A DNA stretch of 64,000 bases. It comes from Nostoc sp. B(2019). Its GTDB lineage: Bacteria > Cyanobacteriota > Cyanobacteriia > Cyanobacteriales > Nostocaceae. Location of the stretch: NCBI RefSeq assembly GCF_010091925.1, contig NZ_WVID01000013.1, forward strand, positions 62,001 through 126,000, given 5' to 3'. The translations under genes were made by a program, and so were the position numbers. The notes under the pieces are model-generated. The model ran no database searches and had not been told where the DNA came from. It worked only from the letters and a program-made list of their open reading frames with translations. The number at the start of each line of letters is the position of its first letter. The stretch's first letter is position 1. Positions 1 to 64,000 of the stretch are shown piece by piece.

Positions 1-2086
1 GATCGCGCTGATTTCGCAATGCTACAATGCCATAAGCTAAATCTGCGGCTAATGCTTGTAGCACTTTTACTTCATCAGCATCGAAGACGTCTGGTTCGGC
101 AGCGTAAATATTCAATGCGGCAAAAGTTTGACTGTTGATAATTAACGGTAACGCGATCGCTGAAGCGTAACCTCGGTTAATAGTATGAGACTGCCAAATC
201 TGATAATTGTGATCAGTTAAAATATTTTGGACAATACAAGTTTGACCTGTGCGAATGGCAATCCCCATTGGACTTTGCTCATAACTGGTGTTTGCCCAAG
301 TCAGATTCAGAGATTGCAAATATCCGTCTTCGTAGCCTGCTTGAGATACTGGACGGATATTTTTCGTTATATCATCTTCGGCAAAACCTACCCACGCTAG
401 CCGATAGCCACCGATTTTTACAAGAATTTGGCAAATTTGCTGTAATAAATCAAACTCGTCTTTAGCACCAAAAAGTACTTGATTGCAACTACTCAAAGTT
501 TGCAACTTTCGATTTAACCGCCGAATTTCAGCTTCAGCCTGTTTGTGTGGTGTAATGTCTCGTGTAATTGCTAGCTGCACTACTTTGCCATCGCCGTAAC
601 ACAAAGGAGCTGCATGAGTTTCTACCCAGCGACGATTACCCCGACAGCTAATCATCTCGAACTGTAAAATTCCTTTATTGCCCTGACAAATACTTTCGTT
701 GAGTTGGCGAAATGCCTCTTGATATTCTGGAGCAATTAAATTATAAACAGATTTACCAATCAGTGTTGCGGTATTGTCTGCTTCCAGCATCAAAATACCT
801 GCTGGGTTGATTTCCAACAAAGTGCCATCGACGGCAATCACTTTGACGCATTCTGGCTCAGCATCAAAGATAGTTCGCCAGCGATTCTCTTGTTCGATAA
901 CTTGTGTGCAGTGCGTTATGCAATCATTCTTAACCACCGAAACCAAAGGCAATTCAGCGCCGCTTGCCAATGCAGATATTGCTGTAACTTCTTTGTCGCC
1001 TTCAATTTCTTGACGCAATAACTTAACCCAACGTTCAAGGTTAGTTATCTCAGATACACTCAAGATTTGCTGAGAATTCAGCAGACGCTCAATTTTACGT
1101 GCCAGTTTTGAGCCAAGAGTAAAGCCAAAAGTGCCTAAAGATCCTGCTAAAGTGTGCGCCTCTTGAGCTGCTTCCAAGAGCAAATTGCGATCGCTCCAAA
1201 CAAGTGGAGATTCGCGATTCAAAGCTGCAACGGCTTGCTCTAGCACGCTTACTTGCTCATCCACCCGCCCTTTAAATTGTTGCCAAACTCCCGCAACTGC
1301 TGTTAGTGTTTGCTGCTGCTTGGATAAATCCTCTTCTTGATATGTATGCATTCTAGCTTTGGCATCAGAGGCTTTACCCCCTTCTGGCTTTCTCCCTTTC
1401 CCGTCCTCGCCTTCCAGTGGTTTCAGGCGATAACCAATCCCGTAAACTGTTTCAATCAAATCACTGGAAACTCCGACAGCTTTTAGTTTCTGTCTTAATC
1501 CTTTGATATGGGTGCGGACGGCTTCTTCTGTAGGAGTATCATCATAAGACCACAGATGTTCTAAAATCATGCCGCAGCTAAACACCCGGCGACAATTTCG
1601 CAAGAATAGTTCCAACAGAGCATATTCTTTTGGTGTAAGTGACAGCAGATTGCTAGCATAAGTGACTTCACAGCTACTAGGGTCTAGCCTTAACCCACGC
1701 CACTCTAGCACAGGTTGTGAAGTGCTCCCTCCGCGACGCAATAGCGCCCGTACACGAGCGACTAACTCCTCTTCGTCAAAAGGTTTAACTACATAGTCAT
1801 CTGCACCTGCATCTAGTCCAATTGCTTTTTCATGACCACTATCGCGCCCTGTTAGTAATAGGATTGGTACTTGCAGACCACTAGACCGGATTTGCCGACA
1901 AAGACTAATACCATCTAGCTTAGGCAGTATGACATCCAAGAGGATTAAATCATAATCGTAAGTTTGGATTAAATCCCAAGCAACATCACCATCAGTTGCC
2001 ACTTCAACTACATAGTTTTGGTTAGTGAGAACCGTGGTAAGCACATGAGCATTTAACTCGTCATCTTCTACAACTAAAATCTTCAT
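1..2086 (-). CDS. Multidomain response regulator: REC, OmpR-type wHTH, HPt, PAS, GAF (3' end outside window)
   Basis: This gene starts at ATG 2086 and stays open to the left edge, so at least 695 codons are present and the C-terminus is missing. Residues 1-115 are a receiver domain with the phospho-acceptor Asp51 in LLDVILPKLDG and the conserved VVKPF lysine. Residues about 125-225 are an OmpR/PhoB winged helix. An HPt-like segment follows, with His311 in HTLAGSLGTFG, then a PAS domain (about 395-510) and a GAF domain (about 530-690). The protein could take phosphate from a kinase, bind DNA and pass phosphate on through HPt, with PAS/GAF sensing small molecules or light. Whether a kinase or output domain follows cannot be seen. 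It is the first minus-strand gene after a 748-bp gap. The domain assignments are strong; the stimulus is unknown. Confidence 0.88.
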   Translation of the reverse strand, partial: MKILVVEDDELNAHVLTTVLTNQNYVVEVATDGDVAWDLIQTYDYDLILLDVILPKLDGISLCRQIRSSGLQVPILLLTGRDSGHEKAIGLDAGADDYVVKPFDEEELVARVRALLRRGGSTSQPVLEWRGLRLDPSSCEVTYASNLLSLTPKEYALLELFLRNCRRVFSCGMILEHLWSYDDTPTEEAVRTHIKGLRQKLKAVGVSSDLIETVYGIGYRLKPLEGEDGKGRKPEGGKASDAKARMHTYQEEDLSKQQQTLTAVAGVWQQFKGRVDEQVSVLEQAVAALNRESPLVWSDRNLLLEAAQEAHTLAGSLGTFGFTLGSKLARKIERLLNSQQILSVSEITNLERWVKLLRQEIEGDKEVTAISALASGAELPLVSVVKNDCITHCTQVIEQENRWRTIFDAEPECVKVIAVDGTLLEINPAGILMLEADNTATLIGKSVYNLIAPEYQEAFRQLNESICQGNKGILQFEMISCRGNRRWVETHAAPLCYGDGKVVQLAITRDITPHKQAEAEIRRLNRKLQTLSSCNQVLFGAKDEFDLLQQICQILVKIGGYRLAWVGFAEDDITKNIRPVSQAGYEDGYLQSLNLTWANTSYEQSPMGIAIRTGQTCIVQNILTDHNYQIWQSHTINRGYASAIALPLIINSQTFAALNIYAAEPDVFDADEVKVLQALAADLAYGIVALRNQRD

Positions 2087-2834
2087 ATCAAAAGCTTTCC
2101 AGCGGTTAATACATACAACAAATAACGAGCGATAAACCTTAATTACCAACCAAACTAATATCAATACTGAGTTTTAAAGCCTTTTCAAGGAGATATATCT
2201 TTAAGGTGAATATTCTTTAATAAATTTCAACATTTATTACTATCTTGTTGCATTTTAAGTGGGAGTTGGTATATACGTATGCCCTAATTTAGAAGTATAA
2301 GCTTGTGGGGAAGTGAATGGCTCTTGTATAAAGTTGCTAGCTAGTTGGCAACTTTATGACAAAAACACTGTGGCGATTGTCTCAGATCACGCTTTGCGAT
2401 CGCATTTTTGTAATCATCTCAATTCAGTCTTAGGAAGGAAATAAACTTTACCATTAGGTATCTCAGTAAATAATTCTTTGCTTTCCTCACAAGTTCCTCA
2501 AATTGTTTCCCTATAAACATAACTGTAGGACAAAAAAGCTTACCAGCTCATCCAAAATAATTCTTAGCGAAATTTTATAGCGATTCCCTGATGCAGGAGA
2601 TATACCAACAAAGGAGTCACTAGTCAGAAGTTAGGAGTCAGAATGCTTGTTTGGCTACCATAGCAGTCTTAGATCATTTGCGGTTTCTGACAAATGACAG
2701 CCTTCTCCTATAGTCGATGCTACGCGTAGCTTGGCTTTTGCGGAGGGGTACACAAAAAATCTCACAACTCATCTAGGATTGCGATAAAAACCAGAAACCT
2801 TAAAGACCAATCACTAATAAAACCAGAGGTCTAT
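2087..2834. other. Intergenic region, 748 bp, with repeat debris
   Basis: No convincing gene on either strand. It separates the divergent response-regulator and UspA genes, so it should hold both promoters. Around 2620-2760 there is a piece of interspersed repeat containing the palindromic word CTACGCGTAG, of the kind scattered through Nostoc-type genomes. Confidence 0.6.
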
Positions 2835-3386
2835 ATGATTAAAAAGATTCTAGTTGCATTAGATCGCTCGGAAATAGGGCAACAGGTTTTTGAGCAAGCA
2901 TTGGCTTTAGCAAAGTTAACACAAGCCAACTTAATGCTACTGCATGTCCTGTCTCCAGAAGCAGAAGGCAGTCCTTATTTACCTATGTTCTCTAATTTTG
3001 ATTACTATCCGGGATTGAACAGTCAAAGTTTTGAGTTATATCAAAAGCAGTGGGATACTTTTAAAAATGAAGGTATCCAGATGTTGCAATTTTTCTGTGC
3101 CCAAGCTAACACCGCAGGTATTACTACGGAATTTACACAAAACCCTGGTCATCCTGGGCGGATCATTTGTGATTTAGCCCGCAGTTGGGGCGCTGACCTA
3201 ATTGTCATGGGGCGTCGGGGTCGTTCTGGGCTGACGGAATTATTCCTTGGTAGCGTCAGTAACTACGTCCTTCACCATGCTCCTTGTTCAGTGCATATTG
3301 TACATCTTCCAATGACTGCTAGAACAGATAAAGTTGTAGAAGAGACTACAAACGCTGCAAGCGTCAGCACCACTACTGTAAATTGA
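2835..3386 (+). CDS. Universal stress protein, UspA family
   Basis: A 183-aa single-domain Usp. The N-terminus MIKKILVALDRSE is the usual first strand with the ATP-contacting Asp. The C-terminal nucleotide motif G-x2-G-x9-G-S is complete in GRRGRSGLTELFLGS, so it belongs to the ATP-binding Usp class rather than the UspA class that lacks the motif. The loop after the second strand is longer than in minimal Usps (about 140 aa), and a 25-residue Thr/Ser-rich tail follows the domain. An AGAGG ribosome-binding site lies 6 bp before the ATG. Such proteins are cytoplasmic and support stress survival; no partner can be named. It is monocistronic and divergent from the response regulator. Confidence 0.9.
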   Translation: MIKKILVALDRSEIGQQVFEQALALAKLTQANLMLLHVLSPEAEGSPYLPMFSNFDYYPGLNSQSFELYQKQWDTFKNEGIQMLQFFCAQANTAGITTEFTQNPGHPGRIICDLARSWGADLIVMGRRGRSGLTELFLGSVSNYVLHHAPCSVHIVHLPMTARTDKVVEETTNAASVSTTTVN

Positions 3387-4054
3387 ATCAAGCTAGCTGC
3401 GACTTGAATAATTTCCACAGCGATCGCAACAATTGCCAGTAAGTTAGTTTTAATTCAAGCTACCTACTGATTGCCGGATCTGTCACAGAGAAACAATAGT
3501 GCGATCGCATCACTCATGGCGACAGATTTGATTGGTCGCCATGCAGCAGATCATCATCGTATTCGCAGTTTACAATGCAGGTATAGGGTCAAATCTGAAT
3601 TCAAACTGACCGATTCGTCCTTCGTTTTCTACACTCCTTAAAGGTGATTTCATTTCTATTAAGTTCTCTGCCAGAATTTGCAGCAGGTCGTAAATCTCTA
3701 GATTGTGCGATTCTAAGAGCTATTGGAAGCTATGGTCTTAATCTGCTCGAACACTTCTTATTGAGCCTCTGTCCATAGGTTGTAATGCTCAATAAATCCA
3801 GGTTTTTTGATACTGATTGCTTAATTCTAATTTTGTAACGAAATTATAAATTGCACGCTACATTACATGGTTATGATTTAAATTATGATTAAACAACTGG
3901 CTCCCTCTTCAGCCATCTCTCATTTCTCTAATTAATTTTTGAAACACGCACTGAGAAAAGGAACAGATTAACCGGGATTTGAGCGATAACAGAATCAAAA
4001 GTTGTGATGAGGGCACTATTCACCAATCTCATAAGCTACTAGTGGGCTAGAGAA
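3387..4054. other. Intergenic region, 668 bp
   Basis: Apart from the possible minus-strand gene relic at 3570-3785, no gene is visible. The right part (3830-4050) is AT-rich and should carry the promoter for the gene starting at 4055. Confidence 0.5.
3570..3719 (-). pseudogene. Possible decayed gene fragment
   Basis: The minus strand is open for 49 codons ending in TAA at 3570, with protein-like composition (acidic amphipathic helix, then VENEGRIGQFEFRFD). Immediately upstream, a second frame (about 3720-3785) reads WTEAQ-stop-EVFEQIKTIASNSS, which looks like the same gene after a frameshift and a nonsense change. There is no proper start or ribosome-binding site. I cannot name the family. 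It may simply be chance coding in a 668-bp gap. Confidence 0.3.
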
Positions 4055-4963
4055 ATGTTAAAGAATAAGTCTTTCTTCAATCCGTTGCGGATTAAAATCC
4101 CATTGTTGCTGGACATTATCATCGTCTCTGATCCTGTACAAATTAGATTAATTGAAACATCAGGGGATGTTGATAGATTGCATACATACAGTACTAAATC
4201 TTTACCTTGGTGGGTTAAGTTTTATTTTCCGGCAACAAAATTTCATGATGATGAGCGCGACTTATGGTTTTGCCCCTTTGAATCCAGTGCTGATCCTACC
4301 TATTATCCAAGAAAGACATATTTGGAAGAAAAAGTTGCAATTAGTTACACCCAAGAAGATGTCAAAAAGATTGCTGAACTGTTAAGAATAAATGCCTCAG
4401 ACGAAGTACTAGCATACGAAATGGTGCAAGTAGTAAACCGCAGATTTTTCGGCGAAGATGTTCCAACCGAAATTACTGATACTGCAAAATATACAGTCCA
4501 GAAATTTAGTGAGGCTATTTTTCCTTGGAAATACATACGCGGTAGAAAATCGCAGAAACAAATTATGGACTACTGTGAGCAACGCCTAACTCCGGGTGTC
4601 CATATTTTAGATGTGGGACATAATATTGGTGAAGTTGTCCAGGCAACATCTAGTGCTTTAAAGAGCTTAAAAGAAAACCTTGATCAGCCAGTTGAAGAAA
4701 TCTTTACAACACACGCTCCTACACCGCAAGTACCCAGAATAGCTATCAAATCGTCAACTTTTGATAATATGCTGTCTTCTCCTACAACTCCAGGGAAGAC
4801 AGTAGTATTATTTATGATTGGCAAAGCGGCTGCCAAAACCCACGACATATTTTTTACTTTTGGAACGGGAAGTTCTGAAAGAGCTTGTGTTTTTAAAGAT
4901 TTTTTTCTGCGATTTATGAATGATTTACAACACGAATTGAAGCAGGATAAATCTCTAGCTTAG
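4055..4963 (+). CDS. Protein of unknown function, paired with heme dioxygenase
   Basis: A 302-aa soluble protein that I do not recognise. Near the N-terminus, IIIVSDPVQIRLIETSGDVD has the look of the strand and helix seen at the start of P450-type substrate domains, but there is no P450 heme-Cys loop and no ExxR motif, and catalase-type heme motifs are also absent. Trp/Phe/Tyr-rich stretches follow (LPWWVKFYFPATKF, ERDLWFCPF). Only 36 bp separate its stop from the ATG of the COX-like dioxygenase, so the two are almost certainly co-transcribed. It may be a partner that binds the fatty substrate or processes the hydroperoxide product; that is inference from position only. ATG 4055 lacks a strong Shine-Dalgarno. 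Confidence 0.75.
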   Translation: MLKNKSFFNPLRIKIPLLLDIIIVSDPVQIRLIETSGDVDRLHTYSTKSLPWWVKFYFPATKFHDDERDLWFCPFESSADPTYYPRKTYLEEKVAISYTQEDVKKIAELLRINASDEVLAYEMVQVVNRRFFGEDVPTEITDTAKYTVQKFSEAIFPWKYIRGRKSQKQIMDYCEQRLTPGVHILDVGHNIGEVVQATSSALKSLKENLDQPVEEIFTTHAPTPQVPRIAIKSSTFDNMLSSPTTPGKTVVLFMIGKAAAKTHDIFFTFGTGSSERACVFKDFFLRFMNDLQHELKQDKSLA

Positions 4964-4999
4964 GTTTTTCAAAGGCTTTTTATCTTTAGGAAAACTACA

Positions 5000-6757
5000 A
5001 TGTTTGGAATACCTTGGCATCGATTACCAATTCCACTTGCCTTGTTAGAATTATTCAAATTCCGTAATGCTTTACGGAAAAATAATCTTCACGATACTTC
5101 ACAAGTACCTAATCAAGAAGAACTACCCAAACCTATTCCCAGCCCTGATGGCAGGCATTATACCGCTCGGACTCCAGATGGGAGCTACAATGACCTCAAT
5201 CATCCAGAAATGGGGATGATGGGGACTCGCTTTGGACGCAACGTACCGTTAAGTGATGCCAAAGCTGATGAAGAAAACCTAATGAACCCAAATCCGCGGG
5301 TAGTAAGTCGTACTTTATTGACGCGAGATCAATTTCATCCTGCAACTATCTTAAATCTGCACGCAGCTTCATGGATTCAGTTTCAAACCCACGACTGGTT
5401 TACACATGGCGATAACCAGCACGATCAGAAATTTGATATTCCAGTAGCAGATGATGATCCCTGGAAACAAAAATACGGAAAATTAGAGGTTGGCAAAACC
5501 GTAGAAGACCATACTCGCCACGATGGTAATAACAATCCAGCAACTTTTATTAATCAAGTTACTCATTGGTGGGATGGTTCGCAGATTTACGGCAGTGACA
5601 AAGATAGTATTGAGAAACTCCGCTCTCATCAAGATGGGAAAATGCTGATTGGCGAAGATGGCTTTTTACCACTTGACCCGATATCAGGTATTGATCAAGT
5701 AGGTTTTACTGGTACTTGGTGGGTGGGTTTAAGCATGATGCACACCCTGTTTGTGAAAGAGCATAACGCAATTTGCGATCAGCTGAAAAAACTATATCCT
5801 GACTGGGATGATAATAAACTCTTTGACCACGCACGACTGATTAATGCCGCCTTGATGGCGAAAATTCATACCGTTGAATGGACTCCTGCTATTTTGCCCC
5901 ATCCTGCTACACAAATTGCCATGAATAGTAACTGGTGGGGAATTCTGGGAAAAGATTTTAAAAAGACTATTGGACGCTTAGGTAACAGTGAATTACTTAG
6001 TGGAATCATTGGTTCATCAACTGACCACCATACTGCACCCTACTATCTGACTGAGGAATTTGTCTCTGTCTACCGGATGCATCCCCTGATCCCAGACGAA
6101 TTTGATTTTTACTCCCATCAAGACGGAAAATTACTAAGTAAAAAACCTTTCATTGAGGGCTTTAGCAAGCGGGCCCGTGCTTTAATGCAAGAAGTGGAGA
6201 TACCAGATCTATTCTACTCTTTTGGTATTGCCCACCCAGGAGCCGTACAGTTGCACAATTACCCCGAATTCCTGCGGAATCTTGTCAAAGATAACGGTGA
6301 AGTCTTTGATTTAGCTGCTGTTGATATCCTTCGCGATCGAGAAAGGGGTGTCCCTCGCTACAACCGCTTTCGAGAAATAATTGGCCGTGGTCGTGTCAAA
6401 ACCTTTGAAGAGATTACCAGCAATCCTCAATGGGCGAAGGAAATGCGCGAAGTTTATCACAATAAAATCGACAGCGTAGACTTAATGGTTGGTCTATTTG
6501 CTGAAGATATTCCAGAAGGCTTTGGTTTTAGCGATACCGCCTTCCGAGTATTTATTCTCATGGCATCCCGAAGATTAAAAAGCGATCGCTTCTTTACCAA
6601 AGATTATCGCAGCGAAGTTTATACCCAGCTAGGTCTAGATTGGATTGAAGATAACAGCTTTGTGACAGTGCTAAGTCGCCACTACCCTGAACTCAAACTC
6701 GCGTTAGCGAGTGTCGAAAATGGTTTCCAACCTTGGCGGAAATTAGCAGCTCGTTGA
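5000..6757 (+). CDS. Cyclooxygenase-like heme dioxygenase (animal heme peroxidase superfamily)
   Basis: A 585-aa heme enzyme of the animal peroxidase/cyclooxygenase fold. The distal His131 sits in QFQTHDW. The proximal His361 sits in VYRMHPLIPD, and Tyr358 is three residues before it, exactly where COX and alpha-DOX enzymes keep the tyrosyl-radical residue (Y-x-x-H-P-L-x-P-D). That tyrosine favours fatty-acid dioxygenase over plain peroxidase activity, giving a fatty-acid hydroperoxide from a polyunsaturated acid and O2. There is no signal peptide, EGF domain or fused P450, so it resembles the bacterial stand-alone relatives of fungal linoleate diol synthases. From memory, a Nostoc COX relative has been described as a linoleate 10-dioxygenase working with a catalase-related lyase; here the neighbour is a different protein. 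Regiochemistry cannot be read from sequence. Confidence 0.88.
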   Translation: MFGIPWHRLPIPLALLELFKFRNALRKNNLHDTSQVPNQEELPKPIPSPDGRHYTARTPDGSYNDLNHPEMGMMGTRFGRNVPLSDAKADEENLMNPNPRVVSRTLLTRDQFHPATILNLHAASWIQFQTHDWFTHGDNQHDQKFDIPVADDDPWKQKYGKLEVGKTVEDHTRHDGNNNPATFINQVTHWWDGSQIYGSDKDSIEKLRSHQDGKMLIGEDGFLPLDPISGIDQVGFTGTWWVGLSMMHTLFVKEHNAICDQLKKLYPDWDDNKLFDHARLINAALMAKIHTVEWTPAILPHPATQIAMNSNWWGILGKDFKKTIGRLGNSELLSGIIGSSTDHHTAPYYLTEEFVSVYRMHPLIPDEFDFYSHQDGKLLSKKPFIEGFSKRARALMQEVEIPDLFYSFGIAHPGAVQLHNYPEFLRNLVKDNGEVFDLAAVDILRDRERGVPRYNRFREIIGRGRVKTFEEITSNPQWAKEMREVYHNKIDSVDLMVGLFAEDIPEGFGFSDTAFRVFILMASRRLKSDRFFTKDYRSEVYTQLGLDWIEDNSFVTVLSRHYPELKLALASVENGFQPWRKLAAR

Positions 6758-6822
6758 ATTGGGGACTGGGGAAGAAGTAGGGGAGCAGGGGGGCAGAGGT
6801 CTACCTTCAGGTCGGAGAAATG

Positions 6823-7575
6823 TCACTTACTTGTTGTCACAGCATCTATGCTATCGGTCTTCAGCTGACCATCTTCCATATAAATGATGCGATCGGCAAT
6901 ATCGAGGATGCGGTTGTCATGAGTAACCAGCAAAATCGTACAATCTTGCTCTTTGGCTAGCTTCTGCATCAATTCGACGACATCGCGCCCAGATTTTTTG
7001 TCAAGTGAAGCAGTGGGTTCGTCTGCTAGTACAATCTTGGGATGGCTGACTAAAGCACGTGCGATCGCCACCCGTTGTTTTTGCCCTCCTGATAAATTCT
7101 CTGGGTAATAATTTACATGATCTGCCAAACCGACAGCTTCCAGCATGGCGATCGCTTTGGTGTTAATATCCTCATTCAGAAATTCGTCATGCAACTCTAT
7201 AGACATTCGCACATTTTCTTTAGCTGACAAAAAAGTCATCAGGTTATGCGCCTGAAAAATATAGCCAATCTGGCGGCGAAGTTTGGTCAACTGCTGTTTT
7301 TTTGCACCACAAATTTCCTGCCCTAAGATTTTCAGGCTACCTTCTTGAGCAGAGCGCAGCCCACCCATTAGCGTCAACAGGGTGGTTTTTCCCGACCCAG
7401 AGGGGCCAGTCATTATGACAATTTCCCCAGCCTTAATCTCCAAATTAATATCAAATAATACTTGTTTGCGAAGTGTACCCCCACCGAAATAATGGTTGAG
7501 GTTATTAACAGAAATTACGGGTTCTAAAACCGATAGTGTTGAGTTAGAAGTTACTTGTACAGATTCTTGGAACAT
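6823..7575 (-). CDS. devA: ABC transporter ATPase, DevA type
   Basis: A 250-aa ABC ATPase with Walker A GPSGSGKTT, signature LSGGQKQR, Walker B IVLADEPTA and H-loop LLVTHD. It is of the MacB/LolD/DevA class that drives tripartite envelope exporters. It is the last gene of the minus-strand set tetR-HlyD-DUF2834-devC-devA, 69 bp after the permease. In heterocystous cyanobacteria DevBCA exports heterocyst glycolipids through a TolC-like channel, but these genomes hold several DevBCA paralogues, so this copy need not serve heterocysts. No TolC gene is in the window. Confidence 0.88.
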   Translation of the reverse strand: MFQESVQVTSNSTLSVLEPVISVNNLNHYFGGGTLRKQVLFDINLEIKAGEIVIMTGPSGSGKTTLLTLMGGLRSAQEGSLKILGQEICGAKKQQLTKLRRQIGYIFQAHNLMTFLSAKENVRMSIELHDEFLNEDINTKAIAMLEAVGLADHVNYYPENLSGGQKQRVAIARALVSHPKIVLADEPTASLDKKSGRDVVELMQKLAKEQDCTILLVTHDNRILDIADRIIYMEDGQLKTDSIDAVTTSK

Positions 7576-7644
7576 AAGATTTTTATAGTTGGAATTTCGC
7601 AGAGTTGGCTTTTTTGCCAGTAAGCTTGGAGGTTTTGAAAGAAA

Positions 7645-8811
7645 CTAAAAAACGTCCGCGGGGTCAGCAGCTCGTAGCTTTCGCATGGCGATCGCTCCAG
7701 AAAAACTACACATTACAATAGTCAGGATCAAGACAGCGATCGCTCGTTCTAACTTCATGGTTAGGGGAAGCAGTGTAGCAGCGTAGGTGATCTGATACAG
7801 CCCAAATGAAAGGAAGAATGCAGGGATATAACCTAACACGGCTAAGACTAATGCCTCTTGGAATAGGACTCCCAAAAGATAGCGATCGCTATAACCCATT
7901 GCTTTGAGGGTGGCGTATTCTGGCATGTGTTCAGAAACGTCAGAGTACAGGATTTGGTAGACAATGACGATGCCAACAATGAACCCGACACCTACACCCA
8001 AACCAAAAATAAAACCAATACCAGTCCCGGTGGCCCAATAATTTTTTTCAGTTTCGGCAAACCCTTCTGGAGTTAAGACTTTGACATCGTTGGGTAGCCC
8101 TGCGACAAGTTGCGATCGCACTTTTTCGGGATCGGCTCCTGGTTTGAGGTGAATTAACCCAACTTCGATCTGATCAGGTTTACGGTCTGGAAATAGTTGT
8201 AAAAAAGTAGAGTCACTGGTGATCACATTACCATCGGCGGCAAAGGAAGCACCATTACTAAACACACCTTTAACGCTGACGGCTTTGTTATTTAGTTCAG
8301 TTTCAAAGTTGCCTGTTTTTCTAAAAATATCTCCAACCGCCCCATACTCTGGACGACCAGCTTGATCAAACAAAACTTGATACAACTGCTTGAGATGATC
8401 CTGATTTTGTTGGATTTCGGGAAATTTAAACGCAGATTTGGCTGGATCAATACCCCAAATTAAGATGGCGCGATCAAGACGCGTTTCAGGATTTCGCCAT
8501 TGTCCAGTGTTGATATAAACCGAATTTACCGACTGAACACCGTCGTAACCCAATGTTTGGTACAGTCGCTCTCTAGAAAAGCTTTTTACCGAAAACAGGG
8601 TTTGAAATTGGGGATTAATCAAAACTAAATCTGCTTCTAAATTGCGATGAGGTTGTATGGCTGCATCAAAAAGCGCACTTTCAAACCCCAACTGAATAAA
8701 CATCAGCATATCGGCAAAGGTAATACCTGCGACTGCAACCACCAGACGCGTTTTTTCTTTCATTAACTGCCGCCATGCTAGCGGCGTTTTGCGAAACAAT
8801 TTGGACAACAT
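7645..8811 (-). CDS. devC: ABC exporter permease, DevC/FtsX type
   Basis: A 388-aa inner-membrane permease. It has one N-terminal TM helix (about 20-45), a large periplasmic domain (about 50-265), and three C-terminal TM helices from the glycine-rich GIGFIFGLGVGVGFIVGIVI segment onward, including the FtsX-type ATLKAMGYSDRYLLGVLFQEA coupling region. This is the DevC/MacB layout, acting with the DevA-type ATPase downstream and the HlyD-type adaptor upstream. A short membrane-protein gene lies between adaptor and permease, 18 bp upstream. The substrate is probably amphiphilic (lipid or glycolipid), judged only from the family. Confidence 0.88.
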   Translation of the reverse strand: MLSKLFRKTPLAWRQLMKEKTRLVVAVAGITFADMLMFIQLGFESALFDAAIQPHRNLEADLVLINPQFQTLFSVKSFSRERLYQTLGYDGVQSVNSVYINTGQWRNPETRLDRAILIWGIDPAKSAFKFPEIQQNQDHLKQLYQVLFDQAGRPEYGAVGDIFRKTGNFETELNNKAVSVKGVFSNGASFAADGNVITSDSTFLQLFPDRKPDQIEVGLIHLKPGADPEKVRSQLVAGLPNDVKVLTPEGFAETEKNYWATGTGIGFIFGLGVGVGFIVGIVIVYQILYSDVSEHMPEYATLKAMGYSDRYLLGVLFQEALVLAVLGYIPAFFLSFGLYQITYAATLLPLTMKLERAIAVLILTIVMCSFSGAIAMRKLRAADPADVF

Positions 8812-8829
8812 ATAATTATGAATTATGAA

Positions 8830-9168
8830 TTATGAATTAGTAATTATTTTGTCATCTTGTTCAAGCTGGCGCTGTCGCATTAATAGAAACAAGGGAAGAC
8901 CTAGGGAAACACCAACCAAAAGATTACAAGCAACGTAAATCCAAATATTTTGCATTTTAAGACGTGTTCCCTCCCAAAATACGAATACCCATAAGGTTAG
9001 CGATGAAACAATAACATCCATGCCAAAAAAACCAGAAATTTTATTAGCAAAGAGTTGTTCAAAAAATAGCTTTATATCAAGACCATGCTCTAAGATAAAG
9101 GGAATTAACTGAGAGTAAGGTAGAGCAAAGCCAAGTATACAAAGTAGAAAATATATGACTTGAATCAT
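8830..9168 (-). CDS. Small four-helix membrane protein, DUF2834-like
   Basis: A 112-aa protein that is nearly all membrane: predicted helices at about 3-20, 47-64, 76-98 and the edge around 25-40, with conserved-looking FFGMDVIVSSLTLWVFVFWEG and a C-terminal GLPLFLLMRQRQLE. This matches the DUF2834 pattern (PLFLxxRE ending) seen in cyanobacteria and actinobacteria. It is set within the exporter operon, 18 bp before devC, so it may be an accessory membrane subunit, but no function is established. ATG 9168 is preceded by only weak Shine-Dalgarno bases. Confidence 0.75.
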   Translation of the reverse strand: MIQVIYFLLCILGFALPYSQLIPFILEHGLDIKLFFEQLFANKISGFFGMDVIVSSLTLWVFVFWEGTRLKMQNIWIYVACNLLVGVSLGLPLFLLMRQRQLEQDDKIITNS

Positions 9169-9244
9169 GATTCAATTCGCCTTATAAGAGATGCTGGAAT
9201 ATACGAGTTCACGTTATGGTGTATCCAACGTTTGGAACACAACT

Positions 9245-10534
9245 CTATAATTCAATCGCTGTCTGCACCTGTAAGTTGGTGAAACTAGCAACTCGCTTAC
9301 TGTCTTCGGGGTTGATGCGAATTTTCACCTCAACTACTCGGCTATCAAGGTTTTCACCAGGCTGGTTACTGAAAACGTTTTGGCGGTTTACCTGCAAGCC
9401 AATTTGGGCAACGGTTCCTCGCAGTTCGCCGGCAAATGCTTGACTGGTAATCGTTGCCTGTTGTCCTAATTTCACTTTACCGATGTCGGTTTGATAAACT
9501 TCTGCTACTGCAACCATTTGGTCTGTTTGCGCTAAGTCTGCAATCCCAGCAGTACTAATTTTTTCTCCAGATCGTGTATGAATTTTGATTATCTGTCCCG
9601 CCATCGGTGCTTTGATGTAAGCTCCCGCCAACTCGGTTTGAGCGTGTTTCTGTGAGGCGATCGCATTCTCAACTTCTGACTGTGCCGCTGCTACATCTAC
9701 AGTTCGGACTTCTACAATACTGGTGAGTGTAGCTTTGGCTTCACTAACTTGCTTGTCACCTGTGGCGTTAGTGCGGGTGAGCGCGGCTTTCGCTTCGGCA
9801 AGTTCTTTGCTTGCTGTGGTGTTAATACGGTTGAGTACTGCTTTGGCTTCGCCCAATTGCTGTTTAGCAGTTTCCACGCTCAAGCCTTTGTTGTCATATA
9901 AAGAATTAGAAATTGCGCCTTCTGTATATAGTTGCTGATAACGCTGATATTCGGCTTGGGCATTGTTTAATTCTGCCGAAAGCTTTTTAATTGTTGCCTC
10001 TTGAGCTATTCTATCTCCTTGCCATTGCGCCTCTATGCGGGCGATCGCTTCTTGTTGGGCTGATTTGTCTCCTTGGGACTGAGCTTGTAAGCGTTCAACA
10101 CTTGCCTGCTGTGCCTGAATTTCTCCAGTTTTTGCGCCGGCTTTCACTTGAGCGAGTTTAGCTTGGGAAACTCTGACTTGTTTTTCAGCCTGTAGTACCG
10201 CAGTTTGCAAGCGATCGCGTGCGTCTAAAATTGCCACAATCTGTCCGGCTTTAACGCGATCACCCTCCTTAACTAGGATTTGGGCAACGCGATCGCCATC
10301 TAAAGCTATGGGTGCAAATAAGCTAATTACTTCTGCTTCTGGTTCTATTCGTCCTAATGCTGCCACTTTTGGTTTGCTAGGCGTGGTTTGTACAGACTCA
10401 GATGAAGCAGTTTGACCAACTTTGCCAAACTGAGAAATACCATAAACAACAATTCCACCTGTAATAGCAGTAGCAGCAATTACTAATGCAATTAACCCTT
10501 TTTTGGGAGCTTTGAATAACAGTTTTTGATTCAT
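9245..10534 (-). CDS. devB: Periplasmic adaptor (HlyD/DevB family)
   Basis: A 429-aa membrane-fusion protein. One N-terminal TM (about 13-33) is followed by a first lipoyl half-motif (RVAQILVKEGDRVKAGQIVA), a long alpha-helical hairpin of heptad Ala/Gln/Glu repeats (about 120-300), and a second lipoyl half and beta-barrel (AYIKAPMAGQIIKIHTRSGE). It would bridge the DevC permease to an outer-membrane TolC channel. It is 54 bp after the TetR gene. The hairpin contains repeated blocks of the type KxLxEAKAxLxRxNxT, suggesting local internal duplication. The ATG at 10534 has a poly-A leader and no clear Shine-Dalgarno, so translation may start weakly or be coupled to upstream transcription. Confidence 0.88.
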   Translation of the reverse strand: MNQKLLFKAPKKGLIALVIAATAITGGIVVYGISQFGKVGQTASSESVQTTPSKPKVAALGRIEPEAEVISLFAPIALDGDRVAQILVKEGDRVKAGQIVAILDARDRLQTAVLQAEKQVRVSQAKLAQVKAGAKTGEIQAQQASVERLQAQSQGDKSAQQEAIARIEAQWQGDRIAQEATIKKLSAELNNAQAEYQRYQQLYTEGAISNSLYDNKGLSVETAKQQLGEAKAVLNRINTTASKELAEAKAALTRTNATGDKQVSEAKATLTSIVEVRTVDVAAAQSEVENAIASQKHAQTELAGAYIKAPMAGQIIKIHTRSGEKISTAGIADLAQTDQMVAVAEVYQTDIGKVKLGQQATITSQAFAGELRGTVAQIGLQVNRQNVFSNQPGENLDSRVVEVKIRINPEDSKRVASFTNLQVQTAIEL

Positions 10535-10588
10535 TTTTTTTAGAAGATTCTAAAGTGTACGAACATTATTCTTATTACTCAATAATTG

Positions 10589-11188
10589 CTAGTCCCCTGA
10601 GTATAATTGACAATTAACTTTTTGATTAGACAAATATGTCGTTATCATTTTACCCAACAAGGCACATTGTTCATAAAAATCAATATTTTCATTACCCCAT
10701 AACCGTTCGAGAATTAAGCCATCAATTAGGCTCAACATAAAGGAAGCAAGCGCCGGATCTTGGATACCCAAAATATCTTTGAGCGCTTGCCGAGATTGAT
10801 CATCAACTCGCTTAAATACTCCATTGCCCCACGGTTCCTTAGAGTCTTGATGCTGACGAAAATCAACTAATATATAAGTTAATTTAATGTAGTAATCTTC
10901 ATTTTTAGAAAGGTATTTTCCTAGTGCTTCCATTTGTTCTTGGAGCGTTTTTGCCCCTTCCAACTCAGCTATTGCCATTAGCATTTCTTGTTGATTAATC
11001 TCTTCCACCAATTGCTCAAATAAAGTTTGTTTGCTAGGAAAGTAGTGGTACAGCGTACCAGTAGAAACTCCTAACCCCTGAGCAATTTGGCGCATAGTGA
11101 TGGAACCGTAGCCTTTTTGAGCAAATAAGTCAAAGCACTTACCGAGCAGTTCTTTACGGTATAGCTCATGGTCAACAATCTTAGGCAT
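10589..11188 (-). CDS. TetR-family transcriptional regulator
   Basis: A 199-aa TetR repressor. The HTH is clear at about residues 25-50 (SITMRQIAQGLGVSTGTLYHYFPSKQTLFE). The C-terminal ligand domain is helical with no recognisable ligand signature. It heads the exporter operon and is likely its own and the exporter's regulator. A short perfect palindrome (AACGCTCGTT) lies 20 bp upstream of its start and could be its operator. The inducer might be the exported compound. Confidence 0.87.
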   Translation of the reverse strand: MPKIVDHELYRKELLGKCFDLFAQKGYGSITMRQIAQGLGVSTGTLYHYFPSKQTLFEQLVEEINQQEMLMAIAELEGAKTLQEQMEALGKYLSKNEDYYIKLTYILVDFRQHQDSKEPWGNGVFKRVDDQSRQALKDILGIQDPALASFMLSLIDGLILERLWGNENIDFYEQCALLGKMITTYLSNQKVNCQLYSGD

Positions 11189-11969
11189 GATTAGGTTTAT
11201 TTATATCGAACGCTCGTTATTTATCAGATTAACCTCTCGGCTACTGATTTGTCAAAGCATCACTGGTTGATTTAAATTAAACATAGGTTATGGTCTAACC
11301 TATTTTTAAAATTAATGTAATATTTATTGCTTTTATGAAACGAGTATAGCTATTGGCGATCGCCTGTGACAGATACAGAAGTAAAGTAGCCATACTTTTT
11401 GTTTAGCTACAAATAATGCTTTTATTAAACGTGTCATTGGATTATCCAATGATCAGGTAATAGACTTGTTTATATTAATGATTTCTTTTTAAATGAGAAT
11501 TATATGAAAGTTAAACCAGCTAATAAATAGATAGCTTGCTGATTATCTGTACTAACTATTATTTGGGATTAGGAGATTATCAAAATAGTAGCTATGACAG
11601 TCACTATTGGAGATTTGTTCCCTGCAATCACATCATTGCCCAGGAAAATCCTTGCTTATTAGCTCTCAACCGCATTGAAGAAGTGAACAGGCAATACTTA
11701 TATTTTCAACTCTACAAAAATCAGCCATGAGTAAGAGTACCTTATACAAAATATATGCTGATAATATTTTTGCTAATTGATTTGTCGTCAGTGATCAGCT
11801 TGATATCCTACAGGGGGGTGATTACCGTAAAATTTTAACTCAGAAAGTGTTATACAATAGAGTTGCTTAGTCTCACTAATATATTGATAAAGTGTATGAA
11901 AAAGCTATAAGTCTGGATATCCATACTTAAAAATACAAAATTAACGAGGTTATGGAGGAGGAAATAACC
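11189..11969. other. Intergenic region, 781 bp, divergent promoters
   Basis: This AT-rich gap lies between the leftward TetR operon and the rightward sigma-factor gene. A 64-codon TTG-started frame at 11536-11730 has no ribosome-binding site and is not called. Otherwise nothing is seen beyond presumed promoters and the candidate TetR site. Confidence 0.5.
11209..11218. promoter_or_regulatory. Candidate TetR operator palindrome
   Basis: AACGCTCGTT is a perfect 10-bp inverted repeat located 20 bp upstream of the TetR start codon. A partly related GTACGAAC word occurs between tetR and the adaptor gene near 10558-10565. Autoregulation through such a site is usual for the family; the assignment here is by position only. 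Confidence 0.35.
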
Positions 11970-12992
11970 ATGGGTAACTTAACATCAGCACATGCTGAAG
12001 TTGACAATATGCAGAAAAAAAATCCAGCTATAGATAAAAAACCTCGTCGGGCTACAGATGATATTGTACGTGCTTATCTGCAACAAATTGGGCGAGTAAA
12101 TTTGTTGACTCGTGAACAAGAAATTGTTTTTGCTCAACAAGTGCAGCAAATGATGAATTTACTAGCTGCTCAAGAGGAATTGGTTGTGAAATTAAACCGC
12201 CAACCAACATCGCAAGAATGGGCTGAGCAGACGAATTTAAGTGTTGAGGTACTGGAGCAGCAGCTAAGTCAAGGACACCAAGCCAAGCAGAGAATGATTC
12301 AGGCAAATCTCCGGTTGGTAGTAGCAGTTGCTAAGAAATATCAGCAACGAAACCTGGAATTTATGGATTTAATTCAAGAGGGGACTCTAGGCTTAGAGCG
12401 CGGCGTGGATAAATTTGATCCGACTCTGGGATATAAGTTTTCTACTTATGCTTACTGGTGGATTCGCCAAGGAATCACAAGAGCGATCGCCCAACAAGGA
12501 CGTACAATCCGCTTACCCATTCACATCTTTGAGAAACTAAACAAAATTAAGCGTGTACAACGCGAATTATCTCAACAACTAGGGCGCGTTCCTACTACTA
12601 CTGAAATTGCTAACTCATTATCGCTGACACCCAGCCAAATTCGAGAGTGTTGGTATCTTACCCGTCAACCCTTCTCACTAGAAGCGCGAGTTGGCGAACA
12701 ACAAGATACAGAATTGCAAGACATCCTGGAAGATGACGGACTTTCTCCCGAAGACTACGCTGTTGAGGAATCCCTCCACCAAGACTTACAAGACTTATTG
12801 GCAAAGCTGACTCCCCAGCAGAGAGAAATATTAACCTTGCGTTTTGGCCTTGCTGATGGATATGAACTTTCCTTGGCACAAATTGGCGATCGCATGGGTA
12901 TTAGTCGAGAACGAGTACGCCAGATAGAGCAAAAGGCTCTAACTTTGTTAAGACGGCAAAAAGATCAAGTGCGTAGTTACTTGGCTGTCTGA
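11970..12992 (+). CDS. Group 2 (non-essential primary-type) RNA polymerase sigma factor
   Basis: A 340-aa sigma-70 protein without the region 1.1 of the housekeeping factor. Visible parts are region 1.2 (DIVRAYLQQIGRVNLLTREQE), regions 2.1-2.4 (LRLVVAVAKKYQ, EFMDLIQEGTLGLERGVDKFD, KFSTYAYWWIRQGITRAI), region 3 and region 4.2 (ISRERVRQIEQKALTLLR). This is the cyanobacterial SigB/C/D/E group used for nutrient, dark and stress responses; which paralogue cannot be decided by eye. An upstream ATG at 11952 is in frame, but GGAGGAGG lies 8 bp before ATG 11970, so that start is chosen. A long AT-rich leader precedes it, and no partner is co-oriented closely enough to form an operon. Confidence 0.92.
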   Translation: MGNLTSAHAEVDNMQKKNPAIDKKPRRATDDIVRAYLQQIGRVNLLTREQEIVFAQQVQQMMNLLAAQEELVVKLNRQPTSQEWAEQTNLSVEVLEQQLSQGHQAKQRMIQANLRLVVAVAKKYQQRNLEFMDLIQEGTLGLERGVDKFDPTLGYKFSTYAYWWIRQGITRAIAQQGRTIRLPIHIFEKLNKIKRVQRELSQQLGRVPTTTEIANSLSLTPSQIRECWYLTRQPFSLEARVGEQQDTELQDILEDDGLSPEDYAVEESLHQDLQDLLAKLTPQQREILTLRFGLADGYELSLAQIGDRMGISRERVRQIEQKALTLLRRQKDQVRSYLAV

Positions 12993-13074
12993 GGAAAATG
13001 TACGTATCAACATCTAGGTATAAAATTTAGTTATTGTAGGGGAAAAACCTCATTAATCTCAGAAAAGATTAGAT

Positions 13075-13569
13075 ATGAGCACATCACAAACAGTGCAACA
13101 ATTGCAGGCAGAATGGGTAACGCCGGAAAATTTTCGGCGTTATGGACAGGTAATTTCTGCTAGTCAAGATGGTAAGGCTTGCGATGCGGAAGATGCCAAA
13201 TTAAATCTGCAAAATGGCATTCCCCGATTTTATATTATGCGGTTGCAAGGCAGAGGCCGTAAGTTTCACAAAATTACTCGCCATCTACAATGTACTCAAT
13301 GTTTGGGTTCTTTAGAAGGAAAAGATTGGTTCATTGCAGTTTGTCCTCCTAATAATGATGTGAATGAACCAGCATTAGAGGAGATTGCAGCTTTCCGCAT
13401 TCCAGGAAATTGTTTTATTAAGTTAAATGAAGGCACTTGGCACGCGGGGCCCTATTTTGAGCATGAGGCTGTAGATTTTTATAATTTGGAATTGAGTGAT
13501 ACGAATGTGGTGGATCATTTCACTCATGATTTTCTCAAAAGTCATCAGTTAGAGTTGGAGATGGTTTAG
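13075..13569 (+). CDS. allA: Ureidoglycolate lyase
   Basis: A 164-aa protein of the AllA/DAL3 cupin family, which splits ureidoglycolate into glyoxylate and urea at the end of purine (allantoin) degradation. Supporting segments are the N-terminal ENFRRYGQVIS, HKITRHLQCTQCLGSLEGKDW (metal-ligand-like His residues and a core strand), FIAVCPP and GTWHAGPYF, all typical of the family. It is complete and of usual length. A Rho-independent terminator follows 30 bp downstream. Purine catabolism is supported by the XdhC/MocA pair 2 kb away on the other strand. Confidence 0.85.
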   Translation: MSTSQTVQQLQAEWVTPENFRRYGQVISASQDGKACDAEDAKLNLQNGIPRFYIMRLQGRGRKFHKITRHLQCTQCLGSLEGKDWFIAVCPPNNDVNEPALEEIAAFRIPGNCFIKLNEGTWHAGPYFEHEAVDFYNLELSDTNVVDHFTHDFLKSHQLELEMV

Positions 13570-13599
13570 GTATTCTTTACTTTGTTCAATAATTAATTT

Positions 13600-13620
13600 G
13601 CCTGCATTTTGCAGGCTTTT
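13600..13620 (+). terminator. Rho-independent terminator after allA
   Basis: GCCTGC-ATTTT-GCAGGC followed by TTTT forms a 6-bp GC-rich stem, 5-nt loop and U tract 30 bp after the allA stop. It may also face the convergent hicA gene. Confidence 0.75.
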
Positions 13621-13685
13621 AAGGCTACCGTGTACACATAAATCTTGAAATGTGAACGACTTCCCAGACCATCCTTGCATCCTCT

Positions 13686-13928
13686 TTACAAGAAAAGTTG
13701 ATTCAGAATATCTTCACGTTCTAGATCAAAGTGATTTGCAACATCTCGAAGGATGGAATTGAGTGTTCCGATTTTAATCGGGTTATGAGTAGGAATCGTG
13801 AGGTGATGTTCCCCATTTTCCTGAGTTGTTAAACGGATGTGGCTTCCCGTTTGACGAGTTGCTTCATAGCCTAGTCTGGCAAGAGCCTTGATCAAATCTT
13901 CAGCAGACAAATCTCTTGGTAATTTCAC
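13686..13928 (-). CDS. hicA: HicA-type mRNA interferase toxin
   Basis: An 80-aa double-stranded-RNA-binding-fold toxin. The active-site His30 is in TGSHIRL, and the C-terminal pattern THNPIKIGTLNSILRDV is typical of HicA. It starts at GTG 13928, overlapping the antitoxin stop by 4 bp, so translation is coupled. The order is antitoxin first, toxin second, the reverse of E. coli hicAB but common in cyanobacteria. It cleaves mRNA when freed from HicB. Confidence 0.88.
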   Translation of the reverse strand: MKLPRDLSAEDLIKALARLGYEATRQTGSHIRLTTQENGEHHLTIPTHNPIKIGTLNSILRDVANHFDLEREDILNQLFL

Positions 13929-14134
13929 GAGACAATCACTTCGTCTCGGACAATATGAAGTCGAATTAGCTTAGGACGGCTTTGCTCATTGGGATAGTGA
14001 CACTGAACTGAGTCTCGCACCATCTCACGCAGTGTTTTCAAGTCGTCTGCCTGGGTGAATATCGACTCACCCAAGGCTCTTGCAGTGTAGCCACCATCTG
14101 GATCATCTTCAACCAAAAAAACAATTTCCATCAT
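13925..14134 (-). CDS. hicB: HicB-type antitoxin
   Basis: A 69-aa short HicB with the partial RNase H-like fold: MEIVFLVEDDPDGGYTARAL followed by GESIFTQADDLKTLREMVRD and a VQCHYP motif. It lacks the C-terminal DNA-binding domain of long HicB proteins, so autoregulation, if any, is through the complex. A GTG six codons upstream (14152) is in frame; ATG 14134 or 14131 is preferred because the conserved domain begins there, although neither has a strong Shine-Dalgarno. Confidence 0.85.
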   Translation of the reverse strand: MMEIVFLVEDDPDGGYTARALGESIFTQADDLKTLREMVRDSVQCHYPNEQSRPKLIRLHIVRDEVIVS

Positions 14135-14482
14135 GGACTGTTCATAAGGCACTTAACGCCTAGCTTAACAAACAAGTTACCCGATTCTGTTGAACCGCCT
14201 TCAGTTTTTGCCATAAAGGAGATTGTTGTAATTGGCGAGGAAGGAGCTACGAAAAATTAGGGTTTTACTCCCCTCTCCGCTGAGAGTGAGCCAATGCAAG
14301 GATTTTGGATTTTGGATTTTATATTGACCCCATACATAAATGCAGGGGCTTCACTAAAAATTTTAGATTTTAGATTTGTTCCATGAATAAATTCAGGGGA
14401 CAACTCTTGGAGACGCTGCGCGAACAGACCTGTTTAAATTTTGGATTTTGAATCATTCAATCCAAAATCCAAAATTTAAAAT
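14135..14482. other. Intergenic region, 348 bp
   Basis: This spacer between hicB and the MocA-like gene holds no gene. It is repeat debris: GATTTTGGATTTTGGATTTT words, a fragment with GAGACGCTGCGCGAAC, and the hairpin at 14433-14480. The hicBA promoter should lie at its left end. Confidence 0.55.
14433..14480. repeat. Long AT-rich hairpin (TTTTGGATT-type repeat)
   Basis: Two 20-nt arms around an 8-nt loop pair almost perfectly (TTTAAATTTTGGATTTTG and its complement). The arms consist of the TTTTGGATT word that is repeated in many Nostoc spacers and also occurs at 14298-14318. It sits 3 bp past the mocA-like stop and could end that transcript, although it lacks a GC-rich stem. Confidence 0.6.
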
Positions 14483-15070
14483 CTAAAATTCGGTAATGCA
14501 CAGTTGTTCGTATACTTCTGGGGTGTTAATATCTACAAGTACTGCTGGATGATCAAATTCCACTTTGTAAATCAGTGGATAAAATTCTTTGATAATTTGG
14601 CGTAAACCGAAGGTTTCTTCACGGATATTTTGTAAGTGCGATCGCACCTGATTATTAAATAACAATGGATGCCCCATTTTATCTTTATACATAGGTGCAG
14701 TAATCAATGCTGCATTGTTTATGTGTGATTGCAGTAATCTCTGGTAAATCTCTAATTTCCTAGGTTGATCAACTGCGGAAATTGCTAATACTTCAAAGTC
14801 TTGGGGAATATGTTGTAACCCAGCAAGTAGGGAAGTTGTTTTTCCGGTATTGGCATGAGGATTAATTACAGTTAAACTACCGGGAGGACAATCTTTTTGT
14901 TGATGGCTATTATGTGAACCCAACACCACTACAGGTGTAAAATTCAAATTTAACCACTGTTCTATTTGATAAGTTAATAATGTTTTACCTTCACCCCAAG
15001 GTAGTGAGGTTTTACAAGTTCCCATGCGAGTCGATGCACCGGCTGCTAAAATGATCGCAAAGTGTGTCAA
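14483..15070 (-). CDS. MocA-like molybdopterin NTP-transferase
   Basis: A 195-aa nucleotidyltransferase with the GT-A-type start IILAAGASTRMGTCKTSLPW, which contains the LAAGxSxRMGxxK nucleotide motif. It also has the metal-site-like SAVDQP segment and HPLLFNN. It is most like MocA/CoxI-type molybdenum cofactor cytidylyltransferases (CTP + Mo-molybdopterin), which prepare the cofactor of xanthine-dehydrogenase-type enzymes. The only in-frame start near the domain is TTG 15070, since the next Met is inside the motif. It lies 35 bp downstream of xdhC in the same direction and is almost certainly co-transcribed. MobA (GTP-specific) is the alternative but less likely beside xdhC. Confidence 0.82.
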   Translation of the reverse strand: MTHFAIILAAGASTRMGTCKTSLPWGEGKTLLTYQIEQWLNLNFTPVVVLGSHNSHQQKDCPPGSLTVINPHANTGKTTSLLAGLQHIPQDFEVLAISAVDQPRKLEIYQRLLQSHINNAALITAPMYKDKMGHPLLFNNQVRSHLQNIREETFGLRQIIKEFYPLIYKVEFDHPAVLVDINTPEVYEQLCITEF

Positions 15071-15105
15071 TTAAAATTTTTGATTTAATGTTTCAGTGGG
15101 CAATA

Positions 15106-16068
15106 CTACATTGTCTCAGATAATGAAGCCCCTGTACCACCACGCCGAACTTTAATTAATTCAGCACAGATACTAACTGCAATTTCCTCTGGAGTTAGAG
15201 CACCAATATCTAAACCAATTGGTGCATATATTTTATGTAAAAATTCGGTTGTACAACCTTCTTTTTGCAGCATTTTGTACACAGTATTGACTCTTTTCTT
15301 ACTACCAATCATACCGATATATTGCAGATGATAATTACTTAACAGCCGTAAAACTGCTAAATCTTGCAGATAACCTCTAGTAACTAAAGCAACATATAAA
15401 TTAGGACTTATCTCTAATATTTCCTGAATTGAGCTAATGGGTTGTGCTAGCACCAATGACGCTTCAGGAAATCGTTCTTTTGTGGCAAAGTCTGGGCGAT
15501 CGTCCTGTACAATAACTTGAAAACCTGCTATCTTTGCAATCTGCGCTAAGGAAACTGCAATATGCCCCGCACCAATAATTAACAGCGTTGGTGGTGGTAG
15601 TAAAGGTTCAATTAATCCGGTAGTTTGTAGAGAGGCAATTAAGCAAGGTTCTAGCAGTACATAAGGTTTTTCATCTGTATTAAACGGTGTGACAATTGCC
15701 CCCACTTGCCCAGATGTTAAAATATCTAGAATTTGATTGACTAAATTTAAGCTTTCACTGCCTGACCATAACTCTAACCATACCAGCATTGTGCCTCCAC
15801 AAACGCCTTGAGTTTCGCATTGCGGTACACCAGATAAATCAATTTCTACAAATTGTTTTTCACCTGTTTGCAGTAATTGCAAAGCCTGTCGATAAACTTT
15901 TGCTTCCCCAGCACCACCGCCAATTGTTCCAAATGTTTTTCCATCAGCACTGATGAACATTTTCGCGCCTACTTCCCTAGGTACGGAACCCTTGGTACTG
16001 GTGACAGTGGCTAAAACTACAGCATTTTGTTTTAATGCTGTTGATAGTTTTTGGTAGAAGTTAAGCAT
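15106..16068 (-). CDS. xdhC: XdhC-family molybdenum-cofactor insertion/sulfuration factor
   Basis: A 320-aa protein with both XdhC domains. The N-terminal CoxI-like part has VLATVTSTKGSVPREVGAKM, GTIGGG and a Cys pair in CETQGVCGG. The C-terminal Rossmann-like part begins LLIIGAGHIAVSLAQIAKIA and ends with the APIGLDIGALTPEEIAVSI signature. XdhC binds Mo-cofactor, helps its sulfuration and delivers it to xanthine dehydrogenase. The dehydrogenase itself is not in the window, so the maturation genes here serve a target encoded elsewhere. ATG 16068 is clear. Confidence 0.9.
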   Translation of the reverse strand: MLNFYQKLSTALKQNAVVLATVTSTKGSVPREVGAKMFISADGKTFGTIGGGAGEAKVYRQALQLLQTGEKQFVEIDLSGVPQCETQGVCGGTMLVWLELWSGSESLNLVNQILDILTSGQVGAIVTPFNTDEKPYVLLEPCLIASLQTTGLIEPLLPPPTLLIIGAGHIAVSLAQIAKIAGFQVIVQDDRPDFATKERFPEASLVLAQPISSIQEILEISPNLYVALVTRGYLQDLAVLRLLSNYHLQYIGMIGSKKRVNTVYKMLQKEGCTTEFLHKIYAPIGLDIGALTPEEIAVSICAELIKVRRGGTGASLSETM

Positions 16069-16452
16069 TTAAGCTTTTTGACAGTTCTCGATAATACAAT
16101 AACCCCTGACAAAACGCAATATTACCCACAAGGGTACTATAACAACCTTACCTTGTTTTCTATCATAAAAATTATGAGGATGCGATCGCTCTATCCATTC
16201 TTTTGTAAAAGTATCGAGTTACTATTTGATTTTTCTCTAAGCAGAGTGATACGAGCAGGAAATTGAACCACCCAACCAGATTTATTTATGTATGGTAGTA
16301 AGATTTGAATTATAGTAATACATATTTAAAATCGCTCAATTTTTAACAAAAAATCTATGTTCTTATATTTACTTTACAAAGCAGTAATTAACGCATTTTT
16401 ACGGTATAACATAACCATCAATTCAACAATATTAAATACAAGAGTTTTTTAG
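16069..16452. other. Intergenic region, 384 bp
   Basis: This spacer lies between the divergent xdhC and SDR genes. It is AT-rich and no gene is credible (a short plus-strand frame overlapping the xdhC start is a shadow). It should contain both promoters. Confidence 0.5.
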
Positions 16453-17256
16453 ATGAATACAATAAATCATTTAGACAAACAAAAAACTGCTCTAATTACT
16501 GGCGCATCTGGTGGAATTGGATACGAATTAGCTAAGTTATTTGCTCGTGATGGTTACAATTTGGTATTAGTTGCAAGAAGTGAAGATAAGTTAACTCAAA
16601 TTGCTGAGGAATTCACAAAAAAATCAGGCATAAAAGTTGAAATTATTGTTAAGGATTTATCCGAACCAACAGCCCCGGAAGAAATTTTTACAAAACTACA
16701 ACAAGCAGCTATTAAAGTTGATGTACTGGTGAATAATGCTGGATTTGGCACTTATGGATTCTTTCATGAAACTGATATCACTACAGAACTGGAAATGTTA
16801 CAGGTAAATGTGGTTAGTCTCAGCCATTTAACTAAGCTATTTCTCAAAGATATGGTTAAGCAAGGCTATGGAAAGATATTAAACGTTTCTTCCGGGGCTG
16901 CCTTTCAACCAGGCCCTCTGATGGCAGTTTATTATGCTACAAAAGCCTATGTTCTGTCATTTTCTGAAGCGATCGCAAATGAATTAGAGGGTACAGGTGT
17001 TACAGTGACCGTAATCTGTCCAGGAGCAACAGCATCGGGTTTTCAACAAAGAGCTGCTATGGAAGAATCTAAGCTAGTCGCTAGTCAGAAAATTATGGAT
17101 GCGGAAACTGTAGCTAAGATTGGCTATCGCGGCTTAATGTCAAACAAAACTGTTGTTATCCCTGGTCTGAAAAATAAGTTATTTGCTGAAGCTGTTAGAT
17201 TTACACCCAGAAAAATGGTGGTAAAAATGGTCAGAAGTATGAATAATAAGCAATAA
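16453..17256 (+). CDS. Short-chain dehydrogenase/reductase (classical SDR)
   Basis: A 267-aa NAD(P)-dependent oxidoreductase. The cofactor motif TGASGGIG is at residues 17-24, followed by NNAG, the catalytic Ser in NVSSGAAFQPG, and Tyr-x3-Lys in YYATKAY. An Arg after the second strand (VARSEDKL) suggests NADP(H) preference. It resembles DltE/YqjQ-type ketoreductases. The substrate is unknown. It is 440 bp upstream of the flavin-oxidase cluster on the same strand, so it may or may not belong with it. Confidence 0.88.
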   Translation: MNTINHLDKQKTALITGASGGIGYELAKLFARDGYNLVLVARSEDKLTQIAEEFTKKSGIKVEIIVKDLSEPTAPEEIFTKLQQAAIKVDVLVNNAGFGTYGFFHETDITTELEMLQVNVVSLSHLTKLFLKDMVKQGYGKILNVSSGAAFQPGPLMAVYYATKAYVLSFSEAIANELEGTGVTVTVICPGATASGFQQRAAMEESKLVASQKIMDAETVAKIGYRGLMSNKTVVIPGLKNKLFAEAVRFTPRKMVVKMVRSMNNKQ

Positions 17257-17696
17257 ATATTAACCAATCGCTACCCAAAAATTCTATTCATGGTGTTACG
17301 CTGATGTTTTAAATTCTCCATAGGATTTCAAAGGTGTAATTTTAAAATGTGTTCGTTTTCTTAATGAAGAGTAATTCTCTTGTAAATGTTCCTTAATTAG
17401 GGAATAGAGTAACAAAATGTAAAGTTTTTTTTAACTTGCATAAATCCCTAATTAACTCGGATAACTCTATAGAAGGTATTACTTTAAGTCTCTTTAGCAA
17501 TACCGGATATATCTGTTTTCAAACTTTATTCTTTCATAAATATTATTTAGCAATACTTTTTTTGCGGATTTTGCGGAACCGCCTTGAGCGCTGTTGATGT
17601 ACAACAGCAGTGGTGTTAGAACCCTTCTGATGAGCTTTATTCTCAACGTAGGTGAAGCGTATCTTGCTATGTCCACACATCTAAAGGATTGATGCT
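17257..17696. other. Intergenic region, 440 bp
   Basis: No gene is supported. The region probably holds the promoter of the 17.7-32.6 kb cluster and contains the inverted repeat at 17590-17608. A 60-codon minus-strand frame here lacks protein character and a ribosome-binding site. Confidence 0.5.
17590..17608. promoter_or_regulatory. Perfect inverted repeat upstream of the GMC oxidase gene
   Basis: GCTGTTG-ATGTA-CAACAGC is a 7-bp perfect inverted repeat with a 5-bp centre, 89 bp before the oxidase start codon. Its size fits a dimeric regulator's operator or an RNA hairpin in the leader. There is no U tract, so it is not a standard terminator. Confidence 0.35.
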
Positions 17697-20024
17697 ATGG
17701 CTCGTTTATCAAGCCCTATTGAAAACTTAAAAAATCACTATAAAGTTGTGATTATTGGTTCCGGCTATGGCGGCGGGATTGCTGCTTCACGCCTAGCACG
17801 TGCTGGACAGCAGGTGTGTTTACTAGAGCGAGGTAAAGAATTTCAACCAGGTGAATACCCAAATAATGAAGTCAAAGCACTAGGTGAAATACAAGTAGAT
17901 TTGCCTGGTAAACGCGTTGGTGCATGCACAGGCTTGTACGATTTTCACGTTAATAAAGATATTAATGTATTCGTTGGTTGTGGGTTGGGTGGAACATCGC
18001 TCGTCAATGCCAATGTGTCATTACAAGCCGAACCCCGTGTTTTTACTGATAAACGCTGGCCCCAAGAATTGCGTGATGATGTCAACACATTATTGGCAGA
18101 AGGATATCGTCGTGCTGAGGAAATGCTCAAACCGACTTCTTATCCAGAAGATTTTCCGCCTTTGCCAAAATTACAAGCATTGGAAAAGTCTTCTAAATAC
18201 TTGAATGAAAATTTTTATCGACCACCCATCAACGTGACTTTTAAAGATGGGGTTAATCATGTCGGCGTAGAACAGAACAAATGCAATCTCTGCGGTGATT
18301 GTGTATCAGGTTGCAACAACAAGGCAAAAAATACTGTATTGATGAATTATTTGCCCGATGCTAAGAATCACGGTGCAGAAATTTATACGCAAGTAACCGT
18401 AAGGCATATTGAACGGCAGGATAATCGCTGGTTAGTTCACTTCCAATTGCTCAACGCCGGACAAGAGAAGTTTGACGCTCCGACAATGTTCGTCAGTGCC
18501 GATATAGTTATCCTAGCGGCTGGTACTCTCGGTTCTACAGAAATTTTGCTGCGATCGCAACAAGCAGGTTTAGCATTATCTAACCAGGTGGGACACAACT
18601 TTACAGGTAATGGCGATGTGCTGGCCTTCGGCTACAACACCGAGCAAAAAATTAACGGCGTTGGCTTTGGGAATCGTCCTCCGAGTGGACGGGAACCCGT
18701 CGGCCCCTGCATCAGCGGCATTATCGATATGCGCGAGCAACCACGCCTTGATAACGGCATGGTTATAGAAGAAGGCTCAATTCCTGGTGCACTAGCTCCC
18801 ATTCTGCCGAAAAGCCTTGCCGCCGCTAGCACAATACTAGGTAAAGATACTGATGAAGGTTTAGGCGATCGCCTCCAAGAAAGGCTACGAGAGGCGCAAA
18901 GTTTAACTCACGGTGCTTACACTGGTGCAGTCCACAACACCCAGACTTACCTAGTCATGACCCACGATGATGCAGCCGGGGAAATGTACTTAGAAAATGA
19001 CCGCCTCCGCATTCGCTGGGAAAATGTGGGTAAACAATCCATCTTTCAACGGGTAAACGATCGCCTCACAGAAGCGACTCGTCCCCTAGGTGGCACACAA
19101 ATTCCCAACCCAATTTGGACTAATTTCTTCGGTCACGACCTGATTACCGTCCATCCTCTAGGTGGCTGCATCCTCGCAGAAGATGCCGAACACGGCGTTG
19201 TCAACCACAAAGGGCAAGTATTTTCTAGCAACCAAGGTACAGCCGTTTACGAAAACCTGTATGTTTCCGATGGCTCAGTGATTCCCCGCACCTTGGGAGT
19301 AAATCCACTACTTACAATTTCTGCCATAGCCGAGCGTTGCTGTACCCTCATCGCCAAAGACCGGGGGTGGACAATTAACTACAACCTACCTTCAGCACCA
19401 ACTTCCCCAAGCGTCAACACGCCCGCCAAGCTGGGAATTCAGTTTACCGAAACCATGCGCGGTTACTTTTCCACTGAAGTCAAAGACGACTATCAACGTG
19501 CCGCTCAGCATGGTCAAAAAGACGGTTCCCCCCTGCAATTTACCCTGACGGTAATCGCCGATGATTTGGAACATTTACTCAACGACCCCACACATCCCGC
19601 CAAGATAGTTGGTACAGTAACAGCCCCCGCTCTCGCTACCGAACCGCTAACCGTCACCAATGGCGAGTTTAACCTGTTTGTCGTGGCACAAGACCAACAT
19701 GAAACACGACAGATGCTCTACCGTCTACCCATGACCACAGAAGCGGGACAGTCTTACTACTTAGAGGGCTATAAAGAACTTCACGATGACCCAGGGTTTG
19801 ATTTGTGGTCTGACACCACCACCCTTTATATCACCGTTTATGCTGGCGACAGTAACACTAATCCCGTATTAGGTAAGGGCATTCTGAAAATTCAGCCCGT
19901 AGATTTTGTCAAGCAAATGACCACCCTGAAAGTCACCAACGCCCCCAGCCCTACAGAACGCCTGCAAGCAATTGATCGCTTCAGTCGCTTCTTTGCTGGC
20001 ACATTATCTGAACTCTACCTCTAG
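17697..20024 (+). CDS. GMC-family FAD oxidoreductase (cholesterol-oxidase-like) with extra C-terminal domain
   Basis: A 775-aa flavoenzyme. The dinucleotide motif VVIIGSGYGGGIAASRLARA begins near residue 17. A four-cysteine motif C196-x2-C199-x2-C202-x3-C206 (CNLCGDCVSGC) followed by NNKAKNT lies mid-domain. The GMC C-terminal signature VHPLGGC and VSDGSVIPRTLGVNPLLTI complete the oxidase by about residue 560. Residues 578-775 form an added domain (IQFTETMRGYFS to FFAGTLSELY) that recurs at the N-terminus of the hydrolase encoded at 21481. The enzyme likely oxidises an alcohol on a bulky hydrophobic substrate (sterol-like oxidases are the nearest family), passing electrons to O2 or, through the Cys motif, to an acceptor. 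There is no signal peptide. It opens a plus-strand cluster. Confidence 0.85.
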   Translation: MARLSSPIENLKNHYKVVIIGSGYGGGIAASRLARAGQQVCLLERGKEFQPGEYPNNEVKALGEIQVDLPGKRVGACTGLYDFHVNKDINVFVGCGLGGTSLVNANVSLQAEPRVFTDKRWPQELRDDVNTLLAEGYRRAEEMLKPTSYPEDFPPLPKLQALEKSSKYLNENFYRPPINVTFKDGVNHVGVEQNKCNLCGDCVSGCNNKAKNTVLMNYLPDAKNHGAEIYTQVTVRHIERQDNRWLVHFQLLNAGQEKFDAPTMFVSADIVILAAGTLGSTEILLRSQQAGLALSNQVGHNFTGNGDVLAFGYNTEQKINGVGFGNRPPSGREPVGPCISGIIDMREQPRLDNGMVIEEGSIPGALAPILPKSLAAASTILGKDTDEGLGDRLQERLREAQSLTHGAYTGAVHNTQTYLVMTHDDAAGEMYLENDRLRIRWENVGKQSIFQRVNDRLTEATRPLGGTQIPNPIWTNFFGHDLITVHPLGGCILAEDAEHGVVNHKGQVFSSNQGTAVYENLYVSDGSVIPRTLGVNPLLTISAIAERCCTLIAKDRGWTINYNLPSAPTSPSVNTPAKLGIQFTETMRGYFSTEVKDDYQRAAQHGQKDGSPLQFTLTVIADDLEHLLNDPTHPAKIVGTVTAPALATEPLTVTNGEFNLFVVAQDQHETRQMLYRLPMTTEAGQSYYLEGYKELHDDPGFDLWSDTTTLYITVYAGDSNTNPVLGKGILKIQPVDFVKQMTTLKVTNAPSPTERLQAIDRFSRFFAGTLSELYL

Positions 20025-20062
20025 ATGGTTAGTTGTTAGCTGTTATTGACCCTTGACTCATT

Positions 20063-21127
20063 ATGCAAATCGACTTTCATCATGGTGTTACCTACGTTGC
20101 AGCGAGACTAGCGGGATTTGAGCATCCACCTGCTAGTATCATCGCTTACAGTGCTCAATACGTAGACGATGCGATAAATGACGGATTCATCCGGTTTGAT
20201 AACGGCGCATTGTTTCACCGCATCAGTTCTGCCCATAAAATGCTGGATTATCGCAACTTTGAGGAACTAGCAAATTACGGCGTTTGGATTCCGTTTCATT
20301 TTCTCCCAGGTAACGGCGGATTGCCAGCAAGTGAAGATCCTCAAGGAAGCTTTATCGACAAGCTAATTTGTCGCCCCAACAGCTACGTAGCTCAAGAGAT
20401 GGTGAGAGAATGTATAAATCGCCGCCATACTCCCTACGGACTGCATCGCCTGGGAATTACTGCTCATGTGTACGTTGACACTTGGGCACATCAGGGCTTT
20501 GCCGGAGTTAATCATCGGGTCAATGAAGCCAAACACCTGCTAGACGAACATGGTCAACCCGATCGCAACCTCATGGATCGGCTTCAGAATTACTTCGTCA
20601 GTGAAGCTTTACCCTTGGGGCATGGTTCTGTTCTCAGCCATCCTGACAAGCCATTTTTGCGCTGGGGTTACTTCAACGGCAGGGGCGAGCAAATTACCAG
20701 AAACAACCCCAAAGACTTTCTAGAAGCAGCAGACAATATGTGCAAAGTCATGCAGCGGTACATAGCGGGTAATCCTGATGCTGTTGTACCGGGATTGCCA
20801 CAATCAGATAAAACCTTAATTGCCCAGATGCTAGAGAGTATCACAGATAACAAAGGTAGCCTGCGTCATCAAAAGTGGTTGAGTGCGATCGCTCAGGGTA
20901 AGTTCAGCCTTGGCAAAGCAAATGTTACTTATATCCCCAAAGGTAAAGATTCGTGGAAACACTTAGCCCTTGGTACTGAAAACTCAGTTGACCGAGAAAA
21001 CGAAAGATTTCCCTATCACCCCAGCTTTTTGGCAAGTGATTGGAAACTATTTCACGATGCTTTGCAGTCCCATCACTTTTACATCATCCATGACTTACTA
21101 CCCAAATATGGAATCTGCGTAGCTTGA
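20063..21127 (+). CDS. DUF6765-like His-rich protein
   Basis: A 354-aa cytoplasmic protein. It begins MQIDFHHGVTYVAARLAGF, with AQYVDDA and many conserved-looking His/Asp residues (FHRISSAHKMLD, HRLGITAHVYVDTWAHQGF, FYIIHDLL), a pattern typical of metal-dependent hydrolase-like helical proteins. I place it in the DUF6765 type from this start and spacing. The enzymatic role is unknown; the HxD/H clusters would suit a phospholipase-C/S1-nuclease-like metal site, which is inference. It is 38 bp after the GMC oxidase and on the same strand, so it is part of the cluster. Confidence 0.7.
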   Translation: MQIDFHHGVTYVAARLAGFEHPPASIIAYSAQYVDDAINDGFIRFDNGALFHRISSAHKMLDYRNFEELANYGVWIPFHFLPGNGGLPASEDPQGSFIDKLICRPNSYVAQEMVRECINRRHTPYGLHRLGITAHVYVDTWAHQGFAGVNHRVNEAKHLLDEHGQPDRNLMDRLQNYFVSEALPLGHGSVLSHPDKPFLRWGYFNGRGEQITRNNPKDFLEAADNMCKVMQRYIAGNPDAVVPGLPQSDKTLIAQMLESITDNKGSLRHQKWLSAIAQGKFSLGKANVTYIPKGKDSWKHLALGTENSVDRENERFPYHPSFLASDWKLFHDALQSHHFYIIHDLLPKYGICVA

Positions 21128-21480
21128 AGAAGGCAGGAGTTCTGATAACTCTCTAAAACTCTATTTTTTTGGTGTTGCTGAGTAAAAAGATGAATTAGTC
21201 TCACGCAGAGGCGCAGCGAAAAGTTCTGTAGGCGGGTTTCCCGCCGTAGGAAACTTTTCAAGACAGAGTCGCAGAGAGTAAGAGTTTGAAATCCTAATTA
21301 AGCAACCCTATTCCTTTGCGTCCTTCTCTACGAGACGCTACGCGAAGGCAACCTTGGCGGTAGCCTGCGGCAAGCCGCTCCGCGTCTACGTTTTTTCATA
21401 ATTTTGCGGATACCCATCATTCAAGTTAATGATAATTTCTCAAAAATTCAGCAGCGATTTTTCAATAACCGAGGTGTTTC
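21128..21480. repeat. Intergenic interspersed repeats, 353 bp
   Basis: The spacer is mostly repeat DNA: a CACGCAGAGGCGCAGCG unit with its mirror AGAGTCGCAGAGAG around 21200-21285, then a second repeat with GAGACGCTACGCGAAGGC and CGCTCCGCGTCTACG at 21328-21390. The first resembles 26344-26475. The hydrolase ribosome-binding site (CGAGG) is at its end. No gene is seen. Confidence 0.6.
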
Positions 21481-23178
21481 ATGGCAACAACCACAACAGC
21501 AACAAACAAAGTCGGAATTCAGTTCACCGAAACCATGCGCGGCTACTTTTCTAAAGCAGTCCAAAACGACTATCAACGCGCAGCACAACAGGGTAAACAG
21601 AGTGGCTCCCAATTTGAATTTACCGTCACAGTCAGCTCCGACGATTTGGACAGGATGCTCACAGACGAAAGCCACAAAGCCAAAATTGTTGGTAGTGTAA
21701 TTGCTCCAGCTATATCGCCAGAACCTCTCAGCGTTACCGATGGAGAATTTAACTTATTCATCGTTGACCCAGACAGCGTAAATACGCGCCGCATGGTCTA
21801 CCGCATGAAAATGACTAGCGAAGAGGGTAAAGTTTATTACTTTGATGGCTTCAAAGTCGTACACAACGACCCAGGTTTTGACATTTGGGCAGACACCACC
21901 ACGCTATACATTACCGTGCATGACGGCGAGAGTCTCAACAGTCCAGTTCTAGGGCAAGGAATCTTAAAGATTCTGCCAGCCGATTTCCTTCACCAGATGA
22001 CTACGTTGCAAGTCACCAACGCCACCAGTCTCACGCAACAAGTAGAAGAGACTGCTCGTTTCGGTAGCTTTTTTGCTGGAGTCTTGTTTAACGTTTACGG
22101 TGGAATATTTGCTCCTTCAAAAGTATTCGATCCCGATGCACCACCCCGTCAAAAGCGTCCCCTGCGGATGTCAGCGCCCCAAGTTCATTTCTGCACAACT
22201 GATGATGGAGTTCAACTGCGATTGATTCGGTATCAAGGCGGCACAAAAGGCCCAGTCATGCTAGCACCAGGCTTTGGTACTTCCACCTTGGCATTTTCCA
22301 TCGATACCGTAGATACAAACCTGCCAGAGTTCTTGTATGCTCAAGGCTATGATGTCTGGCTATTCGATTATCGAGCCAGTGCCGATTTACCATCCGCCGC
22401 GGCCCAGTTTTCCGCCGATGAGATTGCCCTTTACGATTGGCCAGCAGCAGTTGAGCAAGTGCGTAGCATCACTGGGTCAGAAACAGTTCAAGTCGTGGGT
22501 CACTGCGTTGGCTCCATGTCTTTTCTGATGGCCATGCTAGCGGGTTTAAAAGGAGTGCGTTCCGCCGTTTGTTCCCAACTAACGACCCATCCTAGAGCCG
22601 CAACTCTGAACGAAATCAGAGCGGGTTTGCGTCTAGCTTCATTTCTGACAGTGCTAGGGGTAGAAACTCTCAACCCAGACTTTGATACCCATGCCGATTG
22701 GCAAGATAAACTTTACGACACGGTTTTAAGGTTGTATCCTACCAAAGAACCCTACAACAACCCTGTTGACCGCCGCATTCTCTTCATGTATGGAGAAGTG
22801 TACAAAATCGCCCAGTTGAATGAAGCTACCCACGATGCCATTCACGAGATATTTGGCCCAGGTAATCTTACCTTCTTCAGACATATATCTTTGATCCTGC
22901 GCCAGGGACACATTGTTAACAAAGATGGTAAAGATGTTTACTTGCCCCATCTAGAACGCTTAGCCATTCCTATTGCACTGATTCACGGCGCAGACAACGC
23001 CTTTTTCCTACCAGAGGGTTCGGAAATTACTTACAAGCTATTGTGCGATAAAAATGGTGGCGACTTGTATGTTCGCCATGTTATCCCTGATTATGCACAC
23101 ATGGACTGTTTCATGGGCAAAAACGCAGCCAAGGATATTTTCCCCACCGTCCTGGCGGAATTAGAGAAGTTCAATTAA
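21481..23178 (+). CDS. Alpha/beta hydrolase with Cys nucleophile and N-terminal domain shared with the GMC oxidase
   Basis: A 565-aa protein. Residues about 10-207 are homologous to the C-terminal domain of the GMC oxidase (both begin with GIQFTETMRGYFS and share DTTTLYITV and ILKI). Residues about 240-565 are an alpha/beta hydrolase. The nucleophile elbow reads G340-H-C342-V-G344, so the usual Ser is Cys, as in PHA synthases and dienelactone hydrolases. A candidate acid is Asp in LIHGADNAFF and the His is in DYAHMDCFMG, so a Cys-Asp-His triad is plausible. Possible reactions are acyl transfer, lactone cleavage or ester hydrolysis. In actinobacteria GMC oxidase and such hydrolases can be found as one long polypeptide (from memory), which supports a shared pathway. 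A CGAGG site precedes ATG 21481. Confidence 0.82.
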   Translation: MATTTTATNKVGIQFTETMRGYFSKAVQNDYQRAAQQGKQSGSQFEFTVTVSSDDLDRMLTDESHKAKIVGSVIAPAISPEPLSVTDGEFNLFIVDPDSVNTRRMVYRMKMTSEEGKVYYFDGFKVVHNDPGFDIWADTTTLYITVHDGESLNSPVLGQGILKILPADFLHQMTTLQVTNATSLTQQVEETARFGSFFAGVLFNVYGGIFAPSKVFDPDAPPRQKRPLRMSAPQVHFCTTDDGVQLRLIRYQGGTKGPVMLAPGFGTSTLAFSIDTVDTNLPEFLYAQGYDVWLFDYRASADLPSAAAQFSADEIALYDWPAAVEQVRSITGSETVQVVGHCVGSMSFLMAMLAGLKGVRSAVCSQLTTHPRAATLNEIRAGLRLASFLTVLGVETLNPDFDTHADWQDKLYDTVLRLYPTKEPYNNPVDRRILFMYGEVYKIAQLNEATHDAIHEIFGPGNLTFFRHISLILRQGHIVNKDGKDVYLPHLERLAIPIALIHGADNAFFLPEGSEITYKLLCDKNGGDLYVRHVIPDYAHMDCFMGKNAAKDIFPTVLAELEKFN

Positions 23179-23255
23179 TTGAGGTGGAAGTCAAGGGTCA
23201 AGAGTTATTATTCTTCCCCATTCCCCATTCCCCATTCCCCACAAGGTAATTGCAA

Positions 23256-24719
23256 ATGAGCGAAATTAATCAACTACTCACTGAACCTCTAGCATCCGAT
23301 ATCAAACAACATCCTGGTTTGAAAGAGCTATTTCGCTACCCGCTGATAGAAGCAATTGTTGAGCGACGCACTCGCAGATTAGCTCGTGGTGCTTCAGTCG
23401 TAGCAGGAGAACTCAGCCATACCAGCCAGAATCAGCCAGATCCTCTCAGTCCGTTGGAAGAGGCGATTTTGATTGTTGCTACGGGGATGACTGGCATCAC
23501 AACCCACGATGGCCCTCTGGATAAACCAGAAGGTGGCAAAGAATTGGGAACTCCCTTCCTTAACATTGTTGCTCGTTCTGGTAGTAGCGCTGATAATTCT
23601 CAAGCTACCTCCTTTTTCATGATCAACGATGAAGGCATCTGGCTAATCAAGCGACTCAAGGGACGGGAAGCGTTAGCAGCCCTCGGCGATTTACCTCCTA
23701 AATGGGAAGATTGGTCAGAAGAACACTGGCTGAAAGCTGCTGCTGCGGTCAAACATAAAATTAGCGATCGCCGTCTAGATTTCCCTCGAATTTATCCCTA
23801 CTACCTAGGTTGGAACAAGCAAATCTCTAACCTTCCGGGAACAACTCTCTTTTTCCCCGTTGTCGATTGCACCCGTCAATATATTAATGTTCTGCTCATC
23901 CTGCTTTCAGAACCAGACGGTCAAAAACCTTTGTTTGTTGATGACTGGCAGAAATTTCGACCCAAAAGTTTGGCAGACTGGGCAGCTTGGGCAGGAATGC
24001 ACTTGGGGCTGAGTCCCAAAATCCCTTATCAACCCATTGGTGGGATTGATCGAGTCAAGGGTGGTTTTGTCAACCCCAACAACACTGTTCCCTTGGGACT
24101 CGCCCATACCATGCGTACCGACCACGAATGTTTCTTTATTTTGCAAAACTTAATGCTCATTGGTCAAGCAATGGGTGTTGCTGGTTGGGTACATGGGTCA
24201 GTCTTCCAGCCGTTCATTTTAGAGCATAACCCAGCCAAGGAATGGTATGGTTTAGGATTTCGCATGGAACCGCCAACTCCTCAGAAAAGTATTTGGGCCC
24301 CGCCACCGGCTACTCAACCCAATCCAGTTGGTATCGATGGTGTGTTGGAAGGACTTTGCCCGCCCTACATTAGTTCTATGGATGAAGCAGTCGATCGCGT
24401 CATTGAAGAGAAGTACGGCAACCAGGGAGCCTATGGAGACAAGGATGTGTTTGCCCGTTCCTACCAAGCAAAATCAAGTGCCGAAGCCTTCCTGCGGGAT
24501 GCCGAACCCCATTCTAAAGAAGCAATTCAGTACACCAAAGATATCTGCAACTATATCTACGACACTTATGGTCGCTTTCCTGCCCACGTCGATGCCTTCT
24601 TTGTTCCTGGCATCTGGCTGCAATTTAGCCACATAGAGTTGGAGTACTACCAAAAGTACTACGATCCGGCTCTTTTCCGTCGCCAAGCCCAGCACGCTGA
24701 ACTTTGGGGCGATCGCTAA
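23256..24719 (+). CDS. Putative nitroreductase-fold protein
   Basis: A 487-aa protein of uncertain family. An early segment (PLIEAIVERRTRRLARG, then PLSPLEEAILIVATGMTGIT) and a later one (FFILQNLMLIGQAMGVAGWVHGS) follow the flavin-reductase/nitroreductase pattern, in which an RRS/T-x-R motif binds FMN phosphate and a QNLxLAAxxxGLG helix closes the fold. The long middle section and the C-terminal 150 residues have no counterpart I know. It may be an FMN- and NAD(P)H-dependent reductase or a cofactor-free relative. The start is ATG 23256; a TTG two codons earlier is also in frame. It lies 77 bp after the hydrolase, within the cluster, and is followed 32 bp later by the cytochrome c gene. Confidence 0.65.
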   Translation: MSEINQLLTEPLASDIKQHPGLKELFRYPLIEAIVERRTRRLARGASVVAGELSHTSQNQPDPLSPLEEAILIVATGMTGITTHDGPLDKPEGGKELGTPFLNIVARSGSSADNSQATSFFMINDEGIWLIKRLKGREALAALGDLPPKWEDWSEEHWLKAAAAVKHKISDRRLDFPRIYPYYLGWNKQISNLPGTTLFFPVVDCTRQYINVLLILLSEPDGQKPLFVDDWQKFRPKSLADWAAWAGMHLGLSPKIPYQPIGGIDRVKGGFVNPNNTVPLGLAHTMRTDHECFFILQNLMLIGQAMGVAGWVHGSVFQPFILEHNPAKEWYGLGFRMEPPTPQKSIWAPPPATQPNPVGIDGVLEGLCPPYISSMDEAVDRVIEEKYGNQGAYGDKDVFARSYQAKSSAEAFLRDAEPHSKEAIQYTKDICNYIYDTYGRFPAHVDAFFVPGIWLQFSHIELEYYQKYYDPALFRRQAQHAELWGDR

Positions 24720-24751
24720 ACACTGTCGCCAAATCTTTGTGAGAGGAAAGT

Positions 24752-26323
24752 ATGCTAAAAGTTATCAGGATTGCCGCCATCTCCCTCATCTCGATCTTGC
24801 TGGTAGCAACTTTTGGGTTTTTGTACATAGAATCAACTTGGGCAAAACCTCAATTTAGAACACCAAAAGAAGCATTTATCCACGGCAGTATCGGTACTGA
24901 GTTAGCGCCCTTACCAGTTTTCCAAGTCTTGCCCGATTTATTCCCCGATCAATTTCAGCCAGCAGGCAAAGAAGCAGGGGATTGGGTTGAGCAATTCGGA
25001 TTTATCCACGGAAAGCCGGAGGACAACGAAGGTTTGCCAGTGGGCTTTAGTGTTTCTAACTATCAACCTCAATCGGGAAATCCCTCACCTGTAAAGTTTG
25101 TGGGTTTTAGCTGTGCATTGTGTCACACATCCCATATTAGGAGGTTTCCCGGAGATGAAGCTGTGATAGTCACAGGCATGGGGAGTACTTCGTTAGACTT
25201 GTTTGCCTGGGTAGACGCCTTTAAAACTTCAATTCTTGATAAGAATCTGACTGTAGAAAACATTGCCAAAGCTTATGAAACTAAATACCAAAAACCCCTA
25301 GGAATTGTAGATAAAACTGTAATTGGTTTTTGGCTATCGACTGCCAGAGGTCAAGTACTAGCTTCACTTCCGAAGTGGGATGCTCCCTATAATGGCAAAG
25401 ACCTGAGAGACTCTAAATTATCACCCATTGGCCCGGCTCGAACGCAACCTTTTAAAGAGTTAGTCCATTTTGTGATGGATCGCCCCGCCGCCTCGGATAA
25501 ATCCTATTCCAAACTGCCGTCATTGTACGAGCAGGAAAATCGAGAGTGGGCGCAATATGACGGTAGCGTTAGAGATCGTCTCAGTCGCAGTGTGCTTGCG
25601 GCTGTGGCAGCAGGAGCCACCCCGAATAACTTAGTAGTGCCAGAAATTTCTCATAATGTCACCCAAGCCATTGAATATACGAGAGGTTTGCAAGGGCCTA
25701 AATATGCAGAGGTATTCAAAGACCAAGGCATCAAGCTTGATCCACAAAAAATAGAACGTGGTCATGCTGTCTTTCAGCAGAGTTGCGCTATCTGTCATGG
25801 CGATCGCAATTCTGAAAATGGCACTTGGGTGAAAGGTGAACTTCAGGGTTTAATTACGCCGATAGAAGAAATTCAAACTGATTCTGAACGGCTTAACTAT
25901 CGCTACTATCAAGAACTACCGGATGCTGTTGATGTTTTCTTTCCTGATAGCAATCCCTTGAAACCCAAACGAGAAAACATCAGACCAGGGCCTTTAGGAA
26001 ATACCAAAGGTTTCATTAACGCTCCCATAGAATCAGTTTTTGCCCGCGCTCCCTATTTGCACAATGGCAGTGTCTTGACCTTGGCAGAGTTAATTAATCT
26101 CAAACCTCGTCGAGAAATTTTTTATCGCGGAGACAATCTTTACGATCCAATTGATGTCGGCTTGGCTTCACCAACTGAACCTGATGATAAACATTACTTT
26201 AAATTAGATACCCATGTTCAGGGTAACTCTAATAAAGGGCATGATTATCCTTGGACTTATCAAGGAGCCGATTGGGATAAGGCAGCTTTGGAAGACTTAT
26301 TAGAGTATCTCAAGACACTTTAG
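24752..26323 (+). CDS. Membrane-anchored di-heme c-type cytochrome
   Basis: A 523-aa protein with an N-terminal membrane anchor (about 5-27) and two c-heme sites: C121-A-L-C124-H125 and C345-A-I-C348-H349. The stretch FARAPYLHNGSVLTLAELI near residue 430 is characteristic of the di-heme family that includes bacterial cytochrome c peroxidases and the rubber oxygenase RoxA. The wide heme spacing (224 residues) and the second-heme CAICHGDR environment also fit. It could accept electrons from the GMC oxidase or oxidise a substrate directly at the periplasmic or thylakoid-lumen side. GAGAGGAAAG lies 4 bp before the ATG. Whether it is an electron carrier, peroxidase or oxygenase cannot be decided. 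Confidence 0.82.
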   Translation: MLKVIRIAAISLISILLVATFGFLYIESTWAKPQFRTPKEAFIHGSIGTELAPLPVFQVLPDLFPDQFQPAGKEAGDWVEQFGFIHGKPEDNEGLPVGFSVSNYQPQSGNPSPVKFVGFSCALCHTSHIRRFPGDEAVIVTGMGSTSLDLFAWVDAFKTSILDKNLTVENIAKAYETKYQKPLGIVDKTVIGFWLSTARGQVLASLPKWDAPYNGKDLRDSKLSPIGPARTQPFKELVHFVMDRPAASDKSYSKLPSLYEQENREWAQYDGSVRDRLSRSVLAAVAAGATPNNLVVPEISHNVTQAIEYTRGLQGPKYAEVFKDQGIKLDPQKIERGHAVFQQSCAICHGDRNSENGTWVKGELQGLITPIEEIQTDSERLNYRYYQELPDAVDVFFPDSNPLKPKRENIRPGPLGNTKGFINAPIESVFARAPYLHNGSVLTLAELINLKPRREIFYRGDNLYDPIDVGLASPTEPDDKHYFKLDTHVQGNSNKGHDYPWTYQGADWDKAALEDLLEYLKTL

Positions 26324-26343
26324 AAGTTTAATCTCTGCGTCCT

Positions 26344-26475
26344 CTGCGTCTCTGTGGTTAAAAAGAATTTATTTAACCGCAGAGGCGCAGCGAAAAGTAT
26401 GAGCGCCGGCTTCCGGCGTTGGCGCAGCCCGCCGTAGGCATCATAACTTTTCAAGACAGAGAGCACAGAGTAAAG
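26344..26475. repeat. Interspersed repeat with 19-bp inverted arms
   Basis: CTGCGTCTCTGTGGTTAAA (26344-26362) pairs with TTTAACCGCAGAGGCGCAG (26372-26390) at 17 of 19 positions, with the rest G-U in RNA. A GCGCCGGCTTCCGGCG palindrome and a CTTTTCAAGACAGAG tail follow. The same tail is at 21250-21275, marking a dispersed repeat family. The hairpin lies 20 bp after the cytochrome stop and may attenuate transcription into the P450. Confidence 0.6.
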
Positions 26476-26531
26476 AGGTTGAAAAGGAATTTTTTGAATT
26501 TTCAAAAAACAATATTCACAGTTACATAAAA

Positions 26532-28433
26532 ATGGAAATAGTCAAATTTAAAAGAAATATTTCCTTAGCAGAATTTGCTAGTACTTTTTTTCCTTTTGGA
26601 ATTATTCTGATTGCTGCGCTTTTAGCGGCAGAGTTTAAACCAAATTTGAATTTACACCGTGCAATTTACTCATTTTGGGCTAGTACGGTGTTATTAATTC
26701 CGGCAATTTATTTATATATATTGCTAGGAAAATTAGCAAAAAAGAATAATTATTGGCTGCTGCTATGGACTTTTAGCTTTTTAGCTTATTTAGTTCATTT
26801 GTTTTATGAGGTGTTTGGAATATATGGCGGCATTCAAGATTTTGCAGCGGATGGGAGTGCGATCGCAGTAAGTAAATTAATCTTAGCTTTCTGGTGGGGA
26901 TTAGATATAAGTTTGGCACGGTTTACTGATTCTTCGGCAACCTGGATACAAATCCAACGAACTGGGGTGCATATTTACGTTGGTTTGAGCTTTTTGGTTG
27001 CCAATTTGATTTTACAAGCGGGATTTGCTCGCACTTTAGGGATTACCTTAGCTATCTCTATTTTGGTAGCTTTACTGGTGCGGCACAACACCCGCAATGG
27101 TCAAGATAATGAAAACCTACCACCTGGTTCCTACGGTTTACCGTTGCTGGGTGAGACGATTCCATTAGCTTTGGATATTCATAGCTTTTACCGCAAGCGT
27201 GTTAAAAAATATGGCCCAGTCTTTAAAACTCATTTATTTGGCAAACCTGTCATTGCTTTTAACGGCCCGGAGGCTTTTACTTTCTTTCTAAATCAGGAAT
27301 ATTTCACCCGTGAAAATGCCAGTCCACACCCGATAAAAGAACTACTAGACTGGGACACCTTACCACTGTTGGATGGTGACGAACATCGTCGCCGAAAACG
27401 GATTATTCTCCAGGCTTTTACACCAGAGGCTTTCGATAAATACATACCCAGCATTGAACAAACAGCGGCTTACTACCTGAAACGCTGGGAAAAACTGGGT
27501 AGCTTTACCTGGTTAACAGAATACCGTAAGCTGAGCGCATCTTTAACCAATGCGTTATTTATTGGGAAAGAGCCAGGCCCGACAAGTGAAACTGTGGGAG
27601 AAATCACAGACACTTTTATCAAAGGTTTCTCCTCAGTACCGATTAACTTGGGTTTTAATGCTTATGGACGGGCGCTCAAGAATCGTGATTGGTTACTCAA
27701 TTACATCGACCAAGCGATTGGGCAGCACCGTCAGCAACCCCGCCAGGATCTACTGGGATTGCTGTTATCAGCCCGCAGTGAGGATGGTAGCACTCTCACC
27801 GATGTACAGTTGCGCCGTGAGGTCATGCATTTGTTCTTTGCGGCTTATTCCGGTTTTTATGTTGCTCTCACGCTGCTTTCTCTGACCCTAGCCCAACATC
27901 CAGAGATTGCTGCACGTGCTAGGCAAGAAGTCAAGCAATATGTGCCTGATGGGCCACTGGATATGGCACGGTTGCAAAAGTTGGTGTATCTAGAGCAAAT
28001 TACCAAAGAAATCCGCCGCTTTTATCCCATTAATGCTGCTACTTTTTTTGGTCAGGTAAAGAAAGACTGTGAGTTTCAAAATTTCCACATTCCGAAAGGT
28101 TGGGGCGCAGTGGCAGGAATCCATACTACTATGCATATCCCCCAGGTTTTTTCTGAACCGCAGAGTTTTAAGCCCTGTCGCTTTGCTCCAGAAAACTTTG
28201 CAGCCTTACCGGAAAACAGCTATGTACCCCAAGGCGGTGGGCCTAGAGATGGACATCGTTGTGCAGGCGAAGACTTGATTACTGTGTTGCTCAAGATAAT
28301 GGGGGTACATTTGCTGCGTCGATATAGTTGGGAACTGCTACCACAGAATCTTGAATTGAACCAAGACTTGTTTCCTACCCCACGTGATGGGTTAAAGGTG
28401 CGGTTTGGGATTGATAGGCAGACAGTTACTTAG
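26532..28433 (+). CDS. Cytochrome P450 with N-terminal polytopic membrane domain; CYP152-like heme loop
   Basis: A 633-aa protein. Residues 1-190 hold about five TM helices (for example FGIILIAALLAAEF, ASTVLLIPAIYLYILLG, VGLSFLVANLILQAGF). From about 195 the P450 begins: PPGSYGLPLLGETIPLA, ExxR in KEIRRFYP, and a heme loop with Cys577 in PQGGGPRDGHRCAGE. This extended loop is the form seen in CYP152 fatty-acid peroxygenases. The I-helix reads F435-F-A-A-Y-S-G-F-Y443: it lacks the acid-alcohol pair of oxygenases and also the Arg-Pro pair that CYP152 enzymes use to hold the carboxylate (Phe436-Ala437 here). Peroxide-driven or isomerase chemistry on a membrane-dissolved substrate is likely. Its stop is 11 bp before the next hydrolase start. 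Confidence 0.88.
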   Translation: MEIVKFKRNISLAEFASTFFPFGIILIAALLAAEFKPNLNLHRAIYSFWASTVLLIPAIYLYILLGKLAKKNNYWLLLWTFSFLAYLVHLFYEVFGIYGGIQDFAADGSAIAVSKLILAFWWGLDISLARFTDSSATWIQIQRTGVHIYVGLSFLVANLILQAGFARTLGITLAISILVALLVRHNTRNGQDNENLPPGSYGLPLLGETIPLALDIHSFYRKRVKKYGPVFKTHLFGKPVIAFNGPEAFTFFLNQEYFTRENASPHPIKELLDWDTLPLLDGDEHRRRKRIILQAFTPEAFDKYIPSIEQTAAYYLKRWEKLGSFTWLTEYRKLSASLTNALFIGKEPGPTSETVGEITDTFIKGFSSVPINLGFNAYGRALKNRDWLLNYIDQAIGQHRQQPRQDLLGLLLSARSEDGSTLTDVQLRREVMHLFFAAYSGFYVALTLLSLTLAQHPEIAARARQEVKQYVPDGPLDMARLQKLVYLEQITKEIRRFYPINAATFFGQVKKDCEFQNFHIPKGWGAVAGIHTTMHIPQVFSEPQSFKPCRFAPENFAALPENSYVPQGGGPRDGHRCAGEDLITVLLKIMGVHLLRRYSWELLPQNLELNQDLFPTPRDGLKVRFGIDRQTVT

Positions 28434-28444
28434 AGGAGTTGCTA

Positions 28445-29374
28445 GTGAATATCTTTATCTGGTTAGTTGTCATCATTTTAGTAGTAGCACTTTTGGCGAT
28501 CGCAAATTCGGCGCGGTTGGTAATTGCACCAAAACGGCAGCGGCTATGGAGTAACCCCAAGCAAGAAATAGGGTTGGGCTATGAGGATGTGGAGTTTCCA
28601 GCTCAGGATGGAATACGCCTCAAAGGCTGGTTTATCCCGGCAACACAAATGCCAGCGGCAACTGCAATCATTGTACACGGCTGGCCCTGGAACCGAATGG
28701 GTACTAAAGCCAACGACCCCCTCGGAGACTTACCTGGTAGTAAGCCGATTAACCTACTACCATTGACCAAAGCATTGCACGAGAGTAACTATAACGTGCT
28801 GATGTTTGACCTCAGCAATTTTGGTGAGAGCGACGCCAGGATTCCAGTTACCTATGGCTTGCTAGAAAGGCGTGATCTGCTGGGAGCCATAAGCTACCTT
28901 AAAAGCCGAAACGAAGTAGATCCAAATCGCATCGTTACCGTCGGGTTTTCTATGGGAGGTAACACAGTAATATATACTCTTCCTGAAACCACTGACATTA
29001 AAGCTGCCGTTGTCGTGCAGCCCAATACTTCATCGGTATTTGGGGAACGCTATCGCGCCGATAAATTTGGCCCTTTGGGTAAACTCCTTAACCTACCAAT
29101 CGAACTTCTCTATTGCTTATCGGGCGCTCCTAAAACTGCCTATCTCCAGCCAGTTTACGCCGCTAGCGGTGCTCGTAATACCCCTGTGCTTTATGTGCAA
29201 GGTACTGGTGACAAATGGGGTAGCGTTGCTGATGTAGCCAATATGGTAGCAGCCACACCCAACGCCGTAGAACCCCTTTATCCTGAGACTGACCACCGCT
29301 TTGGTGCGTATCAATACGCAGTGGATAACCCAGACAAGATACTCACTTTCTTCGAGAAGTACTTGGGTAGGTAG
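28445..29374 (+). CDS. Membrane-anchored alpha/beta hydrolase
   Basis: A 309-aa hydrolase with one N-terminal TM (about 2-22) and the Ser-type elbow G-F-S-M-G in TVGFSMGGNTV. The oxyanion/HG segment is IIVHGWPWNRMG, and the terminal His is in TDHRFG. It resembles the BEM46/FrsA-like 'extended' alpha/beta hydrolases anchored to the inner face of a membrane. Translation most likely begins at GTG 28445, which has GAGGAG 6 bp upstream; a TTG at 28439 is in frame but sits on the ribosome-binding site. Only 11 bp separate it from the P450, so the two are co-translated and may act in sequence. The substrate (ester or amide) is unknown. Confidence 0.85.
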   Translation: MNIFIWLVVIILVVALLAIANSARLVIAPKRQRLWSNPKQEIGLGYEDVEFPAQDGIRLKGWFIPATQMPAATAIIVHGWPWNRMGTKANDPLGDLPGSKPINLLPLTKALHESNYNVLMFDLSNFGESDARIPVTYGLLERRDLLGAISYLKSRNEVDPNRIVTVGFSMGGNTVIYTLPETTDIKAAVVVQPNTSSVFGERYRADKFGPLGKLLNLPIELLYCLSGAPKTAYLQPVYAASGARNTPVLYVQGTGDKWGSVADVANMVAATPNAVEPLYPETDHRFGAYQYAVDNPDKILTFFEKYLGR

Positions 29375-29478
29375 GAGAAATACAAAAGAGTGCTGAGTAA
29401 TGAGTGCTGAGTTATTATTTTTCCCCTGCCCCCTGCTCCCTGCTCCCCTGCCTTCAACTGTCATACCAGGGTATAAAA

Positions 29479-30309
29479 ATGCGTATTCACGCTGTTCAAA
29501 GTGGACTTGTAACCATCAAAACCTGTCAGTGCTATAGCAAAGGTCATGGTGCTATGCGTCTGGTAAACACGATTCTTGACCGCAATTGGACTGACCCTTT
29601 ACCCATTTATAGCTGGGCTATTGAACATCCTGAAGGGATTATTTTAATTGATACGGGTGAAACTGCGCGCACTTTGGAACCAGGCTACTTCCCTTGGTGG
29701 AACCCTTATTTTCAGCTGAGTATCAAACCATGTTTGCAACCTGAAGACGAAGTGAATTTTCGGTTACGAGCTTTGGGTATAGAACCAAATGATGTACGTT
29801 GGGTAATTCTCACTCATCTGCACACAGACCATATAGGCGGTTTGCACCATTTTCCCAACGCCGAAATTATTATTTCGCGTAGAGAGTATGAACTAACTGG
29901 TGGTTGGCGCGGACAGCTAAGAGGTTATTTAACTCAGCGTTGGCCAGAGTGGTTAAACCCTCACTTAATCGAGTATGAGCCTCAGCCAATCGGGCCTTTT
30001 TTGGAGAGTTATCCGCTGACAAAAGCTGGAGATGTCAGCTTAATTCCTACAGAAGGTCATACTGGGGGGCATTTATCAGTTTTGGTACAAGCTGACGGAC
30101 TATCCTTATTTTTTGCTGGTGATGCTTCTTACACTCAGCAACTCATGTTGGATCAGATTGTTGACGGTGTTGCTCAAGATGAAGAGAAATCTTGCCAGAC
30201 ATTGAAGCTGATTTTGCAGTACATACAAGAATTTCCTACAGTCTATCTTCCGAGTCACGATCCTGATGCTGCTCATAGGTTAGCAGAGCGAACCATTGTT
30301 TCAGTCTAA
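29479..30309 (+). CDS. Metallo-beta-lactamase-fold hydrolase, lactonase-like
   Basis: A 276-aa MBL protein with the dinuclear zinc motif H113-L-H115-T-D117-H118, a later His in EGHTGGHLS, bridging Asp in FFAGDASY and the final His in LPSHDPDAAHR. The order and spacing match the N-acyl-homoserine-lactonase branch (AiiA/AttM type), whose members open lactone rings. Here it lies 104 bp after a hydrolase in an oxidative cluster, so the lactone may be an internal intermediate rather than a quorum signal. The start is ATG 29479 with CCAGGG upstream; the longer frame to 29404 runs through repeat-like CCCTGCTCCC sequence and is not used. Its stop is 32 bp before the GH1 start. Confidence 0.85.
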   Translation: MRIHAVQSGLVTIKTCQCYSKGHGAMRLVNTILDRNWTDPLPIYSWAIEHPEGIILIDTGETARTLEPGYFPWWNPYFQLSIKPCLQPEDEVNFRLRALGIEPNDVRWVILTHLHTDHIGGLHHFPNAEIIISRREYELTGGWRGQLRGYLTQRWPEWLNPHLIEYEPQPIGPFLESYPLTKAGDVSLIPTEGHTGGHLSVLVQADGLSLFFAGDASYTQQLMLDQIVDGVAQDEEKSCQTLKLILQYIQEFPTVYLPSHDPDAAHRLAERTIVSV

Positions 30310-30341
30310 TTACTTTGATGATTTCTAAAGGAGTTATTTCT

Positions 30342-32579
30342 ATGTCAGACGCACAAAAAAAGCCACTTACCGACAAAGCTCGCTTCTCACCTTTACCAGA
30401 CTCATTCATGTTTGGTGTTGCCACAGCTGACCACCAATGCGAAGCTTACGACTCCCGCTATGAAGACATTCGAGATGTGTGGGAGCGGCGTCGCGCCTTG
30501 ACAATTAGGGGTCAAGCAACTGACTTTTGGCATCGCTACGCCGAAGATATAGCCTTAGCCAAGTCTCTTGGTTGTAAGATGTTCCGCTTTTCTATCGCCT
30601 GGTCGCGGGTGGAACCTAAACCTGGTGAGTTTAATGAGGAAGCTTTTGAACACTATCGCCAAGTGATTGAAACTATCCGATCGCATGGTATGGAACCCAT
30701 GGCCACTCTGCACCATTTCACTCATCCCATCCATGTTGAAGAACGGGGCGGTTTAATTTCCCCAGATTTTCCATCCATTTTCGCCACCTATGCCAAAGAA
30801 GTTGCTCAACGTTTGGGCCCCTTAGTGCGCTACTGGATTAGCTTTAACGAACCCAGTCAACTCATTTATGGCTATGTTAAACCTTGGTGGGAGAGAGCTT
30901 ACTTTATGCCACCCGGTTTAGATCGAGGCGCAACGATCGCCGAGCAAATGACCGCAGTCCGCAAGCTGATGCGAAATTTGTTCATAGCACACACTAACGC
31001 TAGAACTATTCTCAAGCAAGTCAACCCAGATGCTCAAGTGGGAGCAAATCCCATGTTGTTGGGTCTACCCTTATGGTTGCAAAAACTGGTAGATCGCAAC
31101 GTCACCAATCTCCGCCGTCCCGAAGACTTCGTTGCTCAAGGAAAACGTTTCAGTGAGCGGGCTTTGCTAGAAAAAGGGCAAGTTGATGTAGTGATTGCTA
31201 ACTTGACTGTTACCCAAGAGCGACAACAGCAAGTGGCTTTCTCCGAGGCATACTATCAAGCAGGTCAATTTTTACTGGTGAAGTCAGCAAGTCCAATTCA
31301 GCAACCCAAAGATGTTGATGGCAAACCTGTAGCAGTAGTTAAAAGCACTACCGCCGAATCTACCGTATATCAACTATTTCCCGCAGCCAATATCCAAGTA
31401 GTAGAAAATCATGCTGATGCTCTCAGAGCGTTGGACTACGAGCAAATCAGCGCCATCCTCGCTGATGACACCATCTTATTAGGAATCGCCCAGCAGTTTC
31501 CGGGGCAATATCGGCTGATTGGTAAAAATGGTGAAGGGCTAACTGAAGAAAATTATGCTGCTGCTGTAGTTAAAGGCGATCGCGAATTACTTAATGTTGT
31601 AGATATAGCAGTGCGAAGCTTTAAAGAATCCGGTGCTTGGGCTGCCAGTTACGCCCGCTATTTCCCCGGTCAACCAGTCCCAGAACCTCCCCGTATAGGC
31701 AGACGCTCAACTCTAGCTGACATCACACATCAAGGAGAGGGACAACCCTCAGCACCTAACAAGCCCCTGCCTAAACCTGTACTGCGTCGGATTCAAGACC
31801 GGGGTTATTTAATTGTTGCCGTTAAAGATAACGTTCCTGGGTTTGGTTATCGTGACCCAGAAACGGGTGAATTTAGCGGCTTAGAAATCGATCTAGCTCG
31901 TGCCTTAGCAAAGCAAATTTTCGGTGATCCTAGCAAAGTGAAATTTCAAGCCGTTGCGACTCAGGAACGTCTGCCTGTGCTGCGCTCTGTTGTGCGAATC
32001 TTTGACCCATTAATGAAGATTTTTAGCGCCCTTTCAACATCGTTGACAAGTAACTGGTGGCATCTCGGCATGGCTGGAAAACTGCCAACATTCCTCTGTC
32101 CCCAAGAGTGCGTCGGACAGCAAGATTTTGTCGGATTTGACTACTATTGGGGCATCAGCAATTTACGACTTAACCGCATCCAGCAGTTGATGGATGCAGC
32201 TTTCGGGCGTTTCGGTAATGCGCCAGTTTGGTCTGGGGTACTGTACGATATGCTCAAGTTCCACAGCCAATTATTCCCCGGTAAGGAGATTTTAATTGTT
32301 GAGAACGGCTGTGTTGATGTAGCTGATAAGGTCGTCAAGCGCGAGGACTACATTCGCCAGCATATCCAGCAGGTGCAGCGTGCTCGTCAAGATGGTGTGA
32401 ACGTGGTGGGTTATGTCTCTTGGTGCATTACCTCTAACCGTGAATGGGGTCTGAAGTTCGGCCCAGATAGCGATTTTGGACTTTACCACGTTGGTCTAGA
32501 TAATGACCCAGAATTAAAGCGCCAGCCAACCCTCGCGGCAGCTGCATATCGAGAGATTATTAAAAAAGGTGGTGTTTGA
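30342..32579 (+). CDS. GH1 glycosidase interrupted by a permuted solute-binding-protein (SBP_bac_3) module
   Basis: A 745-aa protein. Residues 14-270 and about 550-745 together make a family 1 glycoside hydrolase. Acid/base Glu170 is in WISFNEP, and nucleophile Glu654 is in LIVENG. Residues about 273-549 are foreign to GH1. First comes the C-terminal lobe of a periplasmic amino-acid-type binding protein (KGQVDVVIANLTVTQER, VAFSEAYYQAGQ), then a linker, then the N-terminal lobe (RIQDRGYLIVAVKDNVPGFG, EIDLARALAKQIFG) ending at QERLPVLRS, exactly where the C-lobe segment would continue. The insert therefore equals one unit of a tandem SBP array in shifted register. There is no signal peptide, so it is probably cytoplasmic, where an SBP would be a ligand sensor. 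AAAGGAG precedes ATG 30342 by 8 bp. Beta-glucosidase-like activity is inferred. Confidence 0.85.
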   Translation: MSDAQKKPLTDKARFSPLPDSFMFGVATADHQCEAYDSRYEDIRDVWERRRALTIRGQATDFWHRYAEDIALAKSLGCKMFRFSIAWSRVEPKPGEFNEEAFEHYRQVIETIRSHGMEPMATLHHFTHPIHVEERGGLISPDFPSIFATYAKEVAQRLGPLVRYWISFNEPSQLIYGYVKPWWERAYFMPPGLDRGATIAEQMTAVRKLMRNLFIAHTNARTILKQVNPDAQVGANPMLLGLPLWLQKLVDRNVTNLRRPEDFVAQGKRFSERALLEKGQVDVVIANLTVTQERQQQVAFSEAYYQAGQFLLVKSASPIQQPKDVDGKPVAVVKSTTAESTVYQLFPAANIQVVENHADALRALDYEQISAILADDTILLGIAQQFPGQYRLIGKNGEGLTEENYAAAVVKGDRELLNVVDIAVRSFKESGAWAASYARYFPGQPVPEPPRIGRRSTLADITHQGEGQPSAPNKPLPKPVLRRIQDRGYLIVAVKDNVPGFGYRDPETGEFSGLEIDLARALAKQIFGDPSKVKFQAVATQERLPVLRSVVRIFDPLMKIFSALSTSLTSNWWHLGMAGKLPTFLCPQECVGQQDFVGFDYYWGISNLRLNRIQQLMDAAFGRFGNAPVWSGVLYDMLKFHSQLFPGKEILIVENGCVDVADKVVKREDYIRQHIQQVQRARQDGVNVVGYVSWCITSNREWGLKFGPDSDFGLYHVGLDNDPELKRQPTLAAAAYREIIKKGGV

Positions 32580-32972
32580 TAAAAGAAGGGAAACGATAAA
32601 AGGGAAAGGGGTAAAAGTAAAAACCGGACTTCGTTCCGCTACGCTAACGCCTTTAAGTGGCGCGAAATAATCCTTTTGTTATGGGGGAGGTAAAAAGCTT
32701 TTTGGGGACAGTGGTCGCGTTAAGCCCTTTTCCCTCTCTTACAAAGTTCTGATGCCTGCGGCGGGCTGCGCCAACGGATAGCGCAGTGTAAAGCCTTCGG
32801 CATGGCTTCGCTTAGAGCGACGTAGCGGAAAGTCTGAGCGCCGTTGAACGGCGATCAGAACTTTCCAAGAGAGGAGCGTCGGAAGCCTCCGCTCAGACTT
32901 TGCGCTTTTCTCTTTAACCTTTTCCCCTCTTTTTTATATGAGATGTAAAATTCTTGTGTTTATCCACCCAAT
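32580..32972. repeat. Intergenic interspersed repeats, 393 bp
   Basis: This region is composed of repeat words and palindromes: GACTTCGTTCCGCTACGCTAACG (about 32626-32650), GCCTGCGGCGGGCTGCGCCAACG (about 32754), GAGCGCCGTTGAACGGCG (about 32837) and GGAAGCCTCCGCTCAGACTTTG. They form nested inverted arms of AAGTTCTGA/TCAGAACTT. No gene is visible. It separates the metabolic cluster from the sensor kinase. Confidence 0.6.
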
Positions 32973-34280
32973 ATGATATTTGAAATGAAAGGAGCGGATA
33001 TTACACTGTTGACCGAGGGCTGTGTGACAATAATTACACCAAAACTTCTGTTGGCTGATGACTGCTTAGAAGACCGGGAAACTTACCGACGCTACCTGTT
33101 GGGGGATAAGCAACGCACTTACAATATTTTAGAGGCAGAGACCGGAGAAGAGGCGCTGTTATTTTGTTGCCAACAAATTCCTGACGTGATTTTGCTTGAT
33201 TATCTGCTACCAGATATGGATGGGCTAGAAATTTTAAGTCAGTTGAAGACTCAGTTTGGTCAAACAGACCTTCCAGTCATAATGCTAACTGGTCAGGGAA
33301 ATGAACAGATAGCAGTACAAGCGTTGAAAAGTGGTGCTGCCGACTATTTAGTTAAAAGAGATACTACGTCACAAAGCCTTCGTCTTGCTATCCAAAATAT
33401 ACTGGAAAATGTAAGCAAGGGGCTAAAAAATGAGGTGCGTCGACATTCACGGGAATTCTTTGGCGTAGCGGAGAACACCCCTAAATCTATTTTCACTATT
33501 GATACTGACCTGGCTAAGAAAAAACAACTCTCAGATCAGTTGCATCGGGCACAACGGTTAGAGAGCCTCGGTACTATAGCAAGTGTTATTGCACATGATT
33601 TGAATAACATACTGACGCCTATTTTGATAATTGCTCAACTGCTGCCACTTAAACTGCCCAATCATGATGAGCAGAATCAACAACTACTGAAAATACTAGA
33701 GGATAACTCTAAACGTGGTGTCGAACTAGTCAAGCAAATCCTGTCTTATGCACGGGGAGCGGAAGGGAAGCGAGTTCCTTTACAAATAAGACATTTACTT
33801 AAGGAAATTGAGCAGATTACCAAAAATACATTCCCAAAATTAATTGAAATTCACACTAATATACCAACACAAGATCTTTGGATGGTTTCGGCAGACTCCA
33901 CCCAATTACATCAGGTATTGATGAATCTGTGTGTAAATGCTCGTGATGCCATGCCACAGGGAGGTACACTAACTATTTCTGCTGAAAATCTATTTTGTGA
34001 GCAAAGCTGTGCTGGGCTGAATGAAGTGGGTGATTACGTGCTCATAACCGTTTCGGATACAGGATGCGGTATACCACAAGAGTTATTAGAGCAAATTTTT
34101 CAACCGTTTTTTACAACCAAAGATACGAGCCAAGGCACTGGATTAGGGCTTTCCATTGTTGTCAATATCATCAAAAGCCACGGTGGTTTTGTCAAGGTGT
34201 ATAGCGAGGTAGGCAAAGGTAGCCAGTTTCAGGTGTACTTGCCAGCTAATAACCCAGAGGCAAATGCTGTAAACTTCTGA
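32973..34280 (+). CDS. Hybrid response regulator-histidine kinase (REC-HisKA-HATPase)
   Basis: A 435-aa cytoplasmic protein with the receiver domain first: acidic pair ADD at 28-30, phospho-acceptor Asp76 in ILLDYLLPDMDG and Lys in VKRD. After a linker of about 50 residues comes the dimerisation/phosphoacceptor helix with His208 in SVIAHDLNNILTP. The ATPase domain follows with N box (NLCVNARDAMP), G1 (VSDTGCGIP), F box (IFQPFFTT) and G2 (GTGLGLSIV). An N-terminal REC on a kinase suggests it is driven by another kinase and acts as an intermediate in a phosphorelay; the HDLNN motif is the class that often works with REC-domain partners. ATG 32973 has no Shine-Dalgarno, while AAAGGAG at 32986 could serve a later non-ATG start, so the true N-terminus may be a few residues shorter. 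Confidence 0.87.
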   Translation: MIFEMKGADITLLTEGCVTIITPKLLLADDCLEDRETYRRYLLGDKQRTYNILEAETGEEALLFCCQQIPDVILLDYLLPDMDGLEILSQLKTQFGQTDLPVIMLTGQGNEQIAVQALKSGAADYLVKRDTTSQSLRLAIQNILENVSKGLKNEVRRHSREFFGVAENTPKSIFTIDTDLAKKKQLSDQLHRAQRLESLGTIASVIAHDLNNILTPILIIAQLLPLKLPNHDEQNQQLLKILEDNSKRGVELVKQILSYARGAEGKRVPLQIRHLLKEIEQITKNTFPKLIEIHTNIPTQDLWMVSADSTQLHQVLMNLCVNARDAMPQGGTLTISAENLFCEQSCAGLNEVGDYVLITVSDTGCGIPQELLEQIFQPFFTTKDTSQGTGLGLSIVVNIIKSHGGFVKVYSEVGKGSQFQVYLPANNPEANAVNF

Positions 34281-34542
34281 CTCTTTTATCAGCGAAGAGG
34301 GAAGGTAGAAGGGGCAAAGGGGAAGGGGTAAAGGTAAAAAGCCCCCGTTCGCATAGCGTCTGGTAGGAAAGTTTTCTTGGAGAAAAACCTTAATTTTAAC
34401 TGAAACAGCAGAAGTCCCACATCTGTACTGTATTCAGTCAGTGTGGGGACGCCAGTCGCCTGCGACGGGAAACCCGTCTACAGCGCTGGCTTATGAATGC
34501 GCGTGATTGAAGAATTGACCAGCAAACGAAATTGAACTTTGT

Positions 34543-34704
34543 TCAATCAGTGTTGGTGGTCGATGATGAATGAACTTTCACTTTCAACGAATCTATCCAA
34601 TCTTCCACTAAGGAAGTAATAGTTTTGTCTTGTTGTGCGGCGTAAGTCTGTAATACAAGCATTCTTCTCTCGCTAATTCTTAAGCTAAGTCTTTTATTTT
34701 TCAT
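34543..34704 (-). CDS. Ribbon-helix-helix small protein associated with TnpB
   Basis: A 53-aa basic protein starting at ATG 34704. MKNKRLSLRISERRMLVLQT, followed by AAQQDKTITSLVEDWIDSL, is a clear RHH pattern (one strand, two helices), as in CopG/MetJ-like DNA-binding proteins. It is divergent from tnpB with 63 bp between the start codons, so it may bind that shared promoter and limit tnpB expression. A longer frame to 34785 overlaps the tnpB start region and is not preferred. The Ser/Thr-rich tail is typical of nothing specific. Confidence 0.7.
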   Translation of the reverse strand: MKNKRLSLRISERRMLVLQTYAAQQDKTITSLVEDWIDSLKVKVHSSSTTNTD

Positions 34705-34767
34705 TTTGGGTGGCGATTGGCTATCCTTTGTGTTATTATAGCAATAGGTCGAATCAAAGGAAACAAA

Positions 34768-35955
34768 ATGAGAACATCCTATCAATACCGCTTAAAGCCT
34801 ACTAAAGAACAAGCTGAAATTATCGACAATACACTAGATATGCTGCGTTGCCAGTACAATTATCAACTTGCTCAAAGGTTTGAATGGTTTGAGATGAACC
34901 GATGTCCAATAGATAGATGTTCTCTAATTGTTTGTCATATTCCAGAGTTGAAAGACAAACCCAATCGTTTTAGGCAGCAAGCCTCTTTAACTCAACTGAA
35001 GAAAAATCGAAGTTGGTACAAAGGCATTCATTCTCAAGTGTTGCAAGAAGTACCGAAAAAAGTTGAAATAGCTTTTGACCGTTGGCTCAAAGGTGATACT
35101 AACGGCAAGCGTAGCGGTAAGCCAAGATTCAAAGCTAAAGGGCAATACAAGACTTTTACCTACCCACAATTCAAGCGGGAGAATTTTCAAAACGATAAAA
35201 TAACACTCTCAAAGATTGGCACAATCAAAGTAATCATTCATCGTCAAATACCAAATGGATTCGATATCAAAACCGTATCTGTTACTAAAAAGTCAGATGG
35301 TTATTATGTGATTTTGAGCTTAGAAGATAAGACAGTACCAACAACCAAGCCAAATTTTGATTCCAGAAATATCGTTGGGATTGATGTAGGATTGATTGAT
35401 TTTATTGTCACATCAGAAGATGAAAGAATAGCAGCACCTAAGTTTTTACGCAAGGCAGAACATAGATTAAAATCCGCACAACGACGAGTTTCTCGTAGAA
35501 AAAAAGGCTCTAATCGCCGCAAAAAAGCAATTAAAAGGCTGGGTATGCAACATAAAAAAGTTGCCGATACTCGCAAAGATTTTCATTTCAAAACTGCTAA
35601 ATTACTGCTTAATAAGTATGATGTTATTGCAGTAGAAAAACTGAATATCAAAGGACTAGCTAAATCAAGATTGGCTAAAAGTGTAAATGATGCCGGATGG
35701 AGTCAGTTTATTTCAATACTTAGTGTCAAAGCCGAAAATGCTGGACTAAAAGTAATAGCTATAAATCCAAATGGTACTAGCCAAGAATGTTCTAGCTGTG
35801 GTCAAAAAGTGAAGAAATTGCTATCTCAAAGGATGCATAATTGCCCTAACTGTAAAGCAAGTTTGTGTCGAGATTTGAATGCAGCAATAAATATAAAGAA
35901 TCGTGGGACGCACGATCTAAAAGCTCAGATCATGTCTTCAATGAAGAGTCTCTGA
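34768..35955 (+). CDS. tnpB: TnpB (IS605 OrfB) RNA-guided nuclease
   Basis: A 395-aa TnpB, apparently intact. The N-terminal HTH_OrfB_IS605 domain starts MRTSYQYRLKPTKEQ. The RuvC-like catalytic residues are all present: Asp in VGIDVGLIDF, Glu in AVEKLNIKGLAKS and Asp in CRDLNAAINI. The zinc ribbon is C-x2-C (CSSCG) with C-x2-C (CPNCK). TnpB enzymes cut DNA guided by an omega-RNA made from the element's right end. It starts at ATG 34768 after AAAGGAAAC; the frame to 34717 upstream would cross the promoter region. Host-like codon use suggests long residence. Confidence 0.93.
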   Translation: MRTSYQYRLKPTKEQAEIIDNTLDMLRCQYNYQLAQRFEWFEMNRCPIDRCSLIVCHIPELKDKPNRFRQQASLTQLKKNRSWYKGIHSQVLQEVPKKVEIAFDRWLKGDTNGKRSGKPRFKAKGQYKTFTYPQFKRENFQNDKITLSKIGTIKVIIHRQIPNGFDIKTVSVTKKSDGYYVILSLEDKTVPTTKPNFDSRNIVGIDVGLIDFIVTSEDERIAAPKFLRKAEHRLKSAQRRVSRRKKGSNRRKKAIKRLGMQHKKVADTRKDFHFKTAKLLLNKYDVIAVEKLNIKGLAKSRLAKSVNDAGWSQFISILSVKAENAGLKVIAINPNGTSQECSSCGQKVKKLLSQRMHNCPNCKASLCRDLNAAINIKNRGTHDLKAQIMSSMKSL

Positions 35956-35959
35956 GAAG

Positions 35960-35990
35960 CCTACACTTACCTGTACTCAGGAAGTGTAGG
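35960..35990 (+). ncRNA. Right-end hairpin, likely 3' part of the TnpB omega-RNA
   Basis: CCTACACTT-A-CCTG-TACT-CAGG-AAGTGTAGG folds into a 13-bp stem with one bulged A and a 4-nt loop, 4 bp after the tnpB stop. IS200/IS605 elements end in such hairpins, and the omega-RNA scaffold covers the 3' end of tnpB through the hairpin. The bases just past the element (about 35998 onward, the lysR 3' end in antisense) would then be the guide. The ends of the RNA are inferred. Confidence 0.65.
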
Positions 35991-35994
35991 TACG

Positions 35995-36915
35995 TCACAT
36001 TCCTTCACAAACACTTTTGAGTATATGCCGTAACCAACGATTTGCCTGATCTTGATCTGCAAGTTTGCTCCACAGCATGGAAATCATCCACGGTTCGGTT
36101 TGCACAGGAAGTTCAAAAATTGTTAATGAGCCTTGACATGCAAACGGCTTTGCCAGTCGTGATGGAATAGCAGTAACCAGATCACTGGATGAAATTATTG
36201 CTGGCAATATTAACAGATGGGGGATTGTCAGAACGATTCGACGCTGTAAGTTGTCTTGAGCAAGTACCTTATCGAGTTCACCAACTTCATCTCGCCGCAG
36301 GGTAAAGAGAACATGAGGCAGAGCAGCGAAAGTTTCAGCGCTAAAAGCGTCTTGGGTAATGAGGGGATGTTCATGACGACTAATGCCTACAAAGTGTTCT
36401 GAAAATAATGGAACCTGCATCGTTTGTCTAGGCGGTTCTTGGAAGACACCGAGGGCGACATCAATTTCTCGTTGTTCTAAAAGCTCTCCAATTCGATCTT
36501 TATCAAAGCCAATTAATCGAAAGTTAATACCAGGTGCAGTTTGACGACAAATTTCTAACAATTTGGGCATCACAACATAACTGGTGTAATCTGAACTGCC
36601 GATCGCAAAAGTATGTTGTGAAGTTGCGGGATCAAAAGTTTGACTCGATTCTAGTATCTGTCGGATTTGCTGTAAAGCAATTGAGATACCAGAAGCAATT
36701 TCAGTAGCTTTTGCAGTAGGTTGCATTTCCCTACCAATACGAATAAATAACTCATCTTGAAATAATGCTCGCAACCGTCCTAGCGCTGCACTCATGGCAG
36801 GTTGCCCTAAATAAAGTCGATTAGCTGCTTTGGTAACGCTTCGTTCTTCAAAGATGGCTTCAAAGGTAACGAGGAGATTTAGGTCAATTGAGGTCAAGTC
36901 AATCGATTTCATCAA
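35995..36915 (-). CDS. LysR-family transcriptional regulator
   Basis: A 306-aa LTTR. The winged HTH is at residues about 8-66 (LLVTFEAIFEERSVTKAANRLYLGQPAMSAALGRL). The effector domain has the usual alpha/beta arrangement (IDVALGVFQEP, HEHPLI). The DLNLL start and sequence overall are like the NodD/LeuO/DntR branch, which responds to aromatic or hydrophobic ligands. It is divergent from an SDR gene (99 bp gap) and probably controls the SDR/SMP-30/GNAT/ABM set. The TnpB element ends at its stop codon, but the protein has normal length, so it does not look truncated. Confidence 0.9.
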   Translation of the reverse strand: MMKSIDLTSIDLNLLVTFEAIFEERSVTKAANRLYLGQPAMSAALGRLRALFQDELFIRIGREMQPTAKATEIASGISIALQQIRQILESSQTFDPATSQHTFAIGSSDYTSYVVMPKLLEICRQTAPGINFRLIGFDKDRIGELLEQREIDVALGVFQEPPRQTMQVPLFSEHFVGISRHEHPLITQDAFSAETFAALPHVLFTLRRDEVGELDKVLAQDNLQRRIVLTIPHLLILPAIISSSDLVTAIPSRLAKPFACQGSLTIFELPVQTEPWMISMLWSKLADQDQANRWLRHILKSVCEGM

Positions 36916-36920
36916 TAGTC

Positions 36921-36934
36921 ATTATTTTTATAAT
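36921..36934. promoter_or_regulatory. Candidate LysR-binding palindrome
   Basis: ATTAT-TTTT-ATAAT is a perfect 14-bp inverted repeat in the 99-bp space between the lysR and SDR starts; an AATCGATTT word lies on each side (36901 and 36932). LTTRs bind T-N11-A sites in such divergent promoters. In AT-rich DNA this could be chance. Confidence 0.3.
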
Positions 36935-37014
36935 CGATTTGATTAATTTATTTGACTTTGGTACGTTGCAAGTAAAAGCAATATTTAAGTTTTGCAAAAT
37001 TGGAACAAATAATT

Positions 37015-37665
37015 ATGACTTCTTTACTAATCATCGTGGGAATGGGCGAGGGAAATGGATTAGCGATCGCCCGTCGGTTTGCTAAAGAAGGTTTTGCGAT
37101 CGCAATGATTGCCCGCAACCAAAGTAAGTTACAGGAATATCGAGATCATTTACAAAAGTCAGGCTATGAAGTATATGACTTTGTGGCTGATGCGGGTGAT
37201 GAGGCTTCTTTAAAATCTGCATTTGTTTCTATTCAAGAGCAATTAGGAAACCCAGATGTGCTTGTTTACAATGCGGCAGTTCCAAGAATGGAAAATGTTC
37301 TGAGTACATCTTTTGAGACATTAGTCAATGATTTTAAAGTGAATGTTGCTGGCGCGTTGGTAGCAACCCAAGCTGTTCTACCTGGTATGCAAGCACAGGG
37401 TAAGGGAACAATTCTGTTGACCGGTGGTGGATTTGCCCTGTATCCAAGTTCTGATTTTGCCTCGCTCTCGATTGGTAAAGCTGGTATTCGCAGTTTGGCT
37501 AATACACTGGCAGATGCTTTAAAAAGTCAAAATATTCGGGTGGGAACAATCACAATTTGCGGTACAGTGGACGCGGCAGACCCTAAATACAGTCCCGATC
37601 GCATTGCAGAGAAATACTGGGAATTTCATACTATTCAAGATTCTGAAACAGAAATGGTGTATTAA
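37015..37665 (+). CDS. SDR-family oxidoreductase
   Basis: A 216-aa Rossmann protein. The cofactor loop is unusual ([19 protein letters not shown], GxGxGxG rather than TGxxxGIG). VYNAAVP stands in for NNAG. The catalytic region gives [22 protein letters not shown], where the usual Tyr-x3-Lys appears as LSIGKAG: Lys is kept but Tyr is replaced. It therefore belongs to the atypical SDRs annotated 'short-chain dehydrogenase' near glyoxalase-like genes, and its catalytic competence is doubtful. It starts at ATG 37015; a TTG five codons upstream is in frame. It is first of a plus-strand set under LysR. Confidence 0.82.
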
Positions 37666-37681
37666 TAGGAGTTGCAGCCAA

Positions 37682-38617
37682 ATGGAGATTTCAGCCGGAT
37701 TACCCCCAATTTATGCAGATACGCCAATTGAATTAGCATCTGCCCAAGTCATTGCTTCGTTTCCAGTCAATACCTTTTTAGAAAATTTGGCGATACCTCC
37801 GGTGGGCTACGCCTACGCCCCAGATGGCACAATCTTTGTAACGAATCACGAAATTGGTAAAATTATTTGCATTACTCTAGATAAAAGACAGTATATTCAC
37901 GCAAACGTTGAGGGCAAAGTCAGCGGTCTTGCCTTTACTGCAAACAGTGGTTTGGTAGCGACTGGATGGAATACTGATTCTGTACCTGTGATTTCTCTGG
38001 TTGCCTCAGATGGCACAGTAGAGACTTTATTAAAGCTGCCAGATGCCATATTTCTCAATGGCATCACACCTTTATCAGGTACTCGGTATTTGACAGCTGA
38101 TTCCTATCGGGGTGCAATCTGGCAAATTGATATTGCTCAACGCCGTGCGTCAATTTGGTTAGAACATTCTTTACTGGCTCGGAGAACTGCTGAGAGTCAT
38201 ATTCCTGGTGCAAGTGGCTTGAAGCGTTTTAATGACAATCTCTACGTCTCAAACACTGATAAAATGCTGCTGTTGCGGATTCCCATTACCGCAGCGGAAG
38301 AACCGGGGGAACCAGAAATCTTTATTGAGCAGACCAATATTGATGATTTCGCCTTTGATGTAGAGGGGAATCTCTATGGAGCAACTCACATTTATAACAG
38401 TGTCGTGCGAATTGCTCCAAATGGAAGCACAACCATCATTGCTCAAGCCGAGCAGGATGTAATTGGTAGTACAGCGGTTGCTTTTGGTCAACAAGAATCA
38501 GACCGTACAGCTATCTATGTCGTAACAAATGGTGGGATGTTCTTACCGCCTCCCACAGGAGTTGTGCCAGCAACCGTTGTCCGACTTGAGGTTGGAAAAG
38601 CTGGATATCACCTTTAG
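37682..38617 (+). CDS. SMP-30/gluconolactonase-like beta-propeller protein
   Basis: A 311-aa protein of repeated four-stranded blades: [76 protein letters not shown] and [19 protein letters not shown] are successive blades of a six-bladed SMP-30/strictosidine-synthase-like propeller. Acid residues at the blade starts could bind a divalent metal. Members hydrolyse lactones or organophosphates. It starts at ATG 37682 with AGGAG 10 bp upstream, 16 bp after the SDR stop, so the two are in one operon. There is no signal peptide. Confidence 0.82.
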
Positions 38618-38658
38618 CTTGCTAAGAGGCACTGTCTGAATTGTATGGGAGACTAACA

Positions 38659-39177
38659 ATGTCCTTGGCTATTCAATCGTTGGATGAGGCGAATGCGCGG
38701 GAGATGGCCGGGTGGTACTATGATGCACCCTATAATTTCTACAATTTGAATCCCAACGAAATTGAACAAAACGTACACTACTTTCTTGATCCTCAAAACA
38801 ACTTCTACGGTATTTTTGAAAAGCAGGAATTTGTTGGCTATTGTAGTTTTGGAGAAGATGGGCAAGTGCCTGGAGGTGATTACAGCACGCCAGGGTTAGA
38901 TATTGGCATGGGTATTCGCCCAGATTTAACAGCACAGGGTCGAGGAAGTTGCTATGTGGAAGCGGTTATAGATTTTGCTCGACAGATGTTTGCGCCTCCT
39001 TTTGTTCGGGTAACGATTGCAGCGTTCAATCAGCGTGCGCTTCGAGTATGGTATAAGGCAGGGTTTCGCGCTGTTAAGACTTTTGAGCATCAAACCCAGG
39101 GCGTGCCTTTTGTAATCTTGGTACAAGAAACTAGACTTGCATCAAAAGATTGTGAGAAAAGCTTGCTAGTGAAATAA
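38659..39177 (+). CDS. GNAT-family N-acetyltransferase
   Basis: A 172-aa acetyltransferase. The acetyl-CoA motif A is visible as DIGMGIRPDLTAQGRGSCYV, with the Q/RxxGxG/A pattern in AQGRGS, and motif B is RVWYKAGFRAVKTF. It is of the RimJ/RimL-like class acting on a small amine or protein N-terminus; the substrate cannot be told. ATG 38659 has GGGAG 9 bp upstream; a TTG at 38641 is in frame but would place the ribosome-binding site inside the gene. It lies 41 bp after the SMP-30-like gene. Confidence 0.87.
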   Translation: MSLAIQSLDEANAREMAGWYYDAPYNFYNLNPNEIEQNVHYFLDPQNNFYGIFEKQEFVGYCSFGEDGQVPGGDYSTPGLDIGMGIRPDLTAQGRGSCYVEAVIDFARQMFAPPFVRVTIAAFNQRALRVWYKAGFRAVKTFEHQTQGVPFVILVQETRLASKDCEKSLLVK

Positions 39178-39186
39178 TTGATAAAC

Positions 39187-39735
39187 ATGGAACAAGATGA
39201 GCAATACGTAACGGTAGTTATTTCGCAACTTATCAAACCTGGCTATGAAAGTGCTTACGAAGCTTGGGTAAAAGATATTGTTAGTGTGGCGAGAACTTAT
39301 ACTGGTCACTTGGGTACAAATGTGATTCGTCCTCAACCTGGCGTGCGACCCGAATATGTGATTATTTTTAGGTTTGACAACTATGAAAATTTAAAACGAT
39401 GGATGGAGTCAGGCGATCGCGAATACTGGTTAAATCAAGGTAAATCTTTAGTTCAATCTGACCCTTACGTTCAGCAACTTAGCGGTTTAGAAGCTTGGTT
39501 TTCTATTCCCGGTCAACCGTTGAAGACTCCACCACGCTACAAAACAGCATTGCTTACCTGGGCAGTTGTGTACGTGTTAATTAATCTTCTGAATACTTTT
39601 CTTACACCCTTGTTCCGCGGCTTATCTCCTTTGATTATCTCGCTAATCGTTTCTGGCATCATGGTTGTACTTTTAACCTACGTTGTCATGCCAAGGGTGA
39701 GTCGTTTATTTAGCAGATGGTTATACGCTAAGTAA
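39187..39735 (+). CDS. Antibiotic-biosynthesis-monooxygenase (ABM) domain protein with C-terminal membrane helices
   Basis: A 182-aa protein. Residues about 5-100 are an ABM ferredoxin-like domain (TVVISQLIKPGYESAYEAWV, GHLGTNVIRPQ, VIIFRFDNYENLKRWMES). Residues about 118-175 hold two TM helices (TWAVVYVLINLLNTFL and IISLIVSGIMVVLLTYVVM). This membrane-tethered ABM form is common in bacteria and of unknown role; ABM domains act on quinones, hemes or polyketides without a cofactor. It starts at ATG 39187, 9 bp after the GNAT stop, so it is in the same operon. Confidence 0.87.
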   Translation: MEQDEQYVTVVISQLIKPGYESAYEAWVKDIVSVARTYTGHLGTNVIRPQPGVRPEYVIIFRFDNYENLKRWMESGDREYWLNQGKSLVQSDPYVQQLSGLEAWFSIPGQPLKTPPRYKTALLTWAVVYVLINLLNTFLTPLFRGLSPLIISLIVSGIMVVLLTYVVMPRVSRLFSRWLYAK

Positions 39736-40081
39736 AGTACATCAACATAATTCGTAATTAATAATTCGTAATTCGTAATTAGGAGCATAGCGGGGCGTAG
39801 CCCCAGGGCGAATTAGTAATTATTTGGTCAAAAACTTAACCTTCAGCTTGTTTGTACTAGCCTTGACTGGAACCACATTTTCATAAATGGCGGTAACTCA
39901 TCCGTTAGGCAGAATGGTAAATTGAGAATGTCGCCCCATTAGTCAGAGGGCACAAAATTTTTAGCTCTCTAAGATTAGTTTAGAACATCAGATAGTTAAT
40001 TGAGTGTTTGAGGCGTTAACCAAAGGTAGAATACGTGTAAATACTTAACTTATCCGATATAGTTTTCAGGAGTGTCACACC
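39736..40081. other. Intergenic region, 346 bp
   Basis: No gene. It starts with AATTCGTAATT tandem words (39751-39830) and a GGGGCGTAGCCCC palindrome at about 39791-39803, which are interspersed-repeat material. The rest is presumed promoter DNA of the phosphoribosyltransferase gene, whose CAGGAG site precedes ATG 40082. Confidence 0.55.
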
Positions 40082-40747
40082 ATGTTATTTAAAGACCGGA
40101 GGTTAGCGGGTCAAGTTTTAGCTGGAGAGTTAACGGCTTACATCAATCGCTCAGATGTATTGGTATTAGGGCTTCCGAGAGGTGGCGTACCCGTTGCTTT
40201 TGAGGTTGCCAAAGCGCTAAATGCTCCATTAGATGTTTTGGTGGTACGTAAATTAGGTGTGCCTGATCATGAAGAATTGGCAATGGGAGCGATCGCTTCT
40301 GGTGGTGTGCGGATACTGAATAAACATATTGTCAATGAAGCCAAGATATCCGATGCAGCAATTGCTAGGATTGCGGTGCAAGAACAACGCGAACTAGAAC
40401 GGCGGGAACGCCTATATCGGGGCGATAAACCTGATGCAGATTTATCAGGACGCATTGTAATTTTAGTCGATGACGGCTTAGCAACAGGTGCAACCATGTG
40501 GGCTGCTATTGCGGCTGTGCGGAAACAGCAACCCGCTAGGATTGTAGTTGCTGTGCCGGTGGCTGCACTCGAAACCTGCGAAGCGTTAGAAGCTGAGGTA
40601 GACGAAATGGTATATGTTGCGACACCCAGCCCATTCTACAGCGTTAGTCTCTGGTACGAAAACTTTCCCCAAACTACAGATCAAGAAGTTCGTGACCTAC
40701 TTGCAAAAGCTGGGAGCAACTATCAATTATTATCTCTAGGTAAGTAA
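40082..40747 (+). CDS. Phosphoribosyltransferase family protein
   Basis: A 221-aa PRTase-fold protein. The PRPP loop is VDDGLATGATMWAAI, and the hood start VLVVRKLGVPDHEELAMGAI is typical of the stand-alone family often annotated as 'phosphoribosyltransferase' next to alpha/beta hydrolases or Usps in bacteria. The substrate base is not known; these proteins often act in stress regulons. ATG 40082 follows CAGGAGTGTCACACC. It is possibly followed by the 72-aa ORF at 40869. Confidence 0.87.
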   Translation: MLFKDRRLAGQVLAGELTAYINRSDVLVLGLPRGGVPVAFEVAKALNAPLDVLVVRKLGVPDHEELAMGAIASGGVRILNKHIVNEAKISDAAIARIAVQEQRELERRERLYRGDKPDADLSGRIVILVDDGLATGATMWAAIAAVRKQQPARIVVAVPVAALETCEALEAEVDEMVYVATPSPFYSVSLWYENFPQTTDQEVRDLLAKAGSNYQLLSLGK

Positions 40748-40868
40748 ATAAACTTTGGTGCTTGGGAACGTTCTTCTTTGCGCCTTTGCATTTACCCATG
40801 ATAAAAAAATGTTGTTCATTTACCTGAAAATAGCTGTAAAACATCATTGAACTGGAGGAAGTAAGCGT

Positions 40869-41087
40869 GTGAATTTGCAAGTTAATGAGTTAAAACAAAC
40901 TGCATCTCAACTGCTGGCTGCTATGCTATCCAACCCTCACATTTACCCGCAACTCAGTGATGAGGGAGGCTATGGACAGACAGAACAGCAACTAATTATT
41001 GTGGCTGTTGAGATGGCTGAAAGCTTAATCGAGCATATCGAAAATGCTCATCCCCAAAGTGAGCGAGAAGTGAGTCAAAAAAACTAG
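40869..41087 (+). CDS. Small conserved-looking protein, function unknown
   Basis: A 72-aa helical, acidic protein starting at GTG 40869 with a good GGAGG site 9 bp upstream. Sequence such as NELKQTASQLLAAMLSNPHI and IIVAVEMAESLIEHI suggests two amphipathic helices with a Gly-rich turn between. I do not recognise the family. It is 121 bp after the phosphoribosyltransferase on the same strand and might be co-transcribed. The start codon and ribosome-binding site make it a likely real gene. Confidence 0.6.
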   Translation: MNLQVNELKQTASQLLAAMLSNPHIYPQLSDEGGYGQTEQQLIIVAVEMAESLIEHIENAHPQSEREVSQKN

Positions 41088-41130
41088 AAGCGCTAATTGC
41101 ACTACTACTAATTGCACTACTAAATAAATA

Positions 41131-41222
41131 AGTAGACGTAATTAAATGTAAAATAAAACTTTTGTTCGTAGTGTTCGCGTAGCGTCTCGGAGAGAGCGAT
41201 TTATCGCTCTCTATATTATCTT
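41131..41222 (-). repeat. Dispersed repeat, minus copy of the 51.4-51.6 kb repeats
   Basis: Read on the minus strand, this segment contains AGCGATAAATCGCT, GAGACGCTACGCGAACACTA, a T/A-rich run and ATTACGTCTACTT in the same order as the two copies at 51369 and 51520. The AGCGATAAATCGCT palindrome would form a hairpin. Confidence 0.75.
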
Positions 41223-41241
41223 TACAGTAGTGCGATCGCTT

Positions 41242-41442
41242 CTATTCACCAGATTGTTTTTGCACTGTCAGAGTACTTAACTTTTCTTCGTCATTAAGTC
41301 TGTGACGTTCTAAATATAGACGAAAATTGATTTTAATAAATAAATCTTTACAGTGCTCAGCAATTTCTTGGGGTGGATTTCCTGATAATGCGATCGCATT
41401 ATGTTGTACCAACTGCCGAACCTGGAGAGGGTAATTGAGAGT
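41242..41442 (-). pseudogene. Possible gene remnant on minus strand
   Basis: The minus strand is open for 66 codons ending in TAG at 41242, with protein-like content: VRQLVQHNAIALSGNPPQEI, then HCKDLFIKINFRLYLERHRL, and a polar end. The frame begins right after a stop and has no ATG or ribosome-binding site, so it looks like the 3' end of a gene whose front is gone; the HIP1 site is read in frame. A TTG start within it cannot be excluded. The family is not recognised. Confidence 0.4.
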
Positions 41443-41490
41443 TTAATTTGACAAAATCCCTCATTACCCGCTCTAAAAATATTGTATACA

Positions 41491-41958
41491 CTAACAGCCG
41501 TATAGTTGTTGAGTTGTTTTACCCGTAATGCGAGGCATCCATTTACCTCCAAAATTATTAAATGCATTTACCCAGGAAAATGCAGCATTGGTAGAAGTGC
41601 TATTATTAGTGGATGGTGTATGTACGTTGAAGTTACATGTAGTTGATGGGGCTTGATAGCCGGGAGAAGCGGCAGATTGTGCTTCAATATTATTTACAGT
41701 TCTCTGGTAATTGTCGATAATCGATTGAGAGGATTGGTTAAAGTTCCCCACTGCATTGTTAGTTGGTTGTATGGGGGAGCCAGCACGACGATAAGAACTA
41801 TCGACAGGAAGTGTACCGTCCATCGCTCCCTGGAACATCTCAGTGAGATTGTTAATCTGTTGTTGAGTGTTCGCATCATCAACTTGCTGTGCAAATGCTG
41901 ACAATGGGGCGGAAGTAAGGGCAACTGTAATAAGTAATGCAAAATACTTGTTGAACAT
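41491..41958 (-). CDS. Secreted protein of unknown function
   Basis: A 155-aa protein with a clean Sec signal peptide (MFNKYFALLITVALTSAPL, cleavage near AFA-QQ). The mature part is polar and low in hydrophobics, rich in Asn/Gln/Ser, with DDANTQQQINNLTEMFQGAM and SYRRAGSPIQPTNN and a C-terminal KTTQQLYGC. The start is ATG 41958 with GGAGAAC 5 bp upstream; a longer frame to 42018 would put extra residues before the signal peptide. It lies 148 bp downstream of the alpha-2-macroglobulin gene on the same strand. It is not a family I recognise. Two Cys residues remain in the mature chain. Confidence 0.75.
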   Translation of the reverse strand: MFNKYFALLITVALTSAPLSAFAQQVDDANTQQQINNLTEMFQGAMDGTLPVDSSYRRAGSPIQPTNNAVGNFNQSSQSIIDNYQRTVNNIEAQSAASPGYQAPSTTCNFNVHTPSTNNSTSTNAAFSWVNAFNNFGGKWMPRITGKTTQQLYGC

Positions 41959-42106
41959 AGTAAGTTCTCCTACTAAGCCAAGAGAATTAATGCAATCATA
42001 CATTAAAGTTAAACACACTACAATACACTTTTCTACGCCTTACTGGTTTCGATTCTGCATAGGCGATCGCAATTATTCTATATGCGCGATCGCCTTCAAT
42101 TGTAAG

Positions 42107-45100
42107 TTAATTAAGCTCCTGTAATATCAGTGTAGACTCAGCCGATCGCCCAAATTCTTCTGGTGCATATTGCAGATGAACTTCAGCACCAGGCCAAAGG
42201 TATGTACCGGGAGTAACAGAACGTACCAAGTAGTGCAGGCTATAAACACCTGGTTCCAAGTGGTCAGCGTAGGCGATAATGCGATCGCGATGGATAATTT
42301 TAAACCCAAGTTGCCAGCTATCTGCTTTTGCTTGTAATGCAGCTGTAGCAGTTTGAAAACTTGCATCCACAGCCTCAAATCCTGCTGGTAACGGATCTTT
42401 AATTACTATATGTTCCACAGGATGATCTGCAATAATTTCCAATCCAATATCAAACACCTGTCCACTTTCTAAAGTTAATGGTTTATCAAATGCATAAAGA
42501 CCTAACTTTTGCAAGACTTTTTCCTGGTTGATACTGCGAATTTCTCGTGATACCCGTAAACCATTAAACCTGCCTGGTTGATTTCCCTGCAAGCGATAAT
42601 TATAGGCAACTAAATAATGTAAAGTGCCTCTTCCTACTTTTTTTAGTAGCAAATCATAACGCCCACGGGGTAAATTATTCATTGCCACATTCATCTGTAA
42701 GCTAGGATTTTGGTAGCCATCAAAGCGATTTTCTCCTAACTTTTTACCAGCTAATTCTACTGTAGTGATAAAATTAGGTGGTGTCGGTTGTAGTTGGCTA
42801 TATTCAATCAAAGCTGTTAAAGCTTGAGCATTGTTATAGTTAGTTTGCCATGTGCCATCTCGACGTAATGCGAGAAGACTTTGGAATAACTTATCTATAA
42901 TTTCTGGTTTACTTTGCTTGGATATAAACAAGCGTAAAGCTTGCGCTTGCGTTGTGGTAGATGAACTCATCCATCCCCAACTACGGGGCAAACTTACAAC
43001 TGCTGTGCGACCAGTTTCATATATATTTTGTTGTAATTGGGTCAACATTTGTTGTGATTCATCTTGCCATTCTGAGAATTGAGATAAGTACCGCGCTAGT
43101 TTAATTTGAGTGACTAAATCAAAGTTATTACGCTGTTGATAAATATCTGCTAAGAAACTATTGCGTTTATCTCCCAATTCTGCTAAAGCTATTAATGCAT
43201 TAAGTTGCAATTGAGTTTTGCATAGTTGTTGTTTGCAAAATTCAAACTGTCCGGGGTTAGCTAGAACTTTTTGCAAATAACCTTTCAGGCGCGAAAGCAT
43301 TCCAGAATCTACCAAACCAGGGAACCCCTGATTTGCTTTAACCAAAGACTCTGCTGCATAAGAAGAAACCCAAGGGTCGGACTTTTCTTGTCCTGGGAAA
43401 GCAGCAAAACCACCATCTGATATTTGAAGTTTTTGGAGTTTTTCTAGTGCTAGATTTGCCTGGTTGCTAGGATTAAATTCTGCAAATGTTTGACCATATT
43501 TTTGTCCAAGAGTTTGTAGATTAGCCGCAATTATCAGTTGACTTGCTGCTGGTTCTGTGAATGGTAAATCATCATCTGCTAAAACCTGCTTTGCTGGTGC
43601 TTTAATCTCTGGTATTAAGTTACTCGCTAATTGAATATCTAAACCTCCGGCTTCCAGGAAGATATTTTTATCGACATTCAGCGGAATCTTTACTTGTTTT
43701 TCGGTGACACCAGTTTCAACCACTTGTTCTGTAATTTCCAGCGGCTTAATTTCCAAAGGTACTTCAAAAGCGTCTGCTGTACCATTTAGCTGGGTGGTAA
43801 AGCGAACTTTACCAACTCCCACAGTACTCGCCACCATTGGAAAGCGATAAGCATGAGTTGCTGATTCGGCTTTGGTTTGCAAGGAAGTGACTGTAGGGTT
43901 ATTCTCAGCAAACTTCACCGTACCGCTAAGTTCGCCATTTATGGCAAGATTTCCTGTATTCCCAGTGTTGTTAGTTACTGATAAACCACCAAGGATGCGA
44001 TCGCCTGGACGGGCAAACTGTGGCAAAATGGCATTAGTTAGCAGTGGCTTAGTAGTCATAAACGTCGCATCCCCATTCCCGAAACGCAGATTTCCATCAG
44101 TGGCGACAGCCATCACTCGCCATGTAGTTAAGTCATCCGGCAATTTAAAGGTAATCTGTGCTTTACCATTAGCATCAGTAATCACAGAACCGTTGTAGTA
44201 AGCTAAAGCTTGAAAATCTGTGCGAACGTGCGTATTTGCTGCACCAGTTGATGACCCACCACCGTAACCCCAGCCTTTGGGTTTCGCTACATCTTGGGGT
44301 TGTAAGATGACATCTGGTCGATTATCGCTAAAGCGGGTAGATATCGGCTGTTCTGCATAAACCGTATCTACTAAATCTGGCGGACGATAACCAGAAAGTT
44401 GTAGCACCGCTTCATTCACCACCATGACTGTAAACTGTCCTTGGGTGGGTTTGCCTTGATTATCCTGAAGTTCTAGTTGTACCGTTTCCTCTGCACCAGG
44501 TTCTAATGATGTTTGCACTGGCTTAACTTGCAGTTTTAAATACTTATCTTCCAAGTTGACTTTAAAGGGTGCAAAGCCAATGCGTACCAAGTTATCTAAA
44601 CTTTCAGCTTCTACCTGGCTAATTGGTGTACCTTGTCTTACCAACACAGCTTCAACAGCTGCATTTGGCAACATTTCTGGCGTTACTTCAAACTGAATTT
44701 GTGGCGCTCCTCCCTTAACTTTGGTAATCTGCTGATAAAGAGGTTTATCTTTAACAATAGCAAAGTACAATTCGGCATCTGGATAGGGAGATTGAATTAG
44801 TGCAGTAGCAGTTTCACCTGGTTTAAACTCCGTTTTATCAAGCTTAACTTCCAAGATATTTTGCTCTCTAGAACCCCAAAATACAGGATTTTCTCCAGTT
44901 GCCCAAATTTGTAAATCTGTGGCACTCAATTCATCTTTAGCATTGCTAAAATTAGCTCTAATGCGGTACGAACCTGATTCAGTTGGTGTGAGGGTTACTG
45001 ATTGTGGATTGTTGGCAGATATTACTTCTGTTTGTCCTACCGTCTTATATTCAACTTGATTTTTTGGTGTGCGGCTACCTTCAACTAATTGCGTGACACT

Positions 45101-47860
45101 GCTATATTTCATCTGTTGTAATTCCAAACGCACCCGTTGACCTGTTATTGGTTTTCCTGTGGGGTCAGTAACAATAACTTCAATGGGAAAAGCTTTACCA
45201 GCATCAGCAACAAAATTACTTTTTATCCCAATGAGACGATTACTTGGTAAAGCTGTAAAAGTTTGAGAATTTGCCACAGATAGATTAGAAACATCTGCAA
45301 CTTCCACATCTATCCGATAAGTCATCGGATAAGGCAAATCTTTAGCTACAGCTATAGTTTGACTAATATTACCCTTAGCATCTAACTGAGCATCAGTTTG
45401 CAACACATCACTAGCTATAGAAGGACTTTCCTCTGGCCATAACCATTGTCTGCCAAAAGCAAATCCCTCCCATCCTTTGGGGATAAAATCAGTTTGCTGG
45501 CGAGTAACAAAATACTTAGCTTTACCTCCTTCTACAGGCGCACCAAATAGATAATTACTTGTAGCTTTAGCCTCTACTTTCTCGTCAATTAAGGCAAATT
45601 CTTTATCTAAGTTGAGTTCGACTTTAAAATTTGGTGGTTTAAACTCAGCTACGCGAAATTCTCCAGCAATTTCTTGTCCATTTTTACCTTTAGCCTGAAT
45701 TGTATAGTAGCCTAAAGGCTGAGTCTTATTGATTGGCCACTCTAACGAAAACGTACCAAACTCATTTGTAGTTTGCGTACCCAAATCAGTTTTTTTGCCA
45801 TCGGGATTTACCAGAGTTAATTGGTAAACAGCTTTTTTATCTTGTTGGATTGTACCATTTTGCAAGTAGTCAGCAAAACCAGTTAACCAAGCTTTTTCTC
45901 CTGGTTGATATAACTGTCTATCTGAGAAGATGACTCCACGCGATTCTGATTTACCATCTTGCCAACCTGCATCAATACCATATCCATAAGCACCGCTATA
46001 TTCTTCAGTTCTAGTAAATGCCCAATCTTGATTTTCACGCGCAATTACTAATAATTGTGGTAATTTAATAGAGCTTTTATTTGCCGGATAACATTGCTGT
46101 AAATCTTGACGATTAATTCTCAAAGTTCCATTTTCATCAGTTTTACCTGTTGCACAAGGTACAGGTTCAGGGCGAGATTTTGCCTGTAACTTTGATTGAT
46201 AAATATCGATAGCAGCAGCTTTAACTGGCGAACCATCACTCAAATGATTAACGCGAATTAATCCTGACTCTGGAAACCATTGACTAAATATACCCAAATT
46301 TGTCAATTCAACCAAACCATAAGTCACAGGTTCACGCCACATTTCTTTACCATTCTCTTGATATTTATTAGTGCGTGCTTGCACTCCATAAGCTAACATT
46401 CCCGTAGCAGCACCTATTTTTTCTCGCAGAGGAACTGTAACGTCAACTGACTGATTTTTCTTAACTGCTAATTTAAAACTTTGCCATTCCGAAGGTTTTG
46501 ATAAGAAATCATTACCGTAATTGAAATAGACTAAATCTGTTGGTTTAACAACTCGATAAGCAGCTTTGTAATTTGATTCTGGCAAATTTACTGTATTAAT
46601 ATTCAACTGCAAATCTTTACCTGCGGGAAAAATATTTAAATCTGATGGTGTCCAGATATCCCCAGCTAAATCTCCAGTATCATACTTCACTGTGAGAGGC
46701 TTACCCAAACTCTGACCGAACTTATCTTTGAGATTTGCACCGATAGTAATTGTATAAGTAGTAGCTGGGGCTAAAGCATAAGGATTAATACTAACAATTC
46801 TATCTTCATCATTTACTCGTATTATTCGCGGAATGGCTTTTGGCGTCGGCTCAATTTTAATATTTTCTCTAGCGGCATCTGCTATTAAAACGTTATTAAA
46901 TTCTAGCTGGGGGCTACCTTTAATAAATCTTCCATAGGTTCCCGCAGCATCAGGCTGCCCATAAAACTTAATTCCCTGAAATGCCAAAGGAAAATAAGTA
47001 GTTAACTTACTGGCAAATTGTTTATCTGTAGGTATATTGCCATAAGCTGGAAGTATCCCCAGAGAAAATTCTAAGCGATAACGGGTTGCTTTTTCAAGAT
47101 TTGGCTGAGGAATAAGATTATAAATCCAATTGCGTGTCGAGGGGTCAAATTTTTCTAAAGGGTCTTTATTTTCTAATGTCTCTTCTTTAGCTAATTCAAC
47201 TTGGAAACGTATACTATTATTGTTACCTTCTGGAGTAAGCCGTAAATGTTCTTGTACGGAAGCTAAATCTAGCTCCACATTAGAGTTAAATTGCAACTTC
47301 TGCTGTAAATCAATTGGTTCGGCATCAGCTTTTTCAATAGGGTTCACACCAGGTAAATTAGTCAGTTTAATAGGTTCAGTATTAAAAGTCCAAGCTAAAT
47401 CGTTGTCTAGACGATGATTTGTTAAATCTGCCAAACCTGCTTTGAGAGTAACTTGAAATCGTGTGGCTTTTGGTAATGCTTTATCAGCTTGAAATCCCAC
47501 CATGCGCGGCGTCAAAAACCGAAATTGACCCGGTAAAGGCGGCCAAAGCTCAAACTTTTGTAATAGCTTTTGTTGTTCTGGACTATCAAGACTCTCAACT
47601 GGTATTAAAGCCTCTTTAAACCGGATGCGAATTTGATTAAGAGGTTGAGTATCTCCAATAGGACTAATTTGTTCAATCCAGACTGGTAACTTTGGTGGTG
47701 TGAGTGGCGAAACCGCTGGTAATTTTTCTCTACCTGGGGAAATACCAAATAAATTACACCCTGCTACCCCCACTACAATTATGATAAAAAATAAGAACTG
47801 CTTAAAAAATATTATACAGCGTTTATTAATCTGCTGAAATATAAATTTATCTGTGTTCAT
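42107..47860 (-). CDS. Bacterial alpha-2-macroglobulin lipoprotein lacking the thioester
   Basis: A 1917-aa periplasmic lipoprotein: lipobox VAGC with Cys35, a series of macroglobulin-like beta domains, a bait-region-like stretch, then the conserved WRVMAVATDGNLRFG segment and an alpha/alpha-barrel TED domain (about 1420-1700) and a C-terminal receptor-like domain. In protease-trapping members the TED opens with a CxEQ thioester; here the corresponding place reads LPFTEPAASQL around residue 1435, so the Cys and Gln are gone. This matches the YfaS type of colonization-factor-like A2Ms rather than the thioester YfhM type. It is divergent from PBP1C, the known genomic partner of bacterial A2Ms (guarding the cell wall after envelope breach). 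Full-length, no frameshift seen. Confidence 0.9.
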   Translation of the reverse strand: MNTDKFIFQQINKRCIIFFKQFLFFIIIVVGVAGCNLFGISPGREKLPAVSPLTPPKLPVWIEQISPIGDTQPLNQIRIRFKEALIPVESLDSPEQQKLLQKFELWPPLPGQFRFLTPRMVGFQADKALPKATRFQVTLKAGLADLTNHRLDNDLAWTFNTEPIKLTNLPGVNPIEKADAEPIDLQQKLQFNSNVELDLASVQEHLRLTPEGNNNSIRFQVELAKEETLENKDPLEKFDPSTRNWIYNLIPQPNLEKATRYRLEFSLGILPAYGNIPTDKQFASKLTTYFPLAFQGIKFYGQPDAAGTYGRFIKGSPQLEFNNVLIADAARENIKIEPTPKAIPRIIRVNDEDRIVSINPYALAPATTYTITIGANLKDKFGQSLGKPLTVKYDTGDLAGDIWTPSDLNIFPAGKDLQLNINTVNLPESNYKAAYRVVKPTDLVYFNYGNDFLSKPSEWQSFKLAVKKNQSVDVTVPLREKIGAATGMLAYGVQARTNKYQENGKEMWREPVTYGLVELTNLGIFSQWFPESGLIRVNHLSDGSPVKAAAIDIYQSKLQAKSRPEPVPCATGKTDENGTLRINRQDLQQCYPANKSSIKLPQLLVIARENQDWAFTRTEEYSGAYGYGIDAGWQDGKSESRGVIFSDRQLYQPGEKAWLTGFADYLQNGTIQQDKKAVYQLTLVNPDGKKTDLGTQTTNEFGTFSLEWPINKTQPLGYYTIQAKGKNGQEIAGEFRVAEFKPPNFKVELNLDKEFALIDEKVEAKATSNYLFGAPVEGGKAKYFVTRQQTDFIPKGWEGFAFGRQWLWPEESPSIASDVLQTDAQLDAKGNISQTIAVAKDLPYPMTYRIDVEVADVSNLSVANSQTFTALPSNRLIGIKSNFVADAGKAFPIEVIVTDPTGKPITGQRVRLELQQMKYSSVTQLVEGSRTPKNQVEYKTVGQTEVISANNPQSVTLTPTESGSYRIRANFSNAKDELSATDLQIWATGENPVFWGSREQNILEVKLDKTEFKPGETATALIQSPYPDAELYFAIVKDKPLYQQITKVKGGAPQIQFEVTPEMLPNAAVEAVLVRQGTPISQVEAESLDNLVRIGFAPFKVNLEDKYLKLQVKPVQTSLEPGAEETVQLELQDNQGKPTQGQFTVMVVNEAVLQLSGYRPPDLVDTVYAEQPISTRFSDNRPDVILQPQDVAKPKGWGYGGGSSTGAANTHVRTDFQALAYYNGSVITDANGKAQITFKLPDDLTTWRVMAVATDGNLRFGNGDATFMTTKPLLTNAILPQFARPGDRILGGLSVTNNTGNTGNLAINGELSGTVKFAENNPTVTSLQTKAESATHAYRFPMVASTVGVGKVRFTTQLNGTADAFEVPLEIKPLEITEQVVETGVTEKQVKIPLNVDKNIFLEAGGLDIQLASNLIPEIKAPAKQVLADDDLPFTEPAASQLIIAANLQTLGQKYGQTFAEFNPSNQANLALEKLQKLQISDGGFAAFPGQEKSDPWVSSYAAESLVKANQGFPGLVDSGMLSRLKGYLQKVLANPGQFEFCKQQLCKTQLQLNALIALAELGDKRNSFLADIYQQRNNFDLVTQIKLARYLSQFSEWQDESQQMLTQLQQNIYETGRTAVVSLPRSWGWMSSSTTTQAQALRLFISKQSKPEIIDKLFQSLLALRRDGTWQTNYNNAQALTALIEYSQLQPTPPNFITTVELAGKKLGENRFDGYQNPSLQMNVAMNNLPRGRYDLLLKKVGRGTLHYLVAYNYRLQGNQPGRFNGLRVSREIRSINQEKVLQKLGLYAFDKPLTLESGQVFDIGLEIIADHPVEHIVIKDPLPAGFEAVDASFQTATAALQAKADSWQLGFKIIHRDRIIAYADHLEPGVYSLHYLVRSVTPGTYLWPGAEVHLQYAPEEFGRSAESTLILQELN

Positions 47861-48336
47861 CTGTGTTTATCTGTGGTTAATTACTTCTTCTCATACCTCA
47901 CTCAAGTGAGAACTACTATAATCATGTTTGAGTAACTTAAATTAAAAATCGATAGCAAGTAAAAATTGGCATTTACGCACTAGCCAATGCTTAGCTTGCT
48001 GAAGAAAGGACGCAAGACAAGTAGTTATTTCTATCTAAGGTTTGAATATTTACATAGATAACCAATCCCTTATAAGAGTTCCTAAAAATTACTACAATTC
48101 TTAACAATTGGTATTAGTAAAATGGTGTCTTTGTGTTTTGGTGGTTAGTCAAATTTTTATTTGAACCACAAAGGCGAGGGCAGCCGTGTGGGCGGGTTTC
48201 CCGACTTGAACGGACTGCCCGTACTAAGACACAAAGTTATTACAGAGAGATTGTTAAATATTGAATATATTTGCTGATATATCTTTAATCACAACGTCAA
48301 AATTAAGGTAAGTTTTCCTGGGCAAGGGATTCCCTG
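47861..48336. other. Intergenic region, 476 bp, with repeat
   Basis: This divergent spacer between the A2M and pbpC genes holds no gene. An interspersed repeat at about 48125-48242 has inverted outer arms (TGTCTTTGTGTTTTGGTGGTT against AACCACAAAGGC and AAGACACAAAG) around a GGGCAGCCG/CGGACTGCCC core. Both promoters must lie here. Confidence 0.55.
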
Positions 48337-50643
48337 ATGAGAATTAAGCATAAATTTTGGCGTCTGCTACATCGTAAAACAAGTAAAGTTATCTTGGCTA
48401 TACTACTAATTTGCTTAGTGGTGCGCCTACTTCCTTATTTTGCGCCCATTCGTGCCACAGACATTGTACAAAATCAATTGGCAATGCAGTTTAGCGATCG
48501 CAATGGGCTACCATTAGGAACATTGCTCACTCGTGATCAAGAGCATACAGCAGTAGTACCCCTCAATCAGGTTTCCCCCCAGTTTATCAACGCCATTTTA
48601 GCCGCCGAAGATGGTAGCTTTTATCAGCACGGGGCGTTAGATATGAAAGCAATTGTCCGCGCTATCAAAGAAGCCATTCACGCTAAAAGAATTGTTTCCG
48701 GTGCTTCCACAATTACCATGCAGTTAGCGCGGATGTTAGATCCCGTCCCTCGGACTCTCTCAGGTAAAATAAGTGAGATTTGGTTATCTTGGCGGTTAGC
48801 AGCGGGGATGAGCAAAAATGAAATTCTCGCTGCATATATCAATCGGCTGCCAATGGGAGGAAATATATATGGTGTGGAAGCAGCAGCCCGTATTTATTTC
48901 TCTATCCCAGCCAGTGAATTGAACCTCGCCCAATCTACTCTTCTCGCCGCTATTCCCAATAATCCCACCTACTTTAATCCTTACGAACATTGGGAACGGT
49001 TGAAGCAACGCCAGAAATATGTCCTCAATCGTATGATACAGGATGGATATATCACTGGCTTAATGGCACGAACATCCGCCGAAAAGGTTGTGTTTCAGTC
49101 TCGTCAACAAGGAATTATCGCTGCGCCACATTTTTTGTTTTGGTTAGCCAGTCAATTGTCTGAGACGCAAACTCAAAAAATTTCCTCCCCCATCCGCACT
49201 ACTATAAATCGTCCCTTGCAGCAGTTTGTAGAAGCACAAGTGCAGCAAGTAATTTCTTCCCTGGCGGCTAACAACGTCCATGATGCAGCTGCTTTAGTAA
49301 TTAACAACCACACTGGCGAAGTTTTAGCTTATGTCGGTTCGCCTGATTACTTCAATGAAGCAAAGCTAGGACGTAATGATGGGGTGCAAGCTTTGCGTCA
49401 ACCAGGTTCTACCCTCAAGCCTTTTGTGTATGAATTGGCTTTAGAAAAAAGTCTGATTCGCCCAAGTACTATTTTGGCAGATGTCCCTGCTCACTACGCC
49501 ATTCCCGGCGCAAAACTATATAGTCCTACAGATTACACCGAAAGTTTTCTCGGCCCTGTGCGGGTACGAGTTGCTTTAGCGAATTCTCTAAATGTCCCAG
49601 CAGTCAGAGTTTTAGAAAAAGTAGGTGTGCAGACTTTCCTAGAACGTCTGCATCAACTGGGGTTTGAACACCTCAATCAAACCGCAGAACATTACGGTTT
49701 GGGGCTGACTCTTGGTAGTGGCGAAGTCAGTTTGTGGGAACTCGCTAGGGCTTACTTAACTATGGCCAAACTGGGAGAAGCCACCCCATTAGTAACGACA
49801 TTCTCTGATTCCCCCTTACCCCTTACCCATTCCCCATTCCCCAACCCTACAACATGGCAATTAATTATTGATATGTTAAGCGATCGCCATGCTCGTGCAA
49901 CAGCTTTTGGTGTAGACTCTGTATTAAACTTACCCTTCCCTGCTGCTGTTAAAACTGGCACTTCCTCCAACTTTCGTGATACTTGGACGGTTGGCTTCAC
50001 TACCGATTACACCGTTGCTACTTGGGTAGGCAATTTCAACGGCGAACCGATGAGAAAAGTTTCAGGTGTTACAGGTGCAGCACCTCTGTGGAATCGAATT
50101 ATGTTACATCTGCACGAACATCAAGAACCAGCAGGTTTTCAGCCTCCAAAAAGCCTAGTAAAACTACCTGTTTGTGCAACTTCGGGGTTACGACCAACAC
50201 CAGAATGCACCTCAGTAGTACAAGAATATTTTTACCCAGAAGACAAACAAGCCTACGAAACTCAAAATAACTTCAATTTGCCACCAGAGTATGATGAATG
50301 GTTAGCAAAACAGCAACAATCTAGTTTTACTTCTGGCAATCTGCGGATTTTATCTCCGCATAATGGCGATTTATTCTTACTGTATCCAGGTAACGAGGCG
50401 AAGCAGAAACTAGAGTTTAAGCTAGCAGGGACAACATCTCAACCTGTAGAGTGGTGGCTGAATGGTGAAAAGTTAGCTACACAATCAGCTAATTCTTTAT
50501 TTTGGTATTTGCGCCCTGGTAACTGGACTTTGGAAGCAAAAAGCGGTGAAATCAGCGACAAAGTAAGTTTTCAAGTTGAGTTAGCTAGTATCAAACCCAC
50601 GCGACGCGGCTTTTCTATTGTTAATTCTCAAGTAAAGCAGTAG
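48337..50643 (+). CDS. pbpC: Penicillin-binding protein 1C
   Basis: A 768-aa bifunctional peptidoglycan synthase. One TM anchor (about 17-34) is followed by the GT51 glycosyltransferase with catalytic Glu91 in AAEDGSFYQHGALD and the GASTITMQLARML motif. The transpeptidase has Ser358 in GSTLK, the SxN motif in ANSLN and Lys539 in KTGTS. A BiPBP_C-type beta domain ends the protein (about 665-755), which separates PBP1C from PBP1A/B. All active-site residues are kept. It is divergent from the A2M lipoprotein; PbpC and A2M are a known functional pair in bacteria. A low-complexity SPLPLTHSPFPNPT loop sits between motifs. Confidence 0.93.
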   Translation: MRIKHKFWRLLHRKTSKVILAILLICLVVRLLPYFAPIRATDIVQNQLAMQFSDRNGLPLGTLLTRDQEHTAVVPLNQVSPQFINAILAAEDGSFYQHGALDMKAIVRAIKEAIHAKRIVSGASTITMQLARMLDPVPRTLSGKISEIWLSWRLAAGMSKNEILAAYINRLPMGGNIYGVEAAARIYFSIPASELNLAQSTLLAAIPNNPTYFNPYEHWERLKQRQKYVLNRMIQDGYITGLMARTSAEKVVFQSRQQGIIAAPHFLFWLASQLSETQTQKISSPIRTTINRPLQQFVEAQVQQVISSLAANNVHDAAALVINNHTGEVLAYVGSPDYFNEAKLGRNDGVQALRQPGSTLKPFVYELALEKSLIRPSTILADVPAHYAIPGAKLYSPTDYTESFLGPVRVRVALANSLNVPAVRVLEKVGVQTFLERLHQLGFEHLNQTAEHYGLGLTLGSGEVSLWELARAYLTMAKLGEATPLVTTFSDSPLPLTHSPFPNPTTWQLIIDMLSDRHARATAFGVDSVLNLPFPAAVKTGTSSNFRDTWTVGFTTDYTVATWVGNFNGEPMRKVSGVTGAAPLWNRIMLHLHEHQEPAGFQPPKSLVKLPVCATSGLRPTPECTSVVQEYFYPEDKQAYETQNNFNLPPEYDEWLAKQQQSSFTSGNLRILSPHNGDLFLLYPGNEAKQKLEFKLAGTTSQPVEWWLNGEKLATQSANSLFWYLRPGNWTLEAKSGEISDKVSFQVELASIKPTRRGFSIVNSQVKQ

Positions 50644-50717
50644 ATGCACAGCCGCTTGGAGATAGACATCACCCTTAAAAATTTAAAATAGAGTCATCCC
50701 CAACCTCAAAACTAACC

Positions 50718-51290
50718 ATGACTCAATTCAAAACTAAACTCACCCTTGAGGAATTCCTCGCACTTCCCGAAGGAGAAATCACCTACGAACTCATTGATGG
50801 AGAAGCTGTTGCCAAATTTAAAAACGATACAATGTCACCAAAGTTTTTTCATAGTTCTATAACAGGTGCGTTATTTATACTATTGTCTGCATGGGCACAA
50901 GGAAAGGGACGGGTTGTAATTGAATGGGCAATTAAGCTAACACGAAATCAACAAGACTGGGTTCCTGTAGCAGATTTGACTTATGTTTCTTATGATCGTC
51001 TTTCTGCTGATTGGTTGCAAGATGAGGCTTGTCCTGTTCCACCCGAATTAGTCATTGAAATTATCTCCCACGGCCAAACTTTCGGAGAGATGACAGAAAA
51101 AGCAACTGATTATCTGAAAGCTCAAGTTCAACGAGTTTGGATTATTGATACTAGAGCAAAAACTATGACTATTTTTTATCCCGATATTCTCCCTCAAACC
51201 AAACGCGGTACTGATAGCTTAGAAGATTCACTATTTGAAGGGCTACAAATTACACCTCAACAAATCTTCCAGCAAGCAAGAATTTCCTAA
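50718..51290 (+). CDS. Uma2 (DUF820) family putative endonuclease
   Basis: A 190-aa protein of the large cyanobacterial Uma2/DUF820 family with a PD-(D/E)xK-like core: LTLEEFLALPEGEITYELIDG at the start, WVPVADLTYVS supplying the Asp, PELVIEIISHGQTFGEMTEK giving the Glu and Lys, then QVQRVWIIDT. Such proteins are highly duplicated in Nostoc genomes and spread with mobile DNA; cutting activity is predicted but rarely tested. Complete, with normal length. It is 74 bp after pbpC, but a functional link is not implied. Confidence 0.88.
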   Translation: MTQFKTKLTLEEFLALPEGEITYELIDGEAVAKFKNDTMSPKFFHSSITGALFILLSAWAQGKGRVVIEWAIKLTRNQQDWVPVADLTYVSYDRLSADWLQDEACPVPPELVIEIISHGQTFGEMTEKATDYLKAQVQRVWIIDTRAKTMTIFYPDILPQTKRGTDSLEDSLFEGLQITPQQIFQQARIS

Positions 51291-51368
51291 CTTGCATACT
51301 GGTATTCAAAACTATTTTATACTTGTGTGTGAATGGTATTGTTACAGGTATTAAGTAGAAGGGCTTAA

Positions 51369-51495
51369 TTAAATCAAAGCTTGTAGTAAGGGATTTAGCC
51401 CTTGAAAACCTTATATAGAGCGATAAATCGCTCTATTCGAGACGCTACGCGAACACTACGAACTAGAATGTTATTTTATGTTTAATTATGTCTAC
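51369..51495 (+). repeat. Dispersed repeat, copy A
   Basis: Contains AAAGCTTGTAGTAAGGGATT, AGAGCGATAAATCGCTCTA (a perfect palindromic hairpin), GAGACGCTACGCGAACACTA and AATGTTATTTTATGTTTAAT ending in GTCTACC. It is 25 bp before copy B in the same direction. No coding capacity is seen, so this is MITE-like. Confidence 0.8.
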
Positions 51496-51519
51496 CAATT
51501 AAGTAGCTAGGCGCAAATA

Positions 51520-51643
51520 AATTAAAGCTTGTAGTCGGGACTTTAGTCCTGATAAGCCTTGTTTTGAGCGATAAATCGCTCTCTGCGAGACGCTACGCGA
51601 ACACTACGAACTAGAATGTTATTTTATGTTTAATTATGTCTAC
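51520..51643 (+). repeat. Dispersed repeat, copy B
   Basis: The second copy has AAAGCTTGTAGTCGGGACTT (with GGACTTTAGTCC stem), GAGCGATAAATCGCTCTC, GAGACGCTACGCGAACACTA and the same 40-bp 3' half as copy A almost letter for letter. Together with copy A it fills the spacer before the 54-aa ORF. Confidence 0.8.
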
Positions 51644-51752
51644 TTAATTACCAGCGATCGCCTAACAAATAACTAATATCTATCTTCCGAAATTTGCCCT
51701 TTGGAAATTGGTGTTATAAATTATTGATGCTCAAATTTTATATTTATCACCA

Positions 51753-51917
51753 ATGACAAGTACACAAGTCAGTTCAAATACAAAAGAAAACAAATCAGCT
51801 AAGAAGAAACAGTCTTTTGGTAGTGTGGATGTTGGCTCTCCTAAAGTACCACTCCGCCAACGCACCAAGACAGAGCAACAGCACGAGTTGTTGAGTGACT
51901 GGGAACATGCAAGTTAA
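51753..51917 (+). CDS. Small basic protein, function unknown
   Basis: A 54-aa ORF from ATG 51753 to TAA 51917, missed by usual length limits. It is Ser/Lys/Gln-rich (MTSTQVSSNTKENKSAKKKQ) with a central GSVDVGSPKVPLRQRTKTEQ and a C-terminal ELLSDWEHAS. It looks like a small disordered protein, with a short C-terminal acidic tag. There is no strong Shine-Dalgarno; the reading frame and compositional bias are the main support. It is convergent with the secreted-protein gene and only 4 bp apart, which argues against that space being random. Confidence 0.45.
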   Translation: MTSTQVSSNTKENKSAKKKQSFGSVDVGSPKVPLRQRTKTEQQHELLSDWEHAS

Positions 51918-51921
51918 TTTG

Positions 51922-52500
51922 CTACTTCGCCTTCCAATCACACAATTGAGATGGAGATGTCATCCGAGGACGATTATATTGGTAAAATCCTTCAACATTA
52001 AGTGAAGCATTGCGGTACAAAATCCACTTAACAGCATCCTTGTTATCATCAGGAGTAGTAATCAAATGTCCTTGGCTAAGTATTAAGCGTCCCTCTGAAT
52101 CCCACTTAAATAAAGATTCAGGTCTGTTTTCCAGTTGATTAGCAGCCCATGATATCGCTAAAGCTTCACCTGTAATGCAATCGCCATTTACTACCCCTCG
52201 AATACAGATAAAATCATCTGAATGAGGATAGCCGTAATATCCATTAACGCGATTCCCCATTTTACTAAAATTGAAACAAACTCCAGCCCCGTCTCGCCAA
52301 TCTTTGGGGTCAGGTTGACTACAAAACTGATAATTGCTATTTGCTAAACTTGCAATATTGACTGGTCGCTTTATAACCCAATTCTGGTTTACAGAAGATG
52401 GAATTTGTTTACCTTTAACTTGGCTGTAAGAAATTAGCAAACCTGTTAGTAAGGTTGCAAAAACCACACCCAACGGTAAGAGATTGCTTCTAATTTGCAT
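51922..52500 (-). CDS. Secreted or membrane-anchored protein of unknown function
   Basis: A 192-aa protein with an N-terminal signal/anchor (LLPLGVVFATLLTGLLISYS). The rest is soluble and Cys-containing (YQFCSQPDPKDW, GAGVCFNFSKMGN, ICIRGVVNGDCITGEALAIS, SQLCDWKAK), so one or two disulfides are likely in the periplasm. The segment NRVNGYYGYPHSDDFICIRG suggests a small beta-rich ligand-type fold. I do not recognise a named family, though such short secreted proteins are common in Nostoc. ATG 52500 starts just before the signal. It is followed on the same strand, upstream, by the 37-aa membrane ORF. Confidence 0.72.
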   Translation of the reverse strand: MQIRSNLLPLGVVFATLLTGLLISYSQVKGKQIPSSVNQNWVIKRPVNIASLANSNYQFCSQPDPKDWRDGAGVCFNFSKMGNRVNGYYGYPHSDDFICIRGVVNGDCITGEALAISWAANQLENRPESLFKWDSEGRLILSQGHLITTPDDNKDAVKWILYRNASLNVEGFYQYNRPRMTSPSQLCDWKAK

Positions 52501-52566
52501 AATCTCACATCCAACTCTTTAGAAGGCTGGCGTTTTTGGGAGATTTGAGGTTGGAATCGGCTAATC

Positions 52567-52680
52567 CTAAATAGCTGGAGCCGCAGATACCGCCAACAGT
52601 ATTAGTAGTACTAAAATTAACAAGCTGATTTTGGTAATCAGATAGGTGGTAAAATCATCTAAGGGAAAATTGTTAATCAT
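52567..52680 (-). CDS. 37-aa single-pass membrane protein
   Basis: MINNFPLDDFTTYLITKISL followed by a Leu/Ile/Val helix (LILVLLILLAVSAAPAI) and stop. It has a near-consensus GGAGGTG ribosome-binding site 4 bp before ATG 52680, better than most genes here, which makes this tiny ORF believable. The polar N-terminus and single TM are typical of small regulatory or stabilising membrane peptides. Its product would sit in the plasma or thylakoid membrane. It is 66 bp upstream of the secreted-protein gene and may share its transcript. Function unknown. Confidence 0.6.
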   Translation of the reverse strand: MINNFPLDDFTTYLITKISLLILVLLILLAVSAAPAI

Positions 52681-52989
52681 TTTACACCTCCATTAATAGA
52701 TCGTGTAAAGTTATCTGAGGCTTTGAGCAACTATGAAAGCGGGGGCTGTTTTTTATTTAGCCTATCGTTTCCTACATCTCTATTTTCCCTCAATAATAAC
52801 CACACAAGATGTTATGGAAAGTTTAAGTAACATTTTGTAGCTTTCTGACATCATCAGACCCCGTAAACAACAAGCGTTAACTAGCCCTTTCAAAGTAGGT
52901 AAAAACCTAAAAAATTTACCAAATTTTGGGATTTTCACCTTTATGTCTTTGTGCCTTAGTGGTTCAAAGGTCAATTTTTTAACCACTAA

Positions 52990-53137
52990 TATCATGTCCG
53001 GCTAATCACTTATAAAAAAATATGTCTGTCATACTGAGCGGAACGTAGTGTAGCGTTCGCGGAGCGTCTCGTAGAGAGGTATCTCGGAGATTCTTCACTT
53101 CGTTCAGAATGACAACTAATCAGCCGAACTTGATATA
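52990..53137. mobile_element. MITE-like element nested in another repeat
   Basis: A 148-bp segment with matching ends: TATCATGTCCGGCTAATCA at 52990 and CTAATCAGCCGAACTTGATATA at 53116-53137 are near-perfect inverted complements. A second inverted pair lies within: GTCATACTGAGCGGAACG and CGTTCAGAATGAC. There is no coding capacity. It splits a repeat that otherwise reads AACCACTAA...GACACTAAGACACTAAG, of the type at 48125-48242, so it inserted later. Confidence 0.65.
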
Positions 53138-53274
53138 AGACACTAAGACACTAAGAAAAATACATTACACCTTGAAAGGGTTACGTGACTATCGGCTATT
53201 CTATATTTGGTCAAGTCTAATTCAATTAGCAAAATGCCTAATTACTTTCTCAAACCCCAGTTTGCTTACTTAAA

Positions 53275-53463
53275 ATGCCATTTGACTTACTCATTTTGGT
53301 GTTTTTTGCAAGTAAAATCAGCTTTTACTTTCTCAAAATGCCATTTGACTTACTCATTTTAGTGTTTTCCGCAAGCAAAAAGGCATATTGCTTACTCAAA
53401 ATGCCATTTGACTTACTCATTTTGGTGTTTTCCGCAAGCAAAATCAGCTTTTACTTTCTCAAA
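53275..53463 (+). repeat. Three tandem copies of a 63-bp unit
   Basis: Units begin ATGCCATTTGACTTACTCAT at 53275, 53338 and 53401, each 63 bp long. Partial degenerate copies flank them from about 53225 to 53490. Since 63 is divisible by three, all six frames repeat with a 21-residue period, and one forward frame reads MPFDLLILVFxASK per unit. There is no ribosome-binding site. The sequence is more likely a structural or regulatory array than a gene. Confidence 0.85.
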
Positions 53464-53499
53464 CCCCACTTTGCTTTCTCATTTCAGTATATCGCGCAT

Positions 53500-54186
53500 T
53501 CATTTTTGCAAGCCAAGCTGATGATACTCAAGCCGAAGTTGTTTAATATGAGTTTTATCTGACTCAAAGAATAAAACACGGCTAACTTCGTTTAATCCCA
53601 ACTCTTCAAACTGAGCAAGTTCGGAGTTAGACAAAGCCCAAGGAGGGCCATCGGGTTCTGCTTCAGTGTCCCGAAAGCGAGTAATTATCAACAAGGTTCC
53701 CCCGACTGCAACCATAGAGGCAACTGACTCAATGACTGTTGAGCGTATACTCAAGGGTAAAGCTTGGATATTCCGGGATTCTACAACTAAGTCAAAAGCT
53801 TGATACCATTGCGTGGGAACTGCCAATAAATCTGCAACTACGTAGGTGACAGGAGAATCAGGAAATCGTTGCTGACACCAAGCAACAGCAGTAGGGGAAA
53901 TATCAAAGGCTGTTACCTGAAATCCCCTCTGTGCTAAAGCTTCCGCATCATCTCCCAAACCACAACCAATTACCAGTGCTGAACGCTCCTCGCCTTGAGG
54001 AGCATGAGTCAACCAATCTTGGAGATGAGGGTGCGGAGTTAACTTTGCCCAAGGGATTTGAGTTACATCGCCATTAGATTCGGCATATAAAACATCAAAC
54101 CATGCTGATGGGTTTGATTGTTGTACTGCTTGGATGGCTAACTGTTTAACTCTCTGCTGTAAGGTTTCTGGTGGTTTTTCATTCAT
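53500..54186 (-). CDS. Class I SAM-dependent methyltransferase, TPMT-like
   Basis: A 228-aa methyltransferase. The SAM motif is ALVIGCGLGDDAEALAQRGF with the acidic residue in VTAFDISPTAV; motif II-like FDLVVESRNIQ and a WF start (SAWFDVLYAESNGD) suit the thiopurine-S-methyltransferase-like branch, which detoxifies small thiols, halides or metalloids. The ATG 54186 sits inside a polypurine start region. The C-terminus is immediately next to the 63-bp repeat array and is normal in length. It is cytoplasmic; its 5' neighbour is the Rieske ferredoxin on the same strand, 126 bp away. Confidence 0.85.
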   Translation of the reverse strand: MNEKPPETLQQRVKQLAIQAVQQSNPSAWFDVLYAESNGDVTQIPWAKLTPHPHLQDWLTHAPQGEERSALVIGCGLGDDAEALAQRGFQVTAFDISPTAVAWCQQRFPDSPVTYVVADLLAVPTQWYQAFDLVVESRNIQALPLSIRSTVIESVASMVAVGGTLLIITRFRDTEAEPDGPPWALSNSELAQFEELGLNEVSRVLFFESDKTHIKQLRLEYHQLGLQK

Positions 54187-54312
54187 AAGCTAATTGGTGT
54201 TTAAGTTGTGTGTTGGAATGGGAGATAGGAGTCAAGGGTCAAGAAACAGTAGTTATTTATTCTCCTTGTCCTCCTTGTCCCTCTTGTCCCCACTCCCACA
54301 ACACAGAGGTTA

Positions 54313-54672
54313 CTATTCCTCTTGCAAATTAATCCAGATACTACCTTCTTCTACACGAACAGGAAACACTGGCAATGTTTTTTCTTGTGAAACCAACGAG
54401 AGTACTTTACCTACACCAGGCGGCCAGGGACACCAGTTTTGTACTTCACCAGTACGCAAGTCATAAGCACTGCGATGAAAGGGACAAACGATCGCTCCTG
54501 ATTCATTAATTTTCCCCTTTTTTAAAGGCAAATTTAAGTGAGGACAAGAGCTATTTACAGCATAAAACTGATTTTCGTGGTTCAAAAGCAGTATATTCTG
54601 GTTGCCAACTTTCACTACTTGTCGCGCACCTGGGGAAAGCGCTGCAACTGCAAGAACTTTAGTCCAGCTCAT
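54313..54672 (-). CDS. Rieske [2Fe-2S] ferredoxin
   Basis: A 119-aa single-domain Rieske protein. The first cluster pair is CPHLNLP (C-x-H) and the second is CPFHRSAYDLRTG (C-x2-H), as in NirD-like and biphenyl-type ferredoxins. There is no signal peptide or TM, so it is a soluble electron carrier. The tail VRVEEGSIWINLQEE completes the small domain. It might feed an oxygenase elsewhere; none is adjacent. ATG 54672 is preceded by AGGAG. Confidence 0.9.
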   Translation of the reverse strand: MSWTKVLAVAALSPGARQVVKVGNQNILLLNHENQFYAVNSSCPHLNLPLKKGKINESGAIVCPFHRSAYDLRTGEVQNWCPWPPGVGKVLSLVSQEKTLPVFPVRVEEGSIWINLQEE

Positions 54673-54794
54673 TAGGTTCTCCTTTCCTAATTGATCTGCT
54701 TTCAGTTTCCCGCAATTGTTACCATTGCGATCGCCTTTAAATTAAGTGAGAATTAGTTCCATAATAGATCTGATCTCATCTTCAGGATTACCTT

Positions 54795-55583
54795 ATGATG
54801 TATCAAACTGATCCGCCACGTTCTCCAAGAGAGGTATTTCCGACCATGTATGATCTTCCCAGTGAAGATCCAGAGGAACCTGGTTTGCCTGATCAGTTTC
54901 ATTTATTACAACCTCGTCTTTTAGACGAAAGCTTTTGTCCGCCAAATTATTCTAGCGATGAGATTTTTGTAGCTAGTGATCTGAATTTATACTATGATCT
55001 GCGCCATCCACTACGGTATAAGCGACCAGATTGGTTTGCTGTCTTGGGTGTTTCCCGCCTCTACGAACAACGGGATTTACGTCTAAGTTACGTGGTTTGG
55101 CAAGAGGGAGTTAATCCTTTTATTGTGGTTGAATTGCTCTCTCCCGGTACTGAAAAAGAAGACTTGGGGCAAACTTTACGCGATATCGAGCAACCACCGC
55201 CAAAGTGGGAAGTATATGAGCAAATTTTGCGGATTCCCTACTATGCTGTGTTTGATCGCTACAAATATGAATTCAGGATGTTTAAGTTAGATGGCGGACA
55301 TTACGTTGAGGTGGCGTTGTCAGAATCACGCTTCTGGATACCAGAATTAGAATTAGGTTTGGGTGTATGGCAAGGACGCTATCAAGATATTGAGCAGCCT
55401 TGGTTACGCTGGTATGATCAGACAGGCAACTGGGTATTAACTTCTACAGAACACGAAAGACAGTTGGCAGAACAAGAAAGACGACGCGCAGAACAAGAAA
55501 GACAACGGACGGAAAGGTTAATAGCACAATTGCGATCGCTTGGCGTTGAACCAGATCTCGGCGTTGAACCCGATTTAGATTAG
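54795..55583 (+). CDS. Uma2 (DUF820) family protein with C-terminal charged coiled coil
   Basis: A 262-aa Uma2-type protein. The core has PDWFAVLGVSRLYEQRDLRL, LSYVVWQEGVNPFIVVELLS and PGTEKEDL; the candidate catalytic Asp and Glu are in these segments. After about residue 215 come heptads of EQERRRAEQERQ, a coiled coil, then a short repeat (SLGVEPDLGVEPDLD). This longer form is one of the common cyanobacterial Uma2 subtypes. ATG 54795 (or 54798) follows CAGGA. It is convergent with the next gene, with 5 bp between stops. Confidence 0.87.
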   Translation: MMYQTDPPRSPREVFPTMYDLPSEDPEEPGLPDQFHLLQPRLLDESFCPPNYSSDEIFVASDLNLYYDLRHPLRYKRPDWFAVLGVSRLYEQRDLRLSYVVWQEGVNPFIVVELLSPGTEKEDLGQTLRDIEQPPPKWEVYEQILRIPYYAVFDRYKYEFRMFKLDGGHYVEVALSESRFWIPELELGLGVWQGRYQDIEQPWLRWYDQTGNWVLTSTEHERQLAEQERRRAEQERQRTERLIAQLRSLGVEPDLGVEPDLD

Positions 55584-55588
55584 CTGTT

Positions 55589-57079
55589 TCAAGAGATTAG
55601 GTGTAGTTCCAATATGTTGAGCAACTTGGGCATATCCTTCTGAGAAACCTTACGATGATCCGTCTCTATTGCATCAACCCAAGAAATACTTTTTCCCATT
55701 GTTGAAGCGAAGAATGCCCTAGACCAGCCTTTGGTTTTTCTAGCTTCTCTGATAACATTACCAGTTGGAGGCTGCACATAGCTATTGTGCTGAATATTGT
55801 TTGGGCTTCGCTGACTTGAGTCTAAAGTCAAGCGCTCTAGTACTTCTGCTGGTACATGAAAATGCCATTTAGTATTTAGTAATTCATTCCAGTAACCTAT
55901 TGGTCTTTTAGTACGGTCACTACTTATCAACCAAGCTGCTTCTGATTCCAAATCTACTTGCCATCCTGCTTCTTTTACCACTTTCAAGTCAGTTTCAAAG
56001 TCATCAGCCATTTGCCGTCTCAGCTGATTGTCTTGCTCCACTGTTGATAATTTGTCTGCACCATAAGCAATCTCCATCAGAGTTTGGCCCGTTACACAAT
56101 TCTGATATCCTGGTTGAATTTGAAAGGTTAGCCAGACTAGCATTCTAGCCGCGCCAGCATTTTGTTTACCAATGCTGAATAGTTTCTGTACAGTTTTCTT
56201 TGTGATAATTCCAGTATTAGAGTAATAATTAGACTTGTTGAAAAAGTATTTTGTCCATGCTCCAGGCTGACCTATTACTTTTAAGCCCACCAGCTTGCTA
56301 TTGCCAGCTTGATCTGTTTTAAAATCTCTAATTATACTAACGTCCCAAATCTTTAAATCAGCAACAGTAAAATCTCCTACTTTCCCCTGTTTAGGCCATG
56401 CAATACAAGCTAGTATTTGAGCAGGTTGCCGCAACAAGTGATACAAAATATTCAGCTTTTCATGTTTGCATAAATCCCTGCGTTTGACAAGCCCTGTATA
56501 TTCAAGTAGCTGCTTGTCATCAATTACAAAATTGCCTTCCCAAGGTTTCTCTAGGTTAGCTACTAAGGCACAGTAAATTAGGTGAATAGCACATGCTCTT
56601 GGGTCAAATTGGTCTATAACAACTAAAGCAGTTTCTTCAGCCAGAGTTTCTGGTTGTGAATTTTCGGGATTATCAGTTACATAGTAAAAGATTTTTCCTT
56701 TTGTGCCTTCAACTTCTTTTTCGTAGCTGAAAGTCCTACTTATTCCAGTTTTCCAGGACAGATTCATTTTTTGAGATAAGACATCAGCAACTCCATGCAA
56801 AATTAGAGATAATGCAGCAATATTAGTCTTACCATCAGGGAATAACGAAGCTTTTTTGAATTGTTGGGGTTTTAACGGAGCCTGTTGGTAACTTGATACT
56901 GATGTTTGAGCATCTTTCTTAAATTGAACTTGAAAAGGTATTTGTTTTTTTAATTGAGAAATATGATTTTTTACCAATCTTTCATCTTCAGCAATATTAG
57001 TTTGACTATGATTTGAATTACCGGGAACAATTTTTTCCAAAATTTGCTGAAATCGTTGAAAAATTTTACTATGTAACAT
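55589..57079 (-). CDS. XRE-type HTH protein with large unrecognised N-terminal part
   Basis: A 496-aa cytoplasmic protein. The last about 65 residues form a lambda-Cro/XRE-type HTH (VIREARKTKGWSRAFFASTM, then SWVDAIETDHRKVSQKDMPK). The first about 430 residues are not a family I know. They include AALSLILHGVADVLSQKMNL, YYVTDNPENSQPETLAEETA, a Cys/His-bearing AIHLIYCALVANLEKPWEGN and a region rich in aromatic residues around 240-300. The size and the terminal HTH would suit a plasmid or phage replication or partition regulator. No phage or plasmid genes are nearby, so function stays open. ATG 57079 starts after a weak Shine-Dalgarno. Confidence 0.72.
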   Translation of the reverse strand: MLHSKIFQRFQQILEKIVPGNSNHSQTNIAEDERLVKNHISQLKKQIPFQVQFKKDAQTSVSSYQQAPLKPQQFKKASLFPDGKTNIAALSLILHGVADVLSQKMNLSWKTGISRTFSYEKEVEGTKGKIFYYVTDNPENSQPETLAEETALVVIDQFDPRACAIHLIYCALVANLEKPWEGNFVIDDKQLLEYTGLVKRRDLCKHEKLNILYHLLRQPAQILACIAWPKQGKVGDFTVADLKIWDVSIIRDFKTDQAGNSKLVGLKVIGQPGAWTKYFFNKSNYYSNTGIITKKTVQKLFSIGKQNAGAARMLVWLTFQIQPGYQNCVTGQTLMEIAYGADKLSTVEQDNQLRRQMADDFETDLKVVKEAGWQVDLESEAAWLISSDRTKRPIGYWNELLNTKWHFHVPAEVLERLTLDSSQRSPNNIQHNSYVQPPTGNVIREARKTKGWSRAFFASTMGKSISWVDAIETDHRKVSQKDMPKLLNILELHLIS

Positions 57080-57702
57080 CTTTCCTAACTGAAATTGTTC
57101 TATATTATTAGGCTTTATTAAATTAATCAGTGCATCTATTTAAGTGTATTTATACTAATTTATTTGGAACATGGCAAAGATTAGTTATTGATATGTATAT
57201 ATTAGAATTTAACTGCTTTACTTGAAATAGATAGTCTAAATTAAACTTTACCTGATTATTGCTGTGCTTTTACCAACCGCAAGAGGGAGATTATAAACCA
57301 TAAATAGCAAGATATCTGTTTAATCTATTTTTGTCTTTGGACATAACTAATTAAATCTTATTATAATTTCCTACTTAAGAGGGATAACGGCAAGGAGCAA
57401 TTATGTTATGCAACTATTATTAAAATATCTAAAAATATTTTGATTTTATGGCAATATTAATAGCTAAACAGATAAGTTTATCATTCCTCTCTGCGCTCTG
57501 CATGAAATTGAAAATTATTATTTTTAAGCATTTATACAAGAGGTCTAATATATTTTTTACCAATTGCAAACATAACCCTTTTTATCTATAATAGTTAAAC
57601 AGGCATTTTATTTTAAAGTAGTAGTGCGATCGCTTGCCAATTAGCTATTATATAAGCAATGTTAAAAGATTAAGTTACATACCGAATCAATATATATATA
57701 AT
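57080..57702. other. Intergenic region, 623 bp
   Basis: A very AT-rich space between divergent genes, with no gene and no obvious repeat. The only HIP1-like site is near 57626. It holds the promoters of the XRE-HTH gene (left) and the kinase (right). Confidence 0.5.
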
Positions 57703-58923
57703 ATGCAAGATTTTAGTCACTTGCTGTCAGAAAAAGTTGATGCGATCGCTCAACAGTGGGTAGAAGCAGTAGCCCAAGACAAAAAAATAAAAAGTACTAA
57801 GAATCTCTCGAAAACAGCTATTCGAGATCATGTTCCTCATGTTCTTACTGCTTTGGTGACAGTATTGGCTAAAGCTCAAGCAAGTGATATTAAAACCATT
57901 GTCGAAGCTAGCTTAGAACATGGTTTGCAAAGAGCAGAACAAGGCTTTGACCCCACAGAAGTTGTGCGAGAATATCACTTACTCCGCACCATTATCTTTA
58001 CTAATCTGCATGCAGAATTGTTGCAGGGAACCGTAGAAGAGGTATTACGGTCAGTGTCGCTGATTGATGCAGTTGTAGATGAAGCGATCGCTCAGTGTTT
58101 TCAAAGCTATGTCAAAGAGCGGTTAAACGAACTAGAGCAACTGCAAAACCAATTAATTTTAACTGTTGAAGAATTAAGGCGGTTAGTTCGTACCAGCCAA
58201 GAAAACTTGAATATGTTAGCACATGAACTCAAAACACCACTTACCTCAATTATTGGCTACTCAGAACTATTTATTCGTCAACAGCGCTCCCCCGAACTCA
58301 AAGATACTGTTACTAGCGTCGAGCATATCGAGCGTGTGTTGCGTAGCGGTCGTCAACTCCTGCATATAATTAACGATGCGCTAGAGCTTTCTCGCTATGA
58401 AGCAGGTAAAATGCGTTTACACCTTGCAACAACGAATGTACACTCTATCATTGACACCGTTGTAGAAACCATGCAGCCTTTGGCAGATAAGCAAGGATTC
58501 AAGCTACTGCTGAACTGTGAAGACGCACCAATGCAAGTATTAACCGATCCATTACGACTGCAACAGATTTTGACCAATCTAGTTAGTAATGCTATTCGCT
58601 ACACAGAAACAGGTTGCATAACTATCGAGTGTCATTCTCTTATCAGCAATCAATGGGCGATCGTAGTTACGGATACAGGAATTGGCATAGCACCTGAAGA
58701 CCAAGAGCGCATTTTTGAACCCTTTACTCGTGCTGATTACTCCAACAAACTGCATCCTCCTGATAGCACAGGGTTGGGACTAGCGATCGTTGCGCGACTG
58801 GTAAAGCTCTTACAAGGCAAAATCAGCCTTACTTCTCAATTGGGGGTTGGTTCCACATTCACAGTAATTCTACCATTGGAAGTAACAACCGAGGTAGAGG
58901 TTATGGCAACAACGTTTCAGTAG
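57703..58923 (+). CDS. Sensor histidine kinase with RsbRD-like N-terminal domain
   Basis: A 406-aa soluble kinase. Residues 1-125 are helical and fit the RsbRD/RsbU_N-type sensor domain (LLSEKVDAIAQQWVEAVAQD and LRTIIFTNLHAELLQ). The HisKA helix has His174 in LNMLAHELKTPLTSIIGYSE. The ATPase part has N box (NLVSNAIRYTE), G1 (VTDTGIGIAPED), F box (RIFEPFTRA) and G2 (STGLGLAIV). There is no TM helix, so the signal is cytosolic or transmitted through a partner such as a STAS-type stressosome. ATG 57703 is chosen because the domain begins there; the in-frame TTG at 57634 adds residues unlike the family. No receiver gene is adjacent. Confidence 0.88.
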   Translation: MQDFSHLLSEKVDAIAQQWVEAVAQDKKIKSTKNLSKTAIRDHVPHVLTALVTVLAKAQASDIKTIVEASLEHGLQRAEQGFDPTEVVREYHLLRTIIFTNLHAELLQGTVEEVLRSVSLIDAVVDEAIAQCFQSYVKERLNELEQLQNQLILTVEELRRLVRTSQENLNMLAHELKTPLTSIIGYSELFIRQQRSPELKDTVTSVEHIERVLRSGRQLLHIINDALELSRYEAGKMRLHLATTNVHSIIDTVVETMQPLADKQGFKLLLNCEDAPMQVLTDPLRLQQILTNLVSNAIRYTETGCITIECHSLISNQWAIVVTDTGIGIAPEDQERIFEPFTRADYSNKLHPPDSTGLGLAIVARLVKLLQGKISLTSQLGVGSTFTVILPLEVTTEVEVMATTFQ

Positions 58924-58957
58924 CCTAGAGGCAGTAAAATAACCTCAAGATTTCTCA

Positions 58958-59641
58958 ATGGCATATCAAGGCGTAATTTTGGATGTAGATGGAACGCTTG
59001 TTCTCAGTAATGATGCTCATGCTCATGCCTGGGTAGAAGCATTTGCAGAATTTGGTTATGAGGTAAAGTTCGAGCAAGTCCGACCGCTGATTGGGATGGG
59101 AGGCGACCAAATTATCCCCAAGTTCGCACCGGGACTTTCTGATGAAGAAGGAAAGGGTAAGAAAATCGCCGACAAACGCAAAGAATTGATCATCAACTTT
59201 GGAACAAATCTGACTCCCGCCAATGGTGCGCGGCAACTAATATTGCAGATGCAAGATAAAGGTTTGCGTCTAATCATCGCCAGTTCAGCAACGAGTCAAG
59301 AACTGTCAGTATTATTGAAAGCCGCACAAGTTGATGACCTCCTCAGTCAGGATGAGGCGACAACATCTAGCGATGCTGAAGCCTCCAAACCAGACCCAGG
59401 TATTGTCGAAGCTGCTTTGAATAAGCTGAACATGCAACCATCCGAAGTAGTGATGCTGGGCGATACTCCCTACGATATTAAGTCTGCAAATAAGGCTGGT
59501 GTTGGCGTGATTGCATTTCGTTGCGGTGGTTTTGATGATAGTCAATTAAAGGATGCTCTAGCCATTTACAACGATCCGGCTGACTTGTTAACACACTACG
59601 ACAATTCACCTCTAGCAACCAAAGCAATGACGAGGACATAA
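58958..59641 (+). CDS. HAD-superfamily phosphatase
   Basis: A 227-aa HAD enzyme of the beta-phosphoglucomutase-like/Gph group. Motif I is ILDVDGTLV, motif II is the Ser/Thr in IASSATSQE, motif III is Lys in SKPDPGIVEAAL, and motif IV is VMLGDTPYDIKSA. The cap domain lies between residues about 15 and 80. It hydrolyses a small phosphorylated metabolite or sugar; the exact one cannot be read. It begins 34 bp after the kinase stop and may be co-transcribed. The ATG is right after AGATTTCTCA, a weak site. Confidence 0.9.
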   Translation: MAYQGVILDVDGTLVLSNDAHAHAWVEAFAEFGYEVKFEQVRPLIGMGGDQIIPKFAPGLSDEEGKGKKIADKRKELIINFGTNLTPANGARQLILQMQDKGLRLIIASSATSQELSVLLKAAQVDDLLSQDEATTSSDAEASKPDPGIVEAALNKLNMQPSEVVMLGDTPYDIKSANKAGVGVIAFRCGGFDDSQLKDALAIYNDPADLLTHYDNSPLATKAMTRT

Positions 59642-59748
59642 TCATTTAAAAAGTGGTCGAGTAAAAACTGATTTCTACTTGACCACGAGTGCTTAGCTAG
59701 GCATATATGGCAAAACAATAAACTGTTTTCTGCACTACCATACTGCGG

Positions 59749-60201
59749 TTAGCTTAAAGTTTCTGACTCTTGTCTGCCTAGAATTTGTTTTTTAATCAAG
59801 CGAATTTCTGCTGCTAATTCTTGCCGAGTAGAATCTTTGAGCAAATAGCGGAAAGTAAACCAAGTTGTGTAACCAAGCCCAATTAACTGTAGACTTGGAG
59901 AAACTAGTGGAATATCATTGATTGCACTCAGTACCGCTAGAAAAATTCTCAGTGTCGTAACTCCTATCACAAGCAAAGCAAAGCTGATAATCGGTAGTTT
60001 GTATTCTTGGTAAAATCTACCTATGTACTCAGGTAGTTTTGCCAAAAATACAGAAATCTGTCTACCAATTCTTTGCCATTGTTCTTCATTTTGCGAAGCG
60101 GGTGGTAACATTGCTAGTCCACCCTCTGAACCTTTAAGTGCTTCTATCTGGTTTTGGGAAGCAGCATCGATGTATTGCTGTTGCTGTAATTCGGTTTCCA
60201 T
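59749..60201 (-). CDS. CAAD-domain (CURT1-like) membrane protein
   Basis: A 150-aa protein with the cyanobacterial CAAD domain: two TM helices (about 69-88 LPIISFALLVIGVTTLRIFL, and about 103-122 QLIGLGYTTWFTFRYL), flanked by a C-terminal amphipathic helix and a polar N-terminus. This is the module found in thylakoid-curving CURT1 and in some cyanobacterial tRNA synthetases, so it likely sits in the thylakoid or cytoplasmic membrane. Start at ATG 60201 is supported by AGGAGAG 5 bp upstream, even though an in-frame ATG lies at 60258. Confidence 0.83.
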   Translation of the reverse strand: METELQQQQYIDAASQNQIEALKGSEGGLAMLPPASQNEEQWQRIGRQISVFLAKLPEYIGRFYQEYKLPIISFALLVIGVTTLRIFLAVLSAINDIPLVSPSLQLIGLGYTTWFTFRYLLKDSTRQELAAEIRLIKKQILGRQESETLS

Positions 60202-60336
60202 AATTCTCTCCTGATTTTCTGCAATGAGAACAGTTTTTTCGTTTGATGTTGTTATCAACTACAATTTTTAACGCCTTTTATTTCCTTAGTTAAAGATTCA
60301 ATTTTAGCCAACTGCTGCGTTAGTACTAGTAGATAA

Positions 60337-61419
60337 TTAAAGAGTTTCATCCCGGCGGTCAATTATGATCACAGCAGGGTCTTCACTATTGTAAGTAGTA
60401 TCAAAAATCGCTGTTTGCTGGTGAACTCCTTGGTTGTAACCTTCAGAGGTATCATTAGCATAATTAGGACTTGTAGAACTAATTAACGTCGGGTCATAAA
60501 TTTGCCACTCTTGAATTCCATTTCTACTGACAATAGAGCCAGCTTGACGTAGCTGATCATCTGTGCCATTGATGATAACTACATAATCTCCTTGATTGAT
60601 GCGATCGCTGAAAAAACGCGCCCGCTCATCTGTTAGTCCCAACCTCATAGCATCAAAGCGATCGCTTACAGCAATACTTGTCATCCGTTCTGGTTGGGAA
60701 AAGTCTCTGTGAACTAAAGAAACTTGGCTTAAAGGAAAACCCGCCGCACGCAAATCATTAATTGCTCCTTCAGCATCACTAAGATTATTGAAGTGACCGA
60801 CAGCGTTTTTGGTTAGACTAGTACTCCGATTCAGGATGGTAGTTGTAGTGACATCAGTAGCCTCATGCTTGCCATTAGGATGGTCATAAATGCCAAACTC
60901 TTCAATACCCCGATGTTGTAAAATTGCTTCTGCTTTAGCAATTTCTGCATCTGTGCCATCAACAATGACTAAGTAGTGTCCCCGCTCCACTCGTTCGTTG
61001 TAAACTCTAGCTCGTTCTTCAGGAATTCCCAAACCAATCAATGCGCCGAGCAAACCACCAGCAGCAGCACCAATACCTACCCCTGCAACAGTTGTAGCCA
61101 AGGCGGTTGCTGTTGCACCAGCAAGCATAATTGGGCCAATACCAGGAATCGCTAGAGTACCAAGACCAACCAATAAACCAGTCAAACCGCCCAAAGCACC
61201 ACCTGAAAGTGCTCCTAATGTTGCACCTTCATCAGCCTTATCACCAACCCGCTCCCTAACTTCAGCACCAGCAATATTATCATTGCGGTTTGCATCCTGC
61301 ACAACCACAGAAACTCTATCCATTGCAAAGCCAGAATCTCTCAACTCATGCAGCGCGTGTTCTGCATCCCGACGATGAGTAAATACGCCTACAGCACGCC
61401 GATGTACACCTAAAACCAT
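60337..61419 (-). CDS. General stress protein with duplicated YflT-like domains
   Basis: A 360-aa protein with two similar halves. The first has AVGVFTHRRDAEHALHELRD and ends RGHYLVIVDGTDAEI with IEEFGIYD; the second repeats these as AVGHFNNLSDAEGAINDLRA, QGDYVVIINGTDDQL and IQEWQIYD. Between them is a Gly/Ala-rich hydrophobic hairpin (GALSGGALGGLTGLLVGLG and later GVGIGAAAGGLLGALIGLG) that could insert in a membrane. This is the YflT/heat-induced stress protein family of cyanobacteria. ATG 61419 has AGGAG 6 bp upstream. It is probably part of a desiccation or salt stress set with the next genes. Confidence 0.85.
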   Translation of the reverse strand: MVLGVHRRAVGVFTHRRDAEHALHELRDSGFAMDRVSVVVQDANRNDNIAGAEVRERVGDKADEGATLGALSGGALGGLTGLLVGLGTLAIPGIGPIMLAGATATALATTVAGVGIGAAAGGLLGALIGLGIPEERARVYNERVERGHYLVIVDGTDAEIAKAEAILQHRGIEEFGIYDHPNGKHEATDVTTTTILNRSTSLTKNAVGHFNNLSDAEGAINDLRAAGFPLSQVSLVHRDFSQPERMTSIAVSDRFDAMRLGLTDERARFFSDRINQGDYVVIINGTDDQLRQAGSIVSRNGIQEWQIYDPTLISSTSPNYANDTSEGYNQGVHQQTAIFDTTYNSEDPAVIIIDRRDETL

Positions 61420-61933
61420 TATTGCTCCTTGCAGCAAAAGAAAATTATTGATTTACAAAATTATTGATACGTTAATAACATTTAGGCATTTTGAGATTAA
61501 ATTCTCCTCAATCTCTTGGAATAAATTCTGTCTTTCTCAAGAGTGACGGAAGAAGTATTGCAAGTAAAACAATCAAAGCGAAAAAATGAAGTATTTTTTC
61601 AATTAAATGTAAGGCATTAATCAAAAGATTTAATTAGCATAAAGCCCTGCAAACACTTAGGATGGCTTAGCTTTAAACCTTACATTTCGTACTAGAAGCT
61701 AGTCACAAAAATGCTAGAAACTAGTCACAAAAATAGTAAAAGTCATTTTTATTTTACTAAGTACATAGATACTATACACAAGCTTGAAATAATTTTTTAC
61801 TTATTCAAATCCACAAAATTAATACCTTTGGTTAATCAACAAAGTGATTGAAGTCAATCTTCAGAGAGAAGATTTATATGAATTAATTTCTTAGTCTAGG
61901 AATGAACAACAAAAGTTTTTAGGGAATAAAATA
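61420..61933. other. Intergenic region, 514 bp, divergent promoters
   Basis: AT-rich spacer between divergent stress genes. Apart from the 22-bp direct repeats at 61692-61735, I see nothing. The right side has AGGGAATAAAATA before ATG 61934. Confidence 0.55.
61692..61735 (+). repeat. Two tandem copies of a 22-bp direct repeat
   Basis: CTAGAAGCTAGTCACAAAAATG is followed at once by CTAGAAACTAGTCACAAAAATA, one A/G and one end-base change. The copies lie about 200 bp upstream of the PRC-barrel/DUF2382 gene in an otherwise unique promoter region, so they might be a regulator's half-sites. Confidence 0.6.
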
Positions 61934-62827
61934 ATGCCACTCCATAGAATAAGTGAATTCGACCCAGACTATCACAATACTATTCAGGGTAAGGACATCA
62001 AAGGAATGGGTGTCTATAGCCAAGGAACTGATGAGAAGATTGGTACAGTAAGTGATGCTGTAGTAGACGACGAAGGTGCGTTTCGTTATTTAATCGTTGA
62101 TATAGGTTTTTGGATTTTTGGCAAAAAAGTATTGCTACCAATAGGTAAAGCGCGTGTTGACTCCACAGCAGACCGTGTATATATCATTGGTATGACAAGA
62201 GAGCAAGCGGAAAATTTACCTGAATATCAAGAGCATACAGCGCTTGACTACGACTATGAAGAACGGGTGCGTGGAGGATATCGCACATCTTCTGTAGAAA
62301 GCTCAGCGCCTCTGGATGCAACATCTACGGCTGCGGTAGCATCAACAGCCGGGCGCACTGCTCCCAGCCCTGATCGCAACAACTACACCTACGCCCAAGA
62401 GCCAGATCTATATGATGTCAGCGCTCACGAAGACCAAACCTTCAAACTCTACGAAGAAAGACTGGTTGCTAACAAACAGCGTCGGAAAACCGGAGAAGTA
62501 GCGATTGGTAAGCACGTTGAAACTGAAACTGCAAGAGTTGCTATTCCGGTAGAAAAAGAGCGAGTTGTGATTGAGCGAGTTACTCCTCAAGACGCAGGTA
62601 AAGTTGTGTCTCCGGAAACAGCTAACTTCCGCGAGGGCGAAGTAGCACACATGGAAATCTACGAAGAAGTTGCTGACGTTCGTAAAGAAGCTTTCGTGCG
62701 TGAAGAAGTTCGAGTACAAAAAGTTGTAGACAAAGAAACCGTTGAAGCTCAAGAAACCATTCGACGCGAAGAATTAGACGTTGACACTGATGGAACTCCA
62801 ATAGTCAATAAAACTGACAAGATTTAA
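61934..62827 (+). CDS. PRC-barrel and DUF2382 stress protein
   Basis: A 297-aa protein. Residues about 15-80 are a PRC-barrel (KGMGVYSQGTDEKIGTVSDA, LIVDIGFWIFGKKVLLPIGK). After a Ser/Ala/Thr-rich linker, residues about 170-295 are a DUF2382 domain of alternating E/K/R/V residues (RKTGEVAIGKHVETETARVA, VVIERVTPQD). The same combination is seen in AvaK, the akinete marker of Anabaena variabilis, and in YsnF-type general stress proteins. It has no signal peptide. AGGGAATAAAATA precedes the ATG. It is divergent from the YflT-like gene and followed by the lipoprotein gene 215 bp on. Confidence 0.87.
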   Translation: MPLHRISEFDPDYHNTIQGKDIKGMGVYSQGTDEKIGTVSDAVVDDEGAFRYLIVDIGFWIFGKKVLLPIGKARVDSTADRVYIIGMTREQAENLPEYQEHTALDYDYEERVRGGYRTSSVESSAPLDATSTAAVASTAGRTAPSPDRNNYTYAQEPDLYDVSAHEDQTFKLYEERLVANKQRRKTGEVAIGKHVETETARVAIPVEKERVVIERVTPQDAGKVVSPETANFREGEVAHMEIYEEVADVRKEAFVREEVRVQKVVDKETVEAQETIRREELDVDTDGTPIVNKTDKI

Positions 62828-63042
62828 CTTAACTAGATTACGTACGTTGCAATACCTTTCGGTTAAGGGGAAAAGGAACAAGGCTGAAATTTACCCTTTA
62901 CTCTTTTCCAAAGCACAAAATAGATAAGAAAAGTATTGGATTACGTTTTAGTTAGTAGGAGCAGGTTATATACCTGCTTATTAGCAAAATATTCTGAGTA
63001 AATTGATGCTGCAAAAGATAGCGTTTAGGTGAGGAAGTCAAA

Positions 63043-63480
63043 ATGAAAATAATTCAACAGTTTCGCCGGATTTTAACAGCTTTAGCCTTGGTATTAGTAC
63101 TAACAACAACAGCCGCCTGTAGTGGTACAGTTCAAGCCAAACAACCCACCCAATTACCGCCTGGAATCAGTCGTAGTGGAGACTATGCTCTGTTAGAACG
63201 CGGTAACAGCGTACAAGGTCAAGATTTTGGTAATTGGGTTGTCGGTACAGCAAAGGGAATTGTCCAAGATGCTTATGTACGTGACAATAACAAATTAGGT
63301 GTTGTGATTACACCTCAAGTTCGTCCGACAGAAGTAAAACCATTAGCAAAATCGTTACTCCAAGGTTTTCACAAGAATTTCCCTAATCAAGACTTGACAG
63401 TTTTGGTGTATGCACCAGATAAAAAACTGATTTTGACGGGTCAGTATGATGTGCAAACAAATCAAATTGAGTATAAGTAA
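63043..63480 (+). CDS. Small lipoprotein of unknown function
   Basis: A 145-aa protein with a signal peptide ending in a lipobox-like TTTAAC (Cys26); the -3 residue is not a typical Leu, so processing is not certain. The mature part has PPGISRSGDYALLERGNSVQ, WVVGTAKGIVQDAYV and LTVLVYAPDKKLILTGQYD; it is polar with short beta strands. GAGGAAGTC is 5 bp before ATG 63043. Its neighbours on the same strand are stress proteins, so it may be an envelope stress factor. Not recognised as a named family. Confidence 0.75.
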   Translation: MKIIQQFRRILTALALVLVLTTTAACSGTVQAKQPTQLPPGISRSGDYALLERGNSVQGQDFGNWVVGTAKGIVQDAYVRDNNKLGVVITPQVRPTEVKPLAKSLLQGFHKNFPNQDLTVLVYAPDKKLILTGQYDVQTNQIEYK

Positions 63481-63547
63481 CTACTCAATTTGCCAAATTC
63501 AAAAAGCAGATTGACATTGATTTGAAGTAGAAAAGGAAAAAATAAAA

Positions 63548-64000
63548 ATGAGTAGCAGTGACAAATATAAACGCGAAATCATGAACGAGTTGGCTCAGGG
63601 GAATACAGAATCTTTAGATGATGTTTCATCTGATCCAACCAAAGATTACCAAAACTTTGATGATTTTGCTCAACGCTCATCCCATGAAGAACGTCGTCAA
63701 TTATTTGGTCGGTCTTTAAACCACGATCGCATTCCTCCCAGCCAGATGGAGCCAGAATTGCAAAAAGCGATCGCTCAGATTAAGCCTAACGAACGCGATG
63801 ATGTTGCACGAGCATTTTTCAAGCACTTGAAGGGAAGAGGTCTAGATGATCGCCATCTGGAGAAAAATTTGGGACTTTCTACTCATAACCCCAACAAGAT
63901 GAATGCTGATGATGTCAGCAAACTTGCAGCCTTTGCTTATCACAATCATCCCGACATTTTCCAAGAAGTCATGGCTGAACAACCAGCGATTCTTAAGTTT
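63548..64000 (+). CDS. Unrecognised protein, 3' end outside window
   Basis: The first 151 codons of a gene from ATG 63548 that remains open at the right edge. The product begins MSSSDKYKREIMNELAQGNT and is hydrophilic, with an acidic stretch (SLDDVSSDPTKDYQNFDDFA), two short helices and a later MNADDVSKLAAFAYHNHPDI. It does not look like a signal peptide or TM protein so far. The stop lies beyond 64000, so its size is unknown. GAAAAGGAA lies about 8 bp upstream of the ATG. By position it belongs with the preceding stress genes. Confidence 0.6.
   Translation, partial: MSSSDKYKREIMNELAQGNTESLDDVSSDPTKDYQNFDDFAQRSSHEERRQLFGRSLNHDRIPPSQMEPELQKAIAQIKPNERDDVARAFFKHLKGRGLDDRHLEKNLGLSTHNPNKMNADDVSKLAAFAYHNHPDIFQEVMAEQPAILKF

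Follow-up and report, generated by a model that had tools for sequence, protein, structure and literature searches.

The gene at positions 30342 to 32579 (forward strand) of the window, the whole 64,000 nucleotide stretch of Nostoc sp. B(2019) contig NZ_WVID01000013.1 that was analysed, encodes a 745 amino acid family 1 glycoside hydrolase (GH1) into which, by sequence comparison, a complete amino-acid solute-binding protein (SBP, SBP_bac_3 type) is inserted in circularly permuted form. Its open frame (30315/30342-32579) is uninterrupted and constitutes one gene of 745 codons, and direct reading finds a ribosome-binding-like AAAGGAG at 30327 to 30333, 8 nt 5' of the ATG at 30342; this and the parts of the gene given below are on the forward strand. 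The Pfam families Glyco_hydro_1 (PF00232; E 2.8e-57, 194.6 bits against a cutoff of 22.6) and SBP_bac_3 (PF00497; E 9.9e-26, 90.5 bits against a cutoff of 26.4) each match in two stretches, with GH1 on either flank and SBP_bac_3 between. The first GH1 part, residues 15-271 (30384 to 31154; Pfam and conservation), contains Q32, R82, H125, N169 and E170 and the stretch that enters the insert, and the second, residues 550-745 (31989 to 32576; alignment and conservation), contains D600, Y602, E654, W694, E701 and W702. The 278 amino acid insert, residues 272-549 (31155 to 31988), thus lies between E170 (NEP motif, 30849 to 30851) and E654 (ENG motif, 32301 to 32303), which we take to be the GH1 acid/base and nucleophile, respectively. 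Pfam, alignment to a PDB chain and a rotation scan (see below) agree in this, and bear out the original prediction of a GH1 with a circularly permuted SBP between its catalytic glutamates.

The order of the parts within the insert is that of a permuted protein. Against PDB chain 5eyf, insert residues 4-173 align with chain residues 73-239 and insert residues 208-277 with chain residues 6-75, so the order is permuted, the ends overlap by about 3 residues and the core of the chain is covered; a free SBP of the same genome gives the same crossover (insert 213-276 with 46-108, and insert 9-122 with 112-223). In the rotation scan the insert was rotated stepwise and each version was compared with 25 free SBPs, all of them preselected as matches of the insert (two free loci of the same genome, one a non-matching frame and the other a duplicate, were left out). 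In native order the mean best score against these preselected SBPs was 67.3 bits and 18 of the 25 split into two or more pieces, while rotation at residue 478 gave a mean of 103.2 bits over a mean length of 219 residues with none split; rotation at the internal linker turned the match into a single colinear one in all 25, and the best rotations tried (452, 472 and 478) all lie within the linker that connects what used to be the ends. Residues 275-443 (31164 to 31670), which would stand second in a normal SBP, are placed by alignment to 5eyf and 6h1u and by mapping of the GlnH pocket (see below); they comprise the rest of the lobe 1 strand region, the whole of lobe 2 and the return to lobe 1, and include the pocket positions N287, T289, R294, H357 and D375. 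A linker (residues 444-477, 31671 to 31772; reading of aligned rows) connects the original C terminus to the original N terminus and leads to the part with which a normal SBP begins, residues 478-549 (31773 to 31988; PDB alignment and GlnH mapping), which includes R543. The permutation cut falls after RLPVLRS and before LLEKGQVDVV, and with the overlap of about 3 residues the outer ends of the insert are indeed the point where a normal SBP would run on, as had been predicted. The lobes had also been described as standing in reverse order; the permutation holds, but it is not a simple lobe swap, for the cut lies inside lobe 1, just ahead of the strand VDVVIA, and splits lobe 1 while leaving lobe 2 whole.

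At least 57 homologous loci were found, in cyanobacteria (mostly Nostocales), Chloroflexota, Eremiobacterota, Verrucomicrobiota, one titled Deinococcales and one titled Proteobacteria (L030, G102), the last in a genome that was placed in the phylum of a Chloroflexota genome; some of the loci are fragments and some have no insert. Among 100 relatives a strong match is present in 13, nearly the whole protein in 12, and these include all five genomes of the window's genus in the sample. With the window protein as query (E 1e-60), 4 of 386 cyanobacterial genomes match, and with an insert-free query (E 1e-50) the GH1 family with or without the insert is found in 9 of 400 Chloroflexota, 52 of 149 Eremiobacterota and 3 of 240 Verrucomicrobiota genomes, centre genomes being included in all of these counts. 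Plasmid records gave 1509 matches, none covering 80% of the query; among the matches listed, ten in number, seven are annotated as GH1 and three have no annotated feature. The same GH1-SBP architecture occurs in many genomes. Cyanobacteria, Chloroflexota, Eremiobacterota and Verrucomicrobiota share one insert junction, which is retained in independent genomes with as little as about 42% identity, and the insert aligns to SBPs and not to a GH1 loop. In Westiellopsis prolifica (L028:4968-7189) the gene is split over two overlapping frames within the insert, by a frameshift or a sequence error. Ten pairs among five genus-level sequences gave dN/dS values of 0.08-0.14 for the insert and 0.01-0.09 for the GH1 parts; by this measure the insert is under purifying selection.

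From 85 family and outgroup open reading frames, 76 rows (72 family and 4 outgroup) were used for alignment. Nine were left out: six that are contained in kept rows, the partial Verrucomicrobiota sequences L047 and L048, in which the R294 equivalent can be made out by eye, and the damaged L062, whose NEP stretch is unreadable. Taking the length between two GH1 landmarks as the measure, the insert is full in 57 of the 72 family rows among the matches listed, short in 6 and absent in 9, proportions that are not natural frequencies. Groups were assigned by hand, "Eremiobacterota-type" denoting full rows placed in no other group. By reading, the linker carries a motif R-x-[TS]-[LVI]-x-x-[ILV] (RSTLADI in the window protein) in cyanobacterial and many Eremiobacterota-type rows, and it was not seen in the Chloroflexota rows; we note that this motif at 31671-31772 recurs although drift would be expected for a plain linker.

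In the enzyme part, Q32, R82, H125, N169, E170, E654, W694, E701 and W702 are kept in all 72 family rows, in accord with the prediction that both glutamates survive, and Y602 in 71 (the other has a gap); presumably Q32, R82, H125, N169, Y602, W694, E701 and W702 have their usual roles as GH1 active-site residues. They are retained in the full-insert, short-insert and insert-free classes alike. NEP and ENG motifs and these active-site residues are thus shared with the GH1 beta-glucosidases (PF00232, TIGR03356), from which the family differs at positions 600 and 126 (see below) and the window protein in its 278 amino acid insert and in its score on TIGR03356, the GH1 family beta-glucosidase equivalog model, where it reaches 192.4 bits against a cutoff of 478.5 (the insert-free homologue L054 reaches 192.6). 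None of the 22 NCBIfam models listed for the 745 amino acid protein attains its cutoff. Position 600 is D in 71 of the 72 family rows (one gap) and N in the four ordinary GH1 rows, and position 126 is F, N or Y in 70 of 72 and W in the four ordinary ones; because of these two differences the family is probably a GH1 subfamily with its own substrate. By reading, no signal peptide was seen at the N terminus of the protein, and a Pfam scan of 14 neighbouring genes in the window, one of them without any match, found no transporter family; we infer that the protein is cytoplasmic. Secretion by way of the long N-terminal extensions of some of the open reading frames was considered and rejected, as the extensions are upstream stop-to-stop frame; the Eremiobacterota rows inspected have an in-frame ATG or similar start shortly ahead of the GH1 start.

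The trees, which are quick searches with SH-aLRT support only, bear on how the insert was gained. In the tree of GH1 columns made without the Verrucomicrobiota row L146, the first rows to branch off are three that have no insert (support 91), and the remaining insert-free rows are unresolved among the insert-bearers; with L146 the free GH1 tree needs more changes of insert state. A tree in which all insert-bearers are held together beats the free search when L146 is included and is not rejected (p 0.586; p 0.482 without L146). When the inserts are put into canonical order, all 57 fall on one side of a branch against the 25 free SBPs with a support of 97.6 (94.8 with 30 inserts). According to these trees an insert-free GH1 probably received the SBP once, perhaps with losses afterwards, and a single gain without loss is possible, since the tree with the insert-bearers together is not rejected. 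At the insert site six of the nine insert-free homologues have a loop of about 10-20 residues, and the three deepest-branching have a longer, poorly alignable stretch. The converse event, a GH1 inserted into an SBP, was discarded, as natural insert-free GH1 relatives have both outer ends in common. The insert has seven matches in its own genome besides itself, the best with 52% identity over 65 amino acids, and neither an array nor a near-identical copy was seen there, so the original idea that it came from one unit of a tandem SBP array found no backing in this genome; room for a double insert is present in none of the 85 family and outgroup open reading frames. The short forms (L117, L120, L121, L127, L132 and L138, all from the Eremiobacterota search) have one permuted lobe left: the entire lobe 2 is absent, cut at the hinge, so that for example FSKPY is followed almost straight by YAVAVALG, and the GH1 tree has such forms at two or more positions.

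The closest PDB sequences to the insert are the Enterococcus faecium glutamate-binding protein 5eyf and Mycobacterium tuberculosis GlnH (6h1u); with these SBP_bac_3 proteins it shares a nearly full-length match by sequence and amino-acid pocket residues, and it differs from them in being circularly permuted, inside an enzyme and without a visible signal peptide. In the GlnH report, Arg169, Asp250 and Ser164 contact the alpha groups of the ligand, and Arg147, Thr162 and Trp232, with Lys161 through water, its acidic side chain (PMC6069109). By alignment the former three map to R294, D375 and T289 of the window protein and the latter to R543, N287, H357 and, for Lys161, A286. Of the 57 full inserts, 55 have R294, 53 have D375 and 56 have R543, which upholds the predicted amino-acid type of pocket. 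The six direct-contact positions have a mean conservation of 0.73 against 0.49 for the whole insert (1.6% of random sixes are as high), and for R294, D375 and R543, a trio chosen after the alignment had been viewed, the mean is 0.96 (0.06% of random triples). The pattern fits an amino-acid ligand, and for the cyanobacterial and Chloroflexota forms it suggests an acidic one. Cyanobacterial rows have T (13 of 21) or N (7 of 21) at position 287 and Y (13 of 21) or H (5 of 21) at 357. Apart from R543, the contacts to the side chain differ in the Eremiobacterota-type rows, with Q at the N287 position in 27 of 28 and a variable residue at H357; the Lys161 equivalent is A in 55 of the 57 full inserts, and R294 is lost in two of the three Verrucomicrobiota rows. 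Among the NCBIfam SBP models the lysine/arginine/ornithine model scores best (121.6 bits) and aspartate/glutamate reaches 98.4, all far under cutoff. Of the three free SBPs in this genome that allow the comparison, two also have arginine at the R543 position.

By alignment through the insert-free L054, the insert lies between positions that match 225 and 279 of the reconstructed ancestral GH1 6z1h. From GH1 topology together with this alignment we place the site on the catalytic face of the barrel, in the loop region that follows strand 5. In six of the insert-free relatives a short loop connects similar flanks, so the tip of a hairpin already present in the host is the probable seat of the SBP, and this hairpin looks like a two-helix lid of the barrel. 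In 6z1h residues 227-334 are flexible, and bound heme raises activity several-fold, indirectly and without access to the active site, according to the report on that enzyme (PMC7810902). We lean slightly towards reading the window protein as a cytoplasmic GH1 beta-glycosidase whose activity would depend on a small ligand bound in the permuted SBP, an acidic amino acid of the glutamate/aspartate type being the likeliest candidate. Binding would close the Venus flytrap, the closing or opening would pull on the lid hairpin, and movement of the lid would alter how accessible or how rigid the active site is between E170 and E654; ligand could switch the enzyme on or off, both directions being compatible with the arrangement. 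Circular permutation would make such a graft possible, since it brings the new ends next to each other within lobe 1, a short way along the chain from the pocket positions R543 and N287-R294 (R543 is six residues ahead of the exit junction, and N287 and R294 are insert positions 16 and 23). The wider proposal, that this is a natural family of cytoplasmic amino-acid-gated glycosidases in which a flytrap was grafted by circular permutation onto the lid of a TIM-barrel active site, arose probably once in an insert-free GH1, and was later deprived of its switch in some Eremiobacterota by the cutting out of one lobe, we put forward more tentatively, at somewhat short of an even chance.

Several observations stand against gating. 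Six of the 63 insert-bearing rows have no lobe 2 and still keep the GH1 active site, and in these the flytrap cannot close because lobe 2 is lost. Glutamate is usually abundant in the cytoplasm, and a tight glutamate sensor would for that reason always be full. The best score on the lysine/arginine/ornithine model counts against an acidic ligand, and the changed side-chain contacts in the Eremiobacterota-type rows and the A at the Lys161 site also stand against this reading. The loss of R294 in two Verrucomicrobiota rows, the arginines kept in the single-lobe forms and the presence of the R543 arginine in free SBPs speak against a pure ligand reading. The most serious competitor, which we nevertheless consider unlikely, is that the SBP serves as a structural or oligomerisation module, its fold kept and ligand binding irrelevant to catalysis. 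The hinge deletions, at two or more positions in the tree, speak for such a module, as do the faster evolution of the insert relative to the GH1 parts and the degraded pocket of the two Verrucomicrobiota rows; the single-lobe forms moreover retain R543 in six of six and R294 in five of six, so those arginines may have a structural role. Against it stands the retention across several phyla of R294, R543 and, in lobe 2, D375 in nearly all full inserts.

A different role for an intact pocket, and a distinctly improbable one in our judgment, is substrate capture, in which the SBP would bind an amino acid or similar aglycone and present the glycoside to the GH1 site, acting as an enlarged aglycone subsite and not as a regulator. 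The amino-acid type of the pocket and the location of the insert in a loop region on the catalytic face (GH1 topology and alignment) agree with this, but the family is not known to have a substrate with such an aglycone, no gene that neighbours it across phyla was found to point to one, and the insert-free members have identical active-site residues. An assembly chimera or recent gene accident, for which nothing was found to speak, has next to no probability: the same junction is present in independent genomes of several phyla down to about 42% identity, and for this reason a chimera was ruled out, while the separation of the 57 inserts from the 25 free SBPs and the purifying selection on the insert also speak against it. 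Control of the glycosidase by a ligand of the SBP, to which we give slightly better than even odds, may link amino-acid status with glycoside breakdown in cyanobacteria.

Engineers make SBP-enzyme switches through random insertion and permutation, and by analogy the GH1-SBP protein resembles a natural counterpart of these. The lytic transglycosylase MltF, which appears among the PDB and NCBIfam matches of the insert, has an unpermuted regulatory domain. This natural SBP-like domain is reported to activate the glycan-cleaving enzyme when engaged by muropeptides; MltF differs from the window protein in that the domain is N-terminal and not inserted, the enzyme belongs to the cell envelope, the ligand is a muropeptide and the catalytic family is unrelated (PMC10746161). 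The engineered xylanase-XBP also joins an SBP and a glycosidase by domain insertion and has xylose-stimulated activity, but it is man-made and has the enzyme inserted into the SBP, the reverse of the window protein (PMC4896006). TpMglB-2 occurs naturally as a circularly permuted SBP and retains ligand binding, and differs in being a type I sugar SBP and a transporter lipoprotein, not within an enzyme (PMC4990184). The heme-binding 6z1h shows allosteric activation of a GH1, as proposed here, and flexibility in the same barrel region as the insert, but is a reconstructed protein with a small cofactor and no added domain; its authors state that to their knowledge allosteric modulation was unreported for modern glycosidases (PMC7810902). 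No description of the GH1-SBP architecture was found in a literature search, subscription papers and preprints being largely outside it. The parts are known; what seems to be new is their combination, a glycosidase that naturally contains a permuted SBP and has relatives both without the insert and with one lobe of it. Host without insert, candidate switch and single-lobe form make up a natural series for comparison, in which the way a TIM barrel comes under the control of a ligand domain could be tested directly.

Besides GH1 itself no neighbour cluster is widely common across phyla. Among 57 loci a metallo-beta-lactamase-fold gene lies near GH1 in 8 and a P450 gene in 7, all of them cyanobacterial. 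In the window, positions 17697-30309 hold a run of genes on one strand that encode a GMC oxidoreductase, a DUF6765 protein, alpha/beta hydrolases, a RoxA-like protein, a P450 with a long N-terminal part and a metallo-beta-lactamase fold protein, and parts of this run recur beside the GH1 gene in several cyanobacteria; close to the insert-free Chloroflexota locus L054 there is a distant match that is GMC-like (29%). A transposase-like gene at 34717-35955, downstream of the GH1 gene, looks by reading like TnpB, and a gene with 60% identity to it is found near the GH1 gene of locus L019. A repeat in three copies with 63-nt spacing occupies 53262-53463.
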